Source of the DNA: Bacteroidota bacterium
GTDB taxonomy: Bacteria; Bacteroidota; Bacteroidia; Sphingobacteriales; Sphingobacteriaceae
Assembly: GCA_018828585.1 (NCBI GenBank)
Contig: JAHJVW010000093.1
Location: 1 to 62,023 of the forward strand
Length of the DNA stretch: 62,023 nt
Reading direction: 5' to 3'
The position numbers and the translations under genes were made by a program. This document shows, one piece after another, positions 1 through 62,023 of this stretch. Each line of letters starts with the position of its first letter. The stretch's first letter is position 1. The notes below the pieces were generated by a model, which was given only the letters and a program-made list of their open reading frames with translations, ran no database searches and had not been told where the DNA came from.

Positions 1-62
1 AACAACTCGTCAAAACTCAACGATTGAAATGTGGATTTGTCTATTACTATTGAGATGTCCAT
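1..62 (-). CDS. Partial hypothetical protein, cut by window edge
   Basis: An ATG at 62 on the minus strand opens a frame that runs off the left edge without a stop. The visible residues begin MDISIVIDKSTFQSLSFDEL. I recall similar IDKSTFQSL-type starts among Bacteroidetes hypothetical proteins, but I cannot name a function. The gene lies just beyond the 3' end of the intact tyrosine recombinase and reads in the same direction, which is where a first cassette would sit if that recombinase serves an array. Only about 20 codons are visible, so this could be a chance frame. Confidence 0.4.
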   Translation of the reverse strand, partial: MDISIVIDKSTFQSLSFDEL

Positions 63-88
63 TGTTCGTTTCTTGCAGTCAGTTTTAA

Positions 89-119
89 GTTAGCACGGTC
101 GTCACGGGTTGCAGGTAAC
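89..119 (-). other. Candidate recombination site beside the recombinase
   Basis: A short segment between the recombinase stop and the partial edge gene is bounded by GTTAGCA on one side and TGCAGGTAAC on the other, giving a weak inverted repeat with GTTA/TAAC ends. These ends resemble those of the palindromes separating modules at 55.5-61.6 kb. It could be an attI-like or attC-like site. It is short and poorly symmetric, so the call rests mainly on position. Confidence 0.25.
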
Positions 120-141
120 TTGTATATATGTCTGACTTTTT

Positions 142-177
142 CAGACCTATACAGCTAAAATTGGAGGTATAGGTCTG
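142..177. terminator. Hairpin downstream of recombinase
   Basis: CAGACCTATAC at 142-152 pairs perfectly with GTATAGGTCTG at 167-177 around a 14-base loop. A GTCTGA just to the left can pair alternatively with the TCAGAC at the left of this stem. There is no good T tract on the minus strand, so termination of the recombinase transcript is only one reading. A structured recombination site is another. Confidence 0.3.
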
Positions 178-211
178 ATAGCAATCATTTTTATTTTTAA
201 ATATATTATTT

Positions 212-1254
212 TTATAAATCATCAAAAGGGCTTTTTACATTTCTAATACTTTTGGTACTTACATGAGTATAGATCTCCGTCGTTTTACTGCTTTTATGTC
301 CTAAAATTTCCTGAATATAACGTAAATCTGTTCCGCCCTCTAATAAATGGGTCGCATAACTGTGACGTAACCAATGTAAGGTTACCGGTTTTTTAATTTT
401 TGCCTTTTCTAGAGCTTGTTTGAGAATGCTTTGAAGACTTTTTTCAGAATATTTTTCGCCAGCTTCCTGTCCTTCGAAAAGCCAATTGATGGGTTTATAC
501 ATCTTATAATAATCTCTAAGCATCGTTAAAATTAAATCAGATAGCGGTGCGATCCGATCTTTCTTACCTTTTGCCTGTCTAATAATTACCAATTTCCTTT
601 CCGAGTCAATGTCATTAGCTTTTAAATTCAATAGCTCACTTCTTCTTAAACCACAGCTATAAATTAAACTCAGCATGGTTTTATGTTTGATATTGCTATG
701 CGAGTTCAGTATTTTCTTAATCTCCTCTTTGCTCAAAACATTAGGCAATAACTTTTCTCTTTTAGGGCGATAGATTTTCTCGACGCTAATGGCAGTTTGT
801 TTTATGATGCTGAAATATAATTTGATGGCGTTGATAATTTGATTTTGATAGGAGGAAGAAAGCTTGTTCTTAATGATATGCTCCTGATAATAGTTCACCA
901 CATCCTCGTTATCAATACTACTAATTTCCTTCTCCTGATAAAACAGCAGGAAAGATTTTAGTGCTTCGCTATAAGTTTTAATGGTGTTTTCGCTGTACCT
1001 TTTGGTATAAAGATACCTCCTAAACTTTTCTACATGCTCAATTTTATCCATCCCTAAATGCACCACAGGCAAACTGTACAATTTAAATCTTAAGCGGTTT
1101 TCTGGTGTATTAGGTAAATGCCAAGCATTCAAGGTCTTACTCCAACGGGCATCACCCAATGCTTTTATACGAGCAATCAGCTCGAGTTTGTTTTCAAACC
1201 AAACCGCAATGCGTTTTTCTTTTCGATGTTCTACAAGTTCAACTTTGTAATTCA
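212..1254 (-). CDS. Tyrosine recombinase / integrase (integron-integrase-like architecture)
   Basis: This is a 347-residue site-specific tyrosine recombinase that would cut and rejoin DNA through a 3'-phosphotyrosine. The catalytic set is complete: Arg in CGLRRSELL, Lys in AKGKKDR, HWLRHSYATH, LGHKSS and the nucleophile Tyr329 in TEIYTH. Before the SAM-like core-binding domain (about 75-160) is an N-terminal module of about 55 residues with RIAVWFENK and LGDARWS motifs. The stub at 55151 shares this module. I start at the ATG at 1254 (MNYKV); the frame extends four codons upstream to an ATT, but the homologue also starts at the equivalent Met. The gene reads leftward, so its 3' end faces the partial gene at the window edge. 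No accessory genes such as an excisionase are visible. XerC/D-like, transposon-type and integron-type roles cannot be separated by eye. Confidence 0.9.
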
Positions 1255-1536
1255 TTTCCAAAGGCAATTAGATAACTAAAGCTAAAGAAAAATATTTTCT
1301 ATTTCAAATAATAGCAAAGCTAAAAAAGCGCACTAATCAATCACCTAATTTGAAAATCCAGTATATCCCCAATTAGGCATGCACTAAAATTAATAATCAA
1401 AAGGATAACTAATAATTTTCTCAGTAATGTCCTTGTATTTTAATACAACACTCATATCGATGTAATCCTATAATCCCCTAAATCCGTGATTCAGACATAG
1501 CTTTCAGGCAAAAGCATAAAGATTTCGGACAACTTT

Positions 1537-1620
1537 ACCCATCTACACCGATCTTCGGTCCTCCGATATCGGACTATCACCCATCTACAACAGTCTTCGG
1601 TCCTCGGACTCCCGTCTATC
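1537..1620. repeat. Tandem pair of ~42-bp GGTCCTC/CGGACT repeats
   Basis: Two adjacent units (1537-1578 and 1579-1620) each begin ACCCATCTACA and contain TCTTCGGTCCTC followed by a CGGACT-type segment. A third diverged unit occurs at 1833-1873. A related sequence on the opposite strand, carrying AGTCCGAGGACGGGAGTC, lies inside valS near 8032-8049, so this family has spread beyond this interval. Confidence 0.7.
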
Positions 1621-1914
1621 CACTTCCAACCTTTTGCTATTTTCACAAAAAATCTTTAAATTCATCTCATAAATATTCCCCACCAATCATTGCCAGCACA
1701 GTACATAACGTAAGATCAAGCTAAGATAAACGTAAGATAGAGCAAGGATAAGCTTAGGATAGAGTGCTAATCCGTAGCTCTGATCAATTATCCGCTTAAA
1801 CATTACAAGCCACCAAGATAAATCATCAACCGCCAATCCCGGTCCTCCGCCATCGGACTATCAGCCATCCACCATGAACCATCCACAATGAATCATCCAG
1901 CATCGATCCAGTAC

Positions 1915-1990
1915 CTGTTCGAGTCGTGTTCGGATAAAAGTACCTTTATCCGAACAGCTACTGGACCGTACCCGCACACCACTCGAACAG
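1915..1990. repeat. Nested palindrome with two perfect stems
   Basis: The outer stem pairs CTGTTCGAGT at 1915-1924 with ACTCGAACAG at 1981-1990. The inner stem pairs TGTTCGGATAAA at 1927-1938 with TTTATCCGAACA at 1945-1956. In addition TCCAGTA at 1907-1913 can pair with TACTGGA at 1959-1965, crossing the outer stem. No T tract follows. It looks like a dispersed structured repeat, not a simple terminator. Confidence 0.7.
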
Positions 1991-2087
1991 ATGACCAAAA
2001 ACAACCTTCCAACTATCAGCCATCCACCACCCCCCCAATTCAGAATGTCTTCAGAATTAATGACTAACTAGTCAAAAATTTAAGATC

Positions 2088-3092
2088 ATGTTGAAATTCA
2101 TTTATATTTTAGTTTTGGGTGTTTTCGTTACCGGTTGTGTATCAGCGCAAGAAACCTCCTATCATATTATCAAAAAAGATCATATCGGTGGTACTGGTGG
2201 CTGGGATTATATTTTTGCTAACCCTACAAATCAACGCTTATATGTTTCTCATGGAAATAGACTAACGGTTTTAAATTTAGTAACAGGAGATTCTGTTGGC
2301 GTAGTTTCGCCTAGGATGGGTGTTCATGGAGTCGCTATTATTGAGGCTTTAGGCAGAGGATATACTAGTAACGGAAGGTCTAATTCGGTCAGTGTTTTTG
2401 ATTTAAAAACCAATCAGATTTTAAAAGATATCCCGACAGGTCAAAATCCTGATGCCATATTTTATGACGATTTTAATGGAATGATCATCACTTGCAACGG
2501 ACGAAGCAATGATTTATCTTTTATTGATCCCAAAACGGATAAAGTGATAGCAACTGTAGCAGTAGGTGGTAAGCCAGAAACTGTAGTTTCTGATGGAAAA
2601 GGACATGTTTTTGTGAATGTTGAAGATAAAAATGAGGTTGTAAAAATAAATAGCAAAACCCATGAGGTGGAAGCATACTGGAAATTAGCAAAAGGGAAGG
2701 AGCCAACGGGTTTGGCTTTGGATAGAGCAACTCACCGCTTAATTGTGGGTGGTGGTGGTAATAAATATATGGAAATATTAGATACTGAAACTGGTAAGTC
2801 CTTATTCCAATTACCTATAGGCGAAGGTTGTGATGGCATTGTCTTTGATCAGACAAAGAAATTAGCTTTTGCTTCTAATGGCGAAGGAACAGTAACTATA
2901 GTAAAGGAATTGAGTGCTAATGATTTTAGAGTAGTACAAACGGTAAAGTCGGCTGTACGAGCAAGAACGATTACAGTAGACCCAACAACACATCATATCT
3001 TTTTACCAAGTGCACAATTTAAGCCCGTTGAAGGGCAAAGATGGCCGATGGTTTTACCAGGAACATTTTTTGTGCTAGAGTTGGGCGAATAA
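2088..3092 (+). CDS. YncE-like beta-propeller protein, exported
   Basis: A 334-residue protein with an N-terminal export signal ending in FVTGC, which fits a lipobox with Cys17 as lipidation site. The body consists of repeating blade-like units with YVTN-type patterns (RLYVSHGNRLTVLNL, ATVAVGGKPETVVSDG, GKSLFQLPIGEGCDGIVFD), typical of YncE/surface-layer beta-propellers. Members of this family sit in the periplasm or at the cell surface and mostly have no defined biochemical role; ligand binding is possible. The gene is monocistronic and ends three bases from the convergent mnmD. It is preceded by the repeat-rich gap, so its promoter is not obvious. Confidence 0.8.
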   Translation: MLKFIYILVLGVFVTGCVSAQETSYHIIKKDHIGGTGGWDYIFANPTNQRLYVSHGNRLTVLNLVTGDSVGVVSPRMGVHGVAIIEALGRGYTSNGRSNSVSVFDLKTNQILKDIPTGQNPDAIFYDDFNGMIITCNGRSNDLSFIDPKTDKVIATVAVGGKPETVVSDGKGHVFVNVEDKNEVVKINSKTHEVEAYWKLAKGKEPTGLALDRATHRLIVGGGGNKYMEILDTETGKSLFQLPIGEGCDGIVFDQTKKLAFASNGEGTVTIVKELSANDFRVVQTVKSAVRARTITVDPTTHHIFLPSAQFKPVEGQRWPMVLPGTFFVLELGE

Positions 3093-3095
3093 GGT

Positions 3096-3779
3096 TTAGG
3101 GCTTTATAGCCCTCAACATTTCTCTTTTTCCGGCAGCACCGGGCGCTTTTTCAATCTTTAATCCTAAAGATTTCATAATTCTTTTTAAATCACCTGTGAT
3201 GGCGTAGGTAACAAATACGCCTCCTGGTTTCAAGAAACTCACGATGTGGGTAATAAATTCTTTCGTCCATAGCTCGGGTTGGTTTGATGACGCAAAAGCA
3301 TCAAAATAAATCACATCAAAAAGTAAATTGGTAGTATATATTTTTGCATCTATACAGGCTATGTGCAAGCTGCAAAATTGATTGAGCATTACACTTTCTG
3401 TTAGTGCTTTCTCATAATTTTCTAAAAATATTTCCCAACTATTAGAAGAAACAATTTGATGATATTCTGTGTCTTCGATGAGTTTCAAACTAAGCGGGTA
3501 AGCCTCTAATCCTACATAGTTAAGAATAATTTCTTTGCCCGTACAAAAATCGTTAGTGAGCAAAAAGTTGAGTCCGGTTCCAAAACCTACTTCTAATATG
3601 GAAACATTTTCAACTTGTTTATCCGCTAAGTAATAGCGTAAACCAGAATTTAAAAAAACATGGTTGCTTTCTTGTAAGGCGCCGTTACGGCTATGGTAAT
3701 TTTCTTTGATAATAGGGTGATATATGGTTTTAGAACCATCAGCAGTGATGACTATTTTTAATTCTAAAGATTCAGACAT
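3096..3779 (-). CDS. mnmD: tRNA 5-methylaminomethyl-2-thiouridine methyltransferase, MnmD type
   Basis: A 227-residue SAM-dependent methyltransferase of the COG4121 type. The SAM-binding loop is EVGFGTGLN (about residue 64), followed by DVIYFDAF, WTKEFI and FLKPGGVFVTY, and a C-terminal PGAAGKREMLRA block typical of MnmC1/MnmD. Stand-alone MnmD enzymes methylate the wobble uridine intermediate of certain tRNAs; the oxidase half of MnmC is absent here. The start codon lies 19 bases from the end of the rhodanese gene upstream, suggesting cotranscription. A link between the two through sulfur chemistry on tRNA is only a guess. Confidence 0.85.
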   Translation of the reverse strand: MSESLELKIVITADGSKTIYHPIIKENYHSRNGALQESNHVFLNSGLRYYLADKQVENVSILEVGFGTGLNFLLTNDFCTGKEIILNYVGLEAYPLSLKLIEDTEYHQIVSSNSWEIFLENYEKALTESVMLNQFCSLHIACIDAKIYTTNLLFDVIYFDAFASSNQPELWTKEFITHIVSFLKPGGVFVTYAITGDLKRIMKSLGLKIEKAPGAAGKREMLRAIKP

Positions 3780-3798
3780 GGACGCTTAACAGCTCTTT

Positions 3799-4296
3799 TT
3801 AATATACTTTTGTACCTCTTTCTACCCATTTAGCCCATTTCTTATTATAGGTATGAATCTCGGTAGTTTGTATGCCATTATCTTTGTAAATGGGATTGCC
3901 TTCATTTCCCCATTCGAAAATACCTCCGTATAAATTGAAAACATTTTTATAGCCGTCGTGAATTAATTTTTCGGCAATTTTCTCACTTCTGTAACCCACG
4001 GAGCAATAAACTACTACGATTGCATCTTTTGGAATATCGTAAACTTTACGCATATCAAACCAAATGTAACCTACATTACGTGAATTTTTAAGGTGACTAA
4101 CATCAAACTCATCTTTTTCTCTGGCATCTAATAAAAAAACACTTTTTTTAATTTCCTTTAAAGAATCTACACTGATTAATGGCACTGTGTGGCTATATAT
4201 ACTGTCCAGCATTTGTTTAAATTCTTGATTTTTTATTTGTGAAAACAATGAAAATGGAAATAGTATAAAAGAAAAGAAAAGTAGTTTTTTTAACAT
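3799..4296 (-). CDS. Exported rhodanese-like domain protein
   Basis: A 165-residue protein with a signal peptide (MLKKLLFFSFILFPFSLFS) and one rhodanese domain. The active-site loop is VVYCSVGYRSEKIA, with the catalytic Cys in the usual CxxGxRS form, and an LLDAREKDEF block upstream matches the domain start. It would act in the periplasm, moving sulfane sulfur or binding anions; the substrate cannot be read from sequence. It lies upstream of mnmD on the same strand with a short gap. The export signal argues against a direct role in tRNA thiolation. Confidence 0.8.
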   Translation of the reverse strand: MLKKLLFFSFILFPFSLFSQIKNQEFKQMLDSIYSHTVPLISVDSLKEIKKSVFLLDAREKDEFDVSHLKNSRNVGYIWFDMRKVYDIPKDAIVVVYCSVGYRSEKIAEKLIHDGYKNVFNLYGGIFEWGNEGNPIYKDNGIQTTEIHTYNKKWAKWVERGTKVY

Positions 4297-4381
4297 AAGG
4301 TATTTAACGTATTGAAATTAAAGATTGGTATAAATGTAGGTATTTAACCAATTTTAAGTGAATGTAAATAGGCATAAAATA

Positions 4382-4415
4382 AAAAAATCCGGATGATTTT
4401 TCATCCGGATTTTTT
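4382..4415. terminator. Rho-independent terminator, probably bidirectional
   Basis: AAATCCGGATGA and TCATCCGGATTT form a 12-bp stem with A- and T-rich flanks on both sides. It lies directly after the 3' end of the M13 peptidase gene (minus strand) and upstream of the rhodanese gene, so it most likely ends the peptidase transcript. Confidence 0.85.
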
Positions 4416-4422
4416 AAAGGGT

Positions 4423-6456
4423 TTACCAAATTTTGTTTCTGGCATCTGGAGCTAAATAAAGCTTATCTCCTGGTTTTACGTTAAATGCGTTATACCATGC
4501 ATCCATATTTACGATGGGGCCAATTACTCTGATTTCTCCTGGAGAGTGAGGATCTGTCATTAGTAGCTGCGATTCAGTTTCAGGTAAAGTATTACTTCTC
4601 CAAACTTGAGCCCAAGCCAAGAAGAATCTTTGATCTGGTGTAAAGCCATCAATTTTTTCATCTGATTGACCTTCTTTAGTCATTTTAAAGGCAGTATACG
4701 CCGCATTCAGTCCGCCTAAGTCACCAATGTTTTCGCCCATGGTTAATTTACCATTTACATGTAATGAGTCTTGAATTTTGTAACCATCGTACTGTTCTCC
4801 AAGTTGTGTTGTTTTTGCTTTAAAACGAGCTAAATCTTCTGGTGTCCACCAATTGCGAAGCGTTCCATCTTTATCATATTGGCTTCCGCTATCATCAAAA
4901 CCATGTGACATTTCATGACCTATTACAGCACCAATACCACCGTAATTTACAGCATCATCTGCATTAGGATCAAAGAATGGGAATTGTAGAATTCCAGCTG
5001 GGAAAACAATCTCGTTAAGTACAGGATTGTAGTAGGCATTCACCGTTGGTGGTGTCATCCCCCATTTAGTTTTATCAACTGGTTTGCCTAATTTATTAAT
5101 CATGTCATTATATCCCCAAACAGCTGCGTTTTTCACATTCTGGAAATAAGTATTTTTATTAATCGCTAAACCATCATAATTTTCCCATTTATCTTGATAT
5201 CCAATTTTTGGAGTAAAAGCATGTAATTTATCTAACGCTTTTTGTTTGGTGACATCACTCATCCAACTTAAGTTTTTTATCCTAATTTCATAAGCTTTTG
5301 ATAAGTTAGCTACCAGTTCTTTCATTCTTGCTTTGGCTTCAGGTTTAAAATATTTCTTCACATAAAGCTGTCCTAAAAGTTCTCCAATAGTTCCATCCGT
5401 CATGGAAGACATTTTTTGCCATCTAGGAGTAGGGATTTTTTGACCGGTTAATACTTGCGAGAAGGCGAAATTGGCATCAACAAAAGGAGAACTTAAATAA
5501 GCTGCAGAACTTTTTAAAACATTCCATTTCAAGTAAGTTTTCCAATCAGAAACAGGCGTACTTTTTAGAAGGTCATTGGCAACAACCATGAATTTAGGAT
5601 TGCCTACCAATATAGAATCTTCACCAGTCACTTTCATTTTAGCCATTAAACTAGACCAATCTATCAAAGGAGTAGTTTTGCTTAAATCTGCAACACTAAA
5701 TTTGTTGTAAGTTTTGTATGGATCTCTCATTTCCACTCTGCTCATTTGCGCATCTGCAAACTTAGTTTCTAAAGCAATAATAGCATCGGCACTTTTTGCT
5801 GCATCAGTAGTATTAGCGCCAGTTAATGTAAAAAGTTTAATGATATAATCTTTATAAGCAGCTCTGATTTTTAATGAGCGTGGATCGTCTTTTAAATAAT
5901 AATCACGATCTGGTAAACTAGTTCCTCCTTGACCTACTTGCGCCATCATCACCTTTGGATTTTTACGATCTTGACCGACGTAAAAACCAAAAACAGGAGA
6001 TCCACCACCAACTGTTCTTAAATATGCTATTTCATCAATTACGCCATTGATATCTTTTATGGATGATATTTTAGCTAAATCACTTTTAATGGGTGTGAAG
6101 CCTAACTTTTCGATAGTTAAGCTATCCATACCTGCAGTATAAAAATCTCCCACGCGTTTTTCAATAGAACCTGGTGCTGCAGATTTATTATTCATTGCAG
6201 TGGTTAATAATGTTTTAACCGCATTAATGTTGAAGTCTCTTAGTTCATTAAAACTACCCCAACGGGTTTCTTTTGCTGGTACGGGATTATTTTTTATCCA
6301 GTTACCATTTGCATATTCGTTAAAATCATCACCTGGCTTTACACTCAAATCCATGTTAGCCCTGTCAATAAATTTTTTCTGTGCTGTTTGTGCAAAAGTT
6401 GGAGAGGCTAATGAAGCACCACCAATAAGCATCAAGGAAGCTAATTTTAGTTTCAT
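4423..6456 (-). CDS. M13 family zinc metallopeptidase (PepO/neprilysin type)
   Basis: A 677-residue secreted endopeptidase. The signal peptide runs to about residue 23 (ASPTFAQ). The M13 N-terminal domain is followed by the catalytic part with NAYYNP, VIGHEMSHGFDD (the HExxH zinc ligands and general base) and GENIGDLGG (third zinc ligand Glu). The C-terminal APDARNKIW is close to the family's usual end in W, as expected for a full-length enzyme. It would cut peptides in the periplasm or outside the cell. It is monocistronic: a terminator follows and a 225-base AT-rich gap precedes it, with the divergent Lon-domain gene beyond. Confidence 0.92.
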   Translation of the reverse strand: MKLKLASLMLIGGASLASPTFAQTAQKKFIDRANMDLSVKPGDDFNEYANGNWIKNNPVPAKETRWGSFNELRDFNINAVKTLLTTAMNNKSAAPGSIEKRVGDFYTAGMDSLTIEKLGFTPIKSDLAKISSIKDINGVIDEIAYLRTVGGGSPVFGFYVGQDRKNPKVMMAQVGQGGTSLPDRDYYLKDDPRSLKIRAAYKDYIIKLFTLTGANTTDAAKSADAIIALETKFADAQMSRVEMRDPYKTYNKFSVADLSKTTPLIDWSSLMAKMKVTGEDSILVGNPKFMVVANDLLKSTPVSDWKTYLKWNVLKSSAAYLSSPFVDANFAFSQVLTGQKIPTPRWQKMSSMTDGTIGELLGQLYVKKYFKPEAKARMKELVANLSKAYEIRIKNLSWMSDVTKQKALDKLHAFTPKIGYQDKWENYDGLAINKNTYFQNVKNAAVWGYNDMINKLGKPVDKTKWGMTPPTVNAYYNPVLNEIVFPAGILQFPFFDPNADDAVNYGGIGAVIGHEMSHGFDDSGSQYDKDGTLRNWWTPEDLARFKAKTTQLGEQYDGYKIQDSLHVNGKLTMGENIGDLGGLNAAYTAFKMTKEGQSDEKIDGFTPDQRFFLAWAQVWRSNTLPETESQLLMTDPHSPGEIRVIGPIVNMDAWYNAFNVKPGDKLYLAPDARNKIW

Positions 6457-6681
6457 GTTATAAATTATTTAGAATTTTAATTGGAAAACAAAAAGTGAAT
6501 TTATGTATAGATTTATGTAAAATCCAATAATAGACTTACAAAATTATTTATTAAACCAATAATAAATGGATCTTAAAAATATTTTTATATTTAAAAGGTT
6601 GAGAATACTTGTTTTTAAGGGTATTTTCGTGTTTCCGAGCCTCATAATATTTAAACAACAAACTCATAAAATTATTGTTAC

Positions 6682-7329
6682 ATGTCTATGAATCTAGCGA
6701 TTTTTCCTCTCGAGCTGATAGTTTTTCCTGGTGAACAAGTCAATCTTCATATTTTTGAACAACGCTATCGCGATCTTTTTAATGATTTGAAAGAAGGCGT
6801 AGTTAACCATTTTGGAATCCCCCCTGTTGTGGACAATAAAATCCATTTGTTAGGCACCAGAATAAGGCTTGTGGACATCGCTAAACATTATGAAAGTGGA
6901 GAAATGGACGTTATTACGGAGGGAGTAGATGTTTTTGGTGTGATTAATTTTTTAGATCATTATGAAGATAAATCATACGCAGGAGCCGAAATTGAAATGA
7001 TGGAAAATGACCCATCTTATAATTTGATACAATTTAACGAATTACAAGACTTGTATGAAGAATTCCAATCGCTGCTGACGCAACGAAAGGAAATCGAAAA
7101 CGTTAAACCCGAAATTTATTCGTACCAAATTGCGCACTACTCTGGTTTAAATAAAATGCAAAAGTTAAATTTATTAGCTGATCTAGAAGAGGAAGAACGC
7201 CAACAAATGATGATCACCCATTTCAAAGAAATTATGCCTTCTATGAGGAACATTCAGGAAACTCAGAAAAGGATTATTGCTAATGGTCATTTTAAAAATT
7301 TGAAGTCTTTCAAATTCCAAAAGCCATAA
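6682..7329 (+). CDS. LON peptidase substrate-binding domain protein (stand-alone)
   Basis: A 215-residue protein consisting of the Lon N-terminal substrate-binding domain: FPLELIVFPGEQVNLHIFE at the start, then RIRLVDIAKHYESGEMDV and a helical C-terminal part with LNLLADLEEEERQQ. The ATPase and protease domains of Lon are absent, which is normal for this COG2802 group. Its role is unknown; binding of unfolded protein is inferred from Lon. It lies 80 bases upstream of valS in the same direction, but valS appears to have its own promoter box. Confidence 0.85.
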   Translation: MSMNLAIFPLELIVFPGEQVNLHIFEQRYRDLFNDLKEGVVNHFGIPPVVDNKIHLLGTRIRLVDIAKHYESGEMDVITEGVDVFGVINFLDHYEDKSYAGAEIEMMENDPSYNLIQFNELQDLYEEFQSLLTQRKEIENVKPEIYSYQIAHYSGLNKMQKLNLLADLEEEERQQMMITHFKEIMPSMRNIQETQKRIIANGHFKNLKSFKFQKP

Positions 7330-7377
7330 TAAAAGCCAATGCTTTCTGTTTTAGCAAAAAAATAACTTAAGAAAACC

Positions 7378-7385
7378 TATTTTTG
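7378..7385 (+). promoter_or_regulatory. Bacteroidota -7 promoter box upstream of valS
   Basis: TATTTTTG matches the TAnnTTTG consensus of the Bacteroidota primary sigma factor and lies 26 bases before the valS ATG. No clear -33 TTTG was found at the expected distance, so the call rests on the -7 box and its position. Confidence 0.5.
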
Positions 7386-7411
7386 CGATTCGAAAAAGAT
7401 TTAGAACTTTT

Positions 7412-10102
7412 ATGAGCATTGCGAAAACCTATAACCCCAAAGAAATAGAAGATAAGTGGTATCAGTTTTGGATGGAAAACGACTTTTTTAAGTCGGTTCC
7501 TGATGAAAGAGAACCATATACCATTGTTATTCCTCCTCCAAATGTGACTGGAGTTTTGCACATGGGGCACATGTTGAATAATACCATTCAGGATGTGTTG
7601 GTGCGAAGAGCAAGGATGAAAGGTAAAAATGCATGTTGGGTTCCCGGAACTGATCATGCGTCTATTGCTACCGAGGCTAAAGTGGTGGCCATGCTTAAAG
7701 AAAAAGGAATCAATAAGAAGGATTTAAGCAGAGCAGAGTTTTTAAAATATGCTTACGAGTGGAAAGATAAATATGGTGGAATCATCTTAGACCAACTTAA
7801 AAAGTTAGGTGCAAGTTGCGACTGGGATAGAACTTCTTTTACCATGAATCCTGCTATGTCTGAAGCGGTGATTGACACTTTTATTCATCTACATAAAAAA
7901 GAATTGATTTACCGTGGGGTAAGAATGGTGAATTGGGACCCTAAAGGTTTAACTGCTGTTTCTGACGAAGAAGTTATCCGTAAAGAAGTAAACCAGAAGT
8001 TATATTATATCAAGTATGAGTTGAGTCCGAAGTCCGAGGACGGGAGTCTAAAAACAGCGTCTCAATACTCAATACCCCATACTCAATACTTAGTAATCGC
8101 TACTACCCGTCCAGAAACTATCATGGCTGATGCGGCAATATGTATCAATCCGAATGATGAAAGATATACTCATTTACATGGTCAGAAGGTTTTTGTGCCT
8201 TTAATTAATAGAGAAATCCCTGTTATTTTAGATGAATATGTAACCATGGATTTTGGTACAGGATGTTTAAAAGTTACGCCTGCTCATGATTTGAACGATT
8301 ATGAATTAGGTATAAAGCATCATTTACCTGTTATTGATATTTTAAATGATGATGGAACCTTAAATGAAAAAGCTCAAATTCTTGTTGGTGAAGATCGTTT
8401 TATTGCCCGGAAAAAAATCACTAAGCTTTTAGAAGATGCTGGAGCTTTAGAAAAAGTAGAGGATTACAAATCTCAGGTTGGTTTTTCTGAAAGAACTAAT
8501 GCTGCTATCGAACCTAAATTATCATTACAGTGGTTTTGTAAGATGGGGGAGATGGCTGGTCCAGCTTTGGATTATGTGAATAATGGGGACATCAAACTCA
8601 TTCCAGAGAAGTTTATCAATACCTATCGCCATTGGATGGGCAATGTGAAAGATTGGTGTATCTCTCGTCAGCTTTGGTGGGGACAACAAATTCCGGCTTG
8701 GTACGCACCAAATGGCGAAGTGGTAGTTGCAAAAACAGCAGAAGAGGCGGTTATGCAATTTAACTTAAAACCTACAACTTATAACTTACAACCTTCTGAT
8801 TTAAAACAAGACGATGATGTTGTAGATACCTGGTTTTCTTCGTGGCTTTGGCCGATTTCTGTTTTCGATCCCACTGTTTTTGGAAATCCAGACAGTGAAG
8901 GAAATGAAGATTTAAACTATTATTATCCAACAAATGACTTGGTAACCGCTCCTGAGATTTTATTCTTTTGGGTAGCCCGAATGATTATGGCGGGTCATGA
9001 ATTCAGAGGAGAAATTCCTTTTAAAAACGTTTACCTCACCGGAATTGTAAGAGATAAGTTAGGCAGAAAGATGTCTAAATCATTAGGAAATTCTCCAGAT
9101 CCTTTAGATTTAATCGAAAAATATAGTGCTGATGGGGTAAGAGTAGGCATGCTTTTATGTTCTCCAGCTGGGAATGATATCATGTTTGATGAATCATCTT
9201 GTGAGCAAGGAAGAAACTTCGCCAACAAAATATGGAATGCTTTCCGTTTGGTAAAAGGGTGGGAAGTAGATGAAAGTAAACTCAATCCAAATGAGACGAC
9301 TATTGCTTGGTTCGAATCTCGATTTAACGAGGCTTTAACAGAAATTGAGCATAATTTCTCTCAATATCGTTTATCAGAAGCCTTAATGGCAACTTATAAA
9401 CTGGTTTGGGATGATTTTTGTGCATGGTATTTAGAAATGGTAAAACCCACTTATCAGCAACCTATTGATAAAGCGAGTTACGAGGCAACCATTAGAATTT
9501 TTGAAAATATTTTAAAAGTGATTCACCCTTTTATGCCTTTTTTAAGTGAGGAGCTTTGGCATGATGAATTGTTTGGTGAAAGAGCAGAGAAAGATTGCTG
9601 CATTGTAGCACAATTGCCAGATGCCTCATCAATTAAAAATGAGAAACTTTTAGCCGAGGTGGAAGTGGTGAAACAAATCATTTCTGAAATTAGAAATGTA
9701 AGAAACACCAAACAAATTTCTCCAAAAGAAGCTTTGACATTGTTCGTGAAAGTAAATTCGGAAATTGATTTTAAAGCATATCAAAATATCATTTTCAAAT
9801 TGGCCAATATCACGGAGTTGAATTTTATAGTTGATAAAATGATAGGTACAGCAGCTTTTATGGCGGGTAGAGACGAGTTCTTTATCCCGTTAGAAGGAAA
9901 TATTGATGCCGAAGCTGAGAAAGATCGTATCGTAAAAGAAATAGAATATTTGCAAGGCTTTTTAAAATCAGTTAACGCAAAGCTTTCTAATGAACGTTTT
10001 GTTCAAAATGCCAAGCCTGAGATTATAACAAACGAGCAAAATAAAAAAGCTGATGCAGAGGCAAAAATTCAAATTCTGGAAGAAAGTTTAGGAGCTTTAT
10101 AA
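7412..10102 (+). CDS. valS: Valyl-tRNA synthetase with two in-frame repeat-derived insertions
   Basis: An 896-residue class I aminoacyl-tRNA synthetase charging tRNA-Val. It shows the PPPNVTGVLHMGHML (HIGH-type) signature near residue 40, the editing-domain entry ATTRPETIMAD, DTWFSSWLWP, KMSKSLGNS (the KMSKS loop) and a C-terminal coiled coil of about 65 residues that contacts tRNA. The frame is intact. Two stretches look foreign: about 8023-8088, between YELS and YLVIATTRPE at the edge of the editing domain, and about 8760-8797, before the DDDVVDTWFSS block. Both resemble intergenic repeats in this window. The enzyme is expected to be essential, so it must tolerate them. Confidence 0.95.
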   Translation: MSIAKTYNPKEIEDKWYQFWMENDFFKSVPDEREPYTIVIPPPNVTGVLHMGHMLNNTIQDVLVRRARMKGKNACWVPGTDHASIATEAKVVAMLKEKGINKKDLSRAEFLKYAYEWKDKYGGIILDQLKKLGASCDWDRTSFTMNPAMSEAVIDTFIHLHKKELIYRGVRMVNWDPKGLTAVSDEEVIRKEVNQKLYYIKYELSPKSEDGSLKTASQYSIPHTQYLVIATTRPETIMADAAICINPNDERYTHLHGQKVFVPLINREIPVILDEYVTMDFGTGCLKVTPAHDLNDYELGIKHHLPVIDILNDDGTLNEKAQILVGEDRFIARKKITKLLEDAGALEKVEDYKSQVGFSERTNAAIEPKLSLQWFCKMGEMAGPALDYVNNGDIKLIPEKFINTYRHWMGNVKDWCISRQLWWGQQIPAWYAPNGEVVVAKTAEEAVMQFNLKPTTYNLQPSDLKQDDDVVDTWFSSWLWPISVFDPTVFGNPDSEGNEDLNYYYPTNDLVTAPEILFFWVARMIMAGHEFRGEIPFKNVYLTGIVRDKLGRKMSKSLGNSPDPLDLIEKYSADGVRVGMLLCSPAGNDIMFDESSCEQGRNFANKIWNAFRLVKGWEVDESKLNPNETTIAWFESRFNEALTEIEHNFSQYRLSEALMATYKLVWDDFCAWYLEMVKPTYQQPIDKASYEATIRIFENILKVIHPFMPFLSEELWHDELFGERAEKDCCIVAQLPDASSIKNEKLLAEVEVVKQIISEIRNVRNTKQISPKEALTLFVKVNSEIDFKAYQNIIFKLANITELNFIVDKMIGTAAFMAGRDEFFIPLEGNIDAEAEKDRIVKEIEYLQGFLKSVNAKLSNERFVQNAKPEIITNEQNKKADAEAKIQILEESLGAL
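8023..8088 (+). repeat. Repeat-derived in-frame insertion in valS (first)
   Basis: This stretch encodes about 22 residues beginning SPKSEDGSLK just before the conserved YLVIATTRPET motif. The DNA contains AGTCCGAGGACGGGAGTC, the reverse-strand relative of the repeats at 1537-1620, followed by the ACTCAATA / CCCATACTCAATACT pattern typical of intergenic filler. Its length keeps the reading frame. The insertion boundaries are estimated from the expected family motif spacing. Confidence 0.65.
8760..8797 (+). repeat. Repeat-derived in-frame insertion in valS (second)
   Basis: TTTAACTTAAAACCTACAAC with the following ATAACTTACAACC belongs to the AACTTNNAACTT low-complexity family seen between genes at 12419-12452 and 37418-37492. 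It encodes about 12 residues (NLKPTTYNLQPS) in the spacer before the DDDVVDTWFSS motif. The frame is preserved. Confidence 0.55.
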
Positions 10103-10164
10103 ATAAGAAATCCCCTGTTTACCAAGCAGGAGATTCACTAAATTAACTAAACCAAAACGTATTT

Positions 10165-10638
10165 TTATGCAGATGCCAACAGGGTCATTTTTTGATCTCT
10201 GATTTGGCGAATGTGATTTCTTAAGAACTCTTTAATTTCCCACCGTTTTTTCTCATCGCGGATGCTGTTTAATGTCATCACCATTTTCTCTTCTTCTTTA
10301 GTACAGAAAATAATTTCAGAAAAACGGGTTTCAAAATACTCTAAATGGGCATATTTCAAACAAATGGTTTCATTCTGATCCTTTTCTTTAAACCAAATTT
10401 CATCTTCTGTTAAATAAATATAATCAGTAGACTTTTTGGTATACAGATGATAAATAGAAAATACGGAGAGAAATGAACTTAAAGTGTAAACGTAATAAGC
10501 TGTCAACTCTGTGATGGCAGAAGTTGAATTTAATACATAAGCGACTAATGCTGTTGAAAGAGAGGCGATTAATAAAGCTAGCATCACTTTTCTCGAAAAA
10601 AGATATTGCTCAAATTGAATGTAAATACTTTGCTTCAT
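10165..10638 (-). CDS. Small membrane protein with cytoplasmic domain, unknown function
   Basis: A 157-residue protein with two predicted transmembrane helices at about 17-37 and 43-65, followed by a soluble domain of about 90 residues (DYIYLTEDEIWFKEK through MVMTLNSIRDEKKRWEIKEFL). The layout recalls YcxB/PH-like membrane proteins, but I cannot assign a family with certainty. It is convergent with valS; the 62-base gap holds only a weak hairpin (CCTGTTT/AAGCAGG). The AT-rich stretch upstream (10640-10780) contains two copies of AAATCCATTTTAAA. Confidence 0.6.
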   Translation of the reverse strand: MKQSIYIQFEQYLFSRKVMLALLIASLSTALVAYVLNSTSAITELTAYYVYTLSSFLSVFSIYHLYTKKSTDYIYLTEDEIWFKEKDQNETICLKYAHLEYFETRFSEIIFCTKEEEKMVMTLNSIRDEKKRWEIKEFLRNHIRQIRDQKMTLLASA

Positions 10639-10781
10639 AATGTTATATGTTTGAGGTTGTTAGCTTTTACGCAACAATTTCCTAAAAGGTTATAACTTTT
10701 TTTAATGAGTAAAATAAATTTTAAAAATCCATTTTAAACCTTTTAAAATCCATTTTAAAGAAAAATTAAAGAAGGAGAAGA

Positions 10782-11240
10782 TTAAATCTCTGAATAAAGA
10801 GGGAGGTCCTCAATAAAAGCGTAGGTAGAATTTTGATAATCCATCCTACAAAAGTAGTGTTGTAAGCCATTACTAACTGCCAGATAGTTAACTTGATGAA
10901 CCATGTTATATCTTGCAATCTGATCAAAAACCTTTTGGTCAATCTTTACCGAACTAGCTTTACATTCTACTAAAATATCGGCTTTGCCTAGGGAATTAAA
11001 AACTAAAATATCTGTTCGCTTTTGCAGCTGATTTAATTTTAAACCACCCTCCAATTTAATTAAAGTACGAGGATATTTTTTTTGATGAATTAAAAATTGA
11101 ATGAAATGTTGACGAACCCATTCTTCCGGTGTTAAAACCAAACTTTTCTTTCTCAATTCATCAAAAATGAAAAGTGTATCATCTTTTTGAGTCAATTTAA
11201 AAGGATAGGGAGGAAGATTTAAAAGCTTTGGTTTAAACAT
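10782..11240 (-). CDS. HsdR-N-like PD-(D/E)XK nuclease-fold protein
   Basis: A 152-residue protein resembling the N-terminal nuclease domain of type I restriction R subunits (HSDR_N_2). The core reads KRTDILVFNSLGKADILVECK, giving the D...ExK pattern of PD-(D/E)XK nucleases; a Gln in DQIARYN follows. No helicase, S or M subunits are nearby, so this is not a restriction system. I recall such stand-alone copies beside holA in Bacteroidetes, and here holA starts 73 bases away in the divergent direction. The role is unknown; a link to DNA replication or repair is inferred from context only. Confidence 0.75.
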   Translation of the reverse strand: MFKPKLLNLPPYPFKLTQKDDTLFIFDELRKKSLVLTPEEWVRQHFIQFLIHQKKYPRTLIKLEGGLKLNQLQKRTDILVFNSLGKADILVECKASSVKIDQKVFDQIARYNMVHQVNYLAVSNGLQHYFCRMDYQNSTYAFIEDLPLYSEI

Positions 11241-11312
11241 TGGGTTAAAAATACGATGTGAATTTTCAACATGCTAAATTTTAGAGGACTTATTTTTATA
11301 ATTTAGCTTTTC

Positions 11313-12317
11313 ATGAGCGCAACGGATATCATCAAAGACATTAAAGCCAGAAAATTAAAACCCATTTATTTATTACATGGCGATGAGAGCTATTATATCG
11401 ATTTAATTAGCGATTATATAGAAGAAAATCTGCTGAATGATATGGAGAAAGGGTTTAACCAAACGGTTCTTTATGGCAAGGATACCGAAGTGATGACCGT
11501 CTTAAATGCTGCCCGCCGATATCCCATGATGAGCGATTATCAATTGATTTTGGTAAAAGAAGCGCAAGATTTAAAAATTGATAAAGCTACAGACCAATTT
11601 CAAGCTTATTGCGAAAACCCTTTGGTTAGTACTATTTTAGTACTTTGTCATAAATACGGAAAGTTTGATAAGCGTAAAAAAGTTTATAAAAGCATTGAGA
11701 AAAAAGGACTAGTTTTTGAGTCTAACAGTATTTACGAAAATAAAGTGCCAGCTTGGATAGAAGATTTCATTAAATCGAAAGCTCATCATATCAATCCCAA
11801 AGCATCAGCTTTGCTGGCTGAATATTTAGGAAATGATTTAAGCAAAGTAGCCAATGAGTTGGAGAAGTTGATGCTAAATGTAGCTAAAGGTCAAGAAATT
11901 GGAACGAAAGAAGTTCAGGATAATATTGGCATCAGCAAAGAATACAATGTTTTTGAGTTGCAAAATGCTTTAGCAAAGCGAGATGTTTTTAAAGCCAATC
12001 AAATCATTAATTATTTTGAAGCCAATCCAAAAGCCAATCCAATGGTTTTAATTATGGGGAATTTAGCAGGTTACTTTACCAAAATTTTGAAATACCATTA
12101 CATTCAAGATAAATCTCAGGCAGCTAGAGAGCTAGGTGTAAATCCATATTTTATTAAAGATTATGAGTTAGCGGCAAGAAATTTTTCCTTAGGTAAAACT
12201 TTTGAGGTGGTTTCTTTGCTAAGAGAATATGATTTGAAATCCAAAGGGGTGGACTCCACAGGAAACACCGAATCTGGTGATTTAATGAAAGAATTAGTTT
12301 TTAAAATAATGCATTGA
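11313..12317 (+). CDS. holA: DNA polymerase III delta subunit
   Basis: A 334-residue clamp-loader subunit that opens the sliding clamp at primed sites. It shows the family layout: an N-terminal PIYLLHGDESYYIDLISDYI block in place of a functional P-loop, ARRYPMMSDYQLILVKEA, and VPAWIEDFIKSKAHHINPKA leading into the helical C-terminal collar domain (from about 215, NVFELQNALAKRDVFKA). Length is normal. It diverges from the nuclease-fold gene at 11240, so the intervening 72 bases must hold both promoters. Confidence 0.92.
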   Translation: MSATDIIKDIKARKLKPIYLLHGDESYYIDLISDYIEENLLNDMEKGFNQTVLYGKDTEVMTVLNAARRYPMMSDYQLILVKEAQDLKIDKATDQFQAYCENPLVSTILVLCHKYGKFDKRKKVYKSIEKKGLVFESNSIYENKVPAWIEDFIKSKAHHINPKASALLAEYLGNDLSKVANELEKLMLNVAKGQEIGTKEVQDNIGISKEYNVFELQNALAKRDVFKANQIINYFEANPKANPMVLIMGNLAGYFTKILKYHYIQDKSQAARELGVNPYFIKDYELAARNFSLGKTFEVVSLLREYDLKSKGVDSTGNTESGDLMKELVFKIMH

Positions 12318-12418
12318 AAATTAGTTCATTGGTTGAATGGGTTCATTTTTTATGGGATGAAGAATTTAAGTTGGTCTTTTATCCTTACTCTTTCATCCTT
12401 TATCAATTTTAGTTGGCA

Positions 12419-12452
12419 ACTTTAAACTTATAACTTTAAACTTTTAACTTAG
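12419..12452. repeat. AACTTTAAACTT-type intergenic low-complexity repeat
   Basis: Four loose units of the form AACTTTAAACTTAT / AACTTTTAACTT lie directly before the EVE-domain gene. The same family appears at 37418-37492 and inside valS at 8760-8797. Confidence 0.6.
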
Positions 12453-12455
12453 AAT

Positions 12456-12860
12456 ATGCAATACTTTTTAGTAAAATCAGAACCATTTAAATACAGCTGG
12501 GAAAAGTTTAACGAAGATAAGCGCACCTTTTGGGACGGCGTAAGAAATTACCAAGCCCGAAATAATATGAAGGAAATGAAGGAGGGCGATTTGGTTCTTT
12601 TTTACCATAGCAATGAAGGTAAAAATGTGGTAGGAATAGCTAAGGTGGTCAAAGAATTTTATCAGGACCCAACAACAGATGATGATCGTTGGGTGGTGGT
12701 AGATTTAGCTCCCGTTGAGTCTCTAAAAAATCCAGTGACTTTAGAAACCATTAAAGCAGATGAAAGATTAAAAGATGTTTCATTGGTACGTCAGGGACGT
12801 TTGTCTGTGATGACTTTGAAGCCCGAAGAGTTTGATCGAATTGTTGAGTTAGGATCTTAA
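12456..12860 (+). CDS. EVE domain-containing protein
   Basis: A 134-residue protein that is a single EVE domain (PUA-like superfamily): MQYFLVKSEPFKYSWEKF, TFWDGVRNYQARNNMKEMKEGDLVLFYHS, VVGIAKVVKEFYQDP, and LVRQGRLSVMTLKPEEFDRI. The family binds modified bases in DNA or RNA (related to thymocyte nuclear protein 1). No partner nuclease is fused or adjacent, so a restriction role is not supported; this is the common stand-alone form. It is probably monocistronic, or follows holA after a 138-base gap. Confidence 0.9.
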   Translation: MQYFLVKSEPFKYSWEKFNEDKRTFWDGVRNYQARNNMKEMKEGDLVLFYHSNEGKNVVGIAKVVKEFYQDPTTDDDRWVVVDLAPVESLKNPVTLETIKADERLKDVSLVRQGRLSVMTLKPEEFDRIVELGS

Positions 12861-12866
12861 GTATTA

Positions 12867-12926
12867 TATGTAAATTGGAAATAGATTCTATGTAAATTGT
12901 AAATAGATTCTATGTAAATTGGAAAT
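12867..12926. repeat. 22-bp tandem repeat, about 2.7 copies
   Basis: Units TATGTAAATTGGAAATAGAT+TC at 12867-12888, 12889-12910 (one change, GG to GT) and a partial third from 12911 to about 12926 lie directly before the AAA-ATPase gene. Being AT-rich and next to a start codon, they could affect expression through copy number or be binding sites; neither is shown. Confidence 0.85.
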
Positions 12927-12952
12927 ATAAAATAATTTCATACATTTGAGGT

Positions 12953-14125
12953 ATGAGTAATATTATTGATAGACAGATAGTTGAACTTTTATTAAGTCAA
13001 ATCAATAAGTTCCCTATATTGGCATTAACTGGTCCTCGTCAATCCGGTAAAACCACATTATTAAAAGAATTATTTAAAAACTACAGATACGTTAGTTTAG
13101 AAAGTCCAGATATTCGTTCATTTGCTACAGATGATCCTATTGGATTTCTTTCTCAGTATGATGATAAAGTGATTTTGGATGAAGTGCAAAGAGTGCCACA
13201 ACTCTTTTCTTATTTGCAAACCAAGGTTGATGAGTCAAAAAAAATGGGGCAATACATTTTATCGGGCTCTCAAAACTTTCACTTATTGAATAATATAAGT
13301 CAGACCTTGGCGGGTAGAGTTGTATTATTTAAACTATTACCATTGGATTTTACGGAGTTGAAATCTCAAAATTTATTAGCTGATAATTACCAGCAAGCTA
13401 CTATCAAGGGGTTTTATCCAGCAATATTCGATAGAGATATCAACTCAAATATTTATTACAAAAACTATATTCAAACTTACATTGAAAAAGATGTTACTGA
13501 ACTTCTAAACATCAGGGATATAAAATTATTCAGAACCTTTTTGGGTTTGTGTGCTGGACGAGCAGGGCAATTATTAAACTATAGTGCTTTAGCAAATGAA
13601 TGTGATATTTCTCATCATACAGCAAAATCATGGTTATCAATTTTAGAAAGTAGCTATATCACTTTTTTTGTTCAACCTTATCATCAAAATTTCAATAAAC
13701 GCTTAGTCAAAAGTCCAAAACTTTATTTTTATGATACTGGTTTGTTGACTCATTTATTAGCCATAAAAACTGTCGAAGATTTAAACCAAAATAGGTTAAA
13801 AGGAAATATTTTTGAAAATTTAATTGTGGCTGAATATTTTAAGCAAAAGGAACATCAATATTCTGATCAGGAGTATTATTTCTGGCAAGATAGCAATGCA
13901 AACGAGGTGGATTTATTAACAAAGAGGGGAATGGATTTTTATATTGCTGAAATAAAAGCCACTGAAACTATTTCCAAAAATCTTTTTGAAAAGATGGATA
14001 AATTTGAAATAATTTCTGCTCCGGCAAAGGTGTATAAAACTTTGATTTATGGTGGGAATAGCAATCAATTAAGAACCAAATATCATGTTTTAAGCTGGAA
14101 AGATATTGCGAATGAAATTAACTAG
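12953..14125 (+). CDS. AAA ATPase with DUF4143 domain
   Basis: A 390-residue protein of the AAA_14/DUF4143 family. The Walker A motif is TGPRQSGKTTLL (about residues 24-35), Walker B is KVILDEVQ, and the sensor-like ILSGSQNF follows. The C-terminal DUF4143 part carries LYFYDTGLLTHLL, GNIFENLIVAEYFKQ and the nuclease-like NEVDLL...IAEIKA pattern of a PD-(D/E)XK fold. These genes are abundant and mobile in Bacteroidetes and archaea; a toxin-like or DNA-related role is proposed but not settled. It stands alone behind the 22-bp tandem repeats, suggesting recent local rearrangement. No partner gene is evident. Confidence 0.88.
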   Translation: MSNIIDRQIVELLLSQINKFPILALTGPRQSGKTTLLKELFKNYRYVSLESPDIRSFATDDPIGFLSQYDDKVILDEVQRVPQLFSYLQTKVDESKKMGQYILSGSQNFHLLNNISQTLAGRVVLFKLLPLDFTELKSQNLLADNYQQATIKGFYPAIFDRDINSNIYYKNYIQTYIEKDVTELLNIRDIKLFRTFLGLCAGRAGQLLNYSALANECDISHHTAKSWLSILESSYITFFVQPYHQNFNKRLVKSPKLYFYDTGLLTHLLAIKTVEDLNQNRLKGNIFENLIVAEYFKQKEHQYSDQEYYFWQDSNANEVDLLTKRGMDFYIAEIKATETISKNLFEKMDKFEIISAPAKVYKTLIYGGNSNQLRTKYHVLSWKDIANEIN

Positions 14126-14160
14126 AAAATTATAATCTCAGTATGTGTCCTATAACCTCG

Positions 14161-14178
14161 GTCTGTGTCCTCACAGAC
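14161..14178. repeat. Perfect short hairpin between ATPase and lipoprotein genes
   Basis: GTCTGTG and CACAGAC pair perfectly around a four-base TCCT loop. There is no T tract. A GTGTCCT motif occurs once before (14145-14151) and again in this stem, so it may be a small repeat and not a terminator. Confidence 0.45.
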
Positions 14179-14194
14179 AGAAACTTAAAAAGAA

Positions 14195-14587
14195 ATGTTT
14201 AAAAAATTAACCGTCTTTTCTTTCTTCATTATCTTTATGATGTCCTGTCATTCTGGAATGAACAAAGAAAATTTAATCGGCGATTGGCATTATACCAAAG
14301 TGGAATACACTAATAAATCTATGCAAGATGTATCCCCTGATATTTCTGAACAAAAGCCTTATTTTTCTTTTCATGCTGATGGCAAAGCCGAAATTTACTC
14401 CAGCGGAAAAGTGCTGTCTCATGGCACTTTTACATTAGAAAATAATATCATCCGTTACGAAGAAGTGTTAGATGGAGGCGTTAAAAGAAAAATACCTTTT
14501 CTGATTAAGGAATTGGATGGAAATCATCTGGTTTTTGAAACCATGCAAGCGCCTCAACAAAGAATCACAGCTCTTAAGGGAAAGTAA
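14195..14587 (+). CDS. Lipocalin-like lipoprotein
   Basis: A 130-residue protein with a lipoprotein signal (FFIIFMMSC, Cys18) followed by a small beta-rich domain: ENLIGDWHYTKVEY, YFSFHADGKAEIYSSGKVLSHGTFTLENN and ITALKG. The Gly-x-Trp start and the alternating strands fit the Bacteroidetes lipocalin-like/DUF4923-type families. A ligand cannot be predicted. It is located in the envelope and is not linked to either neighbour by clear operon spacing. Confidence 0.65.
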   Translation: MFKKLTVFSFFIIFMMSCHSGMNKENLIGDWHYTKVEYTNKSMQDVSPDISEQKPYFSFHADGKAEIYSSGKVLSHGTFTLENNIIRYEEVLDGGVKRKIPFLIKELDGNHLVFETMQAPQQRITALKGK

Positions 14588-14677
14588 ATTTAGTTACAGT
14601 CATTTTAGCCCAAATTAAAACCTCAAATATTTAATATTTAAGCCTGCTATTTCTAATTTAGGCTTAAATATTAAATT

Positions 14678-15712
14678 TTGAAAAAACCTATCCTCGTTAT
14701 CAAATTTGGTTCAGCATCTATAACCACTCCAAATCATGAAATAGATGAAGCAGTGATTGCCAATGTTGCTGTTCAGGTAGCGGAATTGATTAAAATATAC
14801 AATATTGTTTTGGTCTCATCTGGTGCAGTTGCTGCGGGCAAAAAGAAACTCCTTCATTATAGTGGTTCGTTGAGTGAAAAGAAAGCCGCCGCCGCTATTG
14901 GTAATCCACTTTTATTGCAAACTTATGCTCATTATTTTGCGCCATTTGGTATTTCCATTGCGCAAAGTTTATGCGAGCGGCATCATTTTTCTAACAGAAA
15001 TCAATTTCTGCAACTGCAAAAAACATACGAAGAACTTTGGAAAAGTAATGTTATTCCCATTGCTAATGAGAATGATGTAGTCAGTAATCTAGAGCTCAAA
15101 TTTTCTGATAATGATGAGTTAGCCACTTTGATAGCTGTTGGCTTTGGAGCTGAATTGTTATTGTTCAGCACTTCCGTTCCAGGAGTTTTAGATGCAGATG
15201 GAAAAATCATCAAAGAATTTAAGGAAATGGATTCGGCAGCACTTTCTGTCGCTAGGAAAGAAAAATCTGCTGTCGGTTTAGGCGGTATGACTTCTAAACT
15301 CACATTTGCCCGTTTAGCGACACAAATGGGAATAAAAGCCGTCATTTTTAGTGGTCGAACTAAAGAGGCCATTATTCAAGCCGTTAACGGCGAAACAGGA
15401 ACGGTTTGCCAACCTCAAAAAATCAATATATCTGCTCGTAATAAATGGTTGGCAAGCGGAAGCTTGGTTCGCGGCCAATTGCAAATAGATAATGGGGCAA
15501 GTAAAGCCCTACAAAATCGTCATAGTTTATTGGCAGTAGGGATGGTGAAAGTGGTAAAAAGCTTTGAAGCAGGAGAGGTGATTGAAATTTTAGATATGGA
15601 TTTGCAAAGCATCGCGGTAGCAAAATCTAAAATTGATTCTAAAGTTTTAGAAGAATTGGACAACAGGCAAAATGTAGAAATTGCGCATGCTGATGATATT
15701 GTATTGATTTAG
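14678..15712 (+). CDS. proB: Glutamate 5-kinase
   Basis: A 344-residue enzyme phosphorylating glutamate in the first step of proline synthesis. The amino acid kinase domain shows LVIKFGSASI, VLVSSGAVAAGKKKL, PIANENDVV, FSDNDELATLIAVGFGAELLL and GLGGMTSKL. A C-terminal PUA domain follows from about residue 255 (KWLASGSLVRGQLQID). The only start that preserves the kinase N-terminus is TTG at 14678. proA follows after four bases, so the two form an operon. Proline feedback would act on this enzyme. Confidence 0.93.
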   Translation: MKKPILVIKFGSASITTPNHEIDEAVIANVAVQVAELIKIYNIVLVSSGAVAAGKKKLLHYSGSLSEKKAAAAIGNPLLLQTYAHYFAPFGISIAQSLCERHHFSNRNQFLQLQKTYEELWKSNVIPIANENDVVSNLELKFSDNDELATLIAVGFGAELLLFSTSVPGVLDADGKIIKEFKEMDSAALSVARKEKSAVGLGGMTSKLTFARLATQMGIKAVIFSGRTKEAIIQAVNGETGTVCQPQKINISARNKWLASGSLVRGQLQIDNGASKALQNRHSLLAVGMVKVVKSFEAGEVIEILDMDLQSIAVAKSKIDSKVLEELDNRQNVEIAHADDIVLI

Positions 15713-15716
15713 AAAA

Positions 15717-16964
15717 ATGGAAAACATTAACCATATACTTAAAAGTGCCAGTTTAGCAACAACCGCAATCAGCAGTTTAACTGCTGATGTAAAACAGCAA
15801 GTTTTGGAGAAATTAGCCCAAGAACTTGAGTTTCATTTGGACGAAATTATAGTAGAGAATAAGAAGGATTTGGATAAAATGCCCGATACAGATCCTAAAA
15901 AAGATAGACTGCTTTTAAACGAGGAAAGAATTCAAGCTTTGGCCCAAAGTGTGAGAGAAGTTGCTGTTTTAAAAGACCCAACGAATCAAATCCTTGTTGA
16001 AAAGACTTTATCTAATGGATTATTCTTGCAGAAGAAAACAGTAGCGTTAGGGGTAGTTGGAGTGATTTACGAAGCTCGCCCTAACGTAACGGTAGATGTT
16101 GCAGCTTTGTGTATTCGCTCTGGGAATGTGTGTGTGCTTCGTGGTGGTTCCGATGCCGATGCAACCAATCAATGTTTGGTCAACATCATCCAAAATGCAT
16201 TAAAATATTTTGATTTAAATCCGGCCATTGTTCAGCTTTTACCTGTAGACAGGAAGTTTGTAGAAGAGTTGCTTAGCGCAGATAAATACATCGATATCAT
16301 CATTCCTCGCGGTTCGCAATCTTTGATAGATTTTGTTCGTAAAAACGCCAAAGTACCTGTGATTGAGACAGGAGCAGGCGTATGCCACACTTACGTTGAA
16401 AGCTCAGGGAATTTAGAAAAAGCTGCAAAAATTATTTGTAACGCTAAAGTTTCCCGTCCATCGGTTTGTAATGCTTTAGATACAGTAATAATGGATGAAG
16501 CTATTTCGTTAGATTTAATTCCGCAAATGGCTAATTTGTTAAAGGATTACGAAGTCGAAATTTTTGCTGATGAGAAAGCTTATCCAATTTTAAAAGAGAT
16601 AAATTATCCATTTTTAAATAAGGCTGAAACTGAAGATTTTGGTCGTGAATTTTTATCTTTAAAGTGTTCGGTGAAGGTGGTAACCGGAATTGATGAGGCT
16701 TTAGCTCATATTAAGCAATTTTCGTCCAAACATTCGGAGGCAATCATTTGTGAAGATGCAGAAAAAATCGAAAGGTTTTTAAACCAAGTTGATGCTGCTG
16801 CCGTTTATGCAAATGCATCTACGCGTTTTACAGATGGTGGAGTTTTTGGTCTGGGAGCCGAAATAGGGATATCAACTCAAAAACTACATGCCCGTGGTCC
16901 ATTTGCATTGGAGAAGCTGGTTACCGAGAAGTGGGTTGTTTGGGGAAATGGACAGGTGAGGTAA
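15717..16964 (+). CDS. proA: Glutamate-5-semialdehyde dehydrogenase (gamma-glutamyl phosphate reductase)
   Basis: A 415-residue NADPH-dependent reductase acting on the ProB product. Family motifs are LGVVGVIYEARPNVTVDVAA, CVLRGGSDADATNQ, IIPRGSQSLIDFV, PVIETGAGVCHTYVE, the catalytic Cys in SRPSVCNALDT, and the C-terminal STRFTDGGVFGLGAEIGIST. Length is normal. It is translationally close to proB (four-base gap). The proC step is not encoded nearby. Confidence 0.95.
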   Translation: MENINHILKSASLATTAISSLTADVKQQVLEKLAQELEFHLDEIIVENKKDLDKMPDTDPKKDRLLLNEERIQALAQSVREVAVLKDPTNQILVEKTLSNGLFLQKKTVALGVVGVIYEARPNVTVDVAALCIRSGNVCVLRGGSDADATNQCLVNIIQNALKYFDLNPAIVQLLPVDRKFVEELLSADKYIDIIIPRGSQSLIDFVRKNAKVPVIETGAGVCHTYVESSGNLEKAAKIICNAKVSRPSVCNALDTVIMDEAISLDLIPQMANLLKDYEVEIFADEKAYPILKEINYPFLNKAETEDFGREFLSLKCSVKVVTGIDEALAHIKQFSSKHSEAIICEDAEKIERFLNQVDAAAVYANASTRFTDGGVFGLGAEIGISTQKLHARGPFALEKLVTEKWVVWGNGQVR

Positions 16965-17015
16965 GGTTTCATTAAAACAGATGACTCATATGATAAATGT
17001 TAAATCACAAATAAA

Positions 17016-17876
17016 ATGAAGTATTATTATTTTTTATGGATTGCGATTTTGTTTATTGCTTGTTCAAATACATCAGACAGTCGTCAAAGTCAAGAAGAAA
17101 AAACATCAGCTTTAAGCCCATATTTTAATAAGGAATGGGCAAATAATAAATTATGGTATGATGGTTTGGCGGAAGTAGCCATTTACGATGCACAAAGAAC
17201 GGTTTACAATAAAGAGAGAAATTTCGAATATACCTACATTACTGTTGCTGAAGATTTCAATAAAGAATTTCGAGTAAAGACTGATGATTATGAGCGTAAG
17301 GATTTGTATAAAGTGATGAAGGTGAACGCCTTTTGTAAAATCGAAACAGAAAACTATCCCTATCACTATTTAACCTCCATGTTCTTTAACTTTAAGCAAC
17401 CTTGGGCGATGGATAAAATGACCAACGGCTCGCAAGAATGGTGTGGAAATACTTTTAAGGAATACCTTGCTGATGGAAATCACTATACCTTAAAATATCA
17501 CTCTTATTTTGATGGAGAAGGCGATGGTGAAAAGGCGTTACCTGCCAACCTTCTTATCGAAGATCAATTGAATTATACTTTGCGGAGCCTAAACTTTAAA
17601 GCAAGTTTAAAATTCGGAACAAAAATATTAGAGAGTCAAATTTCTAGTAAAGTTGGGAACTTGAAAGTCTATGATGCGACTATATCAGTTGAAGATGGGG
17701 AAAAAGATATAGTAGGTAAAAAATCTTGGAAGGTTATTTTGAAATTAGATAACGATAAAACCAATACTTATTATTTTGATCAAGCTTATCCAAATATTCT
17801 GGTTAAACAACAAACTTGGGACAATAGAAACTTAATACTTAAAAAATCATCTAGATATGCCTATTGGAAACATTAA
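17016..17876 (+). CDS. Lipoprotein of unknown function
   Basis: A 286-residue protein with a lipoprotein signal peptide (AILFIACSNTS, Cys16 or so). The mature part is rich in aromatic and charged residues (WANNKLWYDGLAEVAIYDAQ, YPYHYLTSMFFNFKQPW) with no motif I can assign. I have seen such proteins labelled as Maf-type in Bacteroidetes annotations, but no Maf motif is visible, so I avoid that name. Its end overlaps the start of the next gene by 20 bases, suggesting a coupled pair with the GH113-like lipoprotein; both would be in the envelope. Confidence 0.7.
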   Translation: MKYYYFLWIAILFIACSNTSDSRQSQEEKTSALSPYFNKEWANNKLWYDGLAEVAIYDAQRTVYNKERNFEYTYITVAEDFNKEFRVKTDDYERKDLYKVMKVNAFCKIETENYPYHYLTSMFFNFKQPWAMDKMTNGSQEWCGNTFKEYLADGNHYTLKYHSYFDGEGDGEKALPANLLIEDQLNYTLRSLNFKASLKFGTKILESQISSKVGNLKVYDATISVEDGEKDIVGKKSWKVILKLDNDKTNTYYFDQAYPNILVKQQTWDNRNLILKKSSRYAYWKH

Positions 17877-18906
17877 ATACCTGCTTACAGCGCTCATTTT
17901 CTTAGGAGCTTGTGGCAACGCTGAATCCCAAAAAATGGATAATGTTGAGGTGAAATCTAATTATCAATCAACGGGGAAAAAGATAGCTGGAGTAAATTTT
18001 ACAGCGCCATCAAGAGCAATTGATAGCTCGTGGACAGGTTCTCTGCAAAAAGTAAACGCTAATTGGGTGGCTTTAGTTCCATATGCATTTAGTAGACCTA
18101 ATGAACCTAATGTTTTTTACGAAGGCAACCGACAATACTGGGGTGAATCTTTAGAAGGTATTAGAACTAATATTAGGCAAGCACATGCGGCAGGGTTAAA
18201 AGTAATGATCAAGCCACAGGTTTGGATGCAACGTGGATGGATTGGGGATTTTGATTTAGATACCGAAGAACAATGGGGAGTTTGGGAAGCTGATTATGAA
18301 AAATATTTGATGCTTTTTGCTGAATTAGGTGCTAAAGAAAATGCGGAAATGATCTGTTTAGGTACTGAATACCGGAATGCAGCAAAAAAACGTCCTCAAT
18401 TTTGGATAAAATTGGCGGCCGATATTCGTAAGATTTATAAAGGAAAATTAACTTATTGTGCTAATTGGGACGATTATCGAGATGTAAAATTTTGGAAAAA
18501 TCTTGATTATATTGGAATGAGTGGCTATTTCCCGCTTTCAGAAGCTCAGACACCAGCAGTTGACGATTTAGAAAAGGCTTGGAAACCTATCAAGGAACAG
18601 TTAAGATCGTTCAGCCAAAAAGAAGGCAAACCTGTTCTATTTACCGAATATGGCTATCGCAGTATGGATCAGCCGGCTTGGCGTAGTTGGGAGATGGAAT
18701 ATGAGGATCGTCCTGTTAATATTCAGGCGCAGGCCAACGCTTATGAGGCTTTATTTAAAAGTTTATGGGCCGAGAAATGGTTTGCTGGAGGTTTTGCCTG
18801 GAAATGGTACAGCTCTTTCCGTAGAATAGACCCTGTAAATAACCACGATTGGACACCTCAAAATAAAAAAGCAGAGGAAGTGATGAAAGTCTATTATAAC
18901 AGATAG
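17857..18906 (+). CDS. GH113-like glycoside hydrolase lipoprotein
   Basis: A 349-residue protein with a lipoprotein signal (LIFLGACGN) and a TIM-barrel. Features match GH113 beta-mannanase-like enzymes: AGVNFTAPSR at the first strand, AHAAGLKVMIKPQVWM, the acid/base Glu in ICLGTEYRN and the probable nucleophile in PVLFTEYGYRS, then GGFAWKWYSS. It would act on a beta-linked glycan at the cell surface or in the periplasm; the substrate (mannan or other) is not determined. It overlaps the upstream lipoprotein gene by 20 bases. No SusC/SusD pair is present, so this is not a classical polysaccharide utilisation locus. Confidence 0.82.
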   Translation: MPIGNIKYLLTALIFLGACGNAESQKMDNVEVKSNYQSTGKKIAGVNFTAPSRAIDSSWTGSLQKVNANWVALVPYAFSRPNEPNVFYEGNRQYWGESLEGIRTNIRQAHAAGLKVMIKPQVWMQRGWIGDFDLDTEEQWGVWEADYEKYLMLFAELGAKENAEMICLGTEYRNAAKKRPQFWIKLAADIRKIYKGKLTYCANWDDYRDVKFWKNLDYIGMSGYFPLSEAQTPAVDDLEKAWKPIKEQLRSFSQKEGKPVLFTEYGYRSMDQPAWRSWEMEYEDRPVNIQAQANAYEALFKSLWAEKWFAGGFAWKWYSSFRRIDPVNNHDWTPQNKKAEEVMKVYYNR

Positions 18907-19142
18907 CTTTCAGTAAATTCTCAACAACCAAATTAGTAGTCGAAAAGGTTTAGTTTTTTTGAAAAAATTTCTTTGCGAGGTCCAATCTTCGAAAATTAAC
19001 GCTCTATTATGGCTCAAATGATTGATGATGATTATACAATTATTGTTCTGATGATGAAATGAAATTCGTTAGGCTGTCATTTATCTACTATTCAAATTTA
19101 ATCGAGGCATGATTTTGGTTTAATCGTACAAAAGTATATGTG

Positions 19143-19601
19143 ATGAGTAAAAATCAAATTATTCTATTTTTCTTTATAGCCGTACCCCTAATGTTAAGTG
19201 CCCAAATTACTACAGGTGAAGACGAAAGGATTGTGGGGAAATGGATGTCGACAGAAAAAAATGTAATGGTGGATGTTTTTAAAGAGGGCGATGAATTTAA
19301 AGCAAAAGTAATTTGGTTTGATGATAGTGATGATCCTTCGCGACCAATGAAAACACGATGTGATATCCATAATCCTAATAAAGATTTAAGATCAAAAAAA
19401 ATTTTAGGGATGAATGTTTTAGAAAATCTAAAATATAATCCTGAAACAAATAGATGGGAAGATGGAATTATTTATGATGCTAATTCTGGTAGACATTGGA
19501 GCTCTGTTGTTTATTTTAATAAAGATGGTTTGTTAGAGGTTAAAGGCTATTGGAAATTCGAATTCCTCTGTAAAACCATTACTTTTAGAAAGATGGGTTA
19601 A
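19143..19601 (+). CDS. DUF2147 domain exported protein
   Basis: A protein of about 152 residues with a signal peptide (IILFFFIAVPLMLSAQ) and the DUF2147 pattern: ERIVGKWMSTEKNVMVDVFKEGDEFKAKV, ILGMNVLENLKY, WEDGIIYDANSGRHWSS and LEVKGYWKFEFLCKTITFRK. The domain is a calycin-like barrel of unknown function, common in proteobacteria and Bacteroidetes. I prefer the ATG at 19143; a GTG at 19140 is in frame directly before it. The 236 bases upstream contain no other feature I can name. Confidence 0.85.
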   Translation: MSKNQIILFFFIAVPLMLSAQITTGEDERIVGKWMSTEKNVMVDVFKEGDEFKAKVIWFDDSDDPSRPMKTRCDIHNPNKDLRSKKILGMNVLENLKYNPETNRWEDGIIYDANSGRHWSSVVYFNKDGLLEVKGYWKFEFLCKTITFRKMG

Positions 19602-20417
19602 CCATTTGTACTAAAAGTTAAAATCTAAATTAGAGAATTCGCTTACTTACACTGCACTATATCTTTAAAATATCACTTCCCAATAATAAAATCACTTCTC
19701 TTTCCTTAATAAATTGTGAAATTACTGGGATTAGGTTTTACTAAAAACCAGGTATAAATATTTCGTAATATTTGGATATCAGAAATAAAAAACCCTATAA
19801 AAACGTTAAGCTCCAAACGGGGAGAGTGGAGCTTAAACTAACCAATTATAAACCTAAACTAAACGATAGGAAATTTTAAAATGTAATGAGGTAATCCTCT
19901 AATTACATGGTGTAAAGGTAACACCAAGCTTTAATCAAATTGTCACTAAATTGTAATCAAATTGTTAAATATTGTTAAATCAAAAATTATAAAACGTTTC
20001 CGTTTAACATTATTTAATTAAAAGGGTGCTTTGTTTAAAAATATGGATTTAATTTAAGGGTTTTAACGCATTTTTTCTGAATTAAACTAAAGCCCAAAGC
20101 AATGGTAAACTAGTTGATTTATCGATTTACAGTTATGGTTTATGGAAAAATATCAAAGAAGGGATAGAAAAATGAAAATATTTCAATTACTATGTAAAAG
20201 GGATTCGATATAGATATTTATTTAGTAAAAAATCAGCAAATTAAATCCGATTTACAAAAATGACCGGAAGTTATTTCTTTATCTTTTCAAATTGTCTCCA
20301 CTCATAAAATTTTTAAGAACCAAATTAGAGAACCTTATAGAAAATAAAAGCGTTAATGAAATGACTAATTTAGACTATGCAAATCAAAAATTTTGATAAA
20401 TAATTATCTTTAAAGAC
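19602..20417. other. Long AT-rich gap before the S8 protease
   Basis: 816 bases without a gene. The clearest element is a hairpin at 19807-19837 (TTAAGCTCCA pairing with TGGAGCTTAA around an 11-base loop), followed by an AAACTAACC / AAACCTAAACTAAA stretch typical of Sphingobacteriaceae leaders. The remainder is AT-rich with repeats of AAATTGTTAAAT. It may hold a long leader or small RNA upstream of the protease gene; no coding potential was found. Confidence 0.5.
19807..19837. repeat. 10-bp perfect stem-loop in the S8 leader region
   Basis: TTAAGCTCCA pairs with TGGAGCTTAA around AACGGGGAGAG. No T run follows on either strand, so a simple terminator is unlikely. Confidence 0.5.
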
Positions 20418-23282
20418 ATGAAAAAAAGCTTATACCTGATAGTTGTTCTATTGGTTTTACTTGGAGAGTCTTTCACTTATCGTTCCGATGGTCCAAAAGC
20501 AAAGATTTATCATTTGCCAAAAGGGGTGAGCTCCAAAGACTATTTACCCAATACCTTAATTATCAAGTATAAAGACAACCCAATACAGACCATTAAAACG
20601 TTTGGCACAAAACAATTTGACAAAGTAATTAAATTAAATATCACCTATCAAAAGCCATTTTTAGTTGTTGGAGATATAAGCAAAACCACACTTTCCGATC
20701 AAAAAAGTATAGATAAAATTGGACTGAACAGAATTTATCAGATAGGATATTCTGATCAAATTTCTGTTGAAGCAGCAATTAATGAAGTACTAAAAGATAC
20801 AACCATTGAATATGCTGAGCCCAGTTTTGTCTATTATACTACTGCTGATCCAAATGATCCCTCCTATGCCAACGGAATACAAAATTATTTAACTCAGGTG
20901 AAAGCTTCCCAAGCTTGGACGGTGCAACCGAATGCGAATGGTGTAATCATTGCCATTGTAGATTCGGGCTCAGACTTAGAACATCTTGATTTAGCTGGGA
21001 ATATTCATCATAACACAGCAGATCCTATAAATGGTATTGATGATGATGGAGATGGATACGTTGATAATTACAATGGTTGGGATTTTGTTGGCGCTACCGC
21101 ATCTAATATAAAAGAAGATAATAATCCAGATATTCCAGCCGATTCTTTAGACCATGGAGTACATGTGAGTGGCTTAGCATCAGCAGTTACTAATAATGGA
21201 GTTGGGATTGCTAGTATAGCACAAACAGCAAAATTAATGATTTTAAAAGTAGGAGCTGATGATAATGGTAGGGCAATTTATCGTGGTTATGATGGAATAG
21301 TATATGCCGCTAATCATGGAGCGAAGATTATTAATTGTTCTTGGGGTGGTCCGGGTGGGGGAGCATTTGGACAAGATGTGATCAATTATGCAGTAAGTAA
21401 GGGATGTTTAGTGGTAGTTGCAGCAGGTAATGACGGAAATGACGAAAAAGGATATCCAGCGGCCTATCAGGGAGCATTTGCTGTTGCAAATGTAAAATCA
21501 GACGATGTGAAATCGAGCTCATCAAGCTATGGGTATCATGTCGCAATCGCATCACCAGGATCATCAATTTACAGTACGATAAATGCTGATAAATATGGTT
21601 ATAAGAGTGGAACATCTATGGCGACACCGATAGTTTCAAGTGCTGCAGCGTTGGTATTAGCAAAAAATCCAACTTTAAGCGGGATACAAGTAGGGGAGAT
21701 TTTAAGGCAAAATACGGATGATATTTATGGACTATCTGGCAATAGCAGTTTCATCAATCAATTAGGAACCGGAAGATTAAATGTTTATAAAGCGCTAACT
21801 GCCACAATTGGTCCATCAATTAGAAAACAAAGTATCATTATTAATGATCAATCGAATGGGTCTTTGGCAGCTGGCGATACTTTAAGTTATTATTTCAATT
21901 TGAAGAATGTCTTAAAAACTACCGATGATATTCAGGTTGGTTTAACTTGTACCAATAGTTCTATTAAAATATTAAATCCAATAATCAGTACTGGAACTTT
22001 TGCTGCAGATGAATTAAAAAAGGTTGGACCTTTCAAAGTGGTTTTGCCATCCGGTTTAGCCGATAATTCAGATATTCTATTTCAATTAAATTATCAAAAT
22101 AATTCTACCAACTATGCAGCAAAGGAATTTTTTGTAAGTACCGTAAATTTAGACTATCAAAATATTACGGTAAACAAAGTTTATACCACCATTACTAGCA
22201 ATGGAAGGGTAGGGTATAGTGGGGATAATGCTACAAATGGCTTAGGGTTTATCTATAAAGATTTCGGTTTACTTTTCGAAGGTGCTTTAATGATTGGTAA
22301 TGACGAGACCCATGTATCTAATAACGCCAGAGGCTTAAATGGGAATTCTAATAATGATTTTTATAAAGTAAGTAGGGTAGCAAAAGTAGCTAATACAACT
22401 GCCGCTTATGAAGGCTTCGCCGTTGAAGACGACAGAGCAAGTACTGCTGCCTTAAATGTACAAGTTAAGACACGTCAAATAGCTTACACTAACTCACCTG
22501 ATGATAAATATGTAATTGTAGAATACGAGGTTTTTAATAAATCAACCTTAGCATTAAATAATGTTTATGTAGGATTATTTACAGATTGGGATGTGGATGA
22601 GGGAATTAAAAATATTACTAAATATGATAGTGGTTTAAAAATGGGTTACGTTTATGCTACTACACCTTTATCACCCTATGCAGGGGTGAAGTTGTTATCA
22701 GGAAATGCAAATCCTGCTTTTTATCCGCTTTCTTATCAAATACCAGATGATCCTTTAGCTGATGGTAGTTTTACCATCAAGGAAAAGTACCAAACTTTAT
22801 CGAGTGGTATTAAAGCGGTTAGTTTAGGTACAGGATCTGGTGTGGATGTCATGTTTACAATTGGAAATGGACCTTATCAAATTCCAGCTAGTAGCTCTGT
22901 AAAAGTAGCATTTGCTTTTATAGCTGGTGATGATTTAACGGATATTAGCAATTCTGCATTGGCGGCGCAAGCTAAATATACGACCGTTTTAACTGCAGTT
23001 TCGCCAGATAATTTAGCTGCTGGATTTATAGTGAGCCAGAATTATCCTAATCCTGCTACAAGCTCCACAAAAGTAGAGATTCTGACACCCAAAAGTGGCA
23101 AGTTAAATTTAGAAGTGTATGACTTAACAGGAAGGAAGATTTCGACTATTTATAATCAACAAATAACCAAAGGCACTAAAATTATTGAAATTAATACCAG
23201 CAATCTTAATAGTGGAATATACTTTTATAAAGTAAGTTTTGAGGGTCTGGAGCGGGTGATGAAGATGATTGTTATGAAATAA
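20418..23282 (+). CDS. Secreted S8 (subtilisin-like) serine peptidase with T9SS sorting domain
   Basis: A 954-residue exported protease. After the signal peptide and a propeptide-like region (to about 150), the catalytic triad is visible as Asp in IIAIVDSGSD, His in DHGVHVSGLAS and Ser in SGTSMATPIVSSAAA. A long region of beta domains follows. The last 80 residues form a type A T9SS C-terminal domain (NYPNPATSSTKVEI, LEVYDLTGRKIST, LNSGIYFYKV), removed on secretion through the type IX system. It would digest protein outside the cell. It is monocistronic with a long leader. Confidence 0.93.
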   Translation: MKKSLYLIVVLLVLLGESFTYRSDGPKAKIYHLPKGVSSKDYLPNTLIIKYKDNPIQTIKTFGTKQFDKVIKLNITYQKPFLVVGDISKTTLSDQKSIDKIGLNRIYQIGYSDQISVEAAINEVLKDTTIEYAEPSFVYYTTADPNDPSYANGIQNYLTQVKASQAWTVQPNANGVIIAIVDSGSDLEHLDLAGNIHHNTADPINGIDDDGDGYVDNYNGWDFVGATASNIKEDNNPDIPADSLDHGVHVSGLASAVTNNGVGIASIAQTAKLMILKVGADDNGRAIYRGYDGIVYAANHGAKIINCSWGGPGGGAFGQDVINYAVSKGCLVVVAAGNDGNDEKGYPAAYQGAFAVANVKSDDVKSSSSSYGYHVAIASPGSSIYSTINADKYGYKSGTSMATPIVSSAAALVLAKNPTLSGIQVGEILRQNTDDIYGLSGNSSFINQLGTGRLNVYKALTATIGPSIRKQSIIINDQSNGSLAAGDTLSYYFNLKNVLKTTDDIQVGLTCTNSSIKILNPIISTGTFAADELKKVGPFKVVLPSGLADNSDILFQLNYQNNSTNYAAKEFFVSTVNLDYQNITVNKVYTTITSNGRVGYSGDNATNGLGFIYKDFGLLFEGALMIGNDETHVSNNARGLNGNSNNDFYKVSRVAKVANTTAAYEGFAVEDDRASTAALNVQVKTRQIAYTNSPDDKYVIVEYEVFNKSTLALNNVYVGLFTDWDVDEGIKNITKYDSGLKMGYVYATTPLSPYAGVKLLSGNANPAFYPLSYQIPDDPLADGSFTIKEKYQTLSSGIKAVSLGTGSGVDVMFTIGNGPYQIPASSSVKVAFAFIAGDDLTDISNSALAAQAKYTTVLTAVSPDNLAAGFIVSQNYPNPATSSTKVEILTPKSGKLNLEVYDLTGRKISTIYNQQITKGTKIIEINTSNLNSGIYFYKVSFEGLERVMKMIVMK

Positions 23283-23427
23283 ACTCAGTTGTAAATAAAG
23301 CGAGGAACTCTGTTAAATAAACCTGATATAAACGTATACCGGCCTCGGGCATAATGCCAAGAGCAGTATAAGCATTAGCAGGACTATCGGGAAATAGGTC
23401 GATGAGATTGCTTTTCTAAAAAGAATA

Positions 23428-24000
23428 CTAATTACTGTTGTAACAAACTCGACAGCGTGGCTCGTAGCTTTCTTTTTCGCCCAGTAAAACCTGATTTTTA
23501 TTCTCAACCAAACGATAACTGAAAAGCGCTGGTCCGCCACATTTCATACAAACGGCATGTACTTTAGTGACTTCTTCTGCAATTGCCAAGAGGGCAGGCA
23601 TTGGGCCGAAGGGTTTGCCCTCAAAATCCATATCTAAACCTGCAATAATTACTCGAACACCTTTATTTGCCAACTTTACGCAAACTTCTGGAAGTTCATC
23701 ATCAAAAAATTGCGCTTCGTCTATACCTACAACCTGAGTATTACTGCCGAATAAAAGAATTGCAGATGAATGATCTACTGGTGTGGAATGAATAGAGTTT
23801 AAATCGTGAGAGACCACAGCGGTTTCATCATAACGGGTATCTGTTTTGGGTTTAAAAATCTCAACTTGCAGTTTTGCAATTTGTGCTCTTCGTAGTCTTC
23901 GAATCAACTCCTCGGTTTTTCCTGAAAACATAGAACCACAAATAACTTCAATACTTCCACCTAACTCGCTACGTCTTCTTAACCTTTCTTCGCCAAACAT
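23428..24000 (-). CDS. tdk: Thymidine kinase (type II, tetrameric)
   Basis: A 190-residue enzyme phosphorylating thymidine in the salvage pathway. The P-loop is [13 protein letters not shown] (about 21-33), the Asp-Glu-Ala-Gln motif [11 protein letters not shown] holds the catalytic Glu, and the lasso region has [12 protein letters not shown]. The zinc site is formed by CMKCGG and CRVCYNSN at the end. It is divergent from the acidic hypothetical gene at 24109, and convergent with the S8 protease across a 145-base gap. Confidence 0.95.
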
Positions 24001-24108
24001 ATGTTACCCTTGCTCTTGATTTTAACCTTTCGGCTAATATCAGAATTATATGTTATTTTTGATAGCGATTTTACCAACATAAATGCGATAAAAACTCGTT
24101 TGAATATC

Positions 24109-25056
24109 ATGATGACTAAACACCAAATTCTTAAAAAAATAGGTAACATTATTCAGGAATTAAAAGAACAGCATGAGTATTTAAGTCAAGTTGATGAAAT
24201 TAGCGCATTAGAATTAGAACTTTTTGCTGCCAATGCTGATTTTCTATCAGATCACTTAGAGATATTGAAAAAATTAGGCGCAAGTAGTGGAGCAGAAAAA
24301 ACAACTCATCTGCCATTTGAGCCGAAAAAGGAGGTTGTGAAAGAACAGACCGAGCTTTTGAAGGCTAAAGTTGCTGAAGAACAAACTGAGTTAAAAATTG
24401 AGGAAGTTAAGTTTGAAGACGAGAAAGAAAGCTTAGAAAAATCTGAATCAAAAAAATCGTTTTTTAGTTTTTCTTTTGATGAAGAGCCTTCTGAGATGGT
24501 TTTTGATTTCGAGAAAAAGATTGCTGTTGAAGATGTTTTTGATAGGGAGTTAAGTGAAGAAGAGCAGAAATTGCTAAAAATTAAATCCTTCAATATCCCC
24601 GAGGAAGAAGTATTAGAAACCGAAGAGGAAGATGTTGAAGAAGAGGAAGAATTAGGCCCCGAGCCTTTTATAATTGAACAAAAAAAAGAAGAAAAACCTT
24701 TACAAGTTATTGAGACTGAAATTAAACTGGAAACTAAAATTCAAGAAAAGCGATTGACTTTAAACGAAATGCTATCCTCCAAACTAGGAAATAAAGTCAA
24801 TAAATCTGGAGGAAAAGCTATTGATGATCTTAAAGCAGCGATTAGCTTAAATGATAAAATGGTTTTTATCAAGGAGCTTTTTAATGGGTATAATTTAGCT
24901 TACAGTGAGGCCATTGAAATCATTAATAGGTTTGAATCTTTTGAAGCTGCTGATAATTTCCTCCAAAAAAACTATGCAAAGAAAAATGATTGGGACGCTA
25001 AGACGACTACTGTGAATAGGTTATATGATTATTTGAACAGAAAATTTATAAATTAA
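24109..25056 (+). CDS. Acidic protein with disordered middle, unknown function
   Basis: A protein of about 315 residues. A helical N-terminus (KHQILKKIGNIIQELKEQHEYL) is followed by a long, very acidic stretch (about 90-230) rich in Glu, and a more conserved C-terminal segment of about 90 residues beginning LTLNEMLSSKLGNK and containing AISLNDKMVFIKELFNGYNLAY. I recall this C-terminal pattern in Bacteroidetes hypotheticals but know no function. The frame is open back to an ATG at 24001, but the first 36 codons overlap the tdk promoter region, so I choose the tandem ATG at 24109/24112. It ends one base before the convergent rodA stop. Confidence 0.7.
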   Translation: MMTKHQILKKIGNIIQELKEQHEYLSQVDEISALELELFAANADFLSDHLEILKKLGASSGAEKTTHLPFEPKKEVVKEQTELLKAKVAEEQTELKIEEVKFEDEKESLEKSESKKSFFSFSFDEEPSEMVFDFEKKIAVEDVFDRELSEEEQKLLKIKSFNIPEEEVLETEEEDVEEEEELGPEPFIIEQKKEEKPLQVIETEIKLETKIQEKRLTLNEMLSSKLGNKVNKSGGKAIDDLKAAISLNDKMVFIKELFNGYNLAYSEAIEIINRFESFEAADNFLQKNYAKKNDWDAKTTTVNRLYDYLNRKFIN

Positions 25057-26316
25057 TTAAACAACTCCCATTCTGGTAGAGTCTAGTTTAATCAAGATAA
25101 AAAGTAAAATTGTAAAACTAACTAATGATGAACCCCCATAGCTTATAAAAGGCAATGGGATGCCAATTACTGGCATCAAACCAATGGTCATGGCAATATT
25201 AACAAAGAAATGGCAAAATATAATGCATGCCACTGCATAGCCATAAACCCTATTAAATGTAGATCGCTGCCTTTCTGCTAAAAAGATAATTCTTAATAAT
25301 AGAAAAAGGTATAGTCCAACGACCACAACACTTCCAACGAATCCCCATTCTTCACCAATAGTACAGAAGATAAAATCGGTACTTTGTTCGGGTACAAAGT
25401 TGAATTTTGTTTGTGTGCCTTGTAGGTATCCCTTACCTGTAAGACCTCCTGATCCAATTGCTATTTTAGATTGATTTACGTTGTATCCAGCTCCTCTAGG
25501 GTCTTTTACAATTCCTAGTATCAAATCAATTCTAACTTTCTGATGTGGTTTTAGAATGTTTTTGTATACAAAATCAACGCTAAATACAAATAAGGTAGAA
25601 AGAACAAAACCAATAACGAAAGAAACGATGATTTTTTGATTTTTTCTAAACGAGTAAATCAATAAAGACAGTAAAATTAGGAGTGCTACAATGACAAATA
25701 ACTTTGAATACAATAAAGTAAATATGAATAGGATCACCATCATCAATCCCGCAATCAAGTAGTAAGTTGGAAGACCTTCCCTGTAGAGCACAAATATTAA
25801 TGATGTAAATACCAATGCCGAACCTGCATCTGGCTGTAGAATAATTAAAAGTACAGGGAAACTTAATATAGCTAAAGTTGGGATTACTGTTTTTAAATCA
25901 CTGATTTTTGAGTTCATCGTACTCAGCTGCCGAGCTAATAATAAACTGGTTGCCCATTTAGCAAACTCTGATGGTTGAAGCCTGAAACTGCCTATTGGAA
26001 TCCATGCTTGATTTCCGCCCACATTTCTTCCAACAACTAAAACAGCCATTAAGAGTAAAATGGTTATTCCATAAAATATAGGAGAAAATGTGTAAAAAAA
26101 CTTAGAATCTAATAATAGAATAACGATTCCAACAACAATCGCGACAATAATAAATATCAATTGTTTACCCGAATTACTTGCTAACGTAAAGAGTGGTTGG
26201 TCATCATTATATACAGCCGCATTGATATTAAACCAACCAATGGCCAATAAACAAAGGAATAGAATGATAGTAAGCCAATCTACATTAAAGAAAAAGCTTC
26301 TATTCTGATTATTCAT
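25057..26316 (-). CDS. rodA: Rod shape-determining peptidoglycan glycosyltransferase RodA
   Basis: A 419-residue SEDS-family polymerase that extends glycan strands from lipid II. It has about ten transmembrane segments. SEDS motifs visible are VGGNQAWIPIGSFRLQPSEFAKW, LQPDAGSALVF with the key Asp, PRGAGYNVNQSKIAIGSGG, FVPEQSTDFIF and PFISYGGSSLV. It overlaps the upstream mrdA by eight bases, as expected for partners that act as one complex. It is the last gene of a minus-strand rod operon. Confidence 0.94.
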   Translation of the reverse strand: MNNQNRSFFFNVDWLTIILFLCLLAIGWFNINAAVYNDDQPLFTLASNSGKQLIFIIVAIVVGIVILLLDSKFFYTFSPIFYGITILLLMAVLVVGRNVGGNQAWIPIGSFRLQPSEFAKWATSLLLARQLSTMNSKISDLKTVIPTLAILSFPVLLIILQPDAGSALVFTSLIFVLYREGLPTYYLIAGLMMVILFIFTLLYSKLFVIVALLILLSLLIYSFRKNQKIIVSFVIGFVLSTLFVFSVDFVYKNILKPHQKVRIDLILGIVKDPRGAGYNVNQSKIAIGSGGLTGKGYLQGTQTKFNFVPEQSTDFIFCTIGEEWGFVGSVVVVGLYLFLLLRIIFLAERQRSTFNRVYGYAVACIIFCHFFVNIAMTIGLMPVIGIPLPFISYGGSSLVSFTILLFILIKLDSTRMGVV

Positions 26317-28234
26317 TTTCTTTAATTTTTGCTATTGTCGCTGACACCATTAGGGAAGTTTTCTTGTTGCTACTATCTTTTTTTACAACAGGTTTTAAAA
26401 TAGGTTTTTTAATTTCTGGTAATAAATTTGTTTTTAGTATTCTATCAATATAATATTGAGGTCTTGTAATCGAATCTCTTAAATATTCTTCTATCATTAA
26501 ACTAGCAATAGGAGCGCTCCAAGTTGCCCCAAAACCAGCATTCTCTACTACAACTGCAATGGCAATTTTCGGATTGTTTCTTGGTGCAAAAGCTACAAAT
26601 ACCGAATGATCCTTTCCATGAGGATTTTGTACAGTCCCGGTTTTACCGCAAATTTCAATATCGCTAATTTTAGAAAAGTAGGCAGTTCCGCTAGGAGAGT
26701 TAACCACATTACTCATTCCTTCAACTACTGGCTCAAAATATTTCTGATCAATTCCTGCATAATTTTTCTGGGTGTATTCTTTTTTGATTATTTTCTTTTC
26801 TCCAATAGCTTTAATTAAATGAGGTTTATAAAAATATCCCCTATTGGCTACAATAGCCATTACATTTGCCATCTGTAATGGGGTGATTCCAAGTTCGCCT
26901 TGGCCAATTGATAATGAAATATTAAAACTCGAAGTCCATTTATCATTATGAAAAATCTTAGTATAATAATCTGCAGTCGGAATTAAGCCGTCTCTTTCTG
27001 CTGGTAAATCTATTCCTAATTCAGTCCCTATACCAAATTTCATAACGGCATTACGCCATCTGGTGTAAGCATTAACAGGTCTCATCCCTGCTTGGTCAAT
27101 CATTCTATGGTAGGTATTTCCATAATAGGTGTTGCAAGATTCTTCAATAGATTTTTCAAGATTAATGGTTCCGTGAACGTGGGTGCAACCCATAAATCCT
27201 CTTTTACCATAACGGTATCCACCGGGACAGTTAAAATAAGTATCCTCAGTAATCAATCCCATCTGTTGCGCAACTAGTGCATTAATTACTTTAAAGATGG
27301 AGCCTGGAGGATATTCAGCTTGAATCGGTCTGATGAACATAGGCTTGTAAGGATTCTCTAAAAACTTCATGTAGTTATTACCCCGTTGGCGGCCAACCAT
27401 TAAATTAGGATCATAACTTGGACTACTAATTGAAGCTAATATTTCGCCTGTAGCAGGTTCAATAGCAACCACACTACCAATCTTGTTTTTCATCAACTGT
27501 TCGCCAAATAGTTGAAGTTTTTTATCTAAAGACGAGATTAAACGGTCTCCTGAAACTGCTGTGGTATCATATTTTCCATCAAAAAAGCTACCTTGTTCGC
27601 GGTTGTGTACATCAACCATAATGTTTCTGACTCCCCGCTGCCCTCGCAATAAATTTTCATAAGATTTTTCTATTCCAGTTTTACCGATATAGTCGCCCTG
27701 AGAATAAAAGCCGTCATATTTCTCTATTTCTCTATCGTTAACCTCACCTATATAACCTAAAAATTGAGCAGCACAAGAATCAGGATAATACCTTACAGAT
27801 CTGTTTTGAACAAAAAAACCTGGATACTCAAACAATTTTTCTTGAAACGCAGCATAAGTAGTTGCTGATAATTGCTTTTGGAAAAGAGATGCTTTATAAA
27901 CGGAGTAGTTTCTAGCCTTTTTAAAGGCCTTGTCAAAATTCTCTTTTGTCATATTAATCAGACTACAGAATTCTAAAGTATCCATTTTTGATACTTGGCC
28001 AGGAATCACCATTAGATCATAAACAGGCTCGTTTTGAACCAATACTTTTTCATGACGATCTAAGATAATTCCTCTTGCTGGATAAATAATCAGTTTACGT
28101 AATACGTTATTATCGGCAGAAAGCTTATATCGGTCATCAATCACTTGGATATAAAATAATTTACCCAGCAAAACCAACGCTACTAAAATGAAAATCCCCT
28201 GAATAATATATCTGCGTTTAAAAAAACTATTCAT
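26309..28234 (-). CDS. mrdA: Penicillin-binding protein 2
   Basis: A 641-residue class B transpeptidase that cross-links peptidoglycan during elongation. An N-terminal membrane anchor (about 9-29) is followed by the PBP dimerisation domain (ARGIILDRHEKVLVQNEPVYDLMVIPG) and the transpeptidase domain with the SxxK motif in YPPGSIFKVIN (Ser near 313), SxN in ESCNTYYGN and KTG in CGKTGTVQN. It overlaps mreD by four bases and rodA by eight, so translation is probably coupled. Confidence 0.95.
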   Translation of the reverse strand: MNSFFKRRYIIQGIFILVALVLLGKLFYIQVIDDRYKLSADNNVLRKLIIYPARGIILDRHEKVLVQNEPVYDLMVIPGQVSKMDTLEFCSLINMTKENFDKAFKKARNYSVYKASLFQKQLSATTYAAFQEKLFEYPGFFVQNRSVRYYPDSCAAQFLGYIGEVNDREIEKYDGFYSQGDYIGKTGIEKSYENLLRGQRGVRNIMVDVHNREQGSFFDGKYDTTAVSGDRLISSLDKKLQLFGEQLMKNKIGSVVAIEPATGEILASISSPSYDPNLMVGRQRGNNYMKFLENPYKPMFIRPIQAEYPPGSIFKVINALVAQQMGLITEDTYFNCPGGYRYGKRGFMGCTHVHGTINLEKSIEESCNTYYGNTYHRMIDQAGMRPVNAYTRWRNAVMKFGIGTELGIDLPAERDGLIPTADYYTKIFHNDKWTSSFNISLSIGQGELGITPLQMANVMAIVANRGYFYKPHLIKAIGEKKIIKKEYTQKNYAGIDQKYFEPVVEGMSNVVNSPSGTAYFSKISDIEICGKTGTVQNPHGKDHSVFVAFAPRNNPKIAIAVVVENAGFGATWSAPIASLMIEEYLRDSITRPQYYIDRILKTNLLPEIKKPILKPVVKKDSSNKKTSLMVSATIAKIKENE

Positions 28235-28746
28235 TTACGTTGTTTCTTTCTGAAAAATAGAATTTCTGAGATGAAAATTAAAGTTAATGTAAATAAGGAA
28301 CTTAAAATTACCCTGCTTAGTGTGGATGAAATTTCAGAAAATCTAAAAACCTCTAGATTGAGCAAGAAGAAGTGATGAAACAAAGAGAGAATTAATGCAT
28401 AAAAGAAAAACCATCTGAAACCCATAATACCTAAGGAGGGTTCTGGGTCGCTATCATAATTGTCCTTTTGTACCGTAACACTAATAAATACAACTCTTAC
28501 AAAAGCTAAAATAGTACATGCTGCAGCATGCAGTCCAAAAGTATCATTAAACAAATCGATGGTAAGTCCCATTAAAAAAGCCAAAAAGAATAGTAACCAG
28601 TTGGGTGTTTCAAAAGGAAGTAAAAGGATGAACAAAATATAGAGATAAGGCATATTTAATCCATAAAAGACAATGTTCTTTAAAAGAAAGACCTGTATAG
28701 CAGCCAGGATGATAAACCTTAAGATATTGATGACAATTTTACTCAT
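28231..28746 (-). CDS. mreD: Rod shape-determining protein MreD
   Basis: A 171-residue membrane protein with about five transmembrane helices and the short loops typical of MreD (PNWLLFFLAFLMGLTIDLFND is a recognisable segment with its DLF motif). It links MreC to the elongasome. It overlaps mreC by eight bases and mrdA by four. Primary sequence is poorly conserved in this family, so context carries part of the call. Confidence 0.88.
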   Translation of the reverse strand: MSKIVINILRFIILAAIQVFLLKNIVFYGLNMPYLYILFILLLPFETPNWLLFFLAFLMGLTIDLFNDTFGLHAAACTILAFVRVVFISVTVQKDNYDSDPEPSLGIMGFRWFFFYALILSLFHHFFLLNLEVFRFSEISSTLSRVILSSLFTLTLIFISEILFFRKKQRK

Positions 28747-29578
28747 TTACACTTTCCTTATTTTGAAGCTCTAAATTTTCTTGCTCTTTTTGGAAATTAT
28801 TTTTAATCACGTAGACATATTGTAAAGCATAAAAGTTTGTTGCCAATTTTACTGAGATGTCTAAAAAACTACCGCCTCCTTTAACTCCAGATTTTAAGAC
28901 TGTTCCAATCAAAATACCTGGCGGAAAAATCACTCCCAATCCTGATGTTACTACCCGAGCATTTTTTTTCAGATTGAGCTGATTGGGTATATCCGTAAGT
29001 GTCACAATATTGGGGTCATCGCCATCCCAAATTAATGGTCCAAAATAAGGTGTACCTTCTATAGATGAAGTAATTTTGGTGTCCTCATGCAAAATTGACT
29101 GGATGGAGGAGAAGTTTTCTGATACGTTCCAAACTATCCCCACAACACCATTTGATCCAATGACACCCATTCCTTTTTTAATACCATGTTTGGAGCCACG
29201 ATTAATAGTGATGTAATTATTTCTGGAGGTAATAGATTTATTGACCACCTCAGCAACGATATACTCGTATTGTATTCTGTTAATAGTGTCATTAACTTTT
29301 TTGATGACTAAACTATCATTAAAAAAAGATGATTTGAGTTGATTGTGTAAAGTAAGGTTTTCTTGGGCAAGGCTGTCATTTACGATGCTCAAACGGAGGT
29401 ACTTATTAATATCGTTTACTTTGCTGTAAATGGAGCCTATAATTTGATTGGAAGTATTAAAAGTGCTTGCCCTTTGAAAATCATTATTCTTAATTAACAT
29501 GATTAATGAGATAGAAAAATAAATGATTAAGAGGAAGAATGCATTAAACCGACTAATGAATCTCCAAAGATTGATCAT
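28739..29578 (-). CDS. mreC: Rod shape-determining protein MreC
   Basis: A 279-residue periplasmic scaffold protein with one N-terminal membrane helix (about 12-28), a coiled-coil stretch (about 50-95), and the beta-barrel core with NYITINRGSKHGIKKGMGVIG, GVVGIVWNVSENFSSIQSIL and ARVVTSGLGVIFPPGILIGTV. It activates PBP2-RodA. It is the first gene of this rod cluster; mreB, which in many bacteria lies directly upstream, is not in the 213-base gap nor elsewhere in the window. Confidence 0.92.
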   Translation of the reverse strand: MINLWRFISRFNAFFLLIIYFSISLIMLIKNNDFQRASTFNTSNQIIGSIYSKVNDINKYLRLSIVNDSLAQENLTLHNQLKSSFFNDSLVIKKVNDTINRIQYEYIVAEVVNKSITSRNNYITINRGSKHGIKKGMGVIGSNGVVGIVWNVSENFSSIQSILHEDTKITSSIEGTPYFGPLIWDGDDPNIVTLTDIPNQLNLKKNARVVTSGLGVIFPPGILIGTVLKSGVKGGGSFLDISVKLATNFYALQYVYVIKNNFQKEQENLELQNKESVNE

Positions 29579-29791
29579 AGAATTTGATTATTTATTTGGA
29601 AAAAATCACTTTAATTTTAATTATTCTCATTGCAAAAAAAGAACTGATTTTATGTTTTTGCTGGAAATTTGTAGTATTCAATTTCATGTAAGAATATCTT
29701 TTTTAAAGCCGGATTAAAAATATTTTAACTGGCTTTAAAGATATGTAAAATAGCTTACAATAGAAAAACACTCAAAACCAATCATTATAAT

Positions 29792-30973
29792 TTAAGCATT
29801 AACTTCTTCTTTTTTTGCACCTAAAAGCCCAAAACTCATGATCAAACTTGTTGAAAGGATGATTAAAAATAAAAGTCCAGTTTCTACGCCATTTATTCTT
29901 AGATCTTTAGGTAAATTGTAAAATAATAAAATACTAATCAATCCGCGAGGAGTGATATATACCAAAGGATTTAAAGTCGATTTAGCAATAAATTTCAAGT
30001 ATAATAACCTAATCAAGTAGGTGATAGAAAGTATAATTAATCCGTATTGTATCAAGGTAATATCTTTAAATTGATCTATCATAATAGTGAAACCGAAGAT
30101 GACGAAGAAAAATGTTCTAATGATAAATGCGCTCTCTGCCGATAGTTGATGAAGTTGAACTAAGTCTTTAGATAGGTTAGGATAGATGAAATATTTTCTA
30201 AAAAAGGGAATTCTAATTTCATCCGCATTATTTAAAAACAATCCAAAAGCTAGCACAATAATCAATGCCGAAAGGTGGAAACTTTGTCCAATTGCATATA
30301 CCAAAACTAAAATCGAAATGATGAGAAAGAATTTTATATTATGGTTTATTCGTCCGATTAGATATAACAACAGTAGGCAAGATATGGTAGCGAACAATAT
30401 AATGAGTATAAGCTCAATTCCTAAGTTAGTAAATGCTGAAAAGTTGTAGCTATCATTACTAATGGCAAAATTGAACAGAATGATGCCGGCTACATCGGAG
30501 AAAGAAGATTCGTAAATCACAAACTCTCTTTGTTCTTTTTTTATTCCCTTTACTGATGGAATAGCTATTGCCGAACTGATGATGCTAAATGGAATAGCAT
30601 TGATAAAACATAAGTGATAAGAATAGGCTGTCAGCTCGTGAAGTAAAAGCGTAATTGCACCAGTGGTGACTAACAAAATCACGAAGGCTGAGAAGAAAGT
30701 CTTTTTGATAAGTTTGTTTTTATCCTTATCATATTTAAGGTCTAAAGCTCCTTCAAAAACAATCAAGATTAAACCCATGGTACCTAGGGTAGGTAGAATC
30801 TTTAAGAAATCAAAAGTCTCGAAATTGAAATAAGTCACAATCTGCTTAAGTCCAATTCCTAAAAATAATAACAGCAAAACCGAAGGCACTTTGGTGTGCT
30901 TGGCAATCATATCAAACAAGTAAGAGAAAATTACCAGTCCGCTCAATAAAATTAAAATGCTGTAGGTAGTCAT
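29792..30973 (-). CDS. Cation:proton antiporter (CPA family)
   Basis: A 393-residue integral membrane protein with 11-12 hydrophobic helices. The segments SVLLLLFLGIGLKQ, MGLILIVFEGALDLKY, NAIPFSIISSAIAIPSV and SSFSDVAGIILFNFAISND match sodium/proton exchanger folds, the SSFSDVAGI stretch corresponding to the ion-binding ND/DD helix region (an Asp is present). It would exchange Na+ or K+ for protons. No regulatory RCK/TrkA domain is attached. It is alone on its strand, separated from the rod operon by 213 bases that hold only an imperfect hairpin (29704-29736). Confidence 0.85.
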   Translation of the reverse strand: MTTYSILILLSGLVIFSYLFDMIAKHTKVPSVLLLLFLGIGLKQIVTYFNFETFDFLKILPTLGTMGLILIVFEGALDLKYDKDKNKLIKKTFFSAFVILLVTTGAITLLLHELTAYSYHLCFINAIPFSIISSAIAIPSVKGIKKEQREFVIYESSFSDVAGIILFNFAISNDSYNFSAFTNLGIELILIILFATISCLLLLYLIGRINHNIKFFLIISILVLVYAIGQSFHLSALIIVLAFGLFLNNADEIRIPFFRKYFIYPNLSKDLVQLHQLSAESAFIIRTFFFVIFGFTIMIDQFKDITLIQYGLIILSITYLIRLLYLKFIAKSTLNPLVYITPRGLISILLFYNLPKDLRINGVETGLLFLIILSTSLIMSFGLLGAKKEEVNA

Positions 30974-31100
30974 AAATTTAGCTATCGCAAAAAGCTAAAG
31001 ATAATTGATTTTTATAATTCTTAAGCTCTAATTTATAGAAGTTTTGGATTGATAAAAAGAGCCGTTCTGCACTCCATAATTATTAATTAATTATTTTTCG

Positions 31101-31108
31101 TATTTTTG
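31101..31108 (+). promoter_or_regulatory. Bacteroidota -7 promoter box, GNAT operon
   Basis: TATTTTTG fits TAnnTTTG exactly. Transcription would begin near 31115, about 195 bases before the GNAT start codon and just before the small open frame at 31128. Confidence 0.5.
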
Positions 31109-31127
31109 CATTCTTCAAAGCTTTAAT

Positions 31128-31184
31128 ATGAGATCTTATTTAAGCGCTTACCTTTTTTTAAAATCAATCGATTTATTTTTTTAA
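31128..31184 (+). CDS. Possible 18-residue leader peptide
   Basis: ATG at 31128 opens a frame encoding MRSYLSAYLFLKSIDLFF and then TAA. It lies about 13 bases after the predicted transcription start. It is very hydrophobic and overlaps one arm of the inverted repeat at 31132/31198. It could be a regulatory leader or a chance frame; no amino acid is overrepresented in the way seen in classical attenuators. Confidence 0.25.
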   Translation: MRSYLSAYLFLKSIDLFF

Positions 31185-31310
31185 AGTTTTATCTTTCATA
31201 AGATCATGAGGTTATTAAAATTGTTGAGGTAAAAAGAATGGGCTTAAGCCAAACTAATTTAAGTTTAGGCTGTCATAAATTAAGGTAGTAATCGAAAATT
31301 AATCACATTT

Positions 31311-31745
31311 ATGGAATTTAAAATAATAGACCAAGGTAGCGGAGAAAGTGAAAAATTCACAAATGATGCAATTGCATCTTTTTTAGAAGTGCATTTGGAT
31401 AGGTTTGGAGATAAAAAGGAAGATATTTTAAAATGTCTTGCTTATGTTTTTAATCCTGATAGAGGAGGATTTATCACTTTAGGAATAGAAAATGAGGATA
31501 TAGTGGGTGCGGTAATCATCAATGAAACAGGGATGGATGGCTTTATTCCTGAGAATATTTTAGTTTACATTGCTGTTCATGAAAATCAAAGAGGAAAAGG
31601 GATGGGGAGTCAGTTGATGAACAAAGCTATTGGCCATGCTAAAGGAAATATTGCTTTGCATGTAGAGCCTGATAATCCCGCCAAAAAATTATATGAGCGT
31701 TTAGGATTTACCAATAAATACCTAGAAATGCGTTTACAGAGATGA
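31311..31745 (+). CDS. GNAT family N-acetyltransferase
   Basis: A 144-residue acetyltransferase. The acetyl-CoA pyrophosphate loop is HENQRGKGMGSQLM (Q/RxxGxG/A), preceded by NILVYIAV and followed by HVEPDNPAKKLYERLGF, the usual motif B. The acceptor is unknown. Its stop overlaps the start of the M20 gene by four bases (ATGA), so it is the first gene of a coupled four-gene operon with an amidohydrolase and two amino acid racemase-fold proteins. That context suggests an amino acid or its N-acyl form as substrate. Confidence 0.88.
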   Translation: MEFKIIDQGSGESEKFTNDAIASFLEVHLDRFGDKKEDILKCLAYVFNPDRGGFITLGIENEDIVGAVIINETGMDGFIPENILVYIAVHENQRGKGMGSQLMNKAIGHAKGNIALHVEPDNPAKKLYERLGFTNKYLEMRLQR

Positions 31746-32878
31746 TAAACGAATTAGTCCAAATACGACAATACCTTCATCAACATCCAGAAATTTCTGG
31801 ACAAGAGCTGGAAACATCTAAATTTTTGCTTAAAAAGATTAAAGCTTTTAAGCCCAGTCAGTTGATTGAAAATATAGGTGGAAGTGGTTTTTTAGTTGTT
31901 TATGATTCAGGAGAAGATGGTCTTTCTTTATTATTCAGGACAGAGTTGGATGGTTTGCCTATTCAAGAAACTTCAGAACTTTCTTATCAATCGGTTTTAA
32001 AAGGTAATGGTCATCAGTGTGGACACGATGGACACATGACGATTTTAATAGGTTTAGCTCAAGAGATTTCGAAAAATCCACTGACAAAAGGAAAGGTGAG
32101 TTTGCTTTTTCAACCAGCTGAAGAAACCGGAGAAGGAGCGGAGGCGGTGCTCAATGATTCTAAATTTAACCAGTTATATTTTGATGAAGTTTTTGCGCTG
32201 CATAACCTTCCTGGTGAAGAATTTGGAAGTATTGTTGTTAAAAATCAAGCTTTTACAGCAGCTGTTAAAAGTATCATCATCAAACTAAAAGGTAAAACAG
32301 CTCACGCAGCAGAACCAGAAAATGGGATTAATCCTGCTTTAGCCGTAGCTGATATTTTGCAAAAAACTACTGAATTAAGTCATAATGACCCAAAAGCAGA
32401 CGATTTTGGACTAATTACCCCAATTCATGTCAATATTGGAGAAAAGGCTTATGGCGTTTCGGCTGGTGATGCCGAGATCCATTTTACTTATCGATGCTGG
32501 ACAAACCAACAATTAAAAGGACTGGAAAATCAGTTGATTACAACTGTTAAGAATATTGCACTTAAGTATCAGCTAGAGCTGGAGTATGAGTTTTTACAAT
32601 CTTTTTATGCAAACGAAAACGATAAACAAAGTGTAGATGTAGTCAGAAAATCAGCTCAAAACCTTAATTTTAAACTAATAGAGAAAGAATTTCCATTTAA
32701 ATGGGGGGAAGATTTTGGCTATTTTACTCAAAAATTTAAAGGTTGTTTGTTTGGCTTAGGTTCGGGATTAAATCAACCAGCTTTACATCATCCTGATTAT
32801 GATTTTCCTGACCAATTAATCCCTTATGGAGTTAAAGTTTTTAAAGAAATCATCCAACAAAGATTAAATCATGTTTGA
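31742..32878 (+). CDS. M20 family metallo-amidohydrolase (N-acyl-amino acid hydrolase type)
   Basis: A 378-residue zinc or manganese hydrolase. The metal ligands are seen in GNGHQCGHDGHMTIL, the catalytic/ligand Glu pair in QPAEETGEGAEAV, and FALHNLPGEEFGSI; the dimerisation domain starts near AVKSIIIKLKGKTAHAAEP. Near the C-terminus GEDFGYFTQ and LHHPDYDFPD supply the last ligands. Family members remove N-acyl groups from amino acids or open small amide rings. It overlaps the GNAT gene by four bases and the next gene by eight. Confidence 0.9.
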   Translation: MINELVQIRQYLHQHPEISGQELETSKFLLKKIKAFKPSQLIENIGGSGFLVVYDSGEDGLSLLFRTELDGLPIQETSELSYQSVLKGNGHQCGHDGHMTILIGLAQEISKNPLTKGKVSLLFQPAEETGEGAEAVLNDSKFNQLYFDEVFALHNLPGEEFGSIVVKNQAFTAAVKSIIIKLKGKTAHAAEPENGINPALAVADILQKTTELSHNDPKADDFGLITPIHVNIGEKAYGVSAGDAEIHFTYRCWTNQQLKGLENQLITTVKNIALKYQLELEYEFLQSFYANENDKQSVDVVRKSAQNLNFKLIEKEFPFKWGEDFGYFTQKFKGCLFGLGSGLNQPALHHPDYDFPDQLIPYGVKVFKEIIQQRLNHV

Positions 32879-34019
32879 GACTTCTAGTATAGAAATTAAT
32901 CAAGAGGCGTATAGAAACAACATTGAATTTATTAAAAATCAATGTGGACCTGGCGTTCGCTTTTGCAGTGTTGTGAAAGGGAATGCTTATGGTCACGGTA
33001 TCTTAACATTTGTAAAAATGGCAATAGATGTTGGTGTTGATTATTTTGCGGTATATTCTACTGATGAAGCCTACAGAATTAGATCGCAAATTTCTGATCA
33101 GGTGGATGTAATGATTATGGGTAATACCGATAATCAAGCTTTACAATGGTCAATTGAAAACGGAATAGAAATCTTCGTGTTCGATTTAGAAAGGTTAAGA
33201 CAGGCTATTGATTTTGCTAAAGCATCTAATAAAAAAGCTAAAATTCATATCGAGGTAGAAACAGGCATGAACAGAACAGGCTTTTTATTAGAACAGCTGC
33301 AGGAAGTGTTAAAAATTATTAAAGAAAACGATAAACATATTGATCTAATTGGCTTTTGTACCCATTACGCTGGAGCAGAAAGTTTGGTGAACGATTTTAG
33401 AGTTCAACAGCAAATTCAACATTTTGAAGAAGCTAAAATAATGCTTGCAAATGCGGATCTTAAGGCTAAATATATACATAGTGCTTGTTCAGCTGCGATG
33501 ATAAATTATCCTGAAACCGTTGGTGATTTAGTAAGGATAGGTATTATGCAATATGGTTTTTGGCCAAACGAAGAAACCCTAATCCGCTTTAATGGTCATA
33601 GTAGAGAAACGGATCAGACTTTGAAACGTTTAATCAGTTGGAAAAGCCAAATAATGGCGGTTAAAAAAGTAATGAAAGGTGAATTCGTAGGGTATAATAC
33701 CAGTTATCAGGCTTATGCCGATATAACTATAGGCGTTATACCAGTTGGTTACGCATTTGGCTATAGCCGAAGCTTAAGTAATAGCGGTAAGGTTTTGATT
33801 AGAGGGGTAGAAGCACCTATTTGTGGAATCGTAAATATGAATGCGCTGTGCGTAGACATCACTCATTTGCCAGAAGTGGCGAAAGGTGATGAAGTCGTTT
33901 TGATAGGAAATCAAGGAGATAGTACAATTACTGTGGCTTCATTTGGTGAGATGAGCAATCAATTAAATTACGAATTATTAACTCGTCTACCACATGATAT
34001 ACCAAGAAAAATAATTTGA
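32871..34019 (+). CDS. Alanine racemase-like PLP enzyme, divergent
   Basis: A 382-residue fold-type III PLP enzyme. The PLP lysine is in CSVVKGNAYGHGI (about residue 38), and HIEVETGMNRTGF, CTHYAGAES, RIGIMQYGFWPN and VGYNTSYQAY follow the Alr order. The normally conserved C-terminal block G(R/I)VCMDQ reads GIVNMNALCVD here, so the Cys and Asp around the substrate site are replaced. This, together with the operon partners, suggests a substrate other than alanine. It overlaps its neighbours on both sides. A second, cell-wall Alr is presumably elsewhere on the chromosome. Confidence 0.85.
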   Translation: MFETSSIEINQEAYRNNIEFIKNQCGPGVRFCSVVKGNAYGHGILTFVKMAIDVGVDYFAVYSTDEAYRIRSQISDQVDVMIMGNTDNQALQWSIENGIEIFVFDLERLRQAIDFAKASNKKAKIHIEVETGMNRTGFLLEQLQEVLKIIKENDKHIDLIGFCTHYAGAESLVNDFRVQQQIQHFEEAKIMLANADLKAKYIHSACSAAMINYPETVGDLVRIGIMQYGFWPNEETLIRFNGHSRETDQTLKRLISWKSQIMAVKKVMKGEFVGYNTSYQAYADITIGVIPVGYAFGYSRSLSNSGKVLIRGVEAPICGIVNMNALCVDITHLPEVAKGDEVVLIGNQGDSTITVASFGEMSNQLNYELLTRLPHDIPRKII

Positions 34020-35098
34020 TAATGGCTTATTTAAAACTATATAAAAATAAATTATCACACAACTACAAAATGCTCGAGGATTGGTTTTTAGAGAACCATA
34101 TCGAGTGGGGAGTGGTATCTAAATTGTTGTGCGGTAATAAAACCTTTTTAGAAGAATTGGTAAAATTAGGTGTTTCGGAGTTTCATGATACTCGAATTAC
34201 CAACCTGAAAATGGTGAAAAAAGTAGCTCCAAATGCCCAAACTGTATATATTAAACCTCCTGCAAAGCGTAACATTCCCAATGTAATTAGTTATGCGGAT
34301 GCAAGTTTTAATTCAGATTTAACAACTATTCAACTGTTAAGTAAGGAGGCCGAAAAACAAAATAAAATCCATAAAATTATTATCATGGTTGAGATGGGAG
34401 ATTTACGTGAGGGTGTTTTGGGAGATAATTTAACTGATTTTTATGAGCAGGTTTGCAACTTGCCCAACATCAATATCGTAGGTTTAGGGACTAATCTGAA
34501 TTGTTTAAATGGCATCATGCCTTCTGAGGATAAGTTAATTCAACTAAGTCTGTATAAGCAATTAATTGAAACTAAATTCAATATTCACATTCCATGGATT
34601 TCTGGAGGAACAAGTGTCACGCTACCGCTATTGTTAAAAAAACAGTTGCCAAAGCAAATCAATCATTTTAGGGTAGGCGAAGTTTTGTTTTTTGGTTTAG
34701 ATCTATTTACCAACAAAACTATAGGAGGGATGAGCAATGATGTTTTTAGACTCTACACAGAAATCATCGAGTTATATGAAAAACCTAAAGTTCCTAGCGG
34801 AGATCAGGGGTTCAACGTTTCAGGAGAAACACCTGAATATCCGGCCGAAGATTATGGGAAAAACTCCTATCGGGCAATTTTAGATATTGGGCTATTAGAT
34901 TGTAATCCCCAATATTTAATTCCTGATGATGATAAGATTAGCATTATCGAGGCTAGCTCAGATATGTTGGTTTTAGATGTTGACCAAAACCAAGCAGGTT
35001 ATAAAGTGGGTGATCAAATTACCTTTAAACTTAAATACATGGGTGTTTTAGGTATTATGAATTCCAATTATGTTGATAAAGTGGTAGTAGACGAATGA
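34016..35098 (+). CDS. Alanine/ornithine racemase family PLP-dependent protein
   Basis: A 360-residue protein of the YhfX/ornithine racemase group within the Alr N-terminal barrel fold. The putative PLP lysine is in GVVSKLLCGNKTFL, followed by IKPPAKRNIPNV, IIIMVEMGDLREG, VGLGTNLNCLNGIMPSE and WISGGTSVTLPLL, typical of that group. It lacks the full Alr C-terminal domain. The ATG at 34016 overlaps the previous stop; an ATG at 34022 is the alternative start. Two racemase-fold proteins in one operon suggest interconversion of amino acid isomers, with the GNAT and M20 enzymes adding or removing acyl groups. Confidence 0.82.
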   Translation: MIMAYLKLYKNKLSHNYKMLEDWFLENHIEWGVVSKLLCGNKTFLEELVKLGVSEFHDTRITNLKMVKKVAPNAQTVYIKPPAKRNIPNVISYADASFNSDLTTIQLLSKEAEKQNKIHKIIIMVEMGDLREGVLGDNLTDFYEQVCNLPNINIVGLGTNLNCLNGIMPSEDKLIQLSLYKQLIETKFNIHIPWISGGTSVTLPLLLKKQLPKQINHFRVGEVLFFGLDLFTNKTIGGMSNDVFRLYTEIIELYEKPKVPSGDQGFNVSGETPEYPAEDYGKNSYRAILDIGLLDCNPQYLIPDDDKISIIEASSDMLVLDVDQNQAGYKVGDQITFKLKYMGVLGIMNSNYVDKVVVDE

Positions 35099-35197
35099 TT
35101 TTGTAATAAAAAAATCACATTCTCAGTTTAAGAGAAGCAAACTATTTTTTTTTAAATTTATTAACTGAAATAATTTCTCGCTAAACTTATGCCTTAG

Positions 35198-36292
35198 ATG
35201 ATCAAAAAACTATTATTCCTTTTTTTGTTGATTTCTCAACAAATATTTGCTCAAAACCCTAATCAAGGACCTTTGAAGCAAGAATTTACTATAAAAAATT
35301 TTAAAACAGAAAGCGGAATGGTTCTTCCTGAGGCTCATGTTACTTACGGTACCTACGGACATCTAAATGCCAAAAAGGATAATGTGATTCTGCTACCATC
35401 GCATTATATGGCAAAATTACGTGGTTATGAGTGGATTATTGGTCCCGGAAAAGCTTTAGATACTACTAAACTTTTTTTAGTGGCTACCGAGCTTTTTGGA
35501 AATGGAAGATCCTCTTCTCCAAGTAATACGCCCGAACCTCTGCATGGTCCACGTTTTCCTATCATGACCATTAGAGATAATGTAGAAGCAGTGCATCAAT
35601 TACTCACAGAAGTATTTAAAGTGAATCATTTAAAAGCGGTGATCGGTTTTTCTATGGGTGGTCAACAGGCTTTTCAGTGGGCTGTAAGTTATCCTGATTA
35701 CCTAGACGGAATTGTAGCAACTTCCAGCACTGCTAAAACATACGGACATGGAATTGTACGATTAGAAGGGCAAATTGCTGCTTTAACAGCAGATAATGCT
35801 TTCATGAATGGAGATTATAAAACGGAGCCTAAAAAAGGTTTAGAAGCCTTTGCAGTAGTCTGGACGGGCTGGTTATTCTCACAGGAATGGTGGAGAAAAG
35901 AATTATGGAAAGATCCTAGTAATCCTGAGCTAACTTTTGAGCAGGTGTTAAATAATTTCAGAACTAATTTTATTCCTGGAGCCGATGCGAATGATCTCAT
36001 TTTGCAAATGAAAACTTGGGAATCTAATAACGTAGGAAATACCAAAGGTTTTAATGGAGATGTAGAAAAAGCTTTGTCATCAATTAAAGTACCGGTTTTA
36101 TATATGCCCTCCGAGACGGATTTATATTTCCCTTTAGAAGATGCTAAATATGAACAACAATTTATCCCTAAAGTACAATTTGCACCCATTCCTTCTTTAT
36201 GGGGACATCCAGCTGGAGCGGCGCCAAATGCAGAAGATTCAAAATTTTTGAACGAGCATATTTCTAAATTTTTGACTAAAATAGAAAAATGA
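35198..36292 (+). CDS. Exported alpha/beta hydrolase, homoserine O-acetyltransferase-like
   Basis: A 364-residue protein with a signal peptide (FLFLLISQQIFAQN) and an alpha/beta hydrolase fold of the MetX superfamily. The nucleophile Ser is in VIGFSMGGQQAFQWAVSYP, the acid Asp in YMPSETDLYFPLEDA, and the His in SLWGHPAGA. True MetX enzymes are cytoplasmic and use acetyl-CoA; the export signal here argues for a hydrolase on an external ester or peptide. It begins 100 bases after the racemase operon and may be independent. No sulfur or methionine genes are adjacent. Confidence 0.85.
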   Translation: MIKKLLFLFLLISQQIFAQNPNQGPLKQEFTIKNFKTESGMVLPEAHVTYGTYGHLNAKKDNVILLPSHYMAKLRGYEWIIGPGKALDTTKLFLVATELFGNGRSSSPSNTPEPLHGPRFPIMTIRDNVEAVHQLLTEVFKVNHLKAVIGFSMGGQQAFQWAVSYPDYLDGIVATSSTAKTYGHGIVRLEGQIAALTADNAFMNGDYKTEPKKGLEAFAVVWTGWLFSQEWWRKELWKDPSNPELTFEQVLNNFRTNFIPGADANDLILQMKTWESNNVGNTKGFNGDVEKALSSIKVPVLYMPSETDLYFPLEDAKYEQQFIPKVQFAPIPSLWGHPAGAAPNAEDSKFLNEHISKFLTKIEK

Positions 36293-36330
36293 AAATAGCC
36301 GCTTTAAATTTTTAAAGAGGCTCTTTAAAT

Positions 36331-36410
36331 GTACCCAGCGCCGGTCCCGATATTCTTATCGGGACGAACCGGAACAGTTTCTATTGGTGTTTGAGATCAG
36401 GGCGTCTACC
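36331..36410 (-). pseudogene. Degenerate tRNA-Leu copy with palindrome in the T loop
   Basis: On the minus strand this segment matches the intact tRNA-Leu(CAA) at 36774-36853 from the D arm (GGTAGACGC) through the anticodon loop (CTCAAAC), GAAACTGT, CCGGTTCG, and the 3' end CCGGCGCTGGGTA. The 5' acceptor arm is missing, and the T loop is interrupted by a hairpin (TCCCGATA...TATCGGGA). It cannot fold as a tRNA. It lies downstream of the GIY-YIG gene, so that gene is flanked by an intact and a broken copy of the same tRNA. Confidence 0.85.
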
Positions 36411-36437
36411 GCCCCTATAGCTCTATAGGAGTGACTA

Positions 36438-36722
36438 TTATGGATAGCGTTCTATCAGTTTGATAAAGACTTCAGAGTGCTGCTTTAGATTTCGGATATA
36501 CGTTTTACTTTTCATTCCTTTAATATGCTTTTCAATCAATCTGGCTTGTTGGTAAGAAAGGTCATCCTTAAAAAAGAATAAAGTCCAATCCTCAGCTTTA
36601 GCAGTGAAGCTTTTCATGAATTCTTTATTTACATGTTGATCAAAACGATAAGACAAGTCTTTACAACTGCCGATATAAAACCGATTGAGTTGCCTAGAGT
36701 GTAATATGTATACTGATGCCAT
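36438..36722 (-). CDS. GIY-YIG nuclease family protein
   Basis: A 94-residue protein that is one GIY-YIG domain: SVYILHSRQLNRFYIGSCKD carries the YIL...YIG signature, with Arg in LSYRFDQH and the metal-binding Glu in LIEKHIKG. It belongs to the short UPF0213/Slx1-like class, common and often multicopy in Bacteroidetes. It sits just after the terminator of the intact tRNA-Leu and before a degenerate tRNA-Leu copy, both on its strand. This flanking suggests it spreads like a homing endonuclease. No DNA-binding domain is fused. Confidence 0.88.
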   Translation of the reverse strand: MASVYILHSRQLNRFYIGSCKDLSYRFDQHVNKEFMKSFTAKAEDWTLFFFKDDLSYQQARLIEKHIKGMKSKTYIRNLKQHSEVFIKLIERYP

Positions 36723-36740
36723 AAAATTTTATTCTAAAAT

Positions 36741-36770
36741 AAAAAAGCCCCGATAAATCGAGGCTTTTTT
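36741..36770 (-). terminator. Terminator of tRNA-Leu
   Basis: AAAAAAGCC-CGAT pairs with ATCG-GGCTTTTTT with one central mismatch and a two-base loop. It starts four bases after the tRNA 3' end on the minus strand and ends in a T run, as expected for an intrinsic terminator. Confidence 0.85.
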
Positions 36771-36773
36771 ATG

Positions 36774-36853
36774 TACCCAGCGCCGGAATCGAACCGGCAC
36801 AGTTTCCTATCGGTGTTTGAGACCGACGCGTCTACCAGTTCCGCCAGCTGGGC
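36774..36853 (-). tRNA. tRNA-Leu(CAA)
   Basis: The minus strand folds as a complete 80-base tRNA: acceptor GCCCAGC/GCTGGGT with discriminator A, D arm GGCGGAACTGGTAGACGC, anticodon stem TCGGT/ACCGA with loop CTCAAAC (anticodon CAA at plus-strand 36817-36819), an 11-base variable region, and T arm GCCGG TTCGATT CCGGC. CCA is not encoded. The anticodon reads UUG leucine codons. A terminator and a GIY-YIG gene follow. Confidence 0.95.
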
Positions 36854-36874
36854 ATTTCGTTGTAGACATTTGTT

Positions 36875-37408
36875 TTACAAGCGGGTTGCAAACTTATTAA
36901 TTGATTCCCGTATTCGCAACAAATATTTTTTTCTATACCAAATATCTTTGATTTTTAGTAACAAAGCTTTCTGATCTTGTTCAGCAAGTTGCTCAAACTT
37001 TTTTACAGCTTCTTGAAATTCAGCGTTTAAACTTTTATCAAAATCATCAACGTCAGTTAGAACTTTTTTAGCCTGCTCCTCATCTTCTTCCATTTCCAAC
37101 TCCATAATGGCTTCATTTACGTCCATCATTTCCATTAAAAAATCTTGCGGAAGTACATATTTCTCTCCTTCAGTCAATACTTCTTTTAAAGTTAAGATAT
37201 AAGGCAGTAATTTATCTATATGTGATAAAGTTTGGAATGCTTTATTATTTAGGGTAGATAAACCTAGAATCTCCTGCTGCTTCTCTTCCGATTCTGTAAC
37301 GAAGAAATCAGGATGATACGCTTTACTTAGCGCATAGAATTTCTTTTTCACCAAAGCTTGATCTGGCTGAAAAGAAAGTGGAATATCGTAAAACTCGAAG
37401 TAATCCAT
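36875..37408 (-). CDS. hscB: Fe-S cluster co-chaperone HscB (J-domain)
   Basis: A 177-residue J-domain protein. The N-terminal J domain carries YHPD (HPD at 32-34) in KKKFYALSKAYHPDFF, and the C-terminal three-helix part (about 85-170, EFQEAVKKFEQLAEQDQKAL) fits HscB. It stimulates HscA during iron-sulfur cluster transfer from IscU. Here it is not in an isc operon but lies between a tRNA gene and rseP, which is not unusual in Bacteroidetes. Confidence 0.85.
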   Translation of the reverse strand: MDYFEFYDIPLSFQPDQALVKKKFYALSKAYHPDFFVTESEEKQQEILGLSTLNNKAFQTLSHIDKLLPYILTLKEVLTEGEKYVLPQDFLMEMMDVNEAIMELEMEEDEEQAKKVLTDVDDFDKSLNAEFQEAVKKFEQLAEQDQKALLLKIKDIWYRKKYLLRIRESINKFATRL

Positions 37409-37409
37409 T

Positions 37410-37494
37410 TTATCAGTTGGGAGTTTTGAGTTATGAGCAGGGAGTTAAAAGTTGAGCGTATTCAAAACTCTGAACTTTTAACTCTCAACTCCAA
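37410..37494. repeat. Low-complexity inverted repeat of the AACTNNNAACT family
   Basis: GGGAGTTTTGAGTTATGAG and GGGAGTTAAAAGTTGAG on one side face AACTTTTAACTCTCAACTCC on the other. The arms pair over most of their length. It fills the gap between rseP and hscB, and belongs to the same repeat family as 12419-12452. Confidence 0.65.
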
Positions 37495-37495
37495 A

Positions 37496-38821
37496 CTACT
37501 TTGTAAATGCTTTAAAGATATCGTTACCTAAAACGAAAACCATCAGTGTAGCTAAAAGTACAAAACCTACAATTTGAGCTCTTTCCATAAACTTATCGCT
37601 CAAAGGTTTACCTTTTATCATTTCTATCAATAAGAAAACGGAGTGACCGCCGTCTAAGGCTGGTATGGGTAATAAATTCATTAATGCCAATGCCATAGAA
37701 AGTAAACCTGTGATACTCCAAAATTTAATCCAATCCCAAGTTCCTCCGTACAGTTTTCTGGCAATTTCAACGGGCCCAGAGAACGCTTTATTTGCTTTTA
37801 CTTCTCCTTTTACAACTTTGGTTAAACCTTTTGCATTATCAGTTAGAGAACCCCAAGCTTTGGAAGCTCCTTCGGGCAAGGCAGCTATAAGGCTAAATTT
37901 TTGAGTTTCGGTTACTAAACCAGAAATATCAAAAACTAAACCTATAGCACCTTGATTAGAAACCTTTACAGGAATTTCTAATTGCTCATTATTTCTTAAT
38001 ATAGAAAGGGTAACTTCTTTGTTTTTTGATTCGCTGATGAGTGGTTTCATTTGATCGCTATAAATAGCTTCTTTACCGTTCACAGCCAAAATTTCATCTC
38101 CTTCTTTTAAGCCGGCTTTGTCTGCTAAACCGCCTTTGTTAACTTCTCCTATTTTTGATTTAATCCGAGGAGTAACGAACTCATCAATACCATAATCAGA
38201 AACTGCATTTAAAATATTAGCAGGAACAGCAACTTGTTTTTCCTCTCCATTTCTCATTACCGTTAAAGTAGAGTTTCCCATTAAAACATCTGAGCTTCTT
38301 AGATCGTCAAAACGCTCAAGAGGCTTTCCATTTATAGCAACTACTTTATCACCAGCTTGTAAGCCAATTTGCTGACCAACAATTCCAGGCGAAATGCCAT
38401 ATCTTAACTGATCATTAGGTACGTAAGTCTCTCCGTATTTGAAGGTTAACATCCAGAAAATAAAAATTCCTAGAATCACATTTACAGTGACACCAGCTAA
38501 CATGACAATTAAGCGTTGCCAAGCTGGTTTAGCTCTAAATTCCCAAGGTTGTATAGGTTGTTCTAAGGCTTCTGTATCCATAGACTCATCTATCATTCCT
38601 GCAATTTTCACATATCCGCCTAAGGGCAACCAACCAATTCCATATTCACAGTCTTTATATTTTATGCTAAATAATTTAAATCCCCACGCATCAAAAAACA
38701 AGTAGAATTTCTCTACTTTAATTCCGAAGGCTCTAGCGGCTAAATAATGCCCCAATTCATGTAAAACAATTAAAATAGATAAACCCAATAACATTTGGGC
38801 AATCATTACCAATACATCCAT
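37496..38821 (-). CDS. rseP: RIP metalloprotease RseP (site-2 protease family)
   Basis: A 441-residue intramembrane zinc protease. Zinc ligands are HELGH at 21-25 in the first transmembrane helix and the C-terminal NLLPIPALDGGHSVFLL. Two PDZ-like regions lie between (around GISPGIVGQQIGLQAGDKVVAINGKPLE and KGGLADKAGLKEGDEILAVNGKE). In other bacteria it cleaves anti-sigma factors or signal peptide remnants. It sits 29 bases downstream of dxr on the same strand, a pairing common in bacteria. Confidence 0.93.
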   Translation of the reverse strand: MDVLVMIAQMLLGLSILIVLHELGHYLAARAFGIKVEKFYLFFDAWGFKLFSIKYKDCEYGIGWLPLGGYVKIAGMIDESMDTEALEQPIQPWEFRAKPAWQRLIVMLAGVTVNVILGIFIFWMLTFKYGETYVPNDQLRYGISPGIVGQQIGLQAGDKVVAINGKPLERFDDLRSSDVLMGNSTLTVMRNGEEKQVAVPANILNAVSDYGIDEFVTPRIKSKIGEVNKGGLADKAGLKEGDEILAVNGKEAIYSDQMKPLISESKNKEVTLSILRNNEQLEIPVKVSNQGAIGLVFDISGLVTETQKFSLIAALPEGASKAWGSLTDNAKGLTKVVKGEVKANKAFSGPVEIARKLYGGTWDWIKFWSITGLLSMALALMNLLPIPALDGGHSVFLLIEMIKGKPLSDKFMERAQIVGFVLLATLMVFVLGNDIFKAFTK

Positions 38822-38850
38822 TTATTCTTTTTTATTTTTAGATATTACGT

Positions 38851-40011
38851 TTATATACTTGTTACTAATTCTTTTGCGAAAATTCTAGTTTGATTGTCAG
38901 ATTCAAAATAGTCGCTCAAAACAGGTTGAGCAATAAAATCTAACTTCGCCATACATGTTTCTATCACTTCGCTCATCTGCAAAAATCCTATTCGCTCTTT
39001 CAAAAACTCAGCCACCACTACTTCATTTGCCGCATTGACAATACATGGCATGTTTCCACCTTTATTCAACGCCTCAAAAGCCAAAGCTAAGTTTCTAAAT
39101 GTTTTGGTATCGGCTTGTTCAAAAGTGAGCTGCGGATAATCTAAAAAGTTAAATCTTTTGAAATTATTTTGAGTCCTATCGGGATAAGAAAGTGCATACT
39201 GAATAGGCAATTTCATATCAGGAAGGCCCATTTGTGCCTTCATTGATCCATCCTGAAACTGAACGATGGAATGGATAATAGATTGTGGGTGAATGATGAC
39301 ATCAATCTGATCTACACTTAAATCAAACAACCACTTGGCTTCTATCACTTCCAGCCCTTTATTCATTAAAGTTGCCGAGTCGATGGTGATTTTTGCACCC
39401 ATTATCCAGTTGGGGTGTTTTAATGCTTGCTGATGAGTAACCTCTGATAAAAAGCTGATATCTTTACCCCTAAATGGTCCTCCAGATGCTGTTAGGTATA
39501 TTTTTTCTATTGGAGCAATCTCACCAACTAAACATTGAAAAATAGCCGAATGCTCGGAATCTACTGGTAAAATTTTGACCTGATTTTGCTTTGCAAGCTC
39601 GGTAACCAGTTCGCCAGCTACCACTAAAGTTTCTTTATTGGCTAAGGCGATGTCTTTGCCTGCCTTTATGGCAGCTAGGGTTGGCTTTAAACCAGCAAAA
39701 CCTACTAATGCGGTTAAAACGAGATCGACCTCAGGAAGGGCAACCACTTCGCATAAAGCTTCCATTCCAGATTTTACAGAAATAGGCGTTTGATGTAAAG
39801 CTTCTTTTAATTTTTGATAAAGAGTTTCGTCTCCAATCACAACTTCATCTGGCTGAAAAGACAAAGCTTGCTCAATCAATAATTCTACATTAGATTGTGC
39901 AGTTAAAACTTTTACTTTAAAAAGTTGAGGGTGGGATTTTATAACTTCTAATGCTTGCGTTCCAATACTCCCTGTCGAACCTAAAATGGCTATATACTTA
40001 ATCTGCTGCAA
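38851..40011 (-). CDS. dxr: 1-deoxy-D-xylulose-5-phosphate reductoisomerase
   Basis: A 386-residue enzyme of the MEP isoprenoid pathway. The NADPH site is AILGSTGSIGTQALEVI, followed by ALANKETLVVAGELV, PVDSEHSAIFQCL, the flexible-loop motif TASGGPFRGK, HPNWIMGAKITIDSATLMNKGLEVIEA (metal-binding), and IHPQSIIHSIVQF. Length is typical. It appears to be cotranscribed with rseP downstream and GH3 upstream (15-base gap). Confidence 0.96.
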   Translation of the reverse strand: MQQIKYIAILGSTGSIGTQALEVIKSHPQLFKVKVLTAQSNVELLIEQALSFQPDEVVIGDETLYQKLKEALHQTPISVKSGMEALCEVVALPEVDLVLTALVGFAGLKPTLAAIKAGKDIALANKETLVVAGELVTELAKQNQVKILPVDSEHSAIFQCLVGEIAPIEKIYLTASGGPFRGKDISFLSEVTHQQALKHPNWIMGAKITIDSATLMNKGLEVIEAKWLFDLSVDQIDVIIHPQSIIHSIVQFQDGSMKAQMGLPDMKLPIQYALSYPDRTQNNFKRFNFLDYPQLTFEQADTKTFRNLALAFEALNKGGNMPCIVNAANEVVVAEFLKERIGFLQMSEVIETCMAKLDFIAQPVLSDYFESDNQTRIFAKELVTSI

Positions 40012-40026
40012 GTTTATTTTTTATAA

Positions 40027-41526
40027 TTAATTGATATAAGGTTTTAATTGATCAGCCAAAATTCTGTCATTGGCTAAACGTGGTACTTTATTTTGACCTC
40101 CTAATTTCCCGTTTGCTCTCATCAAATTAATGAAGGTGTTTGGTTTTAAAGACCTAATGACTAAAGGTTGCAAAATCTTTCCAGTAATCAAATCCAGATA
40201 ATAAATATTCTTCTGTTGTAATGCTAAATCTACTTTAGCGGCAAATTGTTTTAAATCTTTGGGCTCTTTCTGAAATTCGATAAACCATTCGTGATAAGGA
40301 AGTTCATCTTTTTCTGGGTTTACTTGTGGTGCAACCGTAAATTCAGTGATTTCTAAATTTTCTGCGTTTGCAACATTCATAAGTGCTTCCTCAACTTCTT
40401 CGCCAATTACATGCTCTCCAAACGCCGAAATATAGTGTTTTATTCTGCCTGTAACTAATATTTTATAAGGGTTTTTAGAGACAAATTTTACCGTGTCGCC
40501 TAAAGAATATCCCCATAAACCAGCATTGGAACTTAAAATAAGTGCATAATTTTTATTGAGCTCAATTTCACCTAAAGATAAGCGAGTTGGGTGGTCATTA
40601 AAAAACTGTTCAGCAGGGATAAACTCATAAAATATTCCAGCATCTGCTAAAAGCAATAAAGATTTATCTTTTTGGCTGTCCTGAAAAGCGATGAATCCTT
40701 CAGATGCAGGATAAGTTTCAATACTATCAATTTTAAAACCTACGCTGTCCTCAATTCTTGCCCGGTAAGGCTCATAATTTACACCGCCGTAAACAAAGAG
40801 TTTGAAATTAGGGAAAACTTCGCTGATGTTTTTCTTTCCTGTTTTAGCAATTAATCGATCGAAATACATTTGGCACCAAGGTGGAATACCTGATATTAAG
40901 CGCATATCCGCTTTTAATGTTTCATCCACAATTGCCTCAACTTTTTGCTCCCAATCGTTCATGCAATTGACTTCGTAACTGGGTAGTCTATTTTTTTGTA
41001 GATAAGAAGGGACATGATGAGCAACAATTCCAGAAAGCCTGCCAAAAGAAATCCCCGCTTTTTTTTCAAGTTTTGGACTACCTTGTAAGAAAATTAATTT
41101 ACCGTCTAAAAAATCGGCTTTGCCAGTTTCATGAATATAACAAAGCAAAGCATTTTTGGCTGCTTTTATATGCTCGGGCATCGACGCTTTAGAGATTGGA
41201 ATATATTTTACACCAGAAGTAGTGCCTGATGTTTTAGCAAAGTATTGCGGTTTACCTGGCCAAAGAATGTTTTCCTTTCCTTTGGTCATTCTATCTATAT
41301 AAGGTCTTAAATCTTCATAATCATGAACGGGTACACGAGTCTTAAAATCCAAATAAGAATGAATGGTATCGAAATGATGATCTTTGCCAAAAGCCGTATT
41401 TTTAGCAGAATGGATTAAATTTTTTAGAATTTTATCCTGAGCTTCAACAGCATTGCTTTTCCATTTAGCCATATTTTTAACGGCAATTTGGGCAACAATT
41501 TTACTCAGAAATACTTTAATCCCCAT
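40027..41526 (-). CDS. GH3 family acyl-adenylate synthetase-like protein
   Basis: A 499-residue protein of the GH3 (auxin-responsive promoter) family, an acyl-acid amido synthetase branch of the ANL superfamily. Motifs include FAKTSGTTSGVKYIPIS (the ATP-binding P-loop-like motif), ISGIPPWCQMYFDRL, YPASEGFIAFQ, and the hinge region VTGRIKHYISAFGEHVIGEEVEEAL. Plant members join amino acids to hormones; bacterial substrates are mostly unknown. It follows the membrane protein gene at 41531 by four bases and precedes dxr, so one operon is likely. Confidence 0.88.
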   Translation of the reverse strand: MGIKVFLSKIVAQIAVKNMAKWKSNAVEAQDKILKNLIHSAKNTAFGKDHHFDTIHSYLDFKTRVPVHDYEDLRPYIDRMTKGKENILWPGKPQYFAKTSGTTSGVKYIPISKASMPEHIKAAKNALLCYIHETGKADFLDGKLIFLQGSPKLEKKAGISFGRLSGIVAHHVPSYLQKNRLPSYEVNCMNDWEQKVEAIVDETLKADMRLISGIPPWCQMYFDRLIAKTGKKNISEVFPNFKLFVYGGVNYEPYRARIEDSVGFKIDSIETYPASEGFIAFQDSQKDKSLLLLADAGIFYEFIPAEQFFNDHPTRLSLGEIELNKNYALILSSNAGLWGYSLGDTVKFVSKNPYKILVTGRIKHYISAFGEHVIGEEVEEALMNVANAENLEITEFTVAPQVNPEKDELPYHEWFIEFQKEPKDLKQFAAKVDLALQQKNIYYLDLITGKILQPLVIRSLKPNTFINLMRANGKLGGQNKVPRLANDRILADQLKPYIN

Positions 41527-41530
41527 TCAG

Positions 41531-42292
41531 TTACGATGTGCTTTCTTCTTCTTGTTGTTCTTCCGGGTGCTCGCTTATATAGTTGTTTACCAATTGACGA
41601 TAAGTGACTACCAGAATCACATTTGTAAAAGGATAGGTTACCACAATGCCAATTCCCAAAGCCAAGAAACCCAAAGCAATAAAGCCAATTACAATAGCGA
41701 AAACAGTAATAATTTTTAGTAAATTATCTTGTGTAAGTACTTTGCTTTGTCTGATGGATTCAAACGCAGAAGAGTCATCATCGACTATAAAACATGGAAA
41801 AAACATGAATCGCATACTAATGGTTAAAACCAATAAAAATGCGATGGAAGCTGCAATTCCAAAATATAATTCATTTGTTTTGATTACGTTTATGAAATCG
41901 GCAAATGAAGGTACTTTAAGAAGTTGAGCATATATCAACGTCAAAGTAGTCACGATAAGGCCCAATAATAAACTTAAGCTAATGAAGCTTGAGATATTTT
42001 TCCATGAAGGAATTACATGATTAAAGGCTACTTCTTCATCTTCAAAGTCAATTAATCTGAAAATTAATTTATAGAAACCTAAAGTCGCAATGCTATTCAC
42101 AATAAGTAAGGTAAATAAGCCTATCATGTTTATAAAAACATTTTGGATGCTCATGATGAAGGCTGAGGAAATTTGAACCATCACTAAAGCGATAATTGCA
42201 ATCACCGAGTACCCCAAGATTACCCAAATATTCTTTTTGGTGATATCCCAAGAGGTTTCTAAAATATTTAATACTGAAAAGGATTTATCCAT
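41531..42292 (-). CDS. Multi-pass membrane protein, unknown function
   Basis: A 253-residue protein with about six transmembrane helices and a short acidic tail (PEEQQEEESTS). A middle stretch, MRFMFFPCFIVDDDSSAFESIRQSK, resembles the conserved loop of membrane proteins related to the GDPD membrane domain/DUF975 group. No catalytic residues are recognisable. It ends four bases before the GH3 gene. Confidence 0.65.
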   Translation of the reverse strand: MDKSFSVLNILETSWDITKKNIWVILGYSVIAIIALVMVQISSAFIMSIQNVFINMIGLFTLLIVNSIATLGFYKLIFRLIDFEDEEVAFNHVIPSWKNISSFISLSLLLGLIVTTLTLIYAQLLKVPSFADFINVIKTNELYFGIAASIAFLLVLTISMRFMFFPCFIVDDDSSAFESIRQSKVLTQDNLLKIITVFAIVIGFIALGFLALGIGIVVTYPFTNVILVVTYRQLVNNYISEHPEEQQEEESTS

Positions 42293-42327
42293 TTTTTAAT
42301 ATAAAAAAAAGCGTTGAAAGAGTGTTG

Positions 42328-43299
42328 TTATTTCTCTTTTAGAATTAACTTTCTCCAGAAATCTTGCATAAAGCCAAAGCCATAGGCAGTTAACTGGATC
42401 AACGATGCAAATATGCTTAAAAATGCAACTTTAAGCGATTTATTTTTCGACCATGAGTCAAAAAATATCAACATTACGTAAATGATGAAAAAGAAATTAC
42501 AAAGTGGTGCAATGACAGGCAGAAATATGTTTGATAGGAGCGTAAACAATAAAAATAAGGTAAATAATGCAGGAAAGAAGTGAACTGCTTTTAATGTTTT
42601 CGGAAAAAAGGTGGCGATATTAATCCTCGCTCTACCAAAAAAATGTAATTGTTTCCAAAATTGTTGAAAGCTTGTCCTCCTTTTATGATAAACTTTAGCA
42701 TTAGGAATTAAACCGATTTTAAATCCTGCTTCATGTATTCTAATAGAATATTCGATGTCTTCTCCTAATCGGGTAATGATAAAACCACCCAATTTCTCCC
42801 AAACTTTTCGTGAAATCCCCATATTAAAACTACGAGGATGGAATTGTCCACCAGCATTTTTCGATTTCCCTCTAATACCTCCAGTGGTAAAAACCGATGT
42901 CATACTGTAACTAATGGCCCTTTGGATGGGAGTAAAGCTTTCATGTGCATCATCAGGTCCGCCAAAAGCATCCAAATCATGTTCAAATAAATAGTTTTTT
43001 ACGTTTTCGAGATAATTTTCTGGAATGAGACAATCCGAATCGAAAATGATAAAATAATCTCCTTTTGCTTTTTCAAATCCAAAATTACGGGCAAACCCTT
43101 GTCCCTCATTCAGCTTAAAAAAATATTTTATATCAAGCTTATTATGGTAAGAATTTACGATTTCTTTTGCATCTAATTTAGAACCATCTTCTACAATGAT
43201 GACTTCAAAAGCAGTATAAGTTTGATTCTCCAACGTATCTAAAAGCTCCTTAATTTCTTGAGGGCGATTATAAAGCGGAATAATAATGGAGAAAAACAT
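42328..43299 (-). CDS. Glycosyltransferase family 2
   Basis: A 323-residue GT-A enzyme. The donor site starts FFSIIIPLYNRPQEIKELLDTL, with the EDGS and DSDCLIPENYL (DxD-type) motifs, then GGPDDAHE and GGFIITRLGEDIEYSIRIHEAG carrying the catalytic ED. Two or three C-terminal hydrophobic helices (about 235-310) anchor it in the membrane. It probably transfers a sugar during surface glycan or lipid-linked glycan synthesis. The next gene upstream on the same strand is a second GT2, after an 86-base gap. Confidence 0.88.
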   Translation of the reverse strand: MFFSIIIPLYNRPQEIKELLDTLENQTYTAFEVIIVEDGSKLDAKEIVNSYHNKLDIKYFFKLNEGQGFARNFGFEKAKGDYFIIFDSDCLIPENYLENVKNYLFEHDLDAFGGPDDAHESFTPIQRAISYSMTSVFTTGGIRGKSKNAGGQFHPRSFNMGISRKVWEKLGGFIITRLGEDIEYSIRIHEAGFKIGLIPNAKVYHKRRTSFQQFWKQLHFFGRARINIATFFPKTLKAVHFFPALFTLFLLFTLLSNIFLPVIAPLCNFFFIIYVMLIFFDSWSKNKSLKVAFLSIFASLIQLTAYGFGFMQDFWRKLILKEK

Positions 43300-43385
43300 G
43301 GTCGATTTGAAGATATTTTGATTTGATGATTTGAAAATTATATATAGACTGAAAACTATTAACTCTCTCTAACCCAAACTTATCA

Positions 43386-44339
43386 TTAAATCTCTTTTTC
43401 AATTTGGTAATGATTTCTATTAGATGAACTTCTTGAAACCAGTTCGGCAACAAAACCTGTTAAAAATAACTGAGAACCTAAAATAACAGCAACTAAAGCA
43501 ATGTAAAATAAAGGCTGGTCGGTTACTTCTCTTTGAATTTTAATATGATTAGCAATATCGTATAGCTTTTCGCCGATAATCCAAAGAGCCATCACAGTTC
43601 CTAAAAGGAAGCTTAACACCCCCATAGATCCGAAAAAGTGCATGGGTCTTTTTCCGAATTTTCCAACAAAGAAAATGGATAATAAATCTAGAAAACCATT
43701 GATAAATCGGCTGAAGCCAAATTTAGTTGTTCCGTATTTTCTAGCTCGATGTTCTACCACTTGCTCCTCAATTTTGTTGAAACCAGCCCATTTAGCAATT
43801 ACTGGAATGTAACGGTGCATTTCGCCATAAACTTCAATGTTTTTGACTACTTCTTTTCGGTAAGCTTTTAAACCACAATTGAAATCATGAAGAGTGTGAA
43901 TGCCCGACATACTTCTGGTTGCGGCATTGAAGAATTTGGTAGGAATGGTTTTGGTAAGGGGATCGAAACGCTTCTTTTTCCAGCCAGAAATCAAGTCTAG
44001 TTTTTCTTCTTTGATTCTTCTATACAATTCTGGAATTTCATCAGGTGAATCCTGTAAATCGGCATCCATAGTAATGATTACATCCCCATTTGCAGCAGCA
44101 AAGCCTACATTTAAAGCAGCTGATTTACCATAATTCCTTCTAAATTTAATCCCTTTTATGGCGGAGTCTTTTTCTTTGAGTTCTTCTATTTTGTTCCAGC
44201 TGCCATCATGACTACCATCATCCACTAAAATCACTTCGTAAGAAAATTGATGTTGATGCATCACATTTTTTATCCAAGCGGTTAACTCGGGTAAAGACTC
44301 AACTTCATTATATGCGGGTACAACAACAGAAATATCCAT
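43386..44339 (-). CDS. Glycosyltransferase family 2, dolichol-phosphate mannosyltransferase-like
   Basis: A 317-residue GT2 enzyme of the DPM1/GtrB/ArnC type. SVVVPAYNEVESLPEL, VDDGSHDGSWNKIEEL, RNYGKSAALNVGFAAANGDVI and MDADLQDSPDEI are diagnostic. Two transmembrane helices at about 230-255 and 265-290 follow. Members move a sugar from a nucleotide to polyprenyl phosphate. It pairs with the GT2 downstream. Confidence 0.9.
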   Translation of the reverse strand: MDISVVVPAYNEVESLPELTAWIKNVMHQHQFSYEVILVDDGSHDGSWNKIEELKEKDSAIKGIKFRRNYGKSAALNVGFAAANGDVIITMDADLQDSPDEIPELYRRIKEEKLDLISGWKKKRFDPLTKTIPTKFFNAATRSMSGIHTLHDFNCGLKAYRKEVVKNIEVYGEMHRYIPVIAKWAGFNKIEEQVVEHRARKYGTTKFGFSRFINGFLDLLSIFFVGKFGKRPMHFFGSMGVLSFLLGTVMALWIIGEKLYDIANHIKIQREVTDQPLFYIALVAVILGSQLFLTGFVAELVSRSSSNRNHYQIEKEI

Positions 44340-44397
44340 TTTTTAAGCTAAATGCCCCAAGCTAAAAATCTAAAGGCTCATGTTTGATTTCAATAAA

Positions 44398-44428
44398 AAA
44401 ACGCTTTATGTTAAACATTAAGCGTTTT
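44398..44428 (-). terminator. Intrinsic terminator after the DUF4199 gene
   Basis: AAAACGCTT pairs with AAGCGTTTT around a 13-base loop. Read on the minus strand the stem is followed by a run of T residues. It lies 34 bases after the stop of the DUF4199 gene. Confidence 0.75.
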
Positions 44429-44461
44429 AAATAAATTGAACTGGTCAAATATAAATTATTT

Positions 44462-45022
44462 TTATGATTCAACTTCTTCTGCTGGAGCGAACATTGGAGG
44501 ACTCTTTTTAAAAATGGCCGCAAAAATCAATGACATCACAAAACCAACTAAAATGGCAATCCCTAAACTTTTCAAGAAATCCAATATGTCTGGTTGAAAT
44601 TGAGTTTTTAAACTTTTCTCTACTTGAGTGATCGCTTCGTCAACTTTATCTTGGCTCATGCCCATTTTTTCGTAAGTAGCAGTTAATCCTTCCGTAACAA
44701 AACCAACAATTTTATCATAAGCATTTGGCTCTATAAATTTGTAAAAAATGAAAGTAAAAATAGCTGAACCTGCATTTGCGATAAATGACATTAAAAATAT
44801 ACCTTTTAAAGCATCTTTAAATAACCAAAAACCACCAATCTTTTTTCTTAAATCTATTGTTAACAAGACATAGATAATCAAAAGAATAGCCCAAATCCCA
44901 ATTCCAGTCGCAAATGAACCAAATAAGGATGGCATAGCATAATACATGATTACTTGAATTGCAATACTAATGATGGCAATAATTACGCCATTGTTAATCG
45001 CATTTTTGTTTAAATTCTCCAT
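44462..45022 (-). CDS. DUF4199 domain membrane protein
   Basis: A 186-residue membrane protein with four hydrophobic helices (about 10-30, 35-55, 75-98, 150-172) and a soluble loop between the third and fourth. The pattern NGVIIAIISIAIQVIMYY, LLTIDLRKKIGGFWLFKDALKGIF fits the Bacteroidetes DUF4199 family, whose function is unknown. It is the last gene of a run with the acidic protein at 45048 and the dihydroorotase-like gene. Confidence 0.8.
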   Translation of the reverse strand: MENLNKNAINNGVIIAIISIAIQVIMYYAMPSLFGSFATGIGIWAILLIIYVLLTIDLRKKIGGFWLFKDALKGIFLMSFIANAGSAIFTFIFYKFIEPNAYDKIVGFVTEGLTATYEKMGMSQDKVDEAITQVEKSLKTQFQPDILDFLKSLGIAILVGFVMSLIFAAIFKKSPPMFAPAEEVES

Positions 45023-45047
45023 TTTATTTTAAGGTTTGATTAATCTT

Positions 45048-45716
45048 TTATTTTTGAAAACCCAGAATCATTTCTAGAACTGCGGTATCAAAAGCAGCAT
45101 CTTCACTTAATTCTTGGAATTTCTTTAAATATTCTTTGGATGGTTTTGTATCAAAAAAGAAAGCCATTAACGGATAAAAAATCTCCCTCATTTCTGATTC
45201 AGGATCTAAACTGTTAGAAACTCGAGCAATTTCTTCTAAACTACTTTCCATTAAAATCTGATTAGAAATAACATCCTCGTAAATGCGATGTTCATCTTGA
45301 AATTCATCCTCCTCAACTAATAAAAACTCTTTTAAATAATCATCTAAAGAAGGCTCAATTTCTTCGTCTTCACATTCTTTTAGGTATAAAAGTAGATTTA
45401 AGAGTTCGGTTCCTCGGTCTAAGGTTTCTTCTTCAATTTTCTCCCACTCTGGCGAATCCAAATAGTCCTCATCTAGTTTCTTGGTATCTTCTGCAAAGAA
45501 ATTAATCAATAAAAGATCAAAAGCCAATTCTCTGATGGGGTCCAACTGAGGGAAATCATCGAAAACCTGATCCAATGATAAAACTTTGCTCATAAAATCC
45601 TCATCGCCATTAAAAATGGGAGTAACTTTATTGAAAGCAGCTTGCCCGGAGACATTTTCTAAAGCCGAAAATGTGTTAAATAAGTTATCTAGTGCGTGTT
45701 GTACTTTCTCGTCCAT
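45048..45716 (-). CDS. Conserved acidic helical protein, unknown function
   Basis: A 222-residue, strongly acidic and predicted helical protein (DEEIEPSLDDYLKEFLLVEE is representative), without signal peptide or membrane helix. I recall homologues next to dihydroorotase-like genes in Bacteroidetes but no function. It lies 9 bases after the dihydroorotase-like gene and 25 before the DUF4199 gene, so the three are probably cotranscribed. Confidence 0.6.
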   Translation of the reverse strand: MDEKVQHALDNLFNTFSALENVSGQAAFNKVTPIFNGDEDFMSKVLSLDQVFDDFPQLDPIRELAFDLLLINFFAEDTKKLDEDYLDSPEWEKIEEETLDRGTELLNLLLYLKECEDEEIEPSLDDYLKEFLLVEEDEFQDEHRIYEDVISNQILMESSLEEIARVSNSLDPESEMREIFYPLMAFFFDTKPSKEYLKKFQELSEDAAFDTAVLEMILGFQK

Positions 45717-45725
45717 GTTTTCTGT

Positions 45726-46985
45726 TTAATTAGATGCGTAAACTTGATGATTATTACAAGTTAGCCAAACTTTTCCATTTAATGTTTGATTTAAGAAAGG
45801 AGTATTGGCTGATTTAGAGAAATTACTGTCCTCATTGTAAAGCCATTCACTCTTATCAAACAATACTAAATTGGCAATTTCTCCTTCTTTCAATTCTGGT
45901 ATTGCTAGTCCTAAAATTTTTCGTGGTGCGATGGAAAGTTTAGTGACGATCTCTTCGGCGGTGAAGCCAGCTTTAAAAAGTAATGGTAAAACAGTTTGCA
46001 GACCAATGATTCCATATTTGGCAATCTCAAACTCCACTTCTTTAAATTCAATTTCCTGGGGGGCGTGTTGTGATACAACCGCGTCAATAATCCCTTCTTT
46101 CAATCCTTTTCTCAGTGCTTCAACATCTGTTTTGGTACGTAGCGGTGGTTTTACTTTATAATTGCTGTCAAAATCTGCTACTGCTTCATCGGTTAAAACT
46201 AAATGATGGGCGGCCACATCACACGTTACTTTAGTGCCTTTTCTCTTTGCTGCTTTAATGAGTTCCACAGCATGAGCTGTAGAAATGGTAGAAAAATGAA
46301 CTTTAGACTCGGTATAAGCGGCAAGATATAAATCCCTCACTACCATTAACTCTTCGGCTAAATTCGGTATTCCTTTCATTCCTAGTAATGTACTCATGGC
46401 ACCTTCATTCATTTTTGCTTTGCCAGAAATCGATTGGTCATCAGGATAAGAAAGTACCAATCCATCAAATCCTTTGGCGTATAATAAAGCCCGCTCCATT
46501 AAGCCAGCATCTTGCACAGGTTGGTCACCATCTGTAAAAGCTATCGCTCCGGATTGCGTCATATCGAACATTTCGGACAGATCTTTACCTTCTCTTTTTT
46601 GTGAAATCGTCCCGTAAGGGAAAATGTCCACTAAATTTCCTTTTGCTTTATTGATCATGTACTCGACCTGCGATTTAGAGTCTGTTGTTGGTTGGTTATG
46701 TGGCATCACTGCTAAACCAGTAAATCCTCCGGCCATTGCGGCTTTGGTACCCGTCTCGAAATCTTCTTTAGTTTCTAAACCTGGTTCTCCTAAACTTACA
46801 TTTAAATCAAAAAAACCGGGCGCCAAAAACTTTCCTTTTCCGTCAAAATTTTTTCCGTCGAAAGAAATATTCGAAGCTATTTTTGTAATTTTTCCTTTCT
46901 CAATTAATACATCCATCACCTTTAAATGATGAGGAGATTGTGGATGAACAATTGTACAAGATTTGATGAGTAGGGTTGAAGACAT
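45726..46985 (-). CDS. Dihydroorotase-like amidohydrolase lacking canonical metal ligands
   Basis: A 419-residue protein with the full class I dihydroorotase layout: GFFDLNVSLGEPGLETKEDF, AMAGGFTGLAVMPHNQPTTDS, PYGTISQKREGKDL and YKVKPPLRT. The metal-binding residues are changed: the HxH after strand 1 is Asn62-x-Ser64, the usual His in the fourth block is Tyr (LSYPDD), and the catalytic DHAPH is QHAPQ. It therefore probably does not hydrolyse dihydroorotate by the normal mechanism. Non-catalytic DHOase-like subunits are known to assemble with aspartate transcarbamoylase; a structural role of that kind is possible. A functional pyrC should exist elsewhere. Confidence 0.82.
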   Translation of the reverse strand: MSSTLLIKSCTIVHPQSPHHLKVMDVLIEKGKITKIASNISFDGKNFDGKGKFLAPGFFDLNVSLGEPGLETKEDFETGTKAAMAGGFTGLAVMPHNQPTTDSKSQVEYMINKAKGNLVDIFPYGTISQKREGKDLSEMFDMTQSGAIAFTDGDQPVQDAGLMERALLYAKGFDGLVLSYPDDQSISGKAKMNEGAMSTLLGMKGIPNLAEELMVVRDLYLAAYTESKVHFSTISTAHAVELIKAAKRKGTKVTCDVAAHHLVLTDEAVADFDSNYKVKPPLRTKTDVEALRKGLKEGIIDAVVSQHAPQEIEFKEVEFEIAKYGIIGLQTVLPLLFKAGFTAEEIVTKLSIAPRKILGLAIPELKEGEIANLVLFDKSEWLYNEDSNFSKSANTPFLNQTLNGKVWLTCNNHQVYASN

Positions 46986-46993
46986 TGTTAAGA

Positions 46994-49048
46994 TTAAGCA
47001 TTTAAGGGTTTAGAAATTGATTTCTTAAAAAACCTGATTAACAGAATTTCTGCTATTAAAAACATAATAGCCAAAATTAGGCAAACTTTCCATAAGGACG
47101 AACCTAAATCTGATTCTTTAATTTGTTGATTAAGTGGTGCAGCAGCTCCGTTGAATATATTTTTTTGTTTGATTCCTAAAGCAGTTTCAATTTCTTTATC
47201 ACTATAAAACTGCCTGTCTGATTCTTTTCTGCTCTCGTTAAAAGCAATTTTATCAATGATTTTATTTTGATAAATCACATCGTAAAACCCCGCACTTTTA
47301 ATTTGATCGGCAAAGTAAAGGACTGCACCTGCTGGGCTTTGACGCCACTCGGGTATGATTTCGCTTTGCTTATTTTTTATTTTGATGATTTCATTCTCAG
47401 GAAGATTTAAGCCTTTTAAATCAATGTTGTTATTTTGCCCTAAAGTGTAAAAGAGCGATTTTTCCTGCCTCCCCGAAAAAGCCATCTTAAAAAGTATGGG
47501 TAAAAAAAGTGCATGTCGGCTAAAATTAGATAGGTCATTTTCAAGAGGCATCCAACTGATAAAAATGTTGCCTTTTTTTGTTGGATATAAGCTCAATAAA
47601 GGTGAATTTCCTTCGCCATCCATCAAAACTTGCTTGGTTGTTTTGGTGAGGTTACTCGATTCGAAATATGCTGAACTCGCTGGTAAATCGGGGTTTTTTG
47701 GTAAGCGATCAAAGATATTTTTGAAAAACGGATGTTGAATATTTAAAGTTGTCGCTTTGATATCTTGCTTTTTTAAAGCCGTTGGATAATCGATACCGAA
47801 ACTCTGAAAAGCTTTTTGATAGCTATTTAAATCGGCATTGGCTGGAATAAAAACACTCAAATTCCCTCCCTTTTCTACATATAGTTTCAGTTGCTGAGCC
47901 AAACCATCAGAAATAGTTTTTAAGTTTTCTAAAACTAAGAGTTGTTCGGTATCTAATCCAGAATAGTTGATTTGGGATTCGTTAACTTCTTGGAACTTGA
48001 AGAAAGGGTCGGTTTGATAAGCGGCACTGAAATTTTTGAATGGGCTATTTTGATAAACACCTAAAATGGGCAGTGTACTCTTCACTTCAAAAACAAATTG
48101 CAATTGATCGTCAAAGGTAATAGGATAATCTTTTAATTGAATGTTGGCTTCTTGCCAGCCCGCATTTAATCCCGAAAACGCTAAAGTATCTAAAACTTCT
48201 TTTTGAGCATCAATATCTAAATTTGCTAAAGCTTTTTGTGCTCCGTTTATCTTGAGCTGGATTGGAATTTGCTTTACTTGTTTATCAGAATGGTTACTGA
48301 CTTTATAAACCAAGCTTTCATTTGCTTGCGGCTGATGGATTGGAGAAAGAAAATAAACCGTATCTATCGAAATATTTGGAAGCTCGTTTGCGATTAACTG
48401 AACCACGTTAAGTTGAATGCTGGTGTCGATTTTTAATGTGTTTTTTAAGTCGCTTTGCTTTTGAAAATCGGATAATAAATAAGCGGCTCTTTTTACGCCT
48501 TGTTCTTTTAATAAAACTTCCTGCTGTCGGTTAACTAGGGTCTGATAATCTCTAGTCAAGGGAGAAATCTTGACATTCTCTAATTCATCTAACACTTCTT
48601 TTTTATCCAGTAAACGTTGTTGTTTGCCTTCAAAATCATTGGTAATGAGCTGAAAACGATCATTCAAAGAATAAGCGTCAACTATTTCTTTGACCTTTCT
48701 TTTGCCTTCATCCAGCAAAGTGCCATTCTTATTTACCGCTTCCATAGAGTAAGAATTATCTAAATAAATACTGACTACGGCTTTTTTGAAGGCTTGCGCT
48801 GATGTTTTAGATTTGAGATAAGGTTGTGCAAAAGCCAATACTAAAAAGAAAATAGCCAACATTCGGCTGGCTAAAATTAAACGTTCCTTTAGTTGTTGTA
48901 CAGACGAGGTTTGTAATTCAACCTCTTTCAAAAAGGCCACATTGGTGAAATAAACTTTTTTGAATTTCCTGAAATTGAAGAGGTGGATGATCACCGGAAT
49001 GGCCATCAGTAACCACGCAAATAAGAACTCAGGAAAGAGAAAACCCAT
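46994..49048 (-). CDS. BatA/vWA-domain membrane protein
   Basis: A 684-residue protein. The N-terminal double-helix BatA region (FPEFLFAWLLMAIPVIIHLFNFRKFKKVYFTN) is followed by a second helix (about 58-76), a von Willebrand A-like domain with VSIYLDNSYSME (MIDAS-type DxSxS), a long beta-rich periplasmic region, and a C-terminal helix (about 660-680). Such proteins belong to the Bacteroidetes aerotolerance-type group and are of unknown function. The ATG at 49048 is preferred; the frame extends three codons upstream only to a TTG. It is directly upstream of the dihydroorotase-like gene (8-base gap). Confidence 0.85.
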   Translation of the reverse strand: MGFLFPEFLFAWLLMAIPVIIHLFNFRKFKKVYFTNVAFLKEVELQTSSVQQLKERLILASRMLAIFFLVLAFAQPYLKSKTSAQAFKKAVVSIYLDNSYSMEAVNKNGTLLDEGKRKVKEIVDAYSLNDRFQLITNDFEGKQQRLLDKKEVLDELENVKISPLTRDYQTLVNRQQEVLLKEQGVKRAAYLLSDFQKQSDLKNTLKIDTSIQLNVVQLIANELPNISIDTVYFLSPIHQPQANESLVYKVSNHSDKQVKQIPIQLKINGAQKALANLDIDAQKEVLDTLAFSGLNAGWQEANIQLKDYPITFDDQLQFVFEVKSTLPILGVYQNSPFKNFSAAYQTDPFFKFQEVNESQINYSGLDTEQLLVLENLKTISDGLAQQLKLYVEKGGNLSVFIPANADLNSYQKAFQSFGIDYPTALKKQDIKATTLNIQHPFFKNIFDRLPKNPDLPASSAYFESSNLTKTTKQVLMDGEGNSPLLSLYPTKKGNIFISWMPLENDLSNFSRHALFLPILFKMAFSGRQEKSLFYTLGQNNNIDLKGLNLPENEIIKIKNKQSEIIPEWRQSPAGAVLYFADQIKSAGFYDVIYQNKIIDKIAFNESRKESDRQFYSDKEIETALGIKQKNIFNGAAAPLNQQIKESDLGSSLWKVCLILAIMFLIAEILLIRFFKKSISKPLNA

Positions 49049-49280
49049 TGTTTTCAAATATAAAGAATTTTAGGGATTGAAATTAGCTAAACTAAAAAGT
49101 CTAAATAAATTTGATCGGTTTTACGCTAAGCCTAAACATCTTTAACTGAAAGAAAACAAATTTTTATAAAGGTTTAATTGTAAAGTTTTGAAATGATTAA
49201 AAAGTTTGAATAAAGAAAACAATAATAAATTTTGTTTAGTTACTTTGCATAAACTACCTAAAACCATAAATTCGATTTAG

Positions 49281-51056
49281 ATGATAAATGATTTTAATAA
49301 TCCACAAGTAAAGAATCTTCCAAAGCATTTAAGGCAATATATAGTTGATCAGCAGTACGAAAGATATACACCTATAGATCATTCTGTTTGGCGTTATGTG
49401 ATGCGCCAAAATTATAGCTACTTAAAGGATGTTGCTTATTATCCTTATATCAAAGGTTTGTCTAGAGCGGGTTTGAGCATCGAAAGTATTCCCGACTTAC
49501 AAACCATGAATGACAATTTGGGTAAAATTGGTTGGGGAGCGGTTACCGTTGACGGCTTTATTCCTCCAGTTGCTTTTATGGAATATCAGTCTTATCGGGT
49601 TTTGGTGATTGCTGCAGATATTCGTCAAATTCATCATATTGCTTATACGCCCGCTCCAGATATTATTCACGAATCGGCAGGGCATGCACCCATTATTGCA
49701 GATACGGATTACAATAACTACCTAAGTTATTTTGGTTCAATTGGCGCAAAGGCCATGTTTTCCTCTAAGGATCATGAGCTTTATGAAGCCATTCGAAGAC
49801 TTTCTATCCTAAAGGAAGATGCAAATGCGAGTTTAGCAGATATTAAAAAGGCGCAGAAAAAAGTAGAATTTTGTCAGGATAATTTGGGAGATCCTTCAGA
49901 AATGGCTTTACTCAGTCGTTTACACTGGTGGACGGTTGAATATGGCTTAATCGGGACACTTGAAAATCCTAAAATCTACGGTGCAGGTTTGCTTTCTTCT
50001 ATCGGCGAAAGCGTTAACTGCATGCAGGAAGGGGTAAAGAAATTACCGTATAATTTAGATACAGTAAATTATTCTTATGACATTACTAAAGAGCAACCTC
50101 AGCTTTTTGTGACGCCAACCTTCCAAAATTTAATTGATGTTTTAGAGGCTTTCGCCAATACCATGAGCTTTAGAAAAGGAGGCGCCGAAAGTGTGCTGAA
50201 AGCGATAGAATCTAAAAATCCCTGTACGGCAGTTTATTCTTCTGGTTTGCAAGTGACTGGTGTTTTTACAGATATCGGATTGAGTAAAAATGATGATTTG
50301 TTATTTATTAAAACTACAGGTCTATCAGCTTTAAGCCATCAAAATAAAACCTTGGTTGGCCATGGGAAAGAGGTCCATCAAGATGGATTCAGTTCTCCGG
50401 TTGGGAAATTGAAAAACTCGGCTAAAGCTTTGGAAAATTTTAATCAAGACGATTTAACAAATGCAGGCATCATTATCAATGAAAAAGTAAATCTTCATTT
50501 TGAAAGCGGCATCAGCATCAGCGGAAAAGTAAAGGGTATTTTAATTAAAGAAGAAAAGGTTTTACTCATCAGTTTTGAGGATTGTACCGCAAAAGGTGAT
50601 AACGGACAAATAATTTTCCAACCCGATTGGGGTGTTTATGACATGGCGGTAGGAGAAAAGATTGTTTCGGTTTTTTGTGGTGCTGCAGATAAAGATGCTT
50701 ATGAAGAAATTCCTCACGTATCAACCACTCAGACCATCAAATTAGAGTTTTCTGACAAGCAAAAAGCTTTACATCAGCTGTACCAAAAAGTAAGAGATTG
50801 CAGAGAAAATCAACAGCAATTGGCAGGTCTCCATCAGGTTTTTGAGGTCTTAAAAGATAAATTTAGAGACGATTGGTTGTGTGCTTTAGAAATTTTAGAG
50901 ATATTAGAGCAACATCAAGAGCAAGAAAGATTAAGTAAAGAAATCAGGATTTACTTACAGATGAAAGCGGCGGTTGAACCCGAGTTAAAGAAATTGATTA
51001 ACGATGGCTTGGCTTTAATTGCCAACCCTGTTACACAGTTAATTATACAAGAATAA
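49281..51056 (+). CDS. Aromatic amino acid hydroxylase (biopterin-dependent), extended form
   Basis: A 591-residue non-haem iron enzyme. The iron ligands are H130 and H135 in IIHESAGHAP and the Glu in HWWTVEYGLIG; YTPAPD precedes. The catalytic domain ends near residue 310, and the remaining 280 residues are beta-rich and then helical, far longer than the roughly 260-300-residue bacterial phenylalanine hydroxylases. It would hydroxylate phenylalanine (or tyrosine/tryptophan) with a pterin cofactor. The SDR gene starts three bases after it, so the two are coupled. Confidence 0.88.
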   Translation: MINDFNNPQVKNLPKHLRQYIVDQQYERYTPIDHSVWRYVMRQNYSYLKDVAYYPYIKGLSRAGLSIESIPDLQTMNDNLGKIGWGAVTVDGFIPPVAFMEYQSYRVLVIAADIRQIHHIAYTPAPDIIHESAGHAPIIADTDYNNYLSYFGSIGAKAMFSSKDHELYEAIRRLSILKEDANASLADIKKAQKKVEFCQDNLGDPSEMALLSRLHWWTVEYGLIGTLENPKIYGAGLLSSIGESVNCMQEGVKKLPYNLDTVNYSYDITKEQPQLFVTPTFQNLIDVLEAFANTMSFRKGGAESVLKAIESKNPCTAVYSSGLQVTGVFTDIGLSKNDDLLFIKTTGLSALSHQNKTLVGHGKEVHQDGFSSPVGKLKNSAKALENFNQDDLTNAGIIINEKVNLHFESGISISGKVKGILIKEEKVLLISFEDCTAKGDNGQIIFQPDWGVYDMAVGEKIVSVFCGAADKDAYEEIPHVSTTQTIKLEFSDKQKALHQLYQKVRDCRENQQQLAGLHQVFEVLKDKFRDDWLCALEILEILEQHQEQERLSKEIRIYLQMKAAVEPELKKLINDGLALIANPVTQLIIQE

Positions 51057-51059
51057 TTT

Positions 51060-51794
51060 ATGCAAACTACTTCATTAGAAGATCAACAAGTCCCACAAAA
51101 AGTAATTATCACTGGTGCCAGTAGCGGAATTGGTTTCGAGACTGCCATTGATTTGGCCGTTAAAGGTCATGAGGTAATCGCCCTTGCCCGTTCTAAAGAA
51201 AAGCTAGAGAACTTACAGAAAATTACTTTAAGCCTTCATCCCGATGCTAAAATATTTGCGATTGTTTTCGACATTTTAAATGATGACCTAACTGCCTTAA
51301 TAGATTTTGTAAAACAAGTTTGGGGGGATTTTAATATTTTAATTAATAATGCAGGAAAACTTATCAATAAGCCTTTTAAGGAAACGGGGGAGTTGGACAT
51401 GGTAGAAATGTTTCACATGAATGTGATGGGCCATTTTAGGATGATTAAGGCTTTAACGCCGTTGATGACAAAAAAATCCCATATCGTTAATATTGGCTCG
51501 ATGGGTGGTTATCAAGGAAGCGCTAAATTCCCAGGTTTGTCGGCATATTCTGCCAGTAAATCAGCTTTACACACATTGACAGAATGTTTGGCGCAAGAAC
51601 TGGTCGAAGATCAAATCAGCGTAAATTGCTTGGCTTTGGGCTCGGCACAAACAGAAATGTTAGAACAAGCTTTTCCGGGTTATCAATCCCCAGTACAGGC
51701 TTTTGAAATGGGACAATACATTGCCAGTTTTGCGTTAACAGGACATCGTTTTTTTAATGGAAAAATTTTGCCTGTTGCACTTTCAACACCATAA
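51060..51794 (+). CDS. Short-chain dehydrogenase/reductase
   Basis: A 244-residue SDR. The cofactor motif is TGASSGIG (18-25), followed by INNAGK (NNAG), the catalytic Ser in NIGSMGG and YSASKSALHTL (YxxxK). It lies three bases after the aromatic hydroxylase gene. The context suggests a pterin-reducing enzyme (sepiapterin or quinonoid dihydropterin reductase-like) that keeps the hydroxylase cofactor reduced. Sequence alone does not fix the substrate. Confidence 0.88.
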   Translation: MQTTSLEDQQVPQKVIITGASSGIGFETAIDLAVKGHEVIALARSKEKLENLQKITLSLHPDAKIFAIVFDILNDDLTALIDFVKQVWGDFNILINNAGKLINKPFKETGELDMVEMFHMNVMGHFRMIKALTPLMTKKSHIVNIGSMGGYQGSAKFPGLSAYSASKSALHTLTECLAQELVEDQISVNCLALGSAQTEMLEQAFPGYQSPVQAFEMGQYIASFALTGHRFFNGKILPVALSTP

Positions 51795-51797
51795 ATC

Positions 51798-52292
51798 ATG
51801 AAAAGAAAAACAGTCTATTTATTCGCCATCATTCTTTTTGTTGGCTGCACACAGGATAATCAAAAGACAGCATCCGAAGCTGAACAAGAAAAGGTTGTTC
51901 CGTTAACAAAGGAAACTTCAAAACCAGCACAAATTGCAGAAACGCCTTGGTCTGTAAAAGTGGATTCGGCAACCCAGAAGATTCATATTCAGCCCAGCAG
52001 TTTGGTAGATAATAAAGATTTAGATGCGGAAAATGTGACCAAATCCTTAAATAAAAAGTACCCAGAAATTAGAATGGTTTTTTTAAAGCAGCAAACCGAT
52101 ACTATTTTTGTCAAAATACCCGAGGCCACCTACATGACCAGAGAAAGCGGAGACATGGGTTCGAAAATTTATATGGCAGAAGCAACGTACTCTTTCACGC
52201 AGATTTCAGGAGTTAATTTTGTAAATTTTGATTTCGAAGAAGGCGATCACGCATCGCCAGGGACTTATCAGCGAAAAGATTTTGTTTTTTAG
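51798..52292 (+). CDS. Lipoprotein of unknown function
   Basis: A 164-residue protein with a lipoprotein signal (FAIILFVGCTQDN, Cys15 or so). The mature domain (KVDSATQKIHIQPSSL, TIFVKIPEATYMTRESG) has no motif I recognise. It begins four bases after the SDR stop, so it may share that transcript. Confidence 0.65.
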   Translation: MKRKTVYLFAIILFVGCTQDNQKTASEAEQEKVVPLTKETSKPAQIAETPWSVKVDSATQKIHIQPSSLVDNKDLDAENVTKSLNKKYPEIRMVFLKQQTDTIFVKIPEATYMTRESGDMGSKIYMAEATYSFTQISGVNFVNFDFEEGDHASPGTYQRKDFVF

Positions 52293-52339
52293 TTTTTATT
52301 TTTTTACCTTTTCATTAATAAAATTCAATTTGAAAATTA

Positions 52340-54157
52340 ATGAGCAGCTACCCCTCGCATGAAATTCGTGATTTTTATGAAGAGCTAAGTAGCGATTTGT
52401 TATGTATCTGTGACTCAAATCTCATAATCAATTACGCCAATAAACACTTCAAAGTAGCATATTCACTTTCTGAAACTTTAAACAGGTCTATTATTGATTT
52501 TATTCCAAAGGAGGTTATTGATGATCATTTAAATCCTAAAAATGGAGTTTCTAAAAATTTTTCTACTACAATTGGCACAAGTAAAAATCATGTTTTTTGG
52601 TCTTTAAATTATGATGCTGAGCATAAGCAATACCTTTTTACTGGAAAAAAAATAGGTTTAAAAGATTTTAAAATAAATAGTTTAAATTTTAGATATATAG
52701 GATTATTAGTGGATGCATTAAATGAAGGATTTTTGGTGCTGGATGAAAGTTGGAATATCATTTATTGCAATAAAACCGCGGAAAAAGGTTTAGAACGATC
52801 ATTGGACGAGCTGATTCATCTTAATTTCCTCACCTTATTCCCAAAGACAAAGGAGAGTATTTTTTATCAAGAATTTTATAAAGCTTTTGATGAACGAAAG
52901 CTGGTGAGCTTTGATGTTTATGCACCCACCTTAAAAAAGTGGTTTAAACTGATTGGGATTCCTTATCAGCAGAATTTAATCATCTTAAGTAGGGAAATTA
53001 CTCATCAGGTTTTCGAAAATAAAACAAAGGAGTTAGAGGTTCAGATATTAGAACGCCACATCGAGGATCAGTATTCCTTTGGTGAATTAATGACGCAGTT
53101 GTTAGAAGGGATAGAGCAAATTTATCCTGATATGTACACTACGATTCTAAGAATTGAAGATTCAAAAGTATACCATGTAGCAGCTCCAAGAATTCCAGAA
53201 AGTTACCTTAATATTTTAGATGGGAGTAAGATTGGACCAAAAGAAGGATCATGTGGTACTGCGGCTTACACTAAAAAAACGGTCATTGTTGAGGATATTG
53301 AAACAGATGAACTGTGGCGTAATTACAAAGGGTTTATTTTGCCACATGGATTTAAATCTTGTTGGTCTGTCCCTGTGATTAGCACTAAAGAACTTCAGGT
53401 TTTGGCAACTTTTGCCATCTATTATAAAGAAAATCGTAAACCAGGAGAAAAAGAATTTATCACCATCAACCGAATATCAAATTTCATCAGATTGCTGATT
53501 GAAGACAATTTGAAAGAGAATATGCTACAGACCAGCAATTCTAGGTATGAAATGGTTTCTAATGCGACCAATGATGTGATTTATGATTTTAATTTTAAAA
53601 CTAATGAGGTTTTTTGGAATAATAATGTATTTAAGCTATTTGGCTATCAGAAGAAAGAAATTGATGAGAATTTAACCTGGTGGGACAACAACATACATCC
53701 TGAAGACAGGAATAAAATTCTTAGTGAAATGGAGCGTGTTAAGGCACATCAGATTGAGAATTGGTCGGCAGACTACCGATTCAAATGTAAAGACGGAACG
53801 TATAAACACGTAGTTGATAGGGCTGTTTTAAGATATGATTTAGACCTAAATCCATTAAATATGATTGGATCCATGCAAGATGTAAATGATCTAAAATTAA
53901 GGGAATTATCTATCATCCAACAAAATGAGAAATTGAAAGAGATTGCACAAATTAGCTCGCATGATTTGAGGAGACCCGTTACTAGTATTTTAGGGTTAAT
54001 CAGTTTGTTTGACCAAGAAAATCAATCAGATAACGCTCAGGTGATTGAGTATTTAGCATATGCCACAAAAGAGCTAGATGAAGTCATCCATACCATTGTG
54101 GCTAAAACTTTAGAGGCCGACCATACCATTTATTTGAAGAATGCAAAAATTATATAA
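52340..54157 (+). CDS. PAS-PAS-GAF-PAS sensor with HisKA-like end but no ATPase domain
   Basis: A 605-residue cytoplasmic sensor. PAS-like regions lie at about 10-110 and 125-215, a GAF domain at about 245-395 (GPKEGSCGTAAYTKKTVIVEDI is diagnostic), and a PAS/PAC domain at about 405-515 (FGYQKKEIDENLTWWDNNIHPEDR). The last 70 residues hold an H-box-like segment ISSHDLRRPVTSILGL with His541, then the protein stops. The HATPase_c domain (N, G1, F, G2 boxes) is absent, and a terminator follows at once, so this is not a frameshift at the window scale. It cannot autophosphorylate alone. Confidence 0.85.
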   Translation: MSSYPSHEIRDFYEELSSDLLCICDSNLIINYANKHFKVAYSLSETLNRSIIDFIPKEVIDDHLNPKNGVSKNFSTTIGTSKNHVFWSLNYDAEHKQYLFTGKKIGLKDFKINSLNFRYIGLLVDALNEGFLVLDESWNIIYCNKTAEKGLERSLDELIHLNFLTLFPKTKESIFYQEFYKAFDERKLVSFDVYAPTLKKWFKLIGIPYQQNLIILSREITHQVFENKTKELEVQILERHIEDQYSFGELMTQLLEGIEQIYPDMYTTILRIEDSKVYHVAAPRIPESYLNILDGSKIGPKEGSCGTAAYTKKTVIVEDIETDELWRNYKGFILPHGFKSCWSVPVISTKELQVLATFAIYYKENRKPGEKEFITINRISNFIRLLIEDNLKENMLQTSNSRYEMVSNATNDVIYDFNFKTNEVFWNNNVFKLFGYQKKEIDENLTWWDNNIHPEDRNKILSEMERVKAHQIENWSADYRFKCKDGTYKHVVDRAVLRYDLDLNPLNMIGSMQDVNDLKLRELSIIQQNEKLKEIAQISSHDLRRPVTSILGLISLFDQENQSDNAQVIEYLAYATKELDEVIHTIVAKTLEADHTIYLKNAKII

Positions 54158-54160
54158 ATC

Positions 54161-54195
54161 AAACAGCCTTTAAGTTTTAAGTTCAAAGGCTGTTT
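54161..54195. terminator. Terminator between the PAS sensor and ssb
   Basis: AAACAGCCTTT and AAAGGCTGTTT form an 11-bp perfect stem around AAGTTTTAAGTTC. It lies between two convergent genes and probably serves both. Confidence 0.85.
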
Positions 54196-54210
54196 AATTT
54201 AGGATGGTGA

Positions 54211-54546
54211 TTATTTTTTACCCAACATCACAAACTCTGCCACTACAATTTCTGTCACGTAACGTTTGATGCCGTCTTTATCGGTATAGCTTCTGCTAAC
54301 CAATTTCCCTTCTACAGCAACTTCACTACCCTTGATTAAATACTTCGCTGCAATCTCTGCTTGTTTATCCCAAAGCACTAGGTTGTGCCATTGTGTTTCT
54401 TCTACTTTTTCGCCTTTTTCGTTTTTGTAGCTGTCGTTGGTTGCAATACTCATACGGGCTACTTTTTTAGTTTTTGAAAACTCTTTTACTTCTGGTGCAT
54501 TGCCTAAAAATCCAATTAAACGAACGCTGTTTCTTAAATTACTCAT
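54211..54546 (-). CDS. ssb: Single-stranded DNA-binding protein, short form
   Basis: A 111-residue OB-fold protein with the SSB pattern: NSVRLIGFLGNAPEVKEF, ATNDSYKNEKGEKVEETQWHN and LIKGSEVAVEGKLVSRSYTD, then VTEIVVAEFVMLGKK. I start at the ATG at 54546; the frame is open 23 codons further upstream without support. The acidic C-terminal tail (DDxPF-type) that recruits partner proteins is missing. It may be an accessory SSB, standing at the border of the accessory island. Confidence 0.9.
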   Translation of the reverse strand: MSNLRNSVRLIGFLGNAPEVKEFSKTKKVARMSIATNDSYKNEKGEKVEETQWHNLVLWDKQAEIAAKYLIKGSEVAVEGKLVSRSYTDKDGIKRYVTEIVVAEFVMLGKK

Positions 54547-54886
54547 GATCTTAAAATTAAAATGTAAATACTTGATTAACGAACAGTGCGACACCATGCC
54601 GAACCGACGATACAAAGGTGTGGAGCGTTGAGAAACTGAGTCGGATGTTAATCATTTATATCCGTATATAATCGGTTAAAGACGGATAATAGTTTTTTTC
54701 GTGTTCGTGTTGAGGTGTGCTCTGCTTCATATCAGCTTCGCTCATCCTTCGTCTTTTAACGAAGGATGAGTGAAAGGATGGCGAACCCAAGCTTATCTGT
54801 CCTATACTGAAATACGTTTACAATAAAAAAGTATTTTACTGCCTTTTGTTACATTTAATTTCGGGAATTGACTTTATCCCTAAATG
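54547..54886. other. Gene-free region at the island border
   Basis: A 340-base gap upstream of ssb. It contains a perfect 12-bp hairpin, CTCATCCTTCGT at 54741-54752 with ACGAAGGATGAG at 54759-54770, and AT-rich flanks. No coding potential was found. The ssb promoter should lie at its left side. Confidence 0.5.
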
Positions 54887-55141
54887 TTATTTAAAATTTT
54901 TACCGCAGCGGGCGTAAAGTTCGCCGCGTTTGGTGTTTATTTCTATTGCATTTTTTAGTTTAAAATTAATAATGATGGGGGCTTTATAGGAACCTTCTTT
55001 TAGAAAGCTTTTAGAAACAGGGGTATTTCTAAAAGAAAGTAAAAGCACTCGAACATGATAATCACAACGTTTTGTTTTGGTAGGTATAAATTGTTGTAGA
55101 AGAAGTATTTTTTCTTTAGTTTTAGTTAAGGATTTCATCAT
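54887..55141 (-). CDS. Small basic hypothetical protein
   Basis: An 84-residue frame starting with tandem ATGs at 55141/55138. It is basic and ends GELYARCGKNFK. I do not recognise it. It starts ten bases from the start of the recombinase stub at 55151 in the divergent direction, so the two would share a promoter region. Composition looks plausible for a protein, but it could be a remnant. Confidence 0.35.
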   Translation of the reverse strand: MMKSLTKTKEKILLLQQFIPTKTKRCDYHVRVLLLSFRNTPVSKSFLKEGSYKAPIIINFKLKNAIEINTKRGELYARCGKNFK

Positions 55142-55150
55142 CTACCAAAA

Positions 55151-55297
55151 ATGGAATATAAAGCGGCATTTATTCACCATCGTAATCAAGAACGGATAGC
55201 CGTATGGTTTGACAATCAGCCGGATCTTATTGCTCGTTTAAAAAAACTGGGTGATGCCCGTTGGAGCGCCACTAAAAAAGTATGGCAATTCCATTAA
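55151..55297 (+). pseudogene. Truncated tyrosine recombinase, N-terminal module only
   Basis: The frame begins MEYKAAFIHHRNQERIAVW and shares RIAVWF-N, LIAR-K-LGDARWS and the following W with the intact recombinase at 212-1254. It ends after 48 codons, where homology to an IS1182-like element begins within the final codons (about 55295). The SAM-like and catalytic domains are absent. The module array begins just beyond the IS remnant, so the stub occupies the same position relative to an array as the intact gene does at the left edge. Confidence 0.88.
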
Positions 55298-55470
55298 GGT
55301 ACTTGCCTGTTTTTTAGCCGTTGTTTGTGGCTATTTTAAGCGTTTATCCGACATCGCTTTTTTAGTCTTAGAAAATAGCAAACCCGAAAATGATTGTTTT
55401 TTTCTGCCCCAAAATCGATTATATTTATCCATATAAAGTTACGTTTGAAAACTAATGATGGTTTTTAGAA
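55295..55470 (+). mobile_element. IS1182-like element, 3' remnant (copy A)
   Basis: About 175 bases match the 3' end of copy B (59122-59296) with scattered changes, including CTGTTTTTTAGCCGTTGT, AAAATAGCAAACCCGAAAAT-like and the terminal GATGGTTTTTAGA. It encodes the transposase tail CFLAVVCGYFKRL...LPQNRLYLSI. The left end and most of the gene are missing; the remnant joins directly to the recombinase stub. Its right end is followed by AAACTGCCGTTA. Confidence 0.85.
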
Positions 55471-55504
55471 AAACTGCCGTTAGCGGTAATGCTGTAACGG
55501 CTTC
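55471..55504 (+). other. attC-like half site (right arm) after IS remnant A
   Basis: AAACTGCCGTTAGCGGTAAT with following GCTGTAACGGC adjoins the IS end. The GTTA and CCGTTAGCGG core resemble the right arms of the palindromes further on (GTTATAGCCA, GTTACCAGC). The left arm seems lost with the deletion that removed the recombinase and the IS left end. Confidence 0.4.
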
Positions 55505-55533
55505 CTTCCAATAATTTGACACCAACAGAAGAA

Positions 55534-55941
55534 CTATTTGACTTTTGTCATTAACGACTGACTTAACTCCTTAATGACAGCAGTTTTATCTTTTTTGATT
55601 TTTTTGCCAAGCTCTTTTCGTGGACAGTTTGCATTATATTTTGCGCCCCAATCCATTATCTCAATGACAATGGGTAATAAATCGACACCTTTTTGTGTAA
55701 GACTATAAATGAACTTTGACTTATTTAGAGGAGACACCTCTTTGACGACAATGTTTTCCGCTTCAAGAACACCTAATCTATTAACCAAAATGTTTGAAGC
55801 AATTTTTTCTTCAGAAGCTAAAAACTCACTAAACGACACTTTACCCCTCAACATTACGTCCCTAATTATTAAAAGCGACCATTTGTCCCCGAAAATATCA
55901 AGGGAACAACTTATTGGGCAATCTGACCTTTTTTTATTCAT
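55534..55941 (-). CDS. HxlR family transcriptional regulator
   Basis: A 135-residue winged-helix regulator. I start at the ATG at 55941 (MNKKRSDCPISCSLDIFGDK), which gives the normal HxlR length; the frame is open further upstream through the operator. The conserved DCPIS...FGDKWSLLIIRDVMLRGKVSFSEF block with the sensor Cys is present, then SNILVNRLGVLEA. HxlR proteins often respond to electrophiles or redox change through that Cys. It diverges from the SnoaL-like gene across an 86-base gap with a strong inverted repeat. Confidence 0.9.
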   Translation of the reverse strand: MNKKRSDCPISCSLDIFGDKWSLLIIRDVMLRGKVSFSEFLASEEKIASNILVNRLGVLEAENIVVKEVSPLNKSKFIYSLTQKGVDLLPIVIEIMDWGAKYNANCPRKELGKKIKKDKTAVIKELSQSLMTKVK

Positions 55942-55949
55942 AAAATAAA

Positions 55950-56002
55950 GTTGTTGCAGTTTGCAATATCTTTTTATATTTGTACTTGCAATTTGCAACA
56001 AC
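55950..56002. promoter_or_regulatory. Putative HxlR operator with internal -7 box
   Basis: GTTGTTGCAGTTTGCAA at 55950-55966 and TTGCAATTTGCAACAAC at 55986-56002 form a 17-base inverted repeat with one mismatch. A TATATTTG (-7 type, 55975-55982) lies in the 19-base spacer. Regulator binding would block the promoter of the SnoaL-like gene, and possibly its own. Confidence 0.7.
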
Positions 56003-56027
56003 AAATTTAATACAAAAATCTAATAAA

Positions 56028-56408
56028 ATGGATAATCAAACAATAACAAGACAACTTCTTGAAATTTATTACAAAGGCTTTGCAGAAAAGGCTAATTGGG
56101 AAAGTGTAATTGGTGACGATTTTGAATATGTCGGTGGCGACATGAACAACATTAAACCTGTAGTTGGAAAACAAGCCTACATTGAAATCATAAAGCGATT
56201 TTCACAACGTTTTGAAGTGATGAAAGTAAAACAAATGATAGTGGAAGGCGACAAAGCTAGTGTTATTGGAAATTATGATTTTGTATTTCCAAACGGATTT
56301 AAAATTAACGGCAATGTTTCTGAAAACTGGACAGTAAAAAATGGTAAACTACATTCACTTACACTTTACTTTGACACGTTGACTTTTATGACAAGCTTGA
56401 AACCATAG
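56028..56408 (+). CDS. SnoaL-like / NTF2-fold protein
   Basis: A 126-residue cone-shaped NTF2-like protein. Start chosen at the ATG at 56028 (MDNQTITRQLLEIYYKGF); earlier codons overlap the operator. Features are WESVIGDDFEYVGGDMNN, VGKQAYIEIIKRFSQRF and VIGNYDFVFPNGFKINGNVSENW, typical of polyketide-cyclase/steroid-isomerase-like folds with no fixed function. It is under probable HxlR control and is followed by a TfoX-like gene after seven bases. Confidence 0.82.
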   Translation: MDNQTITRQLLEIYYKGFAEKANWESVIGDDFEYVGGDMNNIKPVVGKQAYIEIIKRFSQRFEVMKVKQMIVEGDKASVIGNYDFVFPNGFKINGNVSENWTVKNGKLHSLTLYFDTLTFMTSLKP

Positions 56409-56415
56409 TTTATCA

Positions 56416-56757
56416 ATGGCATACAACATTGAACTTGCAGACAGAATAAGAGAATTTCTTCTAACGAAACCAAACTTAAAAATAGAAGAAAAGAAAATGT
56501 TTCGTGGACTGACCTTTATGATTAATGGTAAAATGTGCGTAAATATAAGTAACGACAATCTGATGTGTCGCTTTGACCCAGACTTTCAAGACAAAGTATC
56601 AGAAAGAAAGGGTTTTCAACCAATGATTATGAAAGGGAGAGAATATAAAGGCTATTGTTATGTGAGCAAAGACGGATTTAAAACAAAGAAAGATTTTGAA
56701 TATTGGTTAACTTTGTGTTTGAACTTTAACGACAAAGCTAAGGGAAAGAAAAAATAA
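56416..56757 (+). CDS. TfoX/Sxy N-terminal domain protein
   Basis: A 113-residue protein with the TfoX N-terminal pattern: KMFRGLTFMINGKMCVNISNDNLMCRF, GFQPMIMKGREYKGYCYVS and KKDFEYWLTLCLNF. The C-terminal DNA-binding part of Sxy is absent, as in most family members outside gamma-proteobacteria, so a role in competence should not be assumed. It is the last gene of the module; an attC-like palindrome begins six bases after its stop. Confidence 0.85.
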   Translation: MAYNIELADRIREFLLTKPNLKIEEKKMFRGLTFMINGKMCVNISNDNLMCRFDPDFQDKVSERKGFQPMIMKGREYKGYCYVSKDGFKTKKDFEYWLTLCLNFNDKAKGKKK

Positions 56758-56763
56758 AGCACT

Positions 56764-56893
56764 ACCGCTAACAGCAGCAAAAAAAAATGGAAGGGGAAAT
56801 GCGAATATAAACAGTTGTGCAACTAATAAACATTGTGTGTATAGACAGTTTGGTGTTCCAAATCAGCCACTTCTTTTAGCTGTAAACCGTTAC
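56764..56893 (+). other. attC-like palindrome 2
   Basis: The left arm CACTACCGCTAACAGC begins just after the TfoX-like stop; ACCGCTAACAGC pairs (9 of 12) with GCTGTAAACCGT at 56879-56890, followed by TAC. The arms enclose about 100 bases. Symmetry is weaker than at the next two sites. Confidence 0.45.
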
Positions 56894-56972
56894 AAAAAAT
56901 GCTAAGAACCTAGCAACCTTCCCTGACCAATTCATCATAATGACTTTTAGACAAATAAAATTTAAATTTTAG

Positions 56973-56992
56973 TAACTTATAAGTTACCTTTG
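56973..56992 (+). promoter_or_regulatory. Toxin-antitoxin promoter and operator, module 1
   Basis: TAACTTATAAGTTA (56973-56986) is a perfect 14-base palindrome that overlaps the -7 box TACCTTTG (56985-56992). The start codon follows six bases later. Placement over the promoter is what is expected for autorepression by the HigA antitoxin. The TAnCTTTGTTTTxTG layout recurs in modules 2 and 3. Confidence 0.65.
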
Positions 56993-56997
56993 TTTTA

Positions 56998-57349
56998 ATG
57001 AAAGTAAGAGAAGTTATAGCTTTTAAAGATTATTTTGAGAAATTTCTAACCGACCAACCGAAAAAGGTTCAGGACAAAATTTTTAAGATAATTGAAGCTA
57101 TTGAAACTTTGGAAAGGATTCCATCGAATTATCTGAAATTCTTAGTTGGTACCAACGGTCTTTCTTTATGAAGCAAGAATTCAACTAGGCTCAAATATTT
57201 GGTGGGTTTTCTGTTTTTTCGACAATGACAGATTGGTTATTTTGCTGAATGGTTTTCAGAAGAAAACTCAAAAGACACCAAAGAATGAAATCGAAAAAGC
57301 TCTTCGTTTAATGACCGAATATATAAAAGAGAAAGAAAATGGAAACTAA
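56998..57349 (+). pseudogene. higB: HigB-like toxin, frameshifted
   Basis: The 5' part reads MKVREVIAFKDYFEKFLTDQ and continues to LVGTNGL, then meets a stop; the remainder (YEARIQLGSNIWWVFCFFDN ... NGFQKKTQKTP) is in another frame. The break is at CTTTCTTT (57160-57167), a four-base tandem duplication; removing one CTTT restores a normal 116-residue RelE/HigB (Gp49-like) toxin. The intact antitoxin gene overlaps the 3' end. The toxin is therefore probably dead while its antitoxin survives. Confidence 0.88.
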
Positions 57350-57629
57350 AAGTTGGAAAGAAATAAAAGATGCAGTTTACGGACTTAAGGGCACTGAGAG
57401 ACGAGATGAATTTTACAGAGACTTCGAGAGCTTCAAAATCGGGGTTCTGCTCCGTAAAGCAAGAGAAGACAAACATCTGACTCAATCGGAATTAGCTGAC
57501 CTAGTCGACAGAAAAAGAGAATACATTTCGAGAATTGAGAATAACGGAAGTAATCTGACCTTAAAAACTCTATTTGACATTGTAGAAAAGGGTTTAGGGG
57601 GAAAGGTGAAAATATCAATCGAACTATAA
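57339..57629 (+). CDS. higA: HigA-like XRE antitoxin, module 1
   Basis: A 96-residue protein with an N-terminal toxin-contacting part (RDEFYRDFESFKIGVLLRKA) and an HTH_XRE domain (KHLTQSELADLVDRKREYISRIENNG), ending GLGGKVKISIEL. It would neutralise the cognate toxin and repress the operon. Its start overlaps the toxin gene by 11 bases. With the toxin frameshifted, it is now an orphan antitoxin. Confidence 0.9.
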   Translation: METKSWKEIKDAVYGLKGTERRDEFYRDFESFKIGVLLRKAREDKHLTQSELADLVDRKREYISRIENNGSNLTLKTLFDIVEKGLGGKVKISIEL

Positions 57630-57636
57630 AAAGCAC

Positions 57637-57774
57637 TGGCTATAACATCAGGTTTGCATTATGCCCGGGCAACGTGGTTCTTGTTCTGTTCTGCTTTTTA
57701 TTTACATTAGTACTTGGGCGACAAAGAAGTGCTGTTTATTCGGGCACAACGCAAACTTGTAAATGTTATAGCCA
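57637..57774 (+). other. attC-like palindrome 3 (best preserved)
   Basis: The left arm TGGCTATAACATCAGGTTTG and following CATTATGCCCG (from 57637) pairs with the right arm CGGGCACAACGCAAACTTGT and following AAATGTTATAGCCA (57741-57774), with small bulges. The loop of about 70 bases holds no gene. The site starts eight bases after the HigA stop (CACTGG boundary). The ends TATAAC/GTTATA keep the AAC/GTT core of integron attC sites but not the full RYYYAAC consensus. Confidence 0.6.
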
Positions 57775-57828
57775 ATACTACCCGACAGAATCGACTAGAA
57801 AACATTTTGAATTTGTTGTCTGATTAGT

Positions 57829-57836
57829 TAACTTTG
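57829..57836 (+). promoter_or_regulatory. -7 box of toxin-antitoxin module 2
   Basis: TAACTTTG matches TAnnTTTG and is followed by TTTTGTG, where GTG is the toxin start. The transcript would have almost no leader, as in modules 1 and 3. Confidence 0.6.
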
Positions 57837-57840
57837 TTTT

Positions 57841-58179
57841 GTGAATAATGAAAGACAAGTAATTGCTTACAAAAACTATTTCCTCGACTTTTATGAAAGT
57901 CAAAACGACAAGGTACAGGCAAAAATCGAATGGACTTTAAATTTGATTAAAGTTACTCCGAAAGTTCCTGAAAAGTTTTTCAAGCATATCCAAGGAACAA
58001 AAGGACTTTATGAAATCCGTGTTGAAGCGGGAAGCAATATTTACCGAATATTTTCTTTTTTTGACAAAGGAAATTTAGTCGTTTTAGGAAACGGTTTTCA
58101 AAAGAAAAGTCAAAAAACACCAAAACAAGAAATCGAAAAGGCACTTAAAATAATGGAGGAATATCAAAATGACAACTAA
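57841..58179 (+). CDS. higB: HigB-like RelE/ParE-superfamily toxin, module 2
   Basis: A 112-residue toxin of the phage-derived Gp49/HigB group: VIAYKNYFLDFYESQNDKVQ, FFKHIQGTKGLYEIRVEAGS and NIYRIFSFFDKGNLVVLGNG followed by FQKKSQKTPKQEIEKAL. Members cut mRNA on the ribosome. The start is GTG at 57841, a few bases after the -7 box. The antitoxin start overlaps its end by 11 bases, so the order is toxin first, as in higBA. This is the only complete toxin of the three modules. Confidence 0.92.
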   Translation: MNNERQVIAYKNYFLDFYESQNDKVQAKIEWTLNLIKVTPKVPEKFFKHIQGTKGLYEIRVEAGSNIYRIFSFFDKGNLVVLGNGFQKKSQKTPKQEIEKALKIMEEYQNDN

Positions 58180-58471
58180 AAAGAACATCACAACATTAGA
58201 CGAAATCCTTGACAAAAAATACGGAACAAAAGGGAATCCCAAAAGAGAAGAATGGGAGCAACAATTTGAAGCTTTCAGACTTGGTGCATTACTTGAAGAA
58301 GCCCGAACAAAATTAGGCATGACCCAAGAACAACTCGCTGAAAAGTGCGGAACTAACAAATCTTATATTTCAAGAATTGAAAATGACGCATCCGACATTA
58401 GACTTTCTACCTTAATGAAAATCATTCAGAAAGGTTTAGGCGGACACTTAAAATTGACTCTTCAAGTTTAA
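58169..58471 (+). CDS. higA: HigA-like XRE antitoxin, module 2
   Basis: A 100-residue antitoxin with the N-terminal REEWEQQFEAFRLGALLEEA segment and an HTH_XRE domain (LGMTQEQLAEKCGTNKSYISRIEN), ending GLGGHLKLTLQV. It is a paralogue of the module 1 antitoxin with similar layout but clearly diverged, so the modules are not a recent duplication. An attC-like site begins 13 bases after the stop. Confidence 0.92.
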   Translation: MTTKKNITTLDEILDKKYGTKGNPKREEWEQQFEAFRLGALLEEARTKLGMTQEQLAEKCGTNKSYISRIENDASDIRLSTLMKIIQKGLGGHLKLTLQV

Positions 58472-58484
58472 GAAAAAACAATAC

Positions 58485-58610
58485 TGGCTATAACCACAAA
58501 TTTGTATTATAATGGCTGAACTGCTTTATGTTATTTCATCGCAATTAACTAAATTTATACGGGCAGACAAGTTTTTGCTTACTATGCCATTACAACACAA
58601 ATTTGCAAAC
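58485..58610 (+). other. attC-like palindrome 4, split by an IS
   Basis: The left arm TGGCTATAACCACAAATTTG continues into TATTATAATGGC; GCCATTACAACACAAATTTG at 58586-58605 pairs with it. The outer right end (GTTACCAGC) is found at 59305-59313, beyond the IS. Without the IS and one AAAC copy the right arm would read on as CAAATTTGCAAACTGACGTT and then ACCAGC. Confidence 0.55.
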
Positions 58611-58691
58611 CGTCTAAAAACCTCCGTTCAGTTTTCCACAAAAAAGAATAAGTTTTGGCAGTTTTGAGTGGTTATTTTTGTATTTTCAGGT

Positions 58692-58917
58692 ATGAAATTC
58701 ATCACCGGAAAAGATAGGAGCCAGACCGAATTTTTCTGTTTGGAACAGGCCATAGCACAGGACAACGAGGTCCGCCTGATTGATCTCTTTGTAAATGCCG
58801 TGAATTTGTCTGATCATGGTTTCGATATGAGCTACATTGATAATGGCAGACCTGCCTACCATCCCTCCGACCTGCTCAAACTGTTTATTTACGGCTACCT
58901 GAACCGTATCCGATCTT
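58692..58917 (+). pseudogene. IS1182-family transposase, N-terminal fragment
   Basis: The frame starts MKFITGKDRSQTEFFCLEQA and runs to YHPSDLLKLFIYGYLNRIRS, the diagnostic IS1182 N-terminal block. It breaks off where the family continues with RKLE/RRLE, at the edge of the palindromic element at 58918. The frame runs 26 codons into that element before stopping. Confidence 0.9.
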
Positions 58918-59079
58918 CCCCAACTGGTTTAAGTGTTCCGAAGGGTCACTTAAATCTAAATATAAAAACCAAGGACTGTGTCCGGCATTCAAAAAGATAA
59001 TCGGCTTATACCGGACGGAGTCCTCGGCTTTTAAAAGCATTTAAGTGATCCTGAAAAAGGAACACTTAAACGAGTTGGG
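58918..59079. mobile_element. Palindromic mobile element (MITE-like), complete copy
   Basis: Left end CCAACTGGTTTAAGTGTTCC and right end GGAACACTTAAACGAGTTGG are inverted repeats; further in, GGTCACTTAAAT pairs with ATTTAAGTGATC, and AGGACTGTGTCCGG with CCGGACGGAGTCCT. Nearly the whole element folds into one long imperfect hairpin. It encodes nothing. It lies inside the IS1182 transposase. The first 79 bases recur identically at the window end. Confidence 0.8.
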
Positions 59080-59262
59080 ATATTCAATATCATCGGCCAT
59101 GAAATGCTTAAAATGTACCTCAAGGTGCTTGTCTGTTTTTTAGCCGTTGTGAGGGGTTATTTTAAGCGTTTATACGACATCGTTTTTTCAGTCTTAAAAA
59201 ATAGCAAACCCGAAAATGATTGGTTTTTTCTGCCCCAAAATCGATTATATTTATCCATATAA
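59080..59262 (+). pseudogene. IS1182-family transposase, C-terminal fragment
   Basis: After the palindromic element the frame resumes with FNIIGHEMLKMYLKVLVCFL and ends NRLYLSI. This is the normal transposase tail (YN-x-RRV-x-NI-type region onwards). About 350 residues of the catalytic middle are missing, so the IS cannot move itself. Confidence 0.82.
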
Positions 59263-59337
59263 AGTTATGTTTGAAAACTAATGATGGTTTTTAGACAAAC
59301 TGACGTTACCAGCAATTAAAAAAACAAACCATAATTA

Positions 59338-59901
59338 ATGAAAGAGTTACTAGAATATCTAAATAGTATTCAACGTTTGACTGATAAATCCCAAAAAGCA
59401 ATTTCATTAATTTGTACAGAATTAGCTGTAAAAAAAAACTCAAACCTTCATCCAATTGGACATACTTGTAGGAATATTTATTTTATTAAAAATGGATTGT
59501 TATGCATCTATTATTTTAAAGAGGACATTGAAATAATAGAAAGTTTTGAATTTGAAAATTCAATTGTTGCTAGAGCAGATAGTTTATTCAAAACAGAACC
59601 TTCACGTAAAGGAATTAAAGCTATTGAGAATTCAGAGTTAATTGCCATTAATTCCTCCAAACTATTTGATTTATATGATCAACATCCTGATATTGATAGA
59701 TTGTTTAGGAAGATATATGAAAATGCTTATGTAGAATTAGTTAACAGAGTTGAAAGTATTCAATTTCATACAGCAGAAGAGCGTTATCATAACTTATTAA
59801 ATCAATCCAGACAAACTATCCTAAGAGTACCATTAAAGTTTATTGCTTCTTATTTAGGAATCACACAAGTGAGTCTGAGTAGAATCAGAGCAAAAAAGTA
59901 A
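59338..59901 (+). CDS. Crp/Fnr family transcriptional regulator
   Basis: A 187-residue regulator with a cyclic-nucleotide-binding-like beta barrel (IGHTCRNIYFIKNGLLCIYYF, ARADSLFKTEPSRKGIKAIENSELIAI) and a short C-terminal winged helix (VPLKFIASYLGITQVSLSRIR). It lacks obvious cysteines for an Fe-S cluster, and the barrel does not show the full cAMP-binding signature, so the ligand is unknown. The MFS-rhodanese gene starts 64 bases downstream in the same direction; it is the likely target. Confidence 0.9.
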   Translation: MKELLEYLNSIQRLTDKSQKAISLICTELAVKKNSNLHPIGHTCRNIYFIKNGLLCIYYFKEDIEIIESFEFENSIVARADSLFKTEPSRKGIKAIENSELIAINSSKLFDLYDQHPDIDRLFRKIYENAYVELVNRVESIQFHTAEERYHNLLNQSRQTILRVPLKFIASYLGITQVSLSRIRAKK

Positions 59902-59965
59902 TTATTTAACATTTGTAAAGTATTTTCTTTTTATTCTTCCTGACTTTTGTAATAAATCAAAGAAT

Positions 59966-61465
59966 ATGGATGATATAAAGTTAGGATTGAAAGAAAATTG
60001 GAAACAATTTACATTACTGGTTATTGTAAATGCTTTTGTTGGTGGTATGGTTGGTTTAGAACGTTCCATTCTTCCTGAAATAGCCGAGAAAGAATTTGGG
60101 TTAGTTGTAAAAACAGCAATATTATCATTCATTATTGTTTTTGGCGTTACCAAAGCACTTGCCAATTATTTTGCAGGTGCATTAGCAAATAAATATGGTA
60201 GAAAGAAACTATTAATCCTAGGTTGGTTAATTGGAACACCAATTCCTTTTATATTAATGTTTGCCCCAAACTGGAACTGGATAATAATTGCCAATATTCT
60301 ATTAGGAATTAATCAAGGTTTGGCTTGGAGCAGTACAGTTGTGATGAAAATTGATTTAGTTGGAGATAAGCAACGTGGTTTTGCAATGGGACTAAATGAA
60401 TTTGCAGGTTACTTGTCAGTCGCAATTGTAGCCTTTTTAACAGGTTGGATTGCCAGTGTATATGGTTTAAGACCTTACCCTTTCTATATTGGAATTATTC
60501 TAGTCATATTAGGTTTAATTTTCAGCATCTTTTTTATTAAAGATACTAAACATCACGTAGCTAAAGAATCAAAATCGAGTACCGTTCCTTTGTTAAACAA
60601 TATTTTTCTGGATACAACTTGGAAAAACAAAAACTTAGGCTCTGTTTCACAAGCAGGACTAATTAACAACCTAAATGATGGAATGGTTTGGGGTATTTTT
60701 CCATTATTATTAGCAAGTAAAAACTTCACCATAGAGCAAATAGGAATAATTACAGCAATATATCCTGCCGTTTGGGGAATAGGGCAATTATTTACTGGAA
60801 AAATGGCTGATAAACACCCTAAAAAAGAAATGTTGTTTTGGGGGATGCTCCTACAAGCTATTACGCTTTTATTATTTGTTTTTGCTAATAATATGTATCA
60901 GTATATCATTCTATCTTCAATTTTAGGTTGGGGAACAGCAATGGTTTACCCTACTTTTTTAGCGTCTATTGCTGAAAACACAAATCCAATTGATAGAGCA
61001 AAAAGTATTGGAATTTTTAGATTATGGAGAGATTTAGGTTATGCAATTGGAGCAATATTAACAGGTTTAATAGCAGATGCCTATAACATAAATAGTTCAA
61101 TTGTGTTTATTGGAGTACTTACCTTAATATCTGCAATTATCATCAAAGCAAGAATGAAAACTAACACAAGTTGTATTTCAAAGGAAGATATTCAAAAAAA
61201 GAAAAATTATACAATCATTGATGTAAGAACTAAAGAAGAACGAGAAACTGGGTATATCGTTAATTCTATCCATATTCCACTCAATGAACTTGAAAGGAGA
61301 ATTAAAGAACTTCCCACAGACAAACTTTATGTAACTGCTTGCGGAAAAGGGGGTGGAAGGTCAATTAAAGCATCTGAAATATTGCAACTAAACAAGTATA
61401 GCGCATTTTGGCTTTGTGGTGGAACACTAGGTTGGACAGAAGAGAAAGCTGGTAACAATGTATAA
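59966..61465 (+). CDS. MFS transporter fused to a C-terminal rhodanese domain
   Basis: A 499-residue protein. Residues 1-390 form a 12-helix MFS transporter with GALANKYGRKKLLILGW (the loop 2-3 signature) and GKMADKHPKKEML (loop 8-9). Residues 405-499 are a rhodanese domain: TIIDVRTKEERETGYIVNSI, PLNELERRI and the active-site loop VTACGKGGGRS with Cys459, then LCGGTLGW. The fusion suggests export or import of a sulfur-containing or thiol-reactive compound whose sulfur is handled at the membrane. A very strong terminator overlaps its stop. The Crp-type regulator lies upstream. Confidence 0.9.
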   Translation: MDDIKLGLKENWKQFTLLVIVNAFVGGMVGLERSILPEIAEKEFGLVVKTAILSFIIVFGVTKALANYFAGALANKYGRKKLLILGWLIGTPIPFILMFAPNWNWIIIANILLGINQGLAWSSTVVMKIDLVGDKQRGFAMGLNEFAGYLSVAIVAFLTGWIASVYGLRPYPFYIGIILVILGLIFSIFFIKDTKHHVAKESKSSTVPLLNNIFLDTTWKNKNLGSVSQAGLINNLNDGMVWGIFPLLLASKNFTIEQIGIITAIYPAVWGIGQLFTGKMADKHPKKEMLFWGMLLQAITLLLFVFANNMYQYIILSSILGWGTAMVYPTFLASIAENTNPIDRAKSIGIFRLWRDLGYAIGAILTGLIADAYNINSSIVFIGVLTLISAIIIKARMKTNTSCISKEDIQKKKNYTIIDVRTKEERETGYIVNSIHIPLNELERRIKELPTDKLYVTACGKGGGRSIKASEILQLNKYSAFWLCGGTLGWTEEKAGNNV

Positions 61466-61509
61466 AAGCAATCGCGGTTCAGGTGCAAACTTGAACCGCG
61501 ATTGCTTTT
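61464..61509 (+). terminator. Long perfect hairpin after the MFS-rhodanese gene
   Basis: AAAAGCAATCGCGGTTCA at 61464-61481 pairs without mismatch with TGAACCGCGATTGCTTTT at 61492-61509 around a ten-base loop. The stem ends in a T run on both strands. It overlaps the MFS stop codon by two bases. Termination is the likely role. Confidence 0.9.
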
Positions 61510-61573
61510 AATTAAGTATATTGCTATCAGAAAAGTAAGTGCATTTAAATCCGCCACTGCTCTTATACTAAAC

Positions 61574-61604
61574 GTTATAGGGCGTTTTAGCCGAACGCCA
61601 TTAC
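61574..61604 (+). other. attC-like palindrome 5 (short form)
   Basis: GTTATAGGGCGTT pairs with AACGCCATTAC around TTAGCCG, and a CACTGCTCTTATAC boundary-like motif precedes (61556-61569). It is only 31 bases long without a large loop, and shares the GTTATAGG start with the right arm of site 3. It separates the MFS-rhodanese module from the third toxin. Confidence 0.45.
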
Positions 61605-61646
61605 AAAAAACTCAAATCGAATTGTTTCACTTTAGGTAAACTTTCA

Positions 61647-61654
61647 TATCTTTG
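61647..61654 (+). promoter_or_regulatory. -7 box of toxin-antitoxin module 3
   Basis: TATCTTTG followed by TTTTGTG repeats the promoter layout of module 2, including the GTG at the expected start position. Confidence 0.6.
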
Positions 61655-61658
61655 TTTT

Positions 61659-61944
61659 GTGGAATAAAATCAGAAACATAGGAAGATTATCTTTTTCAAG
61701 AATTACTTTCAGGACTTTTTCGACAAGCAATCCAAAAAGGTAAAAGCCAAAATTGTTTGGACTTTCGAATTGATTGAAGATTTGCAAAGAGTTCCCGAAA
61801 CTTATCTTAAACATCTCGAAAATACAGAAGGACTTTATGAAATTAGAGTTCAAACTGGTAGCGACATTTTTAGGATTTTTTGTTTTTTCGACAAAGGTAA
61901 ACTAATTGTTCTTGCTCATGGTTTTCAAAAGAAGACACAAAAGA
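61659..61944 (+). pseudogene. higB: HigB-like toxin, module 3, interrupted
   Basis: From 61668 the frame reads NQKHRKIIFFKNYFQDFFDK, continues through YLKHLENTEGLYEIRVQTGS and ends at FQKKTQKTP, matching the module 2 toxin. At the GTG in the expected start position (61659) the frame meets TAA two codons later, so the start is damaged or lies elsewhere. At 61945 the palindromic element interrupts the gene, removing the last 18 or so codons. No antitoxin is visible before the window ends. Confidence 0.82.
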
Positions 61945-62023
61945 CCCCAACTGGTTTAAGTGTTCCGAAGGGTCACTTAAATCTAAATATAAAAACCAAG
62001 GACTGTGTCCGGCATTCAAAAAG
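61945..62023. mobile_element. Palindromic mobile element, second copy, cut by window end
   Basis: All 79 bases are identical to 58918-58996, the left half of the complete copy. The window stops at the point corresponding to the hairpin apex. The junction with the toxin (AAGA|CCCC) differs from that with the transposase (TCTT|CCCC), so these are independent insertions. Confidence 0.85.

Follow-up and report, generated by a model that had tools for sequence, protein, structure and literature searches.

The window analysed here, a 62,023-nt stretch of DNA forming one whole contig of a 3.58-Mb Bacteroidota draft genome, very likely (probability about 0.87) holds one intact and one broken copy of an integron-like gene-capture system that is widespread in Bacteroidota. 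The best reading, held with the same confidence, is a chromosomal class of integrons whose tyrosine recombinase lacks the I2 insertion and mostly reads towards its own array, although recombination itself is inferred from sequence comparison. The evidence rests on the architecture of the two loci, the properties of the enzyme, the recombination sites beside its homologues and cassettes shared between genomes.

Architecture of the two loci

The intact recombinase gene occupies positions 212–1255 on the minus strand (stop codon TAA at 214–212, first ATG at 1255–1253; an ORF with a TTG start extends to 1267) and encodes 351 residues arranged as a HARP-like N-terminal module (about residues 5–68), a SAM-like domain and the catalytic domain of an I2-less integron-type tyrosine recombinase. 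The gene reads towards and off the left contig edge, and since the window is a whole contig no sequence left of position 1 can be read. The conserved site ATATATACAAG|TTA lies 93 nt beyond the stop codon, and an unrelated gene starts there. The attI-like site (119–178, minus strand) consists of hairpin arms at 178–167 and 152–141 followed by GTCAGACATATATACAAG, whose end is at G119; the predicted crossover is G119|T118. Adjacent to it is a partial first cassette (1–118, minus strand) composed of a leader and the start of an ORF (ATG at 62), which leaves the contig edge after 20 codons. A second intact relative of the recombinase (44% identity) is found on contig C64 of the same genome (L059:1-2101); an ssb gene follows it immediately downstream, and past ssb comes a single weaker attC match (36.4 bits).

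At the right end of the window, an ssb gene (PF00436; 54211–54546, minus strand) diverges from a recombinase stub (55151–55297, plus strand), an arrangement also found upstream of the homologues at L050–L053, L055 and L056. The stub is 48 codons long, ends in VWQFH* and contains only the N-terminal module, which resembles that of the intact enzyme. It stops where a 195-nt repeat starts, whose second copy (91%) lies at 59122–59316. The IS remnant terminating the stub (55296–55468, right border set by eye) corresponds to the right end of the element at 58614–59294, a degenerate IS with a DUF772 transposase domain (borders set by eye) that carries a MITE-like insert at 58918–59080.

Behind the stub and the IS remnant follows an array, read on the plus strand, of four attC-like sites and four to five cassettes. 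Cassette A (55480–56889) encodes an HxlR regulator in reverse orientation, a weakly SnoaL-like protein and a TfoX_N-like protein, and its attC (56762–56899) scores 63.4 bits. Cassette B (56890–57765) carries an HTH antitoxin, the preceding toxin frame appearing broken (judged by eye; no 80-aa ORF), with an attC at 57636–57775 (106.3 bits) that belongs to the training set of the covariance model R1 described below. Cassette C (57766–58613) encodes a Gp49-like toxin and an HTH antitoxin, and its attC (58484–58617, 76.9 bits) lost the R′ end to the IS at 58614. Cassette D (59306–61574) contains genes for a weakly cNMP-binding (Crp/Fnr-like) protein and an MFS-rhodanese protein, with an attC at 61446–61584 (62.8 bits), and the partial cassette E (61575–62023) a toxin-like ORF (by eye) that is interrupted at the contig end (61945) by another copy of the MITE-like element. 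Model R1 recovers the four sites, all on the plus strand, with E-values between 1e-25 and 3e-14; a fifth, weak match (E 0.047) lies on the minus strand inside the last site. Across the whole genome R1 yields 16 matches at E ≤ 0.1 on several contigs. An Rfam search of the array returned four matches at E ≤ 1, all to microRNA families and under their gathering scores.

Two side observations concern the mobile elements. In both copies of the DUF772-transposase IS a G|TT core follows 10 nt downstream of the end, which possibly hints at insertion targeted to attC or attI sites, a suggestion resting on two cases with borders drawn by eye. The MITE-like element, with 21-bp inverted ends, occurs inside the IS and again at 61945–62023 inside the toxin-like gene at the contig end.

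A sequence-only reading of the window had proposed that the intact recombinase (placed at 212–1254, one base short) and a homologous, IS-broken stub at 55151–55297 are two int-array loci of one system, both with the 3′ end facing the array. The recombinase, the stub facing its array, the shared orientation and the common system all held, both loci fitting one int-attI-attC system. The gene supposed to read in the same direction at the window edge also held, as the ORF from 62(−) that is cut by the contig end. As to the GTTA/TAAC-bounded segment proposed in between (119–89, minus strand), its GTTA end corresponds to the attI-like core, and its TAAC end found no support in any analysis run. The proposed action of the intact enzyme in trans on the decayed array is plausible, yet no more than an inferred possibility.

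Properties of the recombinase

Among 26 enzymes R208, K233, H298, R301 and H324 are invariant and Y333 is at least 90% conserved, and the criterion for a tyrosine recombinase, the R-K-H-R-H-Y set, is met. The criterion for IntI, the I2 or IntI-specific additional domain, is failed. In the alignment to VchIntIA (pdb-code: 2a3v) the window recombinase has 19 residues where VchIntIA has 61, and the spacing from R to H amounts to 89–95 residues (94 of 108 enzymes measured; the other 14 are fragments or did not yield to the motif pattern) versus 126–131 in 14 IntI; it is 94–96 in two enzymes of the window genome labelled Xer-like by similarity. Because the I2 insertion is missing, these enzymes are not IntI by the usual molecular definition, and the sequence-only reading's identification of an integron integrase has to be corrected in this respect.

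Profile searches place the window recombinase (P0001) at 210.5 bits for TIGR02249 (E 3.7e-62), under the curated cut-off of 265 (best E among 51 members, 1.3e-71), and at 232.8 bits, over the cut-off of 220, for NF040815 (XerA / integron integrase). The best PDB match by both sequence and fold is of the XerA/XerC/XerD type (pdb-code: 4a8e). The C-terminal VKSPFD motif resembles that of IntI, which reads VKSPVD in most of L146–L156. In a “quick” tree, for which 104 enzymes were thinned to 96, the eight IntI group together with support 100* and all 96 I2-less enzymes fall outside their clade. The root is unsafe because the long IntI and Xer branches meet, as the program itself warns, and the tree is compatible both with IntI being sister to the I2-less enzymes and with IntI being nested among them. 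The recombinases of L077–L081, which belong to the same system, are 526–541 residues long and carry extra sequence between the N-terminal module and the SAM-like domain.

attC sites and layout of the loci

Beside homologues of the recombinase we found imperfect palindromes of 123–127 nt beginning with TAAC and ending with GTTA. A palindrome scan, in which a first scorer returned noise and was replaced by a second, detected 14 in 19 loci, none upstream of the recombinase, whereas shuffled controls gave one. It makes no distinction between strands, and the MITE of the window, which it detected as well, was excluded. The 15 seed sites, one of them from the window, measure 123–127 nt and contain a conserved crossover box; the consensus of the palindromes and the window site contains 26 pairs, 19 of them with two-sided (compensatory) changes. 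The integron criterion of a structured attC with covarying arms and an AAC/GTT core is met. R1 is the covariance model built from the seed sites; its training sites thus adjoin enzymes of this kind, and six of the test loci are among their sources. On 14 canonical-IntI loci with flanks of about 1.5 kb it gave no match, either because the flanks are too short or because the attC differ.

R1 sites are present in 82 of 106 recombinase loci from Bacteroidota (GTDB sense), including 40 phylum loci hand-picked for breadth from the phylum search results. An inverted layout, with all sites downstream and on the recombinase strand, is realized in 61 of the 82, and a canonical layout, with all sites upstream and on the opposite strand, in the remaining 21; a mixed layout was found in none of the 82, and no used site lies elsewhere. 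The recombinase family is tied to such arrays. Downstream of the recombinase, 15 of the 24 loci without an R1 site have less than 1.6 kb and the other nine more than 8 kb. The matches used were 68 of 80 in the first locus set, 82 of 83 in the second and 96 of 96 in the third; among the 12 dropped from the 80, seven were weak other-strand mirror images of used sites and five were weak, downstream and on the recombinase strand. In a second fetch of 80 loci, partly from the same genomes, 83 of 83 matches lay on the recombinase strand and 81 downstream. The two others both belong to a Galbibacter locus (L225:1285-7648), where they precede the recombinase on its own strand; no further departure from the two layouts was observed. 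The canonical layout occurs in 14 enzymes of 272–305 residues without the N-terminal module and in one seven-locus clade (L091–L101) inside the group with the module.

attI sites and crossover

Inverted enzymes are followed, after the stop codon, by a TATA....AG|TTA site, the simple pattern of which occurs in 45 of 85 loci compared with 69 of 1700 control windows. In 26 locus pairs median identity is 98% left of the core and 35% right of it, and one pair has the same first cassette in both loci. The pairs derive from four groups, 15 of them from six near-identical loci, and the core patterns for canonical-layout loci were written after viewing the sequences. One group consists of two complete Chryseobacterium plasmids: L360 has four attC matches downstream, and L359 contains the enzyme and attI with no R1 site in the 17 kb examined. 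The integron criterion of an attI adjoining int with insertion at G|TT is met, and sequence comparison shows attI and attC, just as it shows the cassette boundaries, the orientation, the exchange of cassettes among genomes and families and the lack of I2.

A long hairpin directly precedes the attI core in L165, L174, L162 and L048, its arms being species-specific yet complementary. The consensus hairpin comprises only five pairs, all with two-sided changes. Single-sequence folding gave a median z of −2.9, with 18 of 26 below −2, versus −0.8, with 21 of 80 below −2, in control windows that follow other stop codons. On these values the hairpin may be either a terminator or a recognition element.

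Exchange of cassettes between genomes

Near-identical cassettes (96.8–100%) bounded at G|TT, either at attI or between attC sites, occur in different genomes, and three of the four pairs span families. A 1021-nt cassette at attI in L096 is 100% identical to one between attC sites in L175 (families f1 and f8); L091 matches L166, there at attI, at 99.2% (f1 and f25), L094 matches L188 at 96.8% with attI in both (f1 and f33), and the fourth pair, L106 (attI) and L108, links two species of one genus at 99.8%. Of 69 HSP ends, 11 are no more than 5 nt away from a predicted attC core, compared with a mean of 0.25 and a maximum of 5 for random cores (500 draws). The criterion of tandem cassettes exchanged as units is met. 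No canonical IntI over the cut-off was found in the genomes of the four pairs, part of which were scored for at most five candidates per genome. The shared cassettes are the strongest evidence that, where the host has an I2-less enzyme, recombination at these sites moves units, the recombination itself being inferred. As a separate observation, a cassette of about 1333 nt aligns with two neighbouring stretches in L109 and with a single one in L108 (99–99.7% identity).

N-terminal module and SSB

The N-terminal module comprises about 65 residues with two conserved tryptophans. In a profile search its top match, first of 177,635, was the HARP domain of SMARCAL1 (pdb-code: 4o66; E 2.2e-4). Pfam HARP (PF07443) matches six of 51 members at E ≤ 0.1 (best 7.2e-5), and DUF5710 weakly matches 11 of 51; the gathering score of 25 for PF07443 is unmet (best of ten trimmed modules, 24.9 bits), and none was shown over the cut-off for DUF5710 either. 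Pfam HARP gave no match on the module of the window enzyme itself. With a model of the module, Foldseek ranked 4o66 second to third without significance (E 0.65), and VIA-align found nothing significant, HARP being missing from its list. The module is accordingly termed HARP-like by sequence only. HARP domains bind branched or single-strand-containing DNA. The module occurs in most inverted enzymes and in the canonical-layout clade of seven loci, and is absent from the 14 short canonical-layout, array-bearing enzymes and from the inverted L176; its earlier proposal as a signature holds in part, the module being common and not strict.

Of 180 loci (some places fetched twice), 18 have ssb no more than 1.2 kb from the recombinase, ten of them on the same strand and at most 65 nt away, compared with three loci that have one elsewhere in 2.5 Mb (binomial about 1e-11, loci not independent). 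At this frequency SSB was rejected as a general partner.

Distribution

In a family set of 151 genomes the recombinase (E ≤ 1e-50) was found in 56, attC (E ≤ 1e-6) in 93 and canonical IntI in one. All 56 enzyme genomes carry attC, versus 37 of the 95 others (Fisher 1e-16, relatedness uncorrected). Those 37 limit our main reading: their arrays may be orphans, their enzymes may be too distant or have been overlooked, or a different enzyme may be at work. As attC-like sites occur in 93 and canonical IntI in one of the 151 genomes, the missing integrase of orphan arrays may be an I2-less enzyme. In a phylum set of 395 genomes at least 115 carry the enzyme, 168 attC (E ≤ 1e-8) and 105 canonical IntI over the cut-off; at most five or eight candidates per genome were scored, so that counts are lower bounds and absences provisional. 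Just one of these 105 genomes (G186) belongs to the class of the window organism, in which attC accompanies the enzyme in 49 of 53 genomes.

Beyond Bacteroidota the palindrome scan, run without a shuffled control, indicated that the homologues of Fusibacter sp. 3D3 and of a Nitrospirae MAG (L273/L275) have three attC-like sites and one, respectively, on their downstream side; it gave ambiguous sites in Halonatronum (one upstream, two downstream), and no attC-like sites in four other loci including an Ignavibacterium MAG. An extension of the enzyme class to Firmicutes and Nitrospirota is possible. Plasmid and viral relatives of the recombinase exist. On a conjugative Klebsiella IncC plasmid, a recombinase piece (L361:5142-5753) 53% identical to residues 103–351 of the window enzyme adjoins blaVEB-3, near sul1 and qacEdelta1.

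Alternative explanations

Two alternatives are very unlikely. In the first, the arrays were built by canonical IntI provided in trans by plasmids or earlier hosts, and an unrelated enzyme, Xer-like or element-borne, lies next to them. In its favour are the attC sites of the 37 genomes without the I2-less enzyme and the action of IntI1 on foreign (archaeal) attC (PMC9668308). However, canonical IntI is nearly absent from the family set and was not found in the genomes of the shared-cassette pairs (part of them scored for at most five candidates each), the attI cores adjoin the I2-less gene and mark where sequences diverge, and all 82 site-bearing loci fit one of two layouts. The second alternative holds the enzyme to be an IntI with secondary loss of I2, or one that recombines attC as double-stranded DNA. 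It is supported by the IntI-like VKSPFD motif and the TIGR02249 match at 210 of 265 bits. Secondary loss is opposed by the tree, with its unsafe root, which keeps IntI in a clade of their own, and double-stranded use by the covarying attC arms, which double-stranded DNA recognition alone would, by inference, not require.

A phage- or transposon-type integrase, with palindromes that are terminators or REP-like elements, is all but excluded: despite the plasmid and viral relatives and the pre-attI hairpin that could be a terminator, the seed sites share their length and crossover box, such sites bound exchanged units, and none of the best 80 viral relatives from a capped search matches the whole N-terminal module (two start inside it, at residues 41 and 49) or exceeds 47% identity apart from one 124-residue fragment at 58%. 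The cassette junctions already contradict this explanation.

Comparison with known systems

The I2-less integron reading shares with canonical integrons (TIGR02249, VchIntIA) an attI beside int, attC with paired R boxes, the G|TT crossover, cassettes including toxin-antitoxin pairs and cassette exchange, but the enzymes lack I2 and stay under the TIGR02249 cut-off, most have the HARP-like module and some an ssb partner. The inverted integrons of Treponema (PMC3607928) likewise have int reading towards attI and the array; the enzymes there are called IntI, whereas here inversion characterizes most I2-less lineages with the HARP-like module. The VCR sites of the Vibrio superintegron resemble these attC in their length of about 124 nt and their long variable central part, and there are toxin-antitoxin cassettes too, but their sequence is different, and the sites of the window genome are spread over several contigs. 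XerA/XerC/XerD (NF040815, 4a8e) provide the best PDB match and a similar R-H spacing; the window-type enzymes differ in being tied to attC arrays. The HARP domain of SMARCAL1 (PF07443, 4o66) has profile similarity to the module, but the window-type enzymes have no SNF2 motor and the fold comparison is not significant.

Previous reports on Bacteroidetes listed only In0 and then one complete integron in Salinibacter (PMC9024848), and Bacteroidota are counted among integron-bearing phyla (PMC8618304). IntegronFinder requires an IntI-specific domain profile for IntI calls (PMC9668308), and an earlier survey chose IntI by the additional domain (PMC2426708). No description of an I2-less integron integrase, or of such a class, was found in the open-licence literature searched, which included no preprints; absence there is no proof.

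Proposed mechanism and implications

Consistent with these data we propose a scenario in which circular cassettes arrive and the recombinase would link their attC with the attI just past the 3′ end of its gene, cutting the top strand at G|TT and hence the bottom strand at AA|C; the crossover in integrons is reported at AAC on the bottom strand (PMC7790495, PMC4792948). The enzyme would also excise and shuffle cassettes, and would do so without the I2 helix, which canonical IntI uses on extrahelical attC bases. The HARP-like module in most members and the neighbouring SSB in some lineages may aid action on single-stranded DNA. Catalysis by the window enzyme, folded single-stranded attC as its substrate and the roles of module and SSB are all inferred.

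The published account counts against an I2-less integron, as the acquisition of I2 is taken as the innovation towards single-strand recombination and the basis of attC processing (PMC7790495, PMC4792948). In our reading the system very likely works like an integron, with recombination inferred, and has a fair chance of being a separate mechanistic class. With a slight preference only, we favour a bolder reading, namely a distinct integron class that recombines folded single-stranded attC without I2, via the HARP-like module (in most members) and a dedicated SSB (in some lineages), throughout Bacteroidota and perhaps in Firmicutes and Nitrospirota.

In the current view I2 both defines integron integrases and explains how a Xer-like enzyme can perform single-strand recombination (PMC7790495, PMC4792948). 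A large natural group of I2-less enzymes on attI-attC arrays makes this account testable. If the bolder reading is true, the family would either be the I2-less intermediate that has so far been missing or have invented single-strand recombination of cassettes independently.
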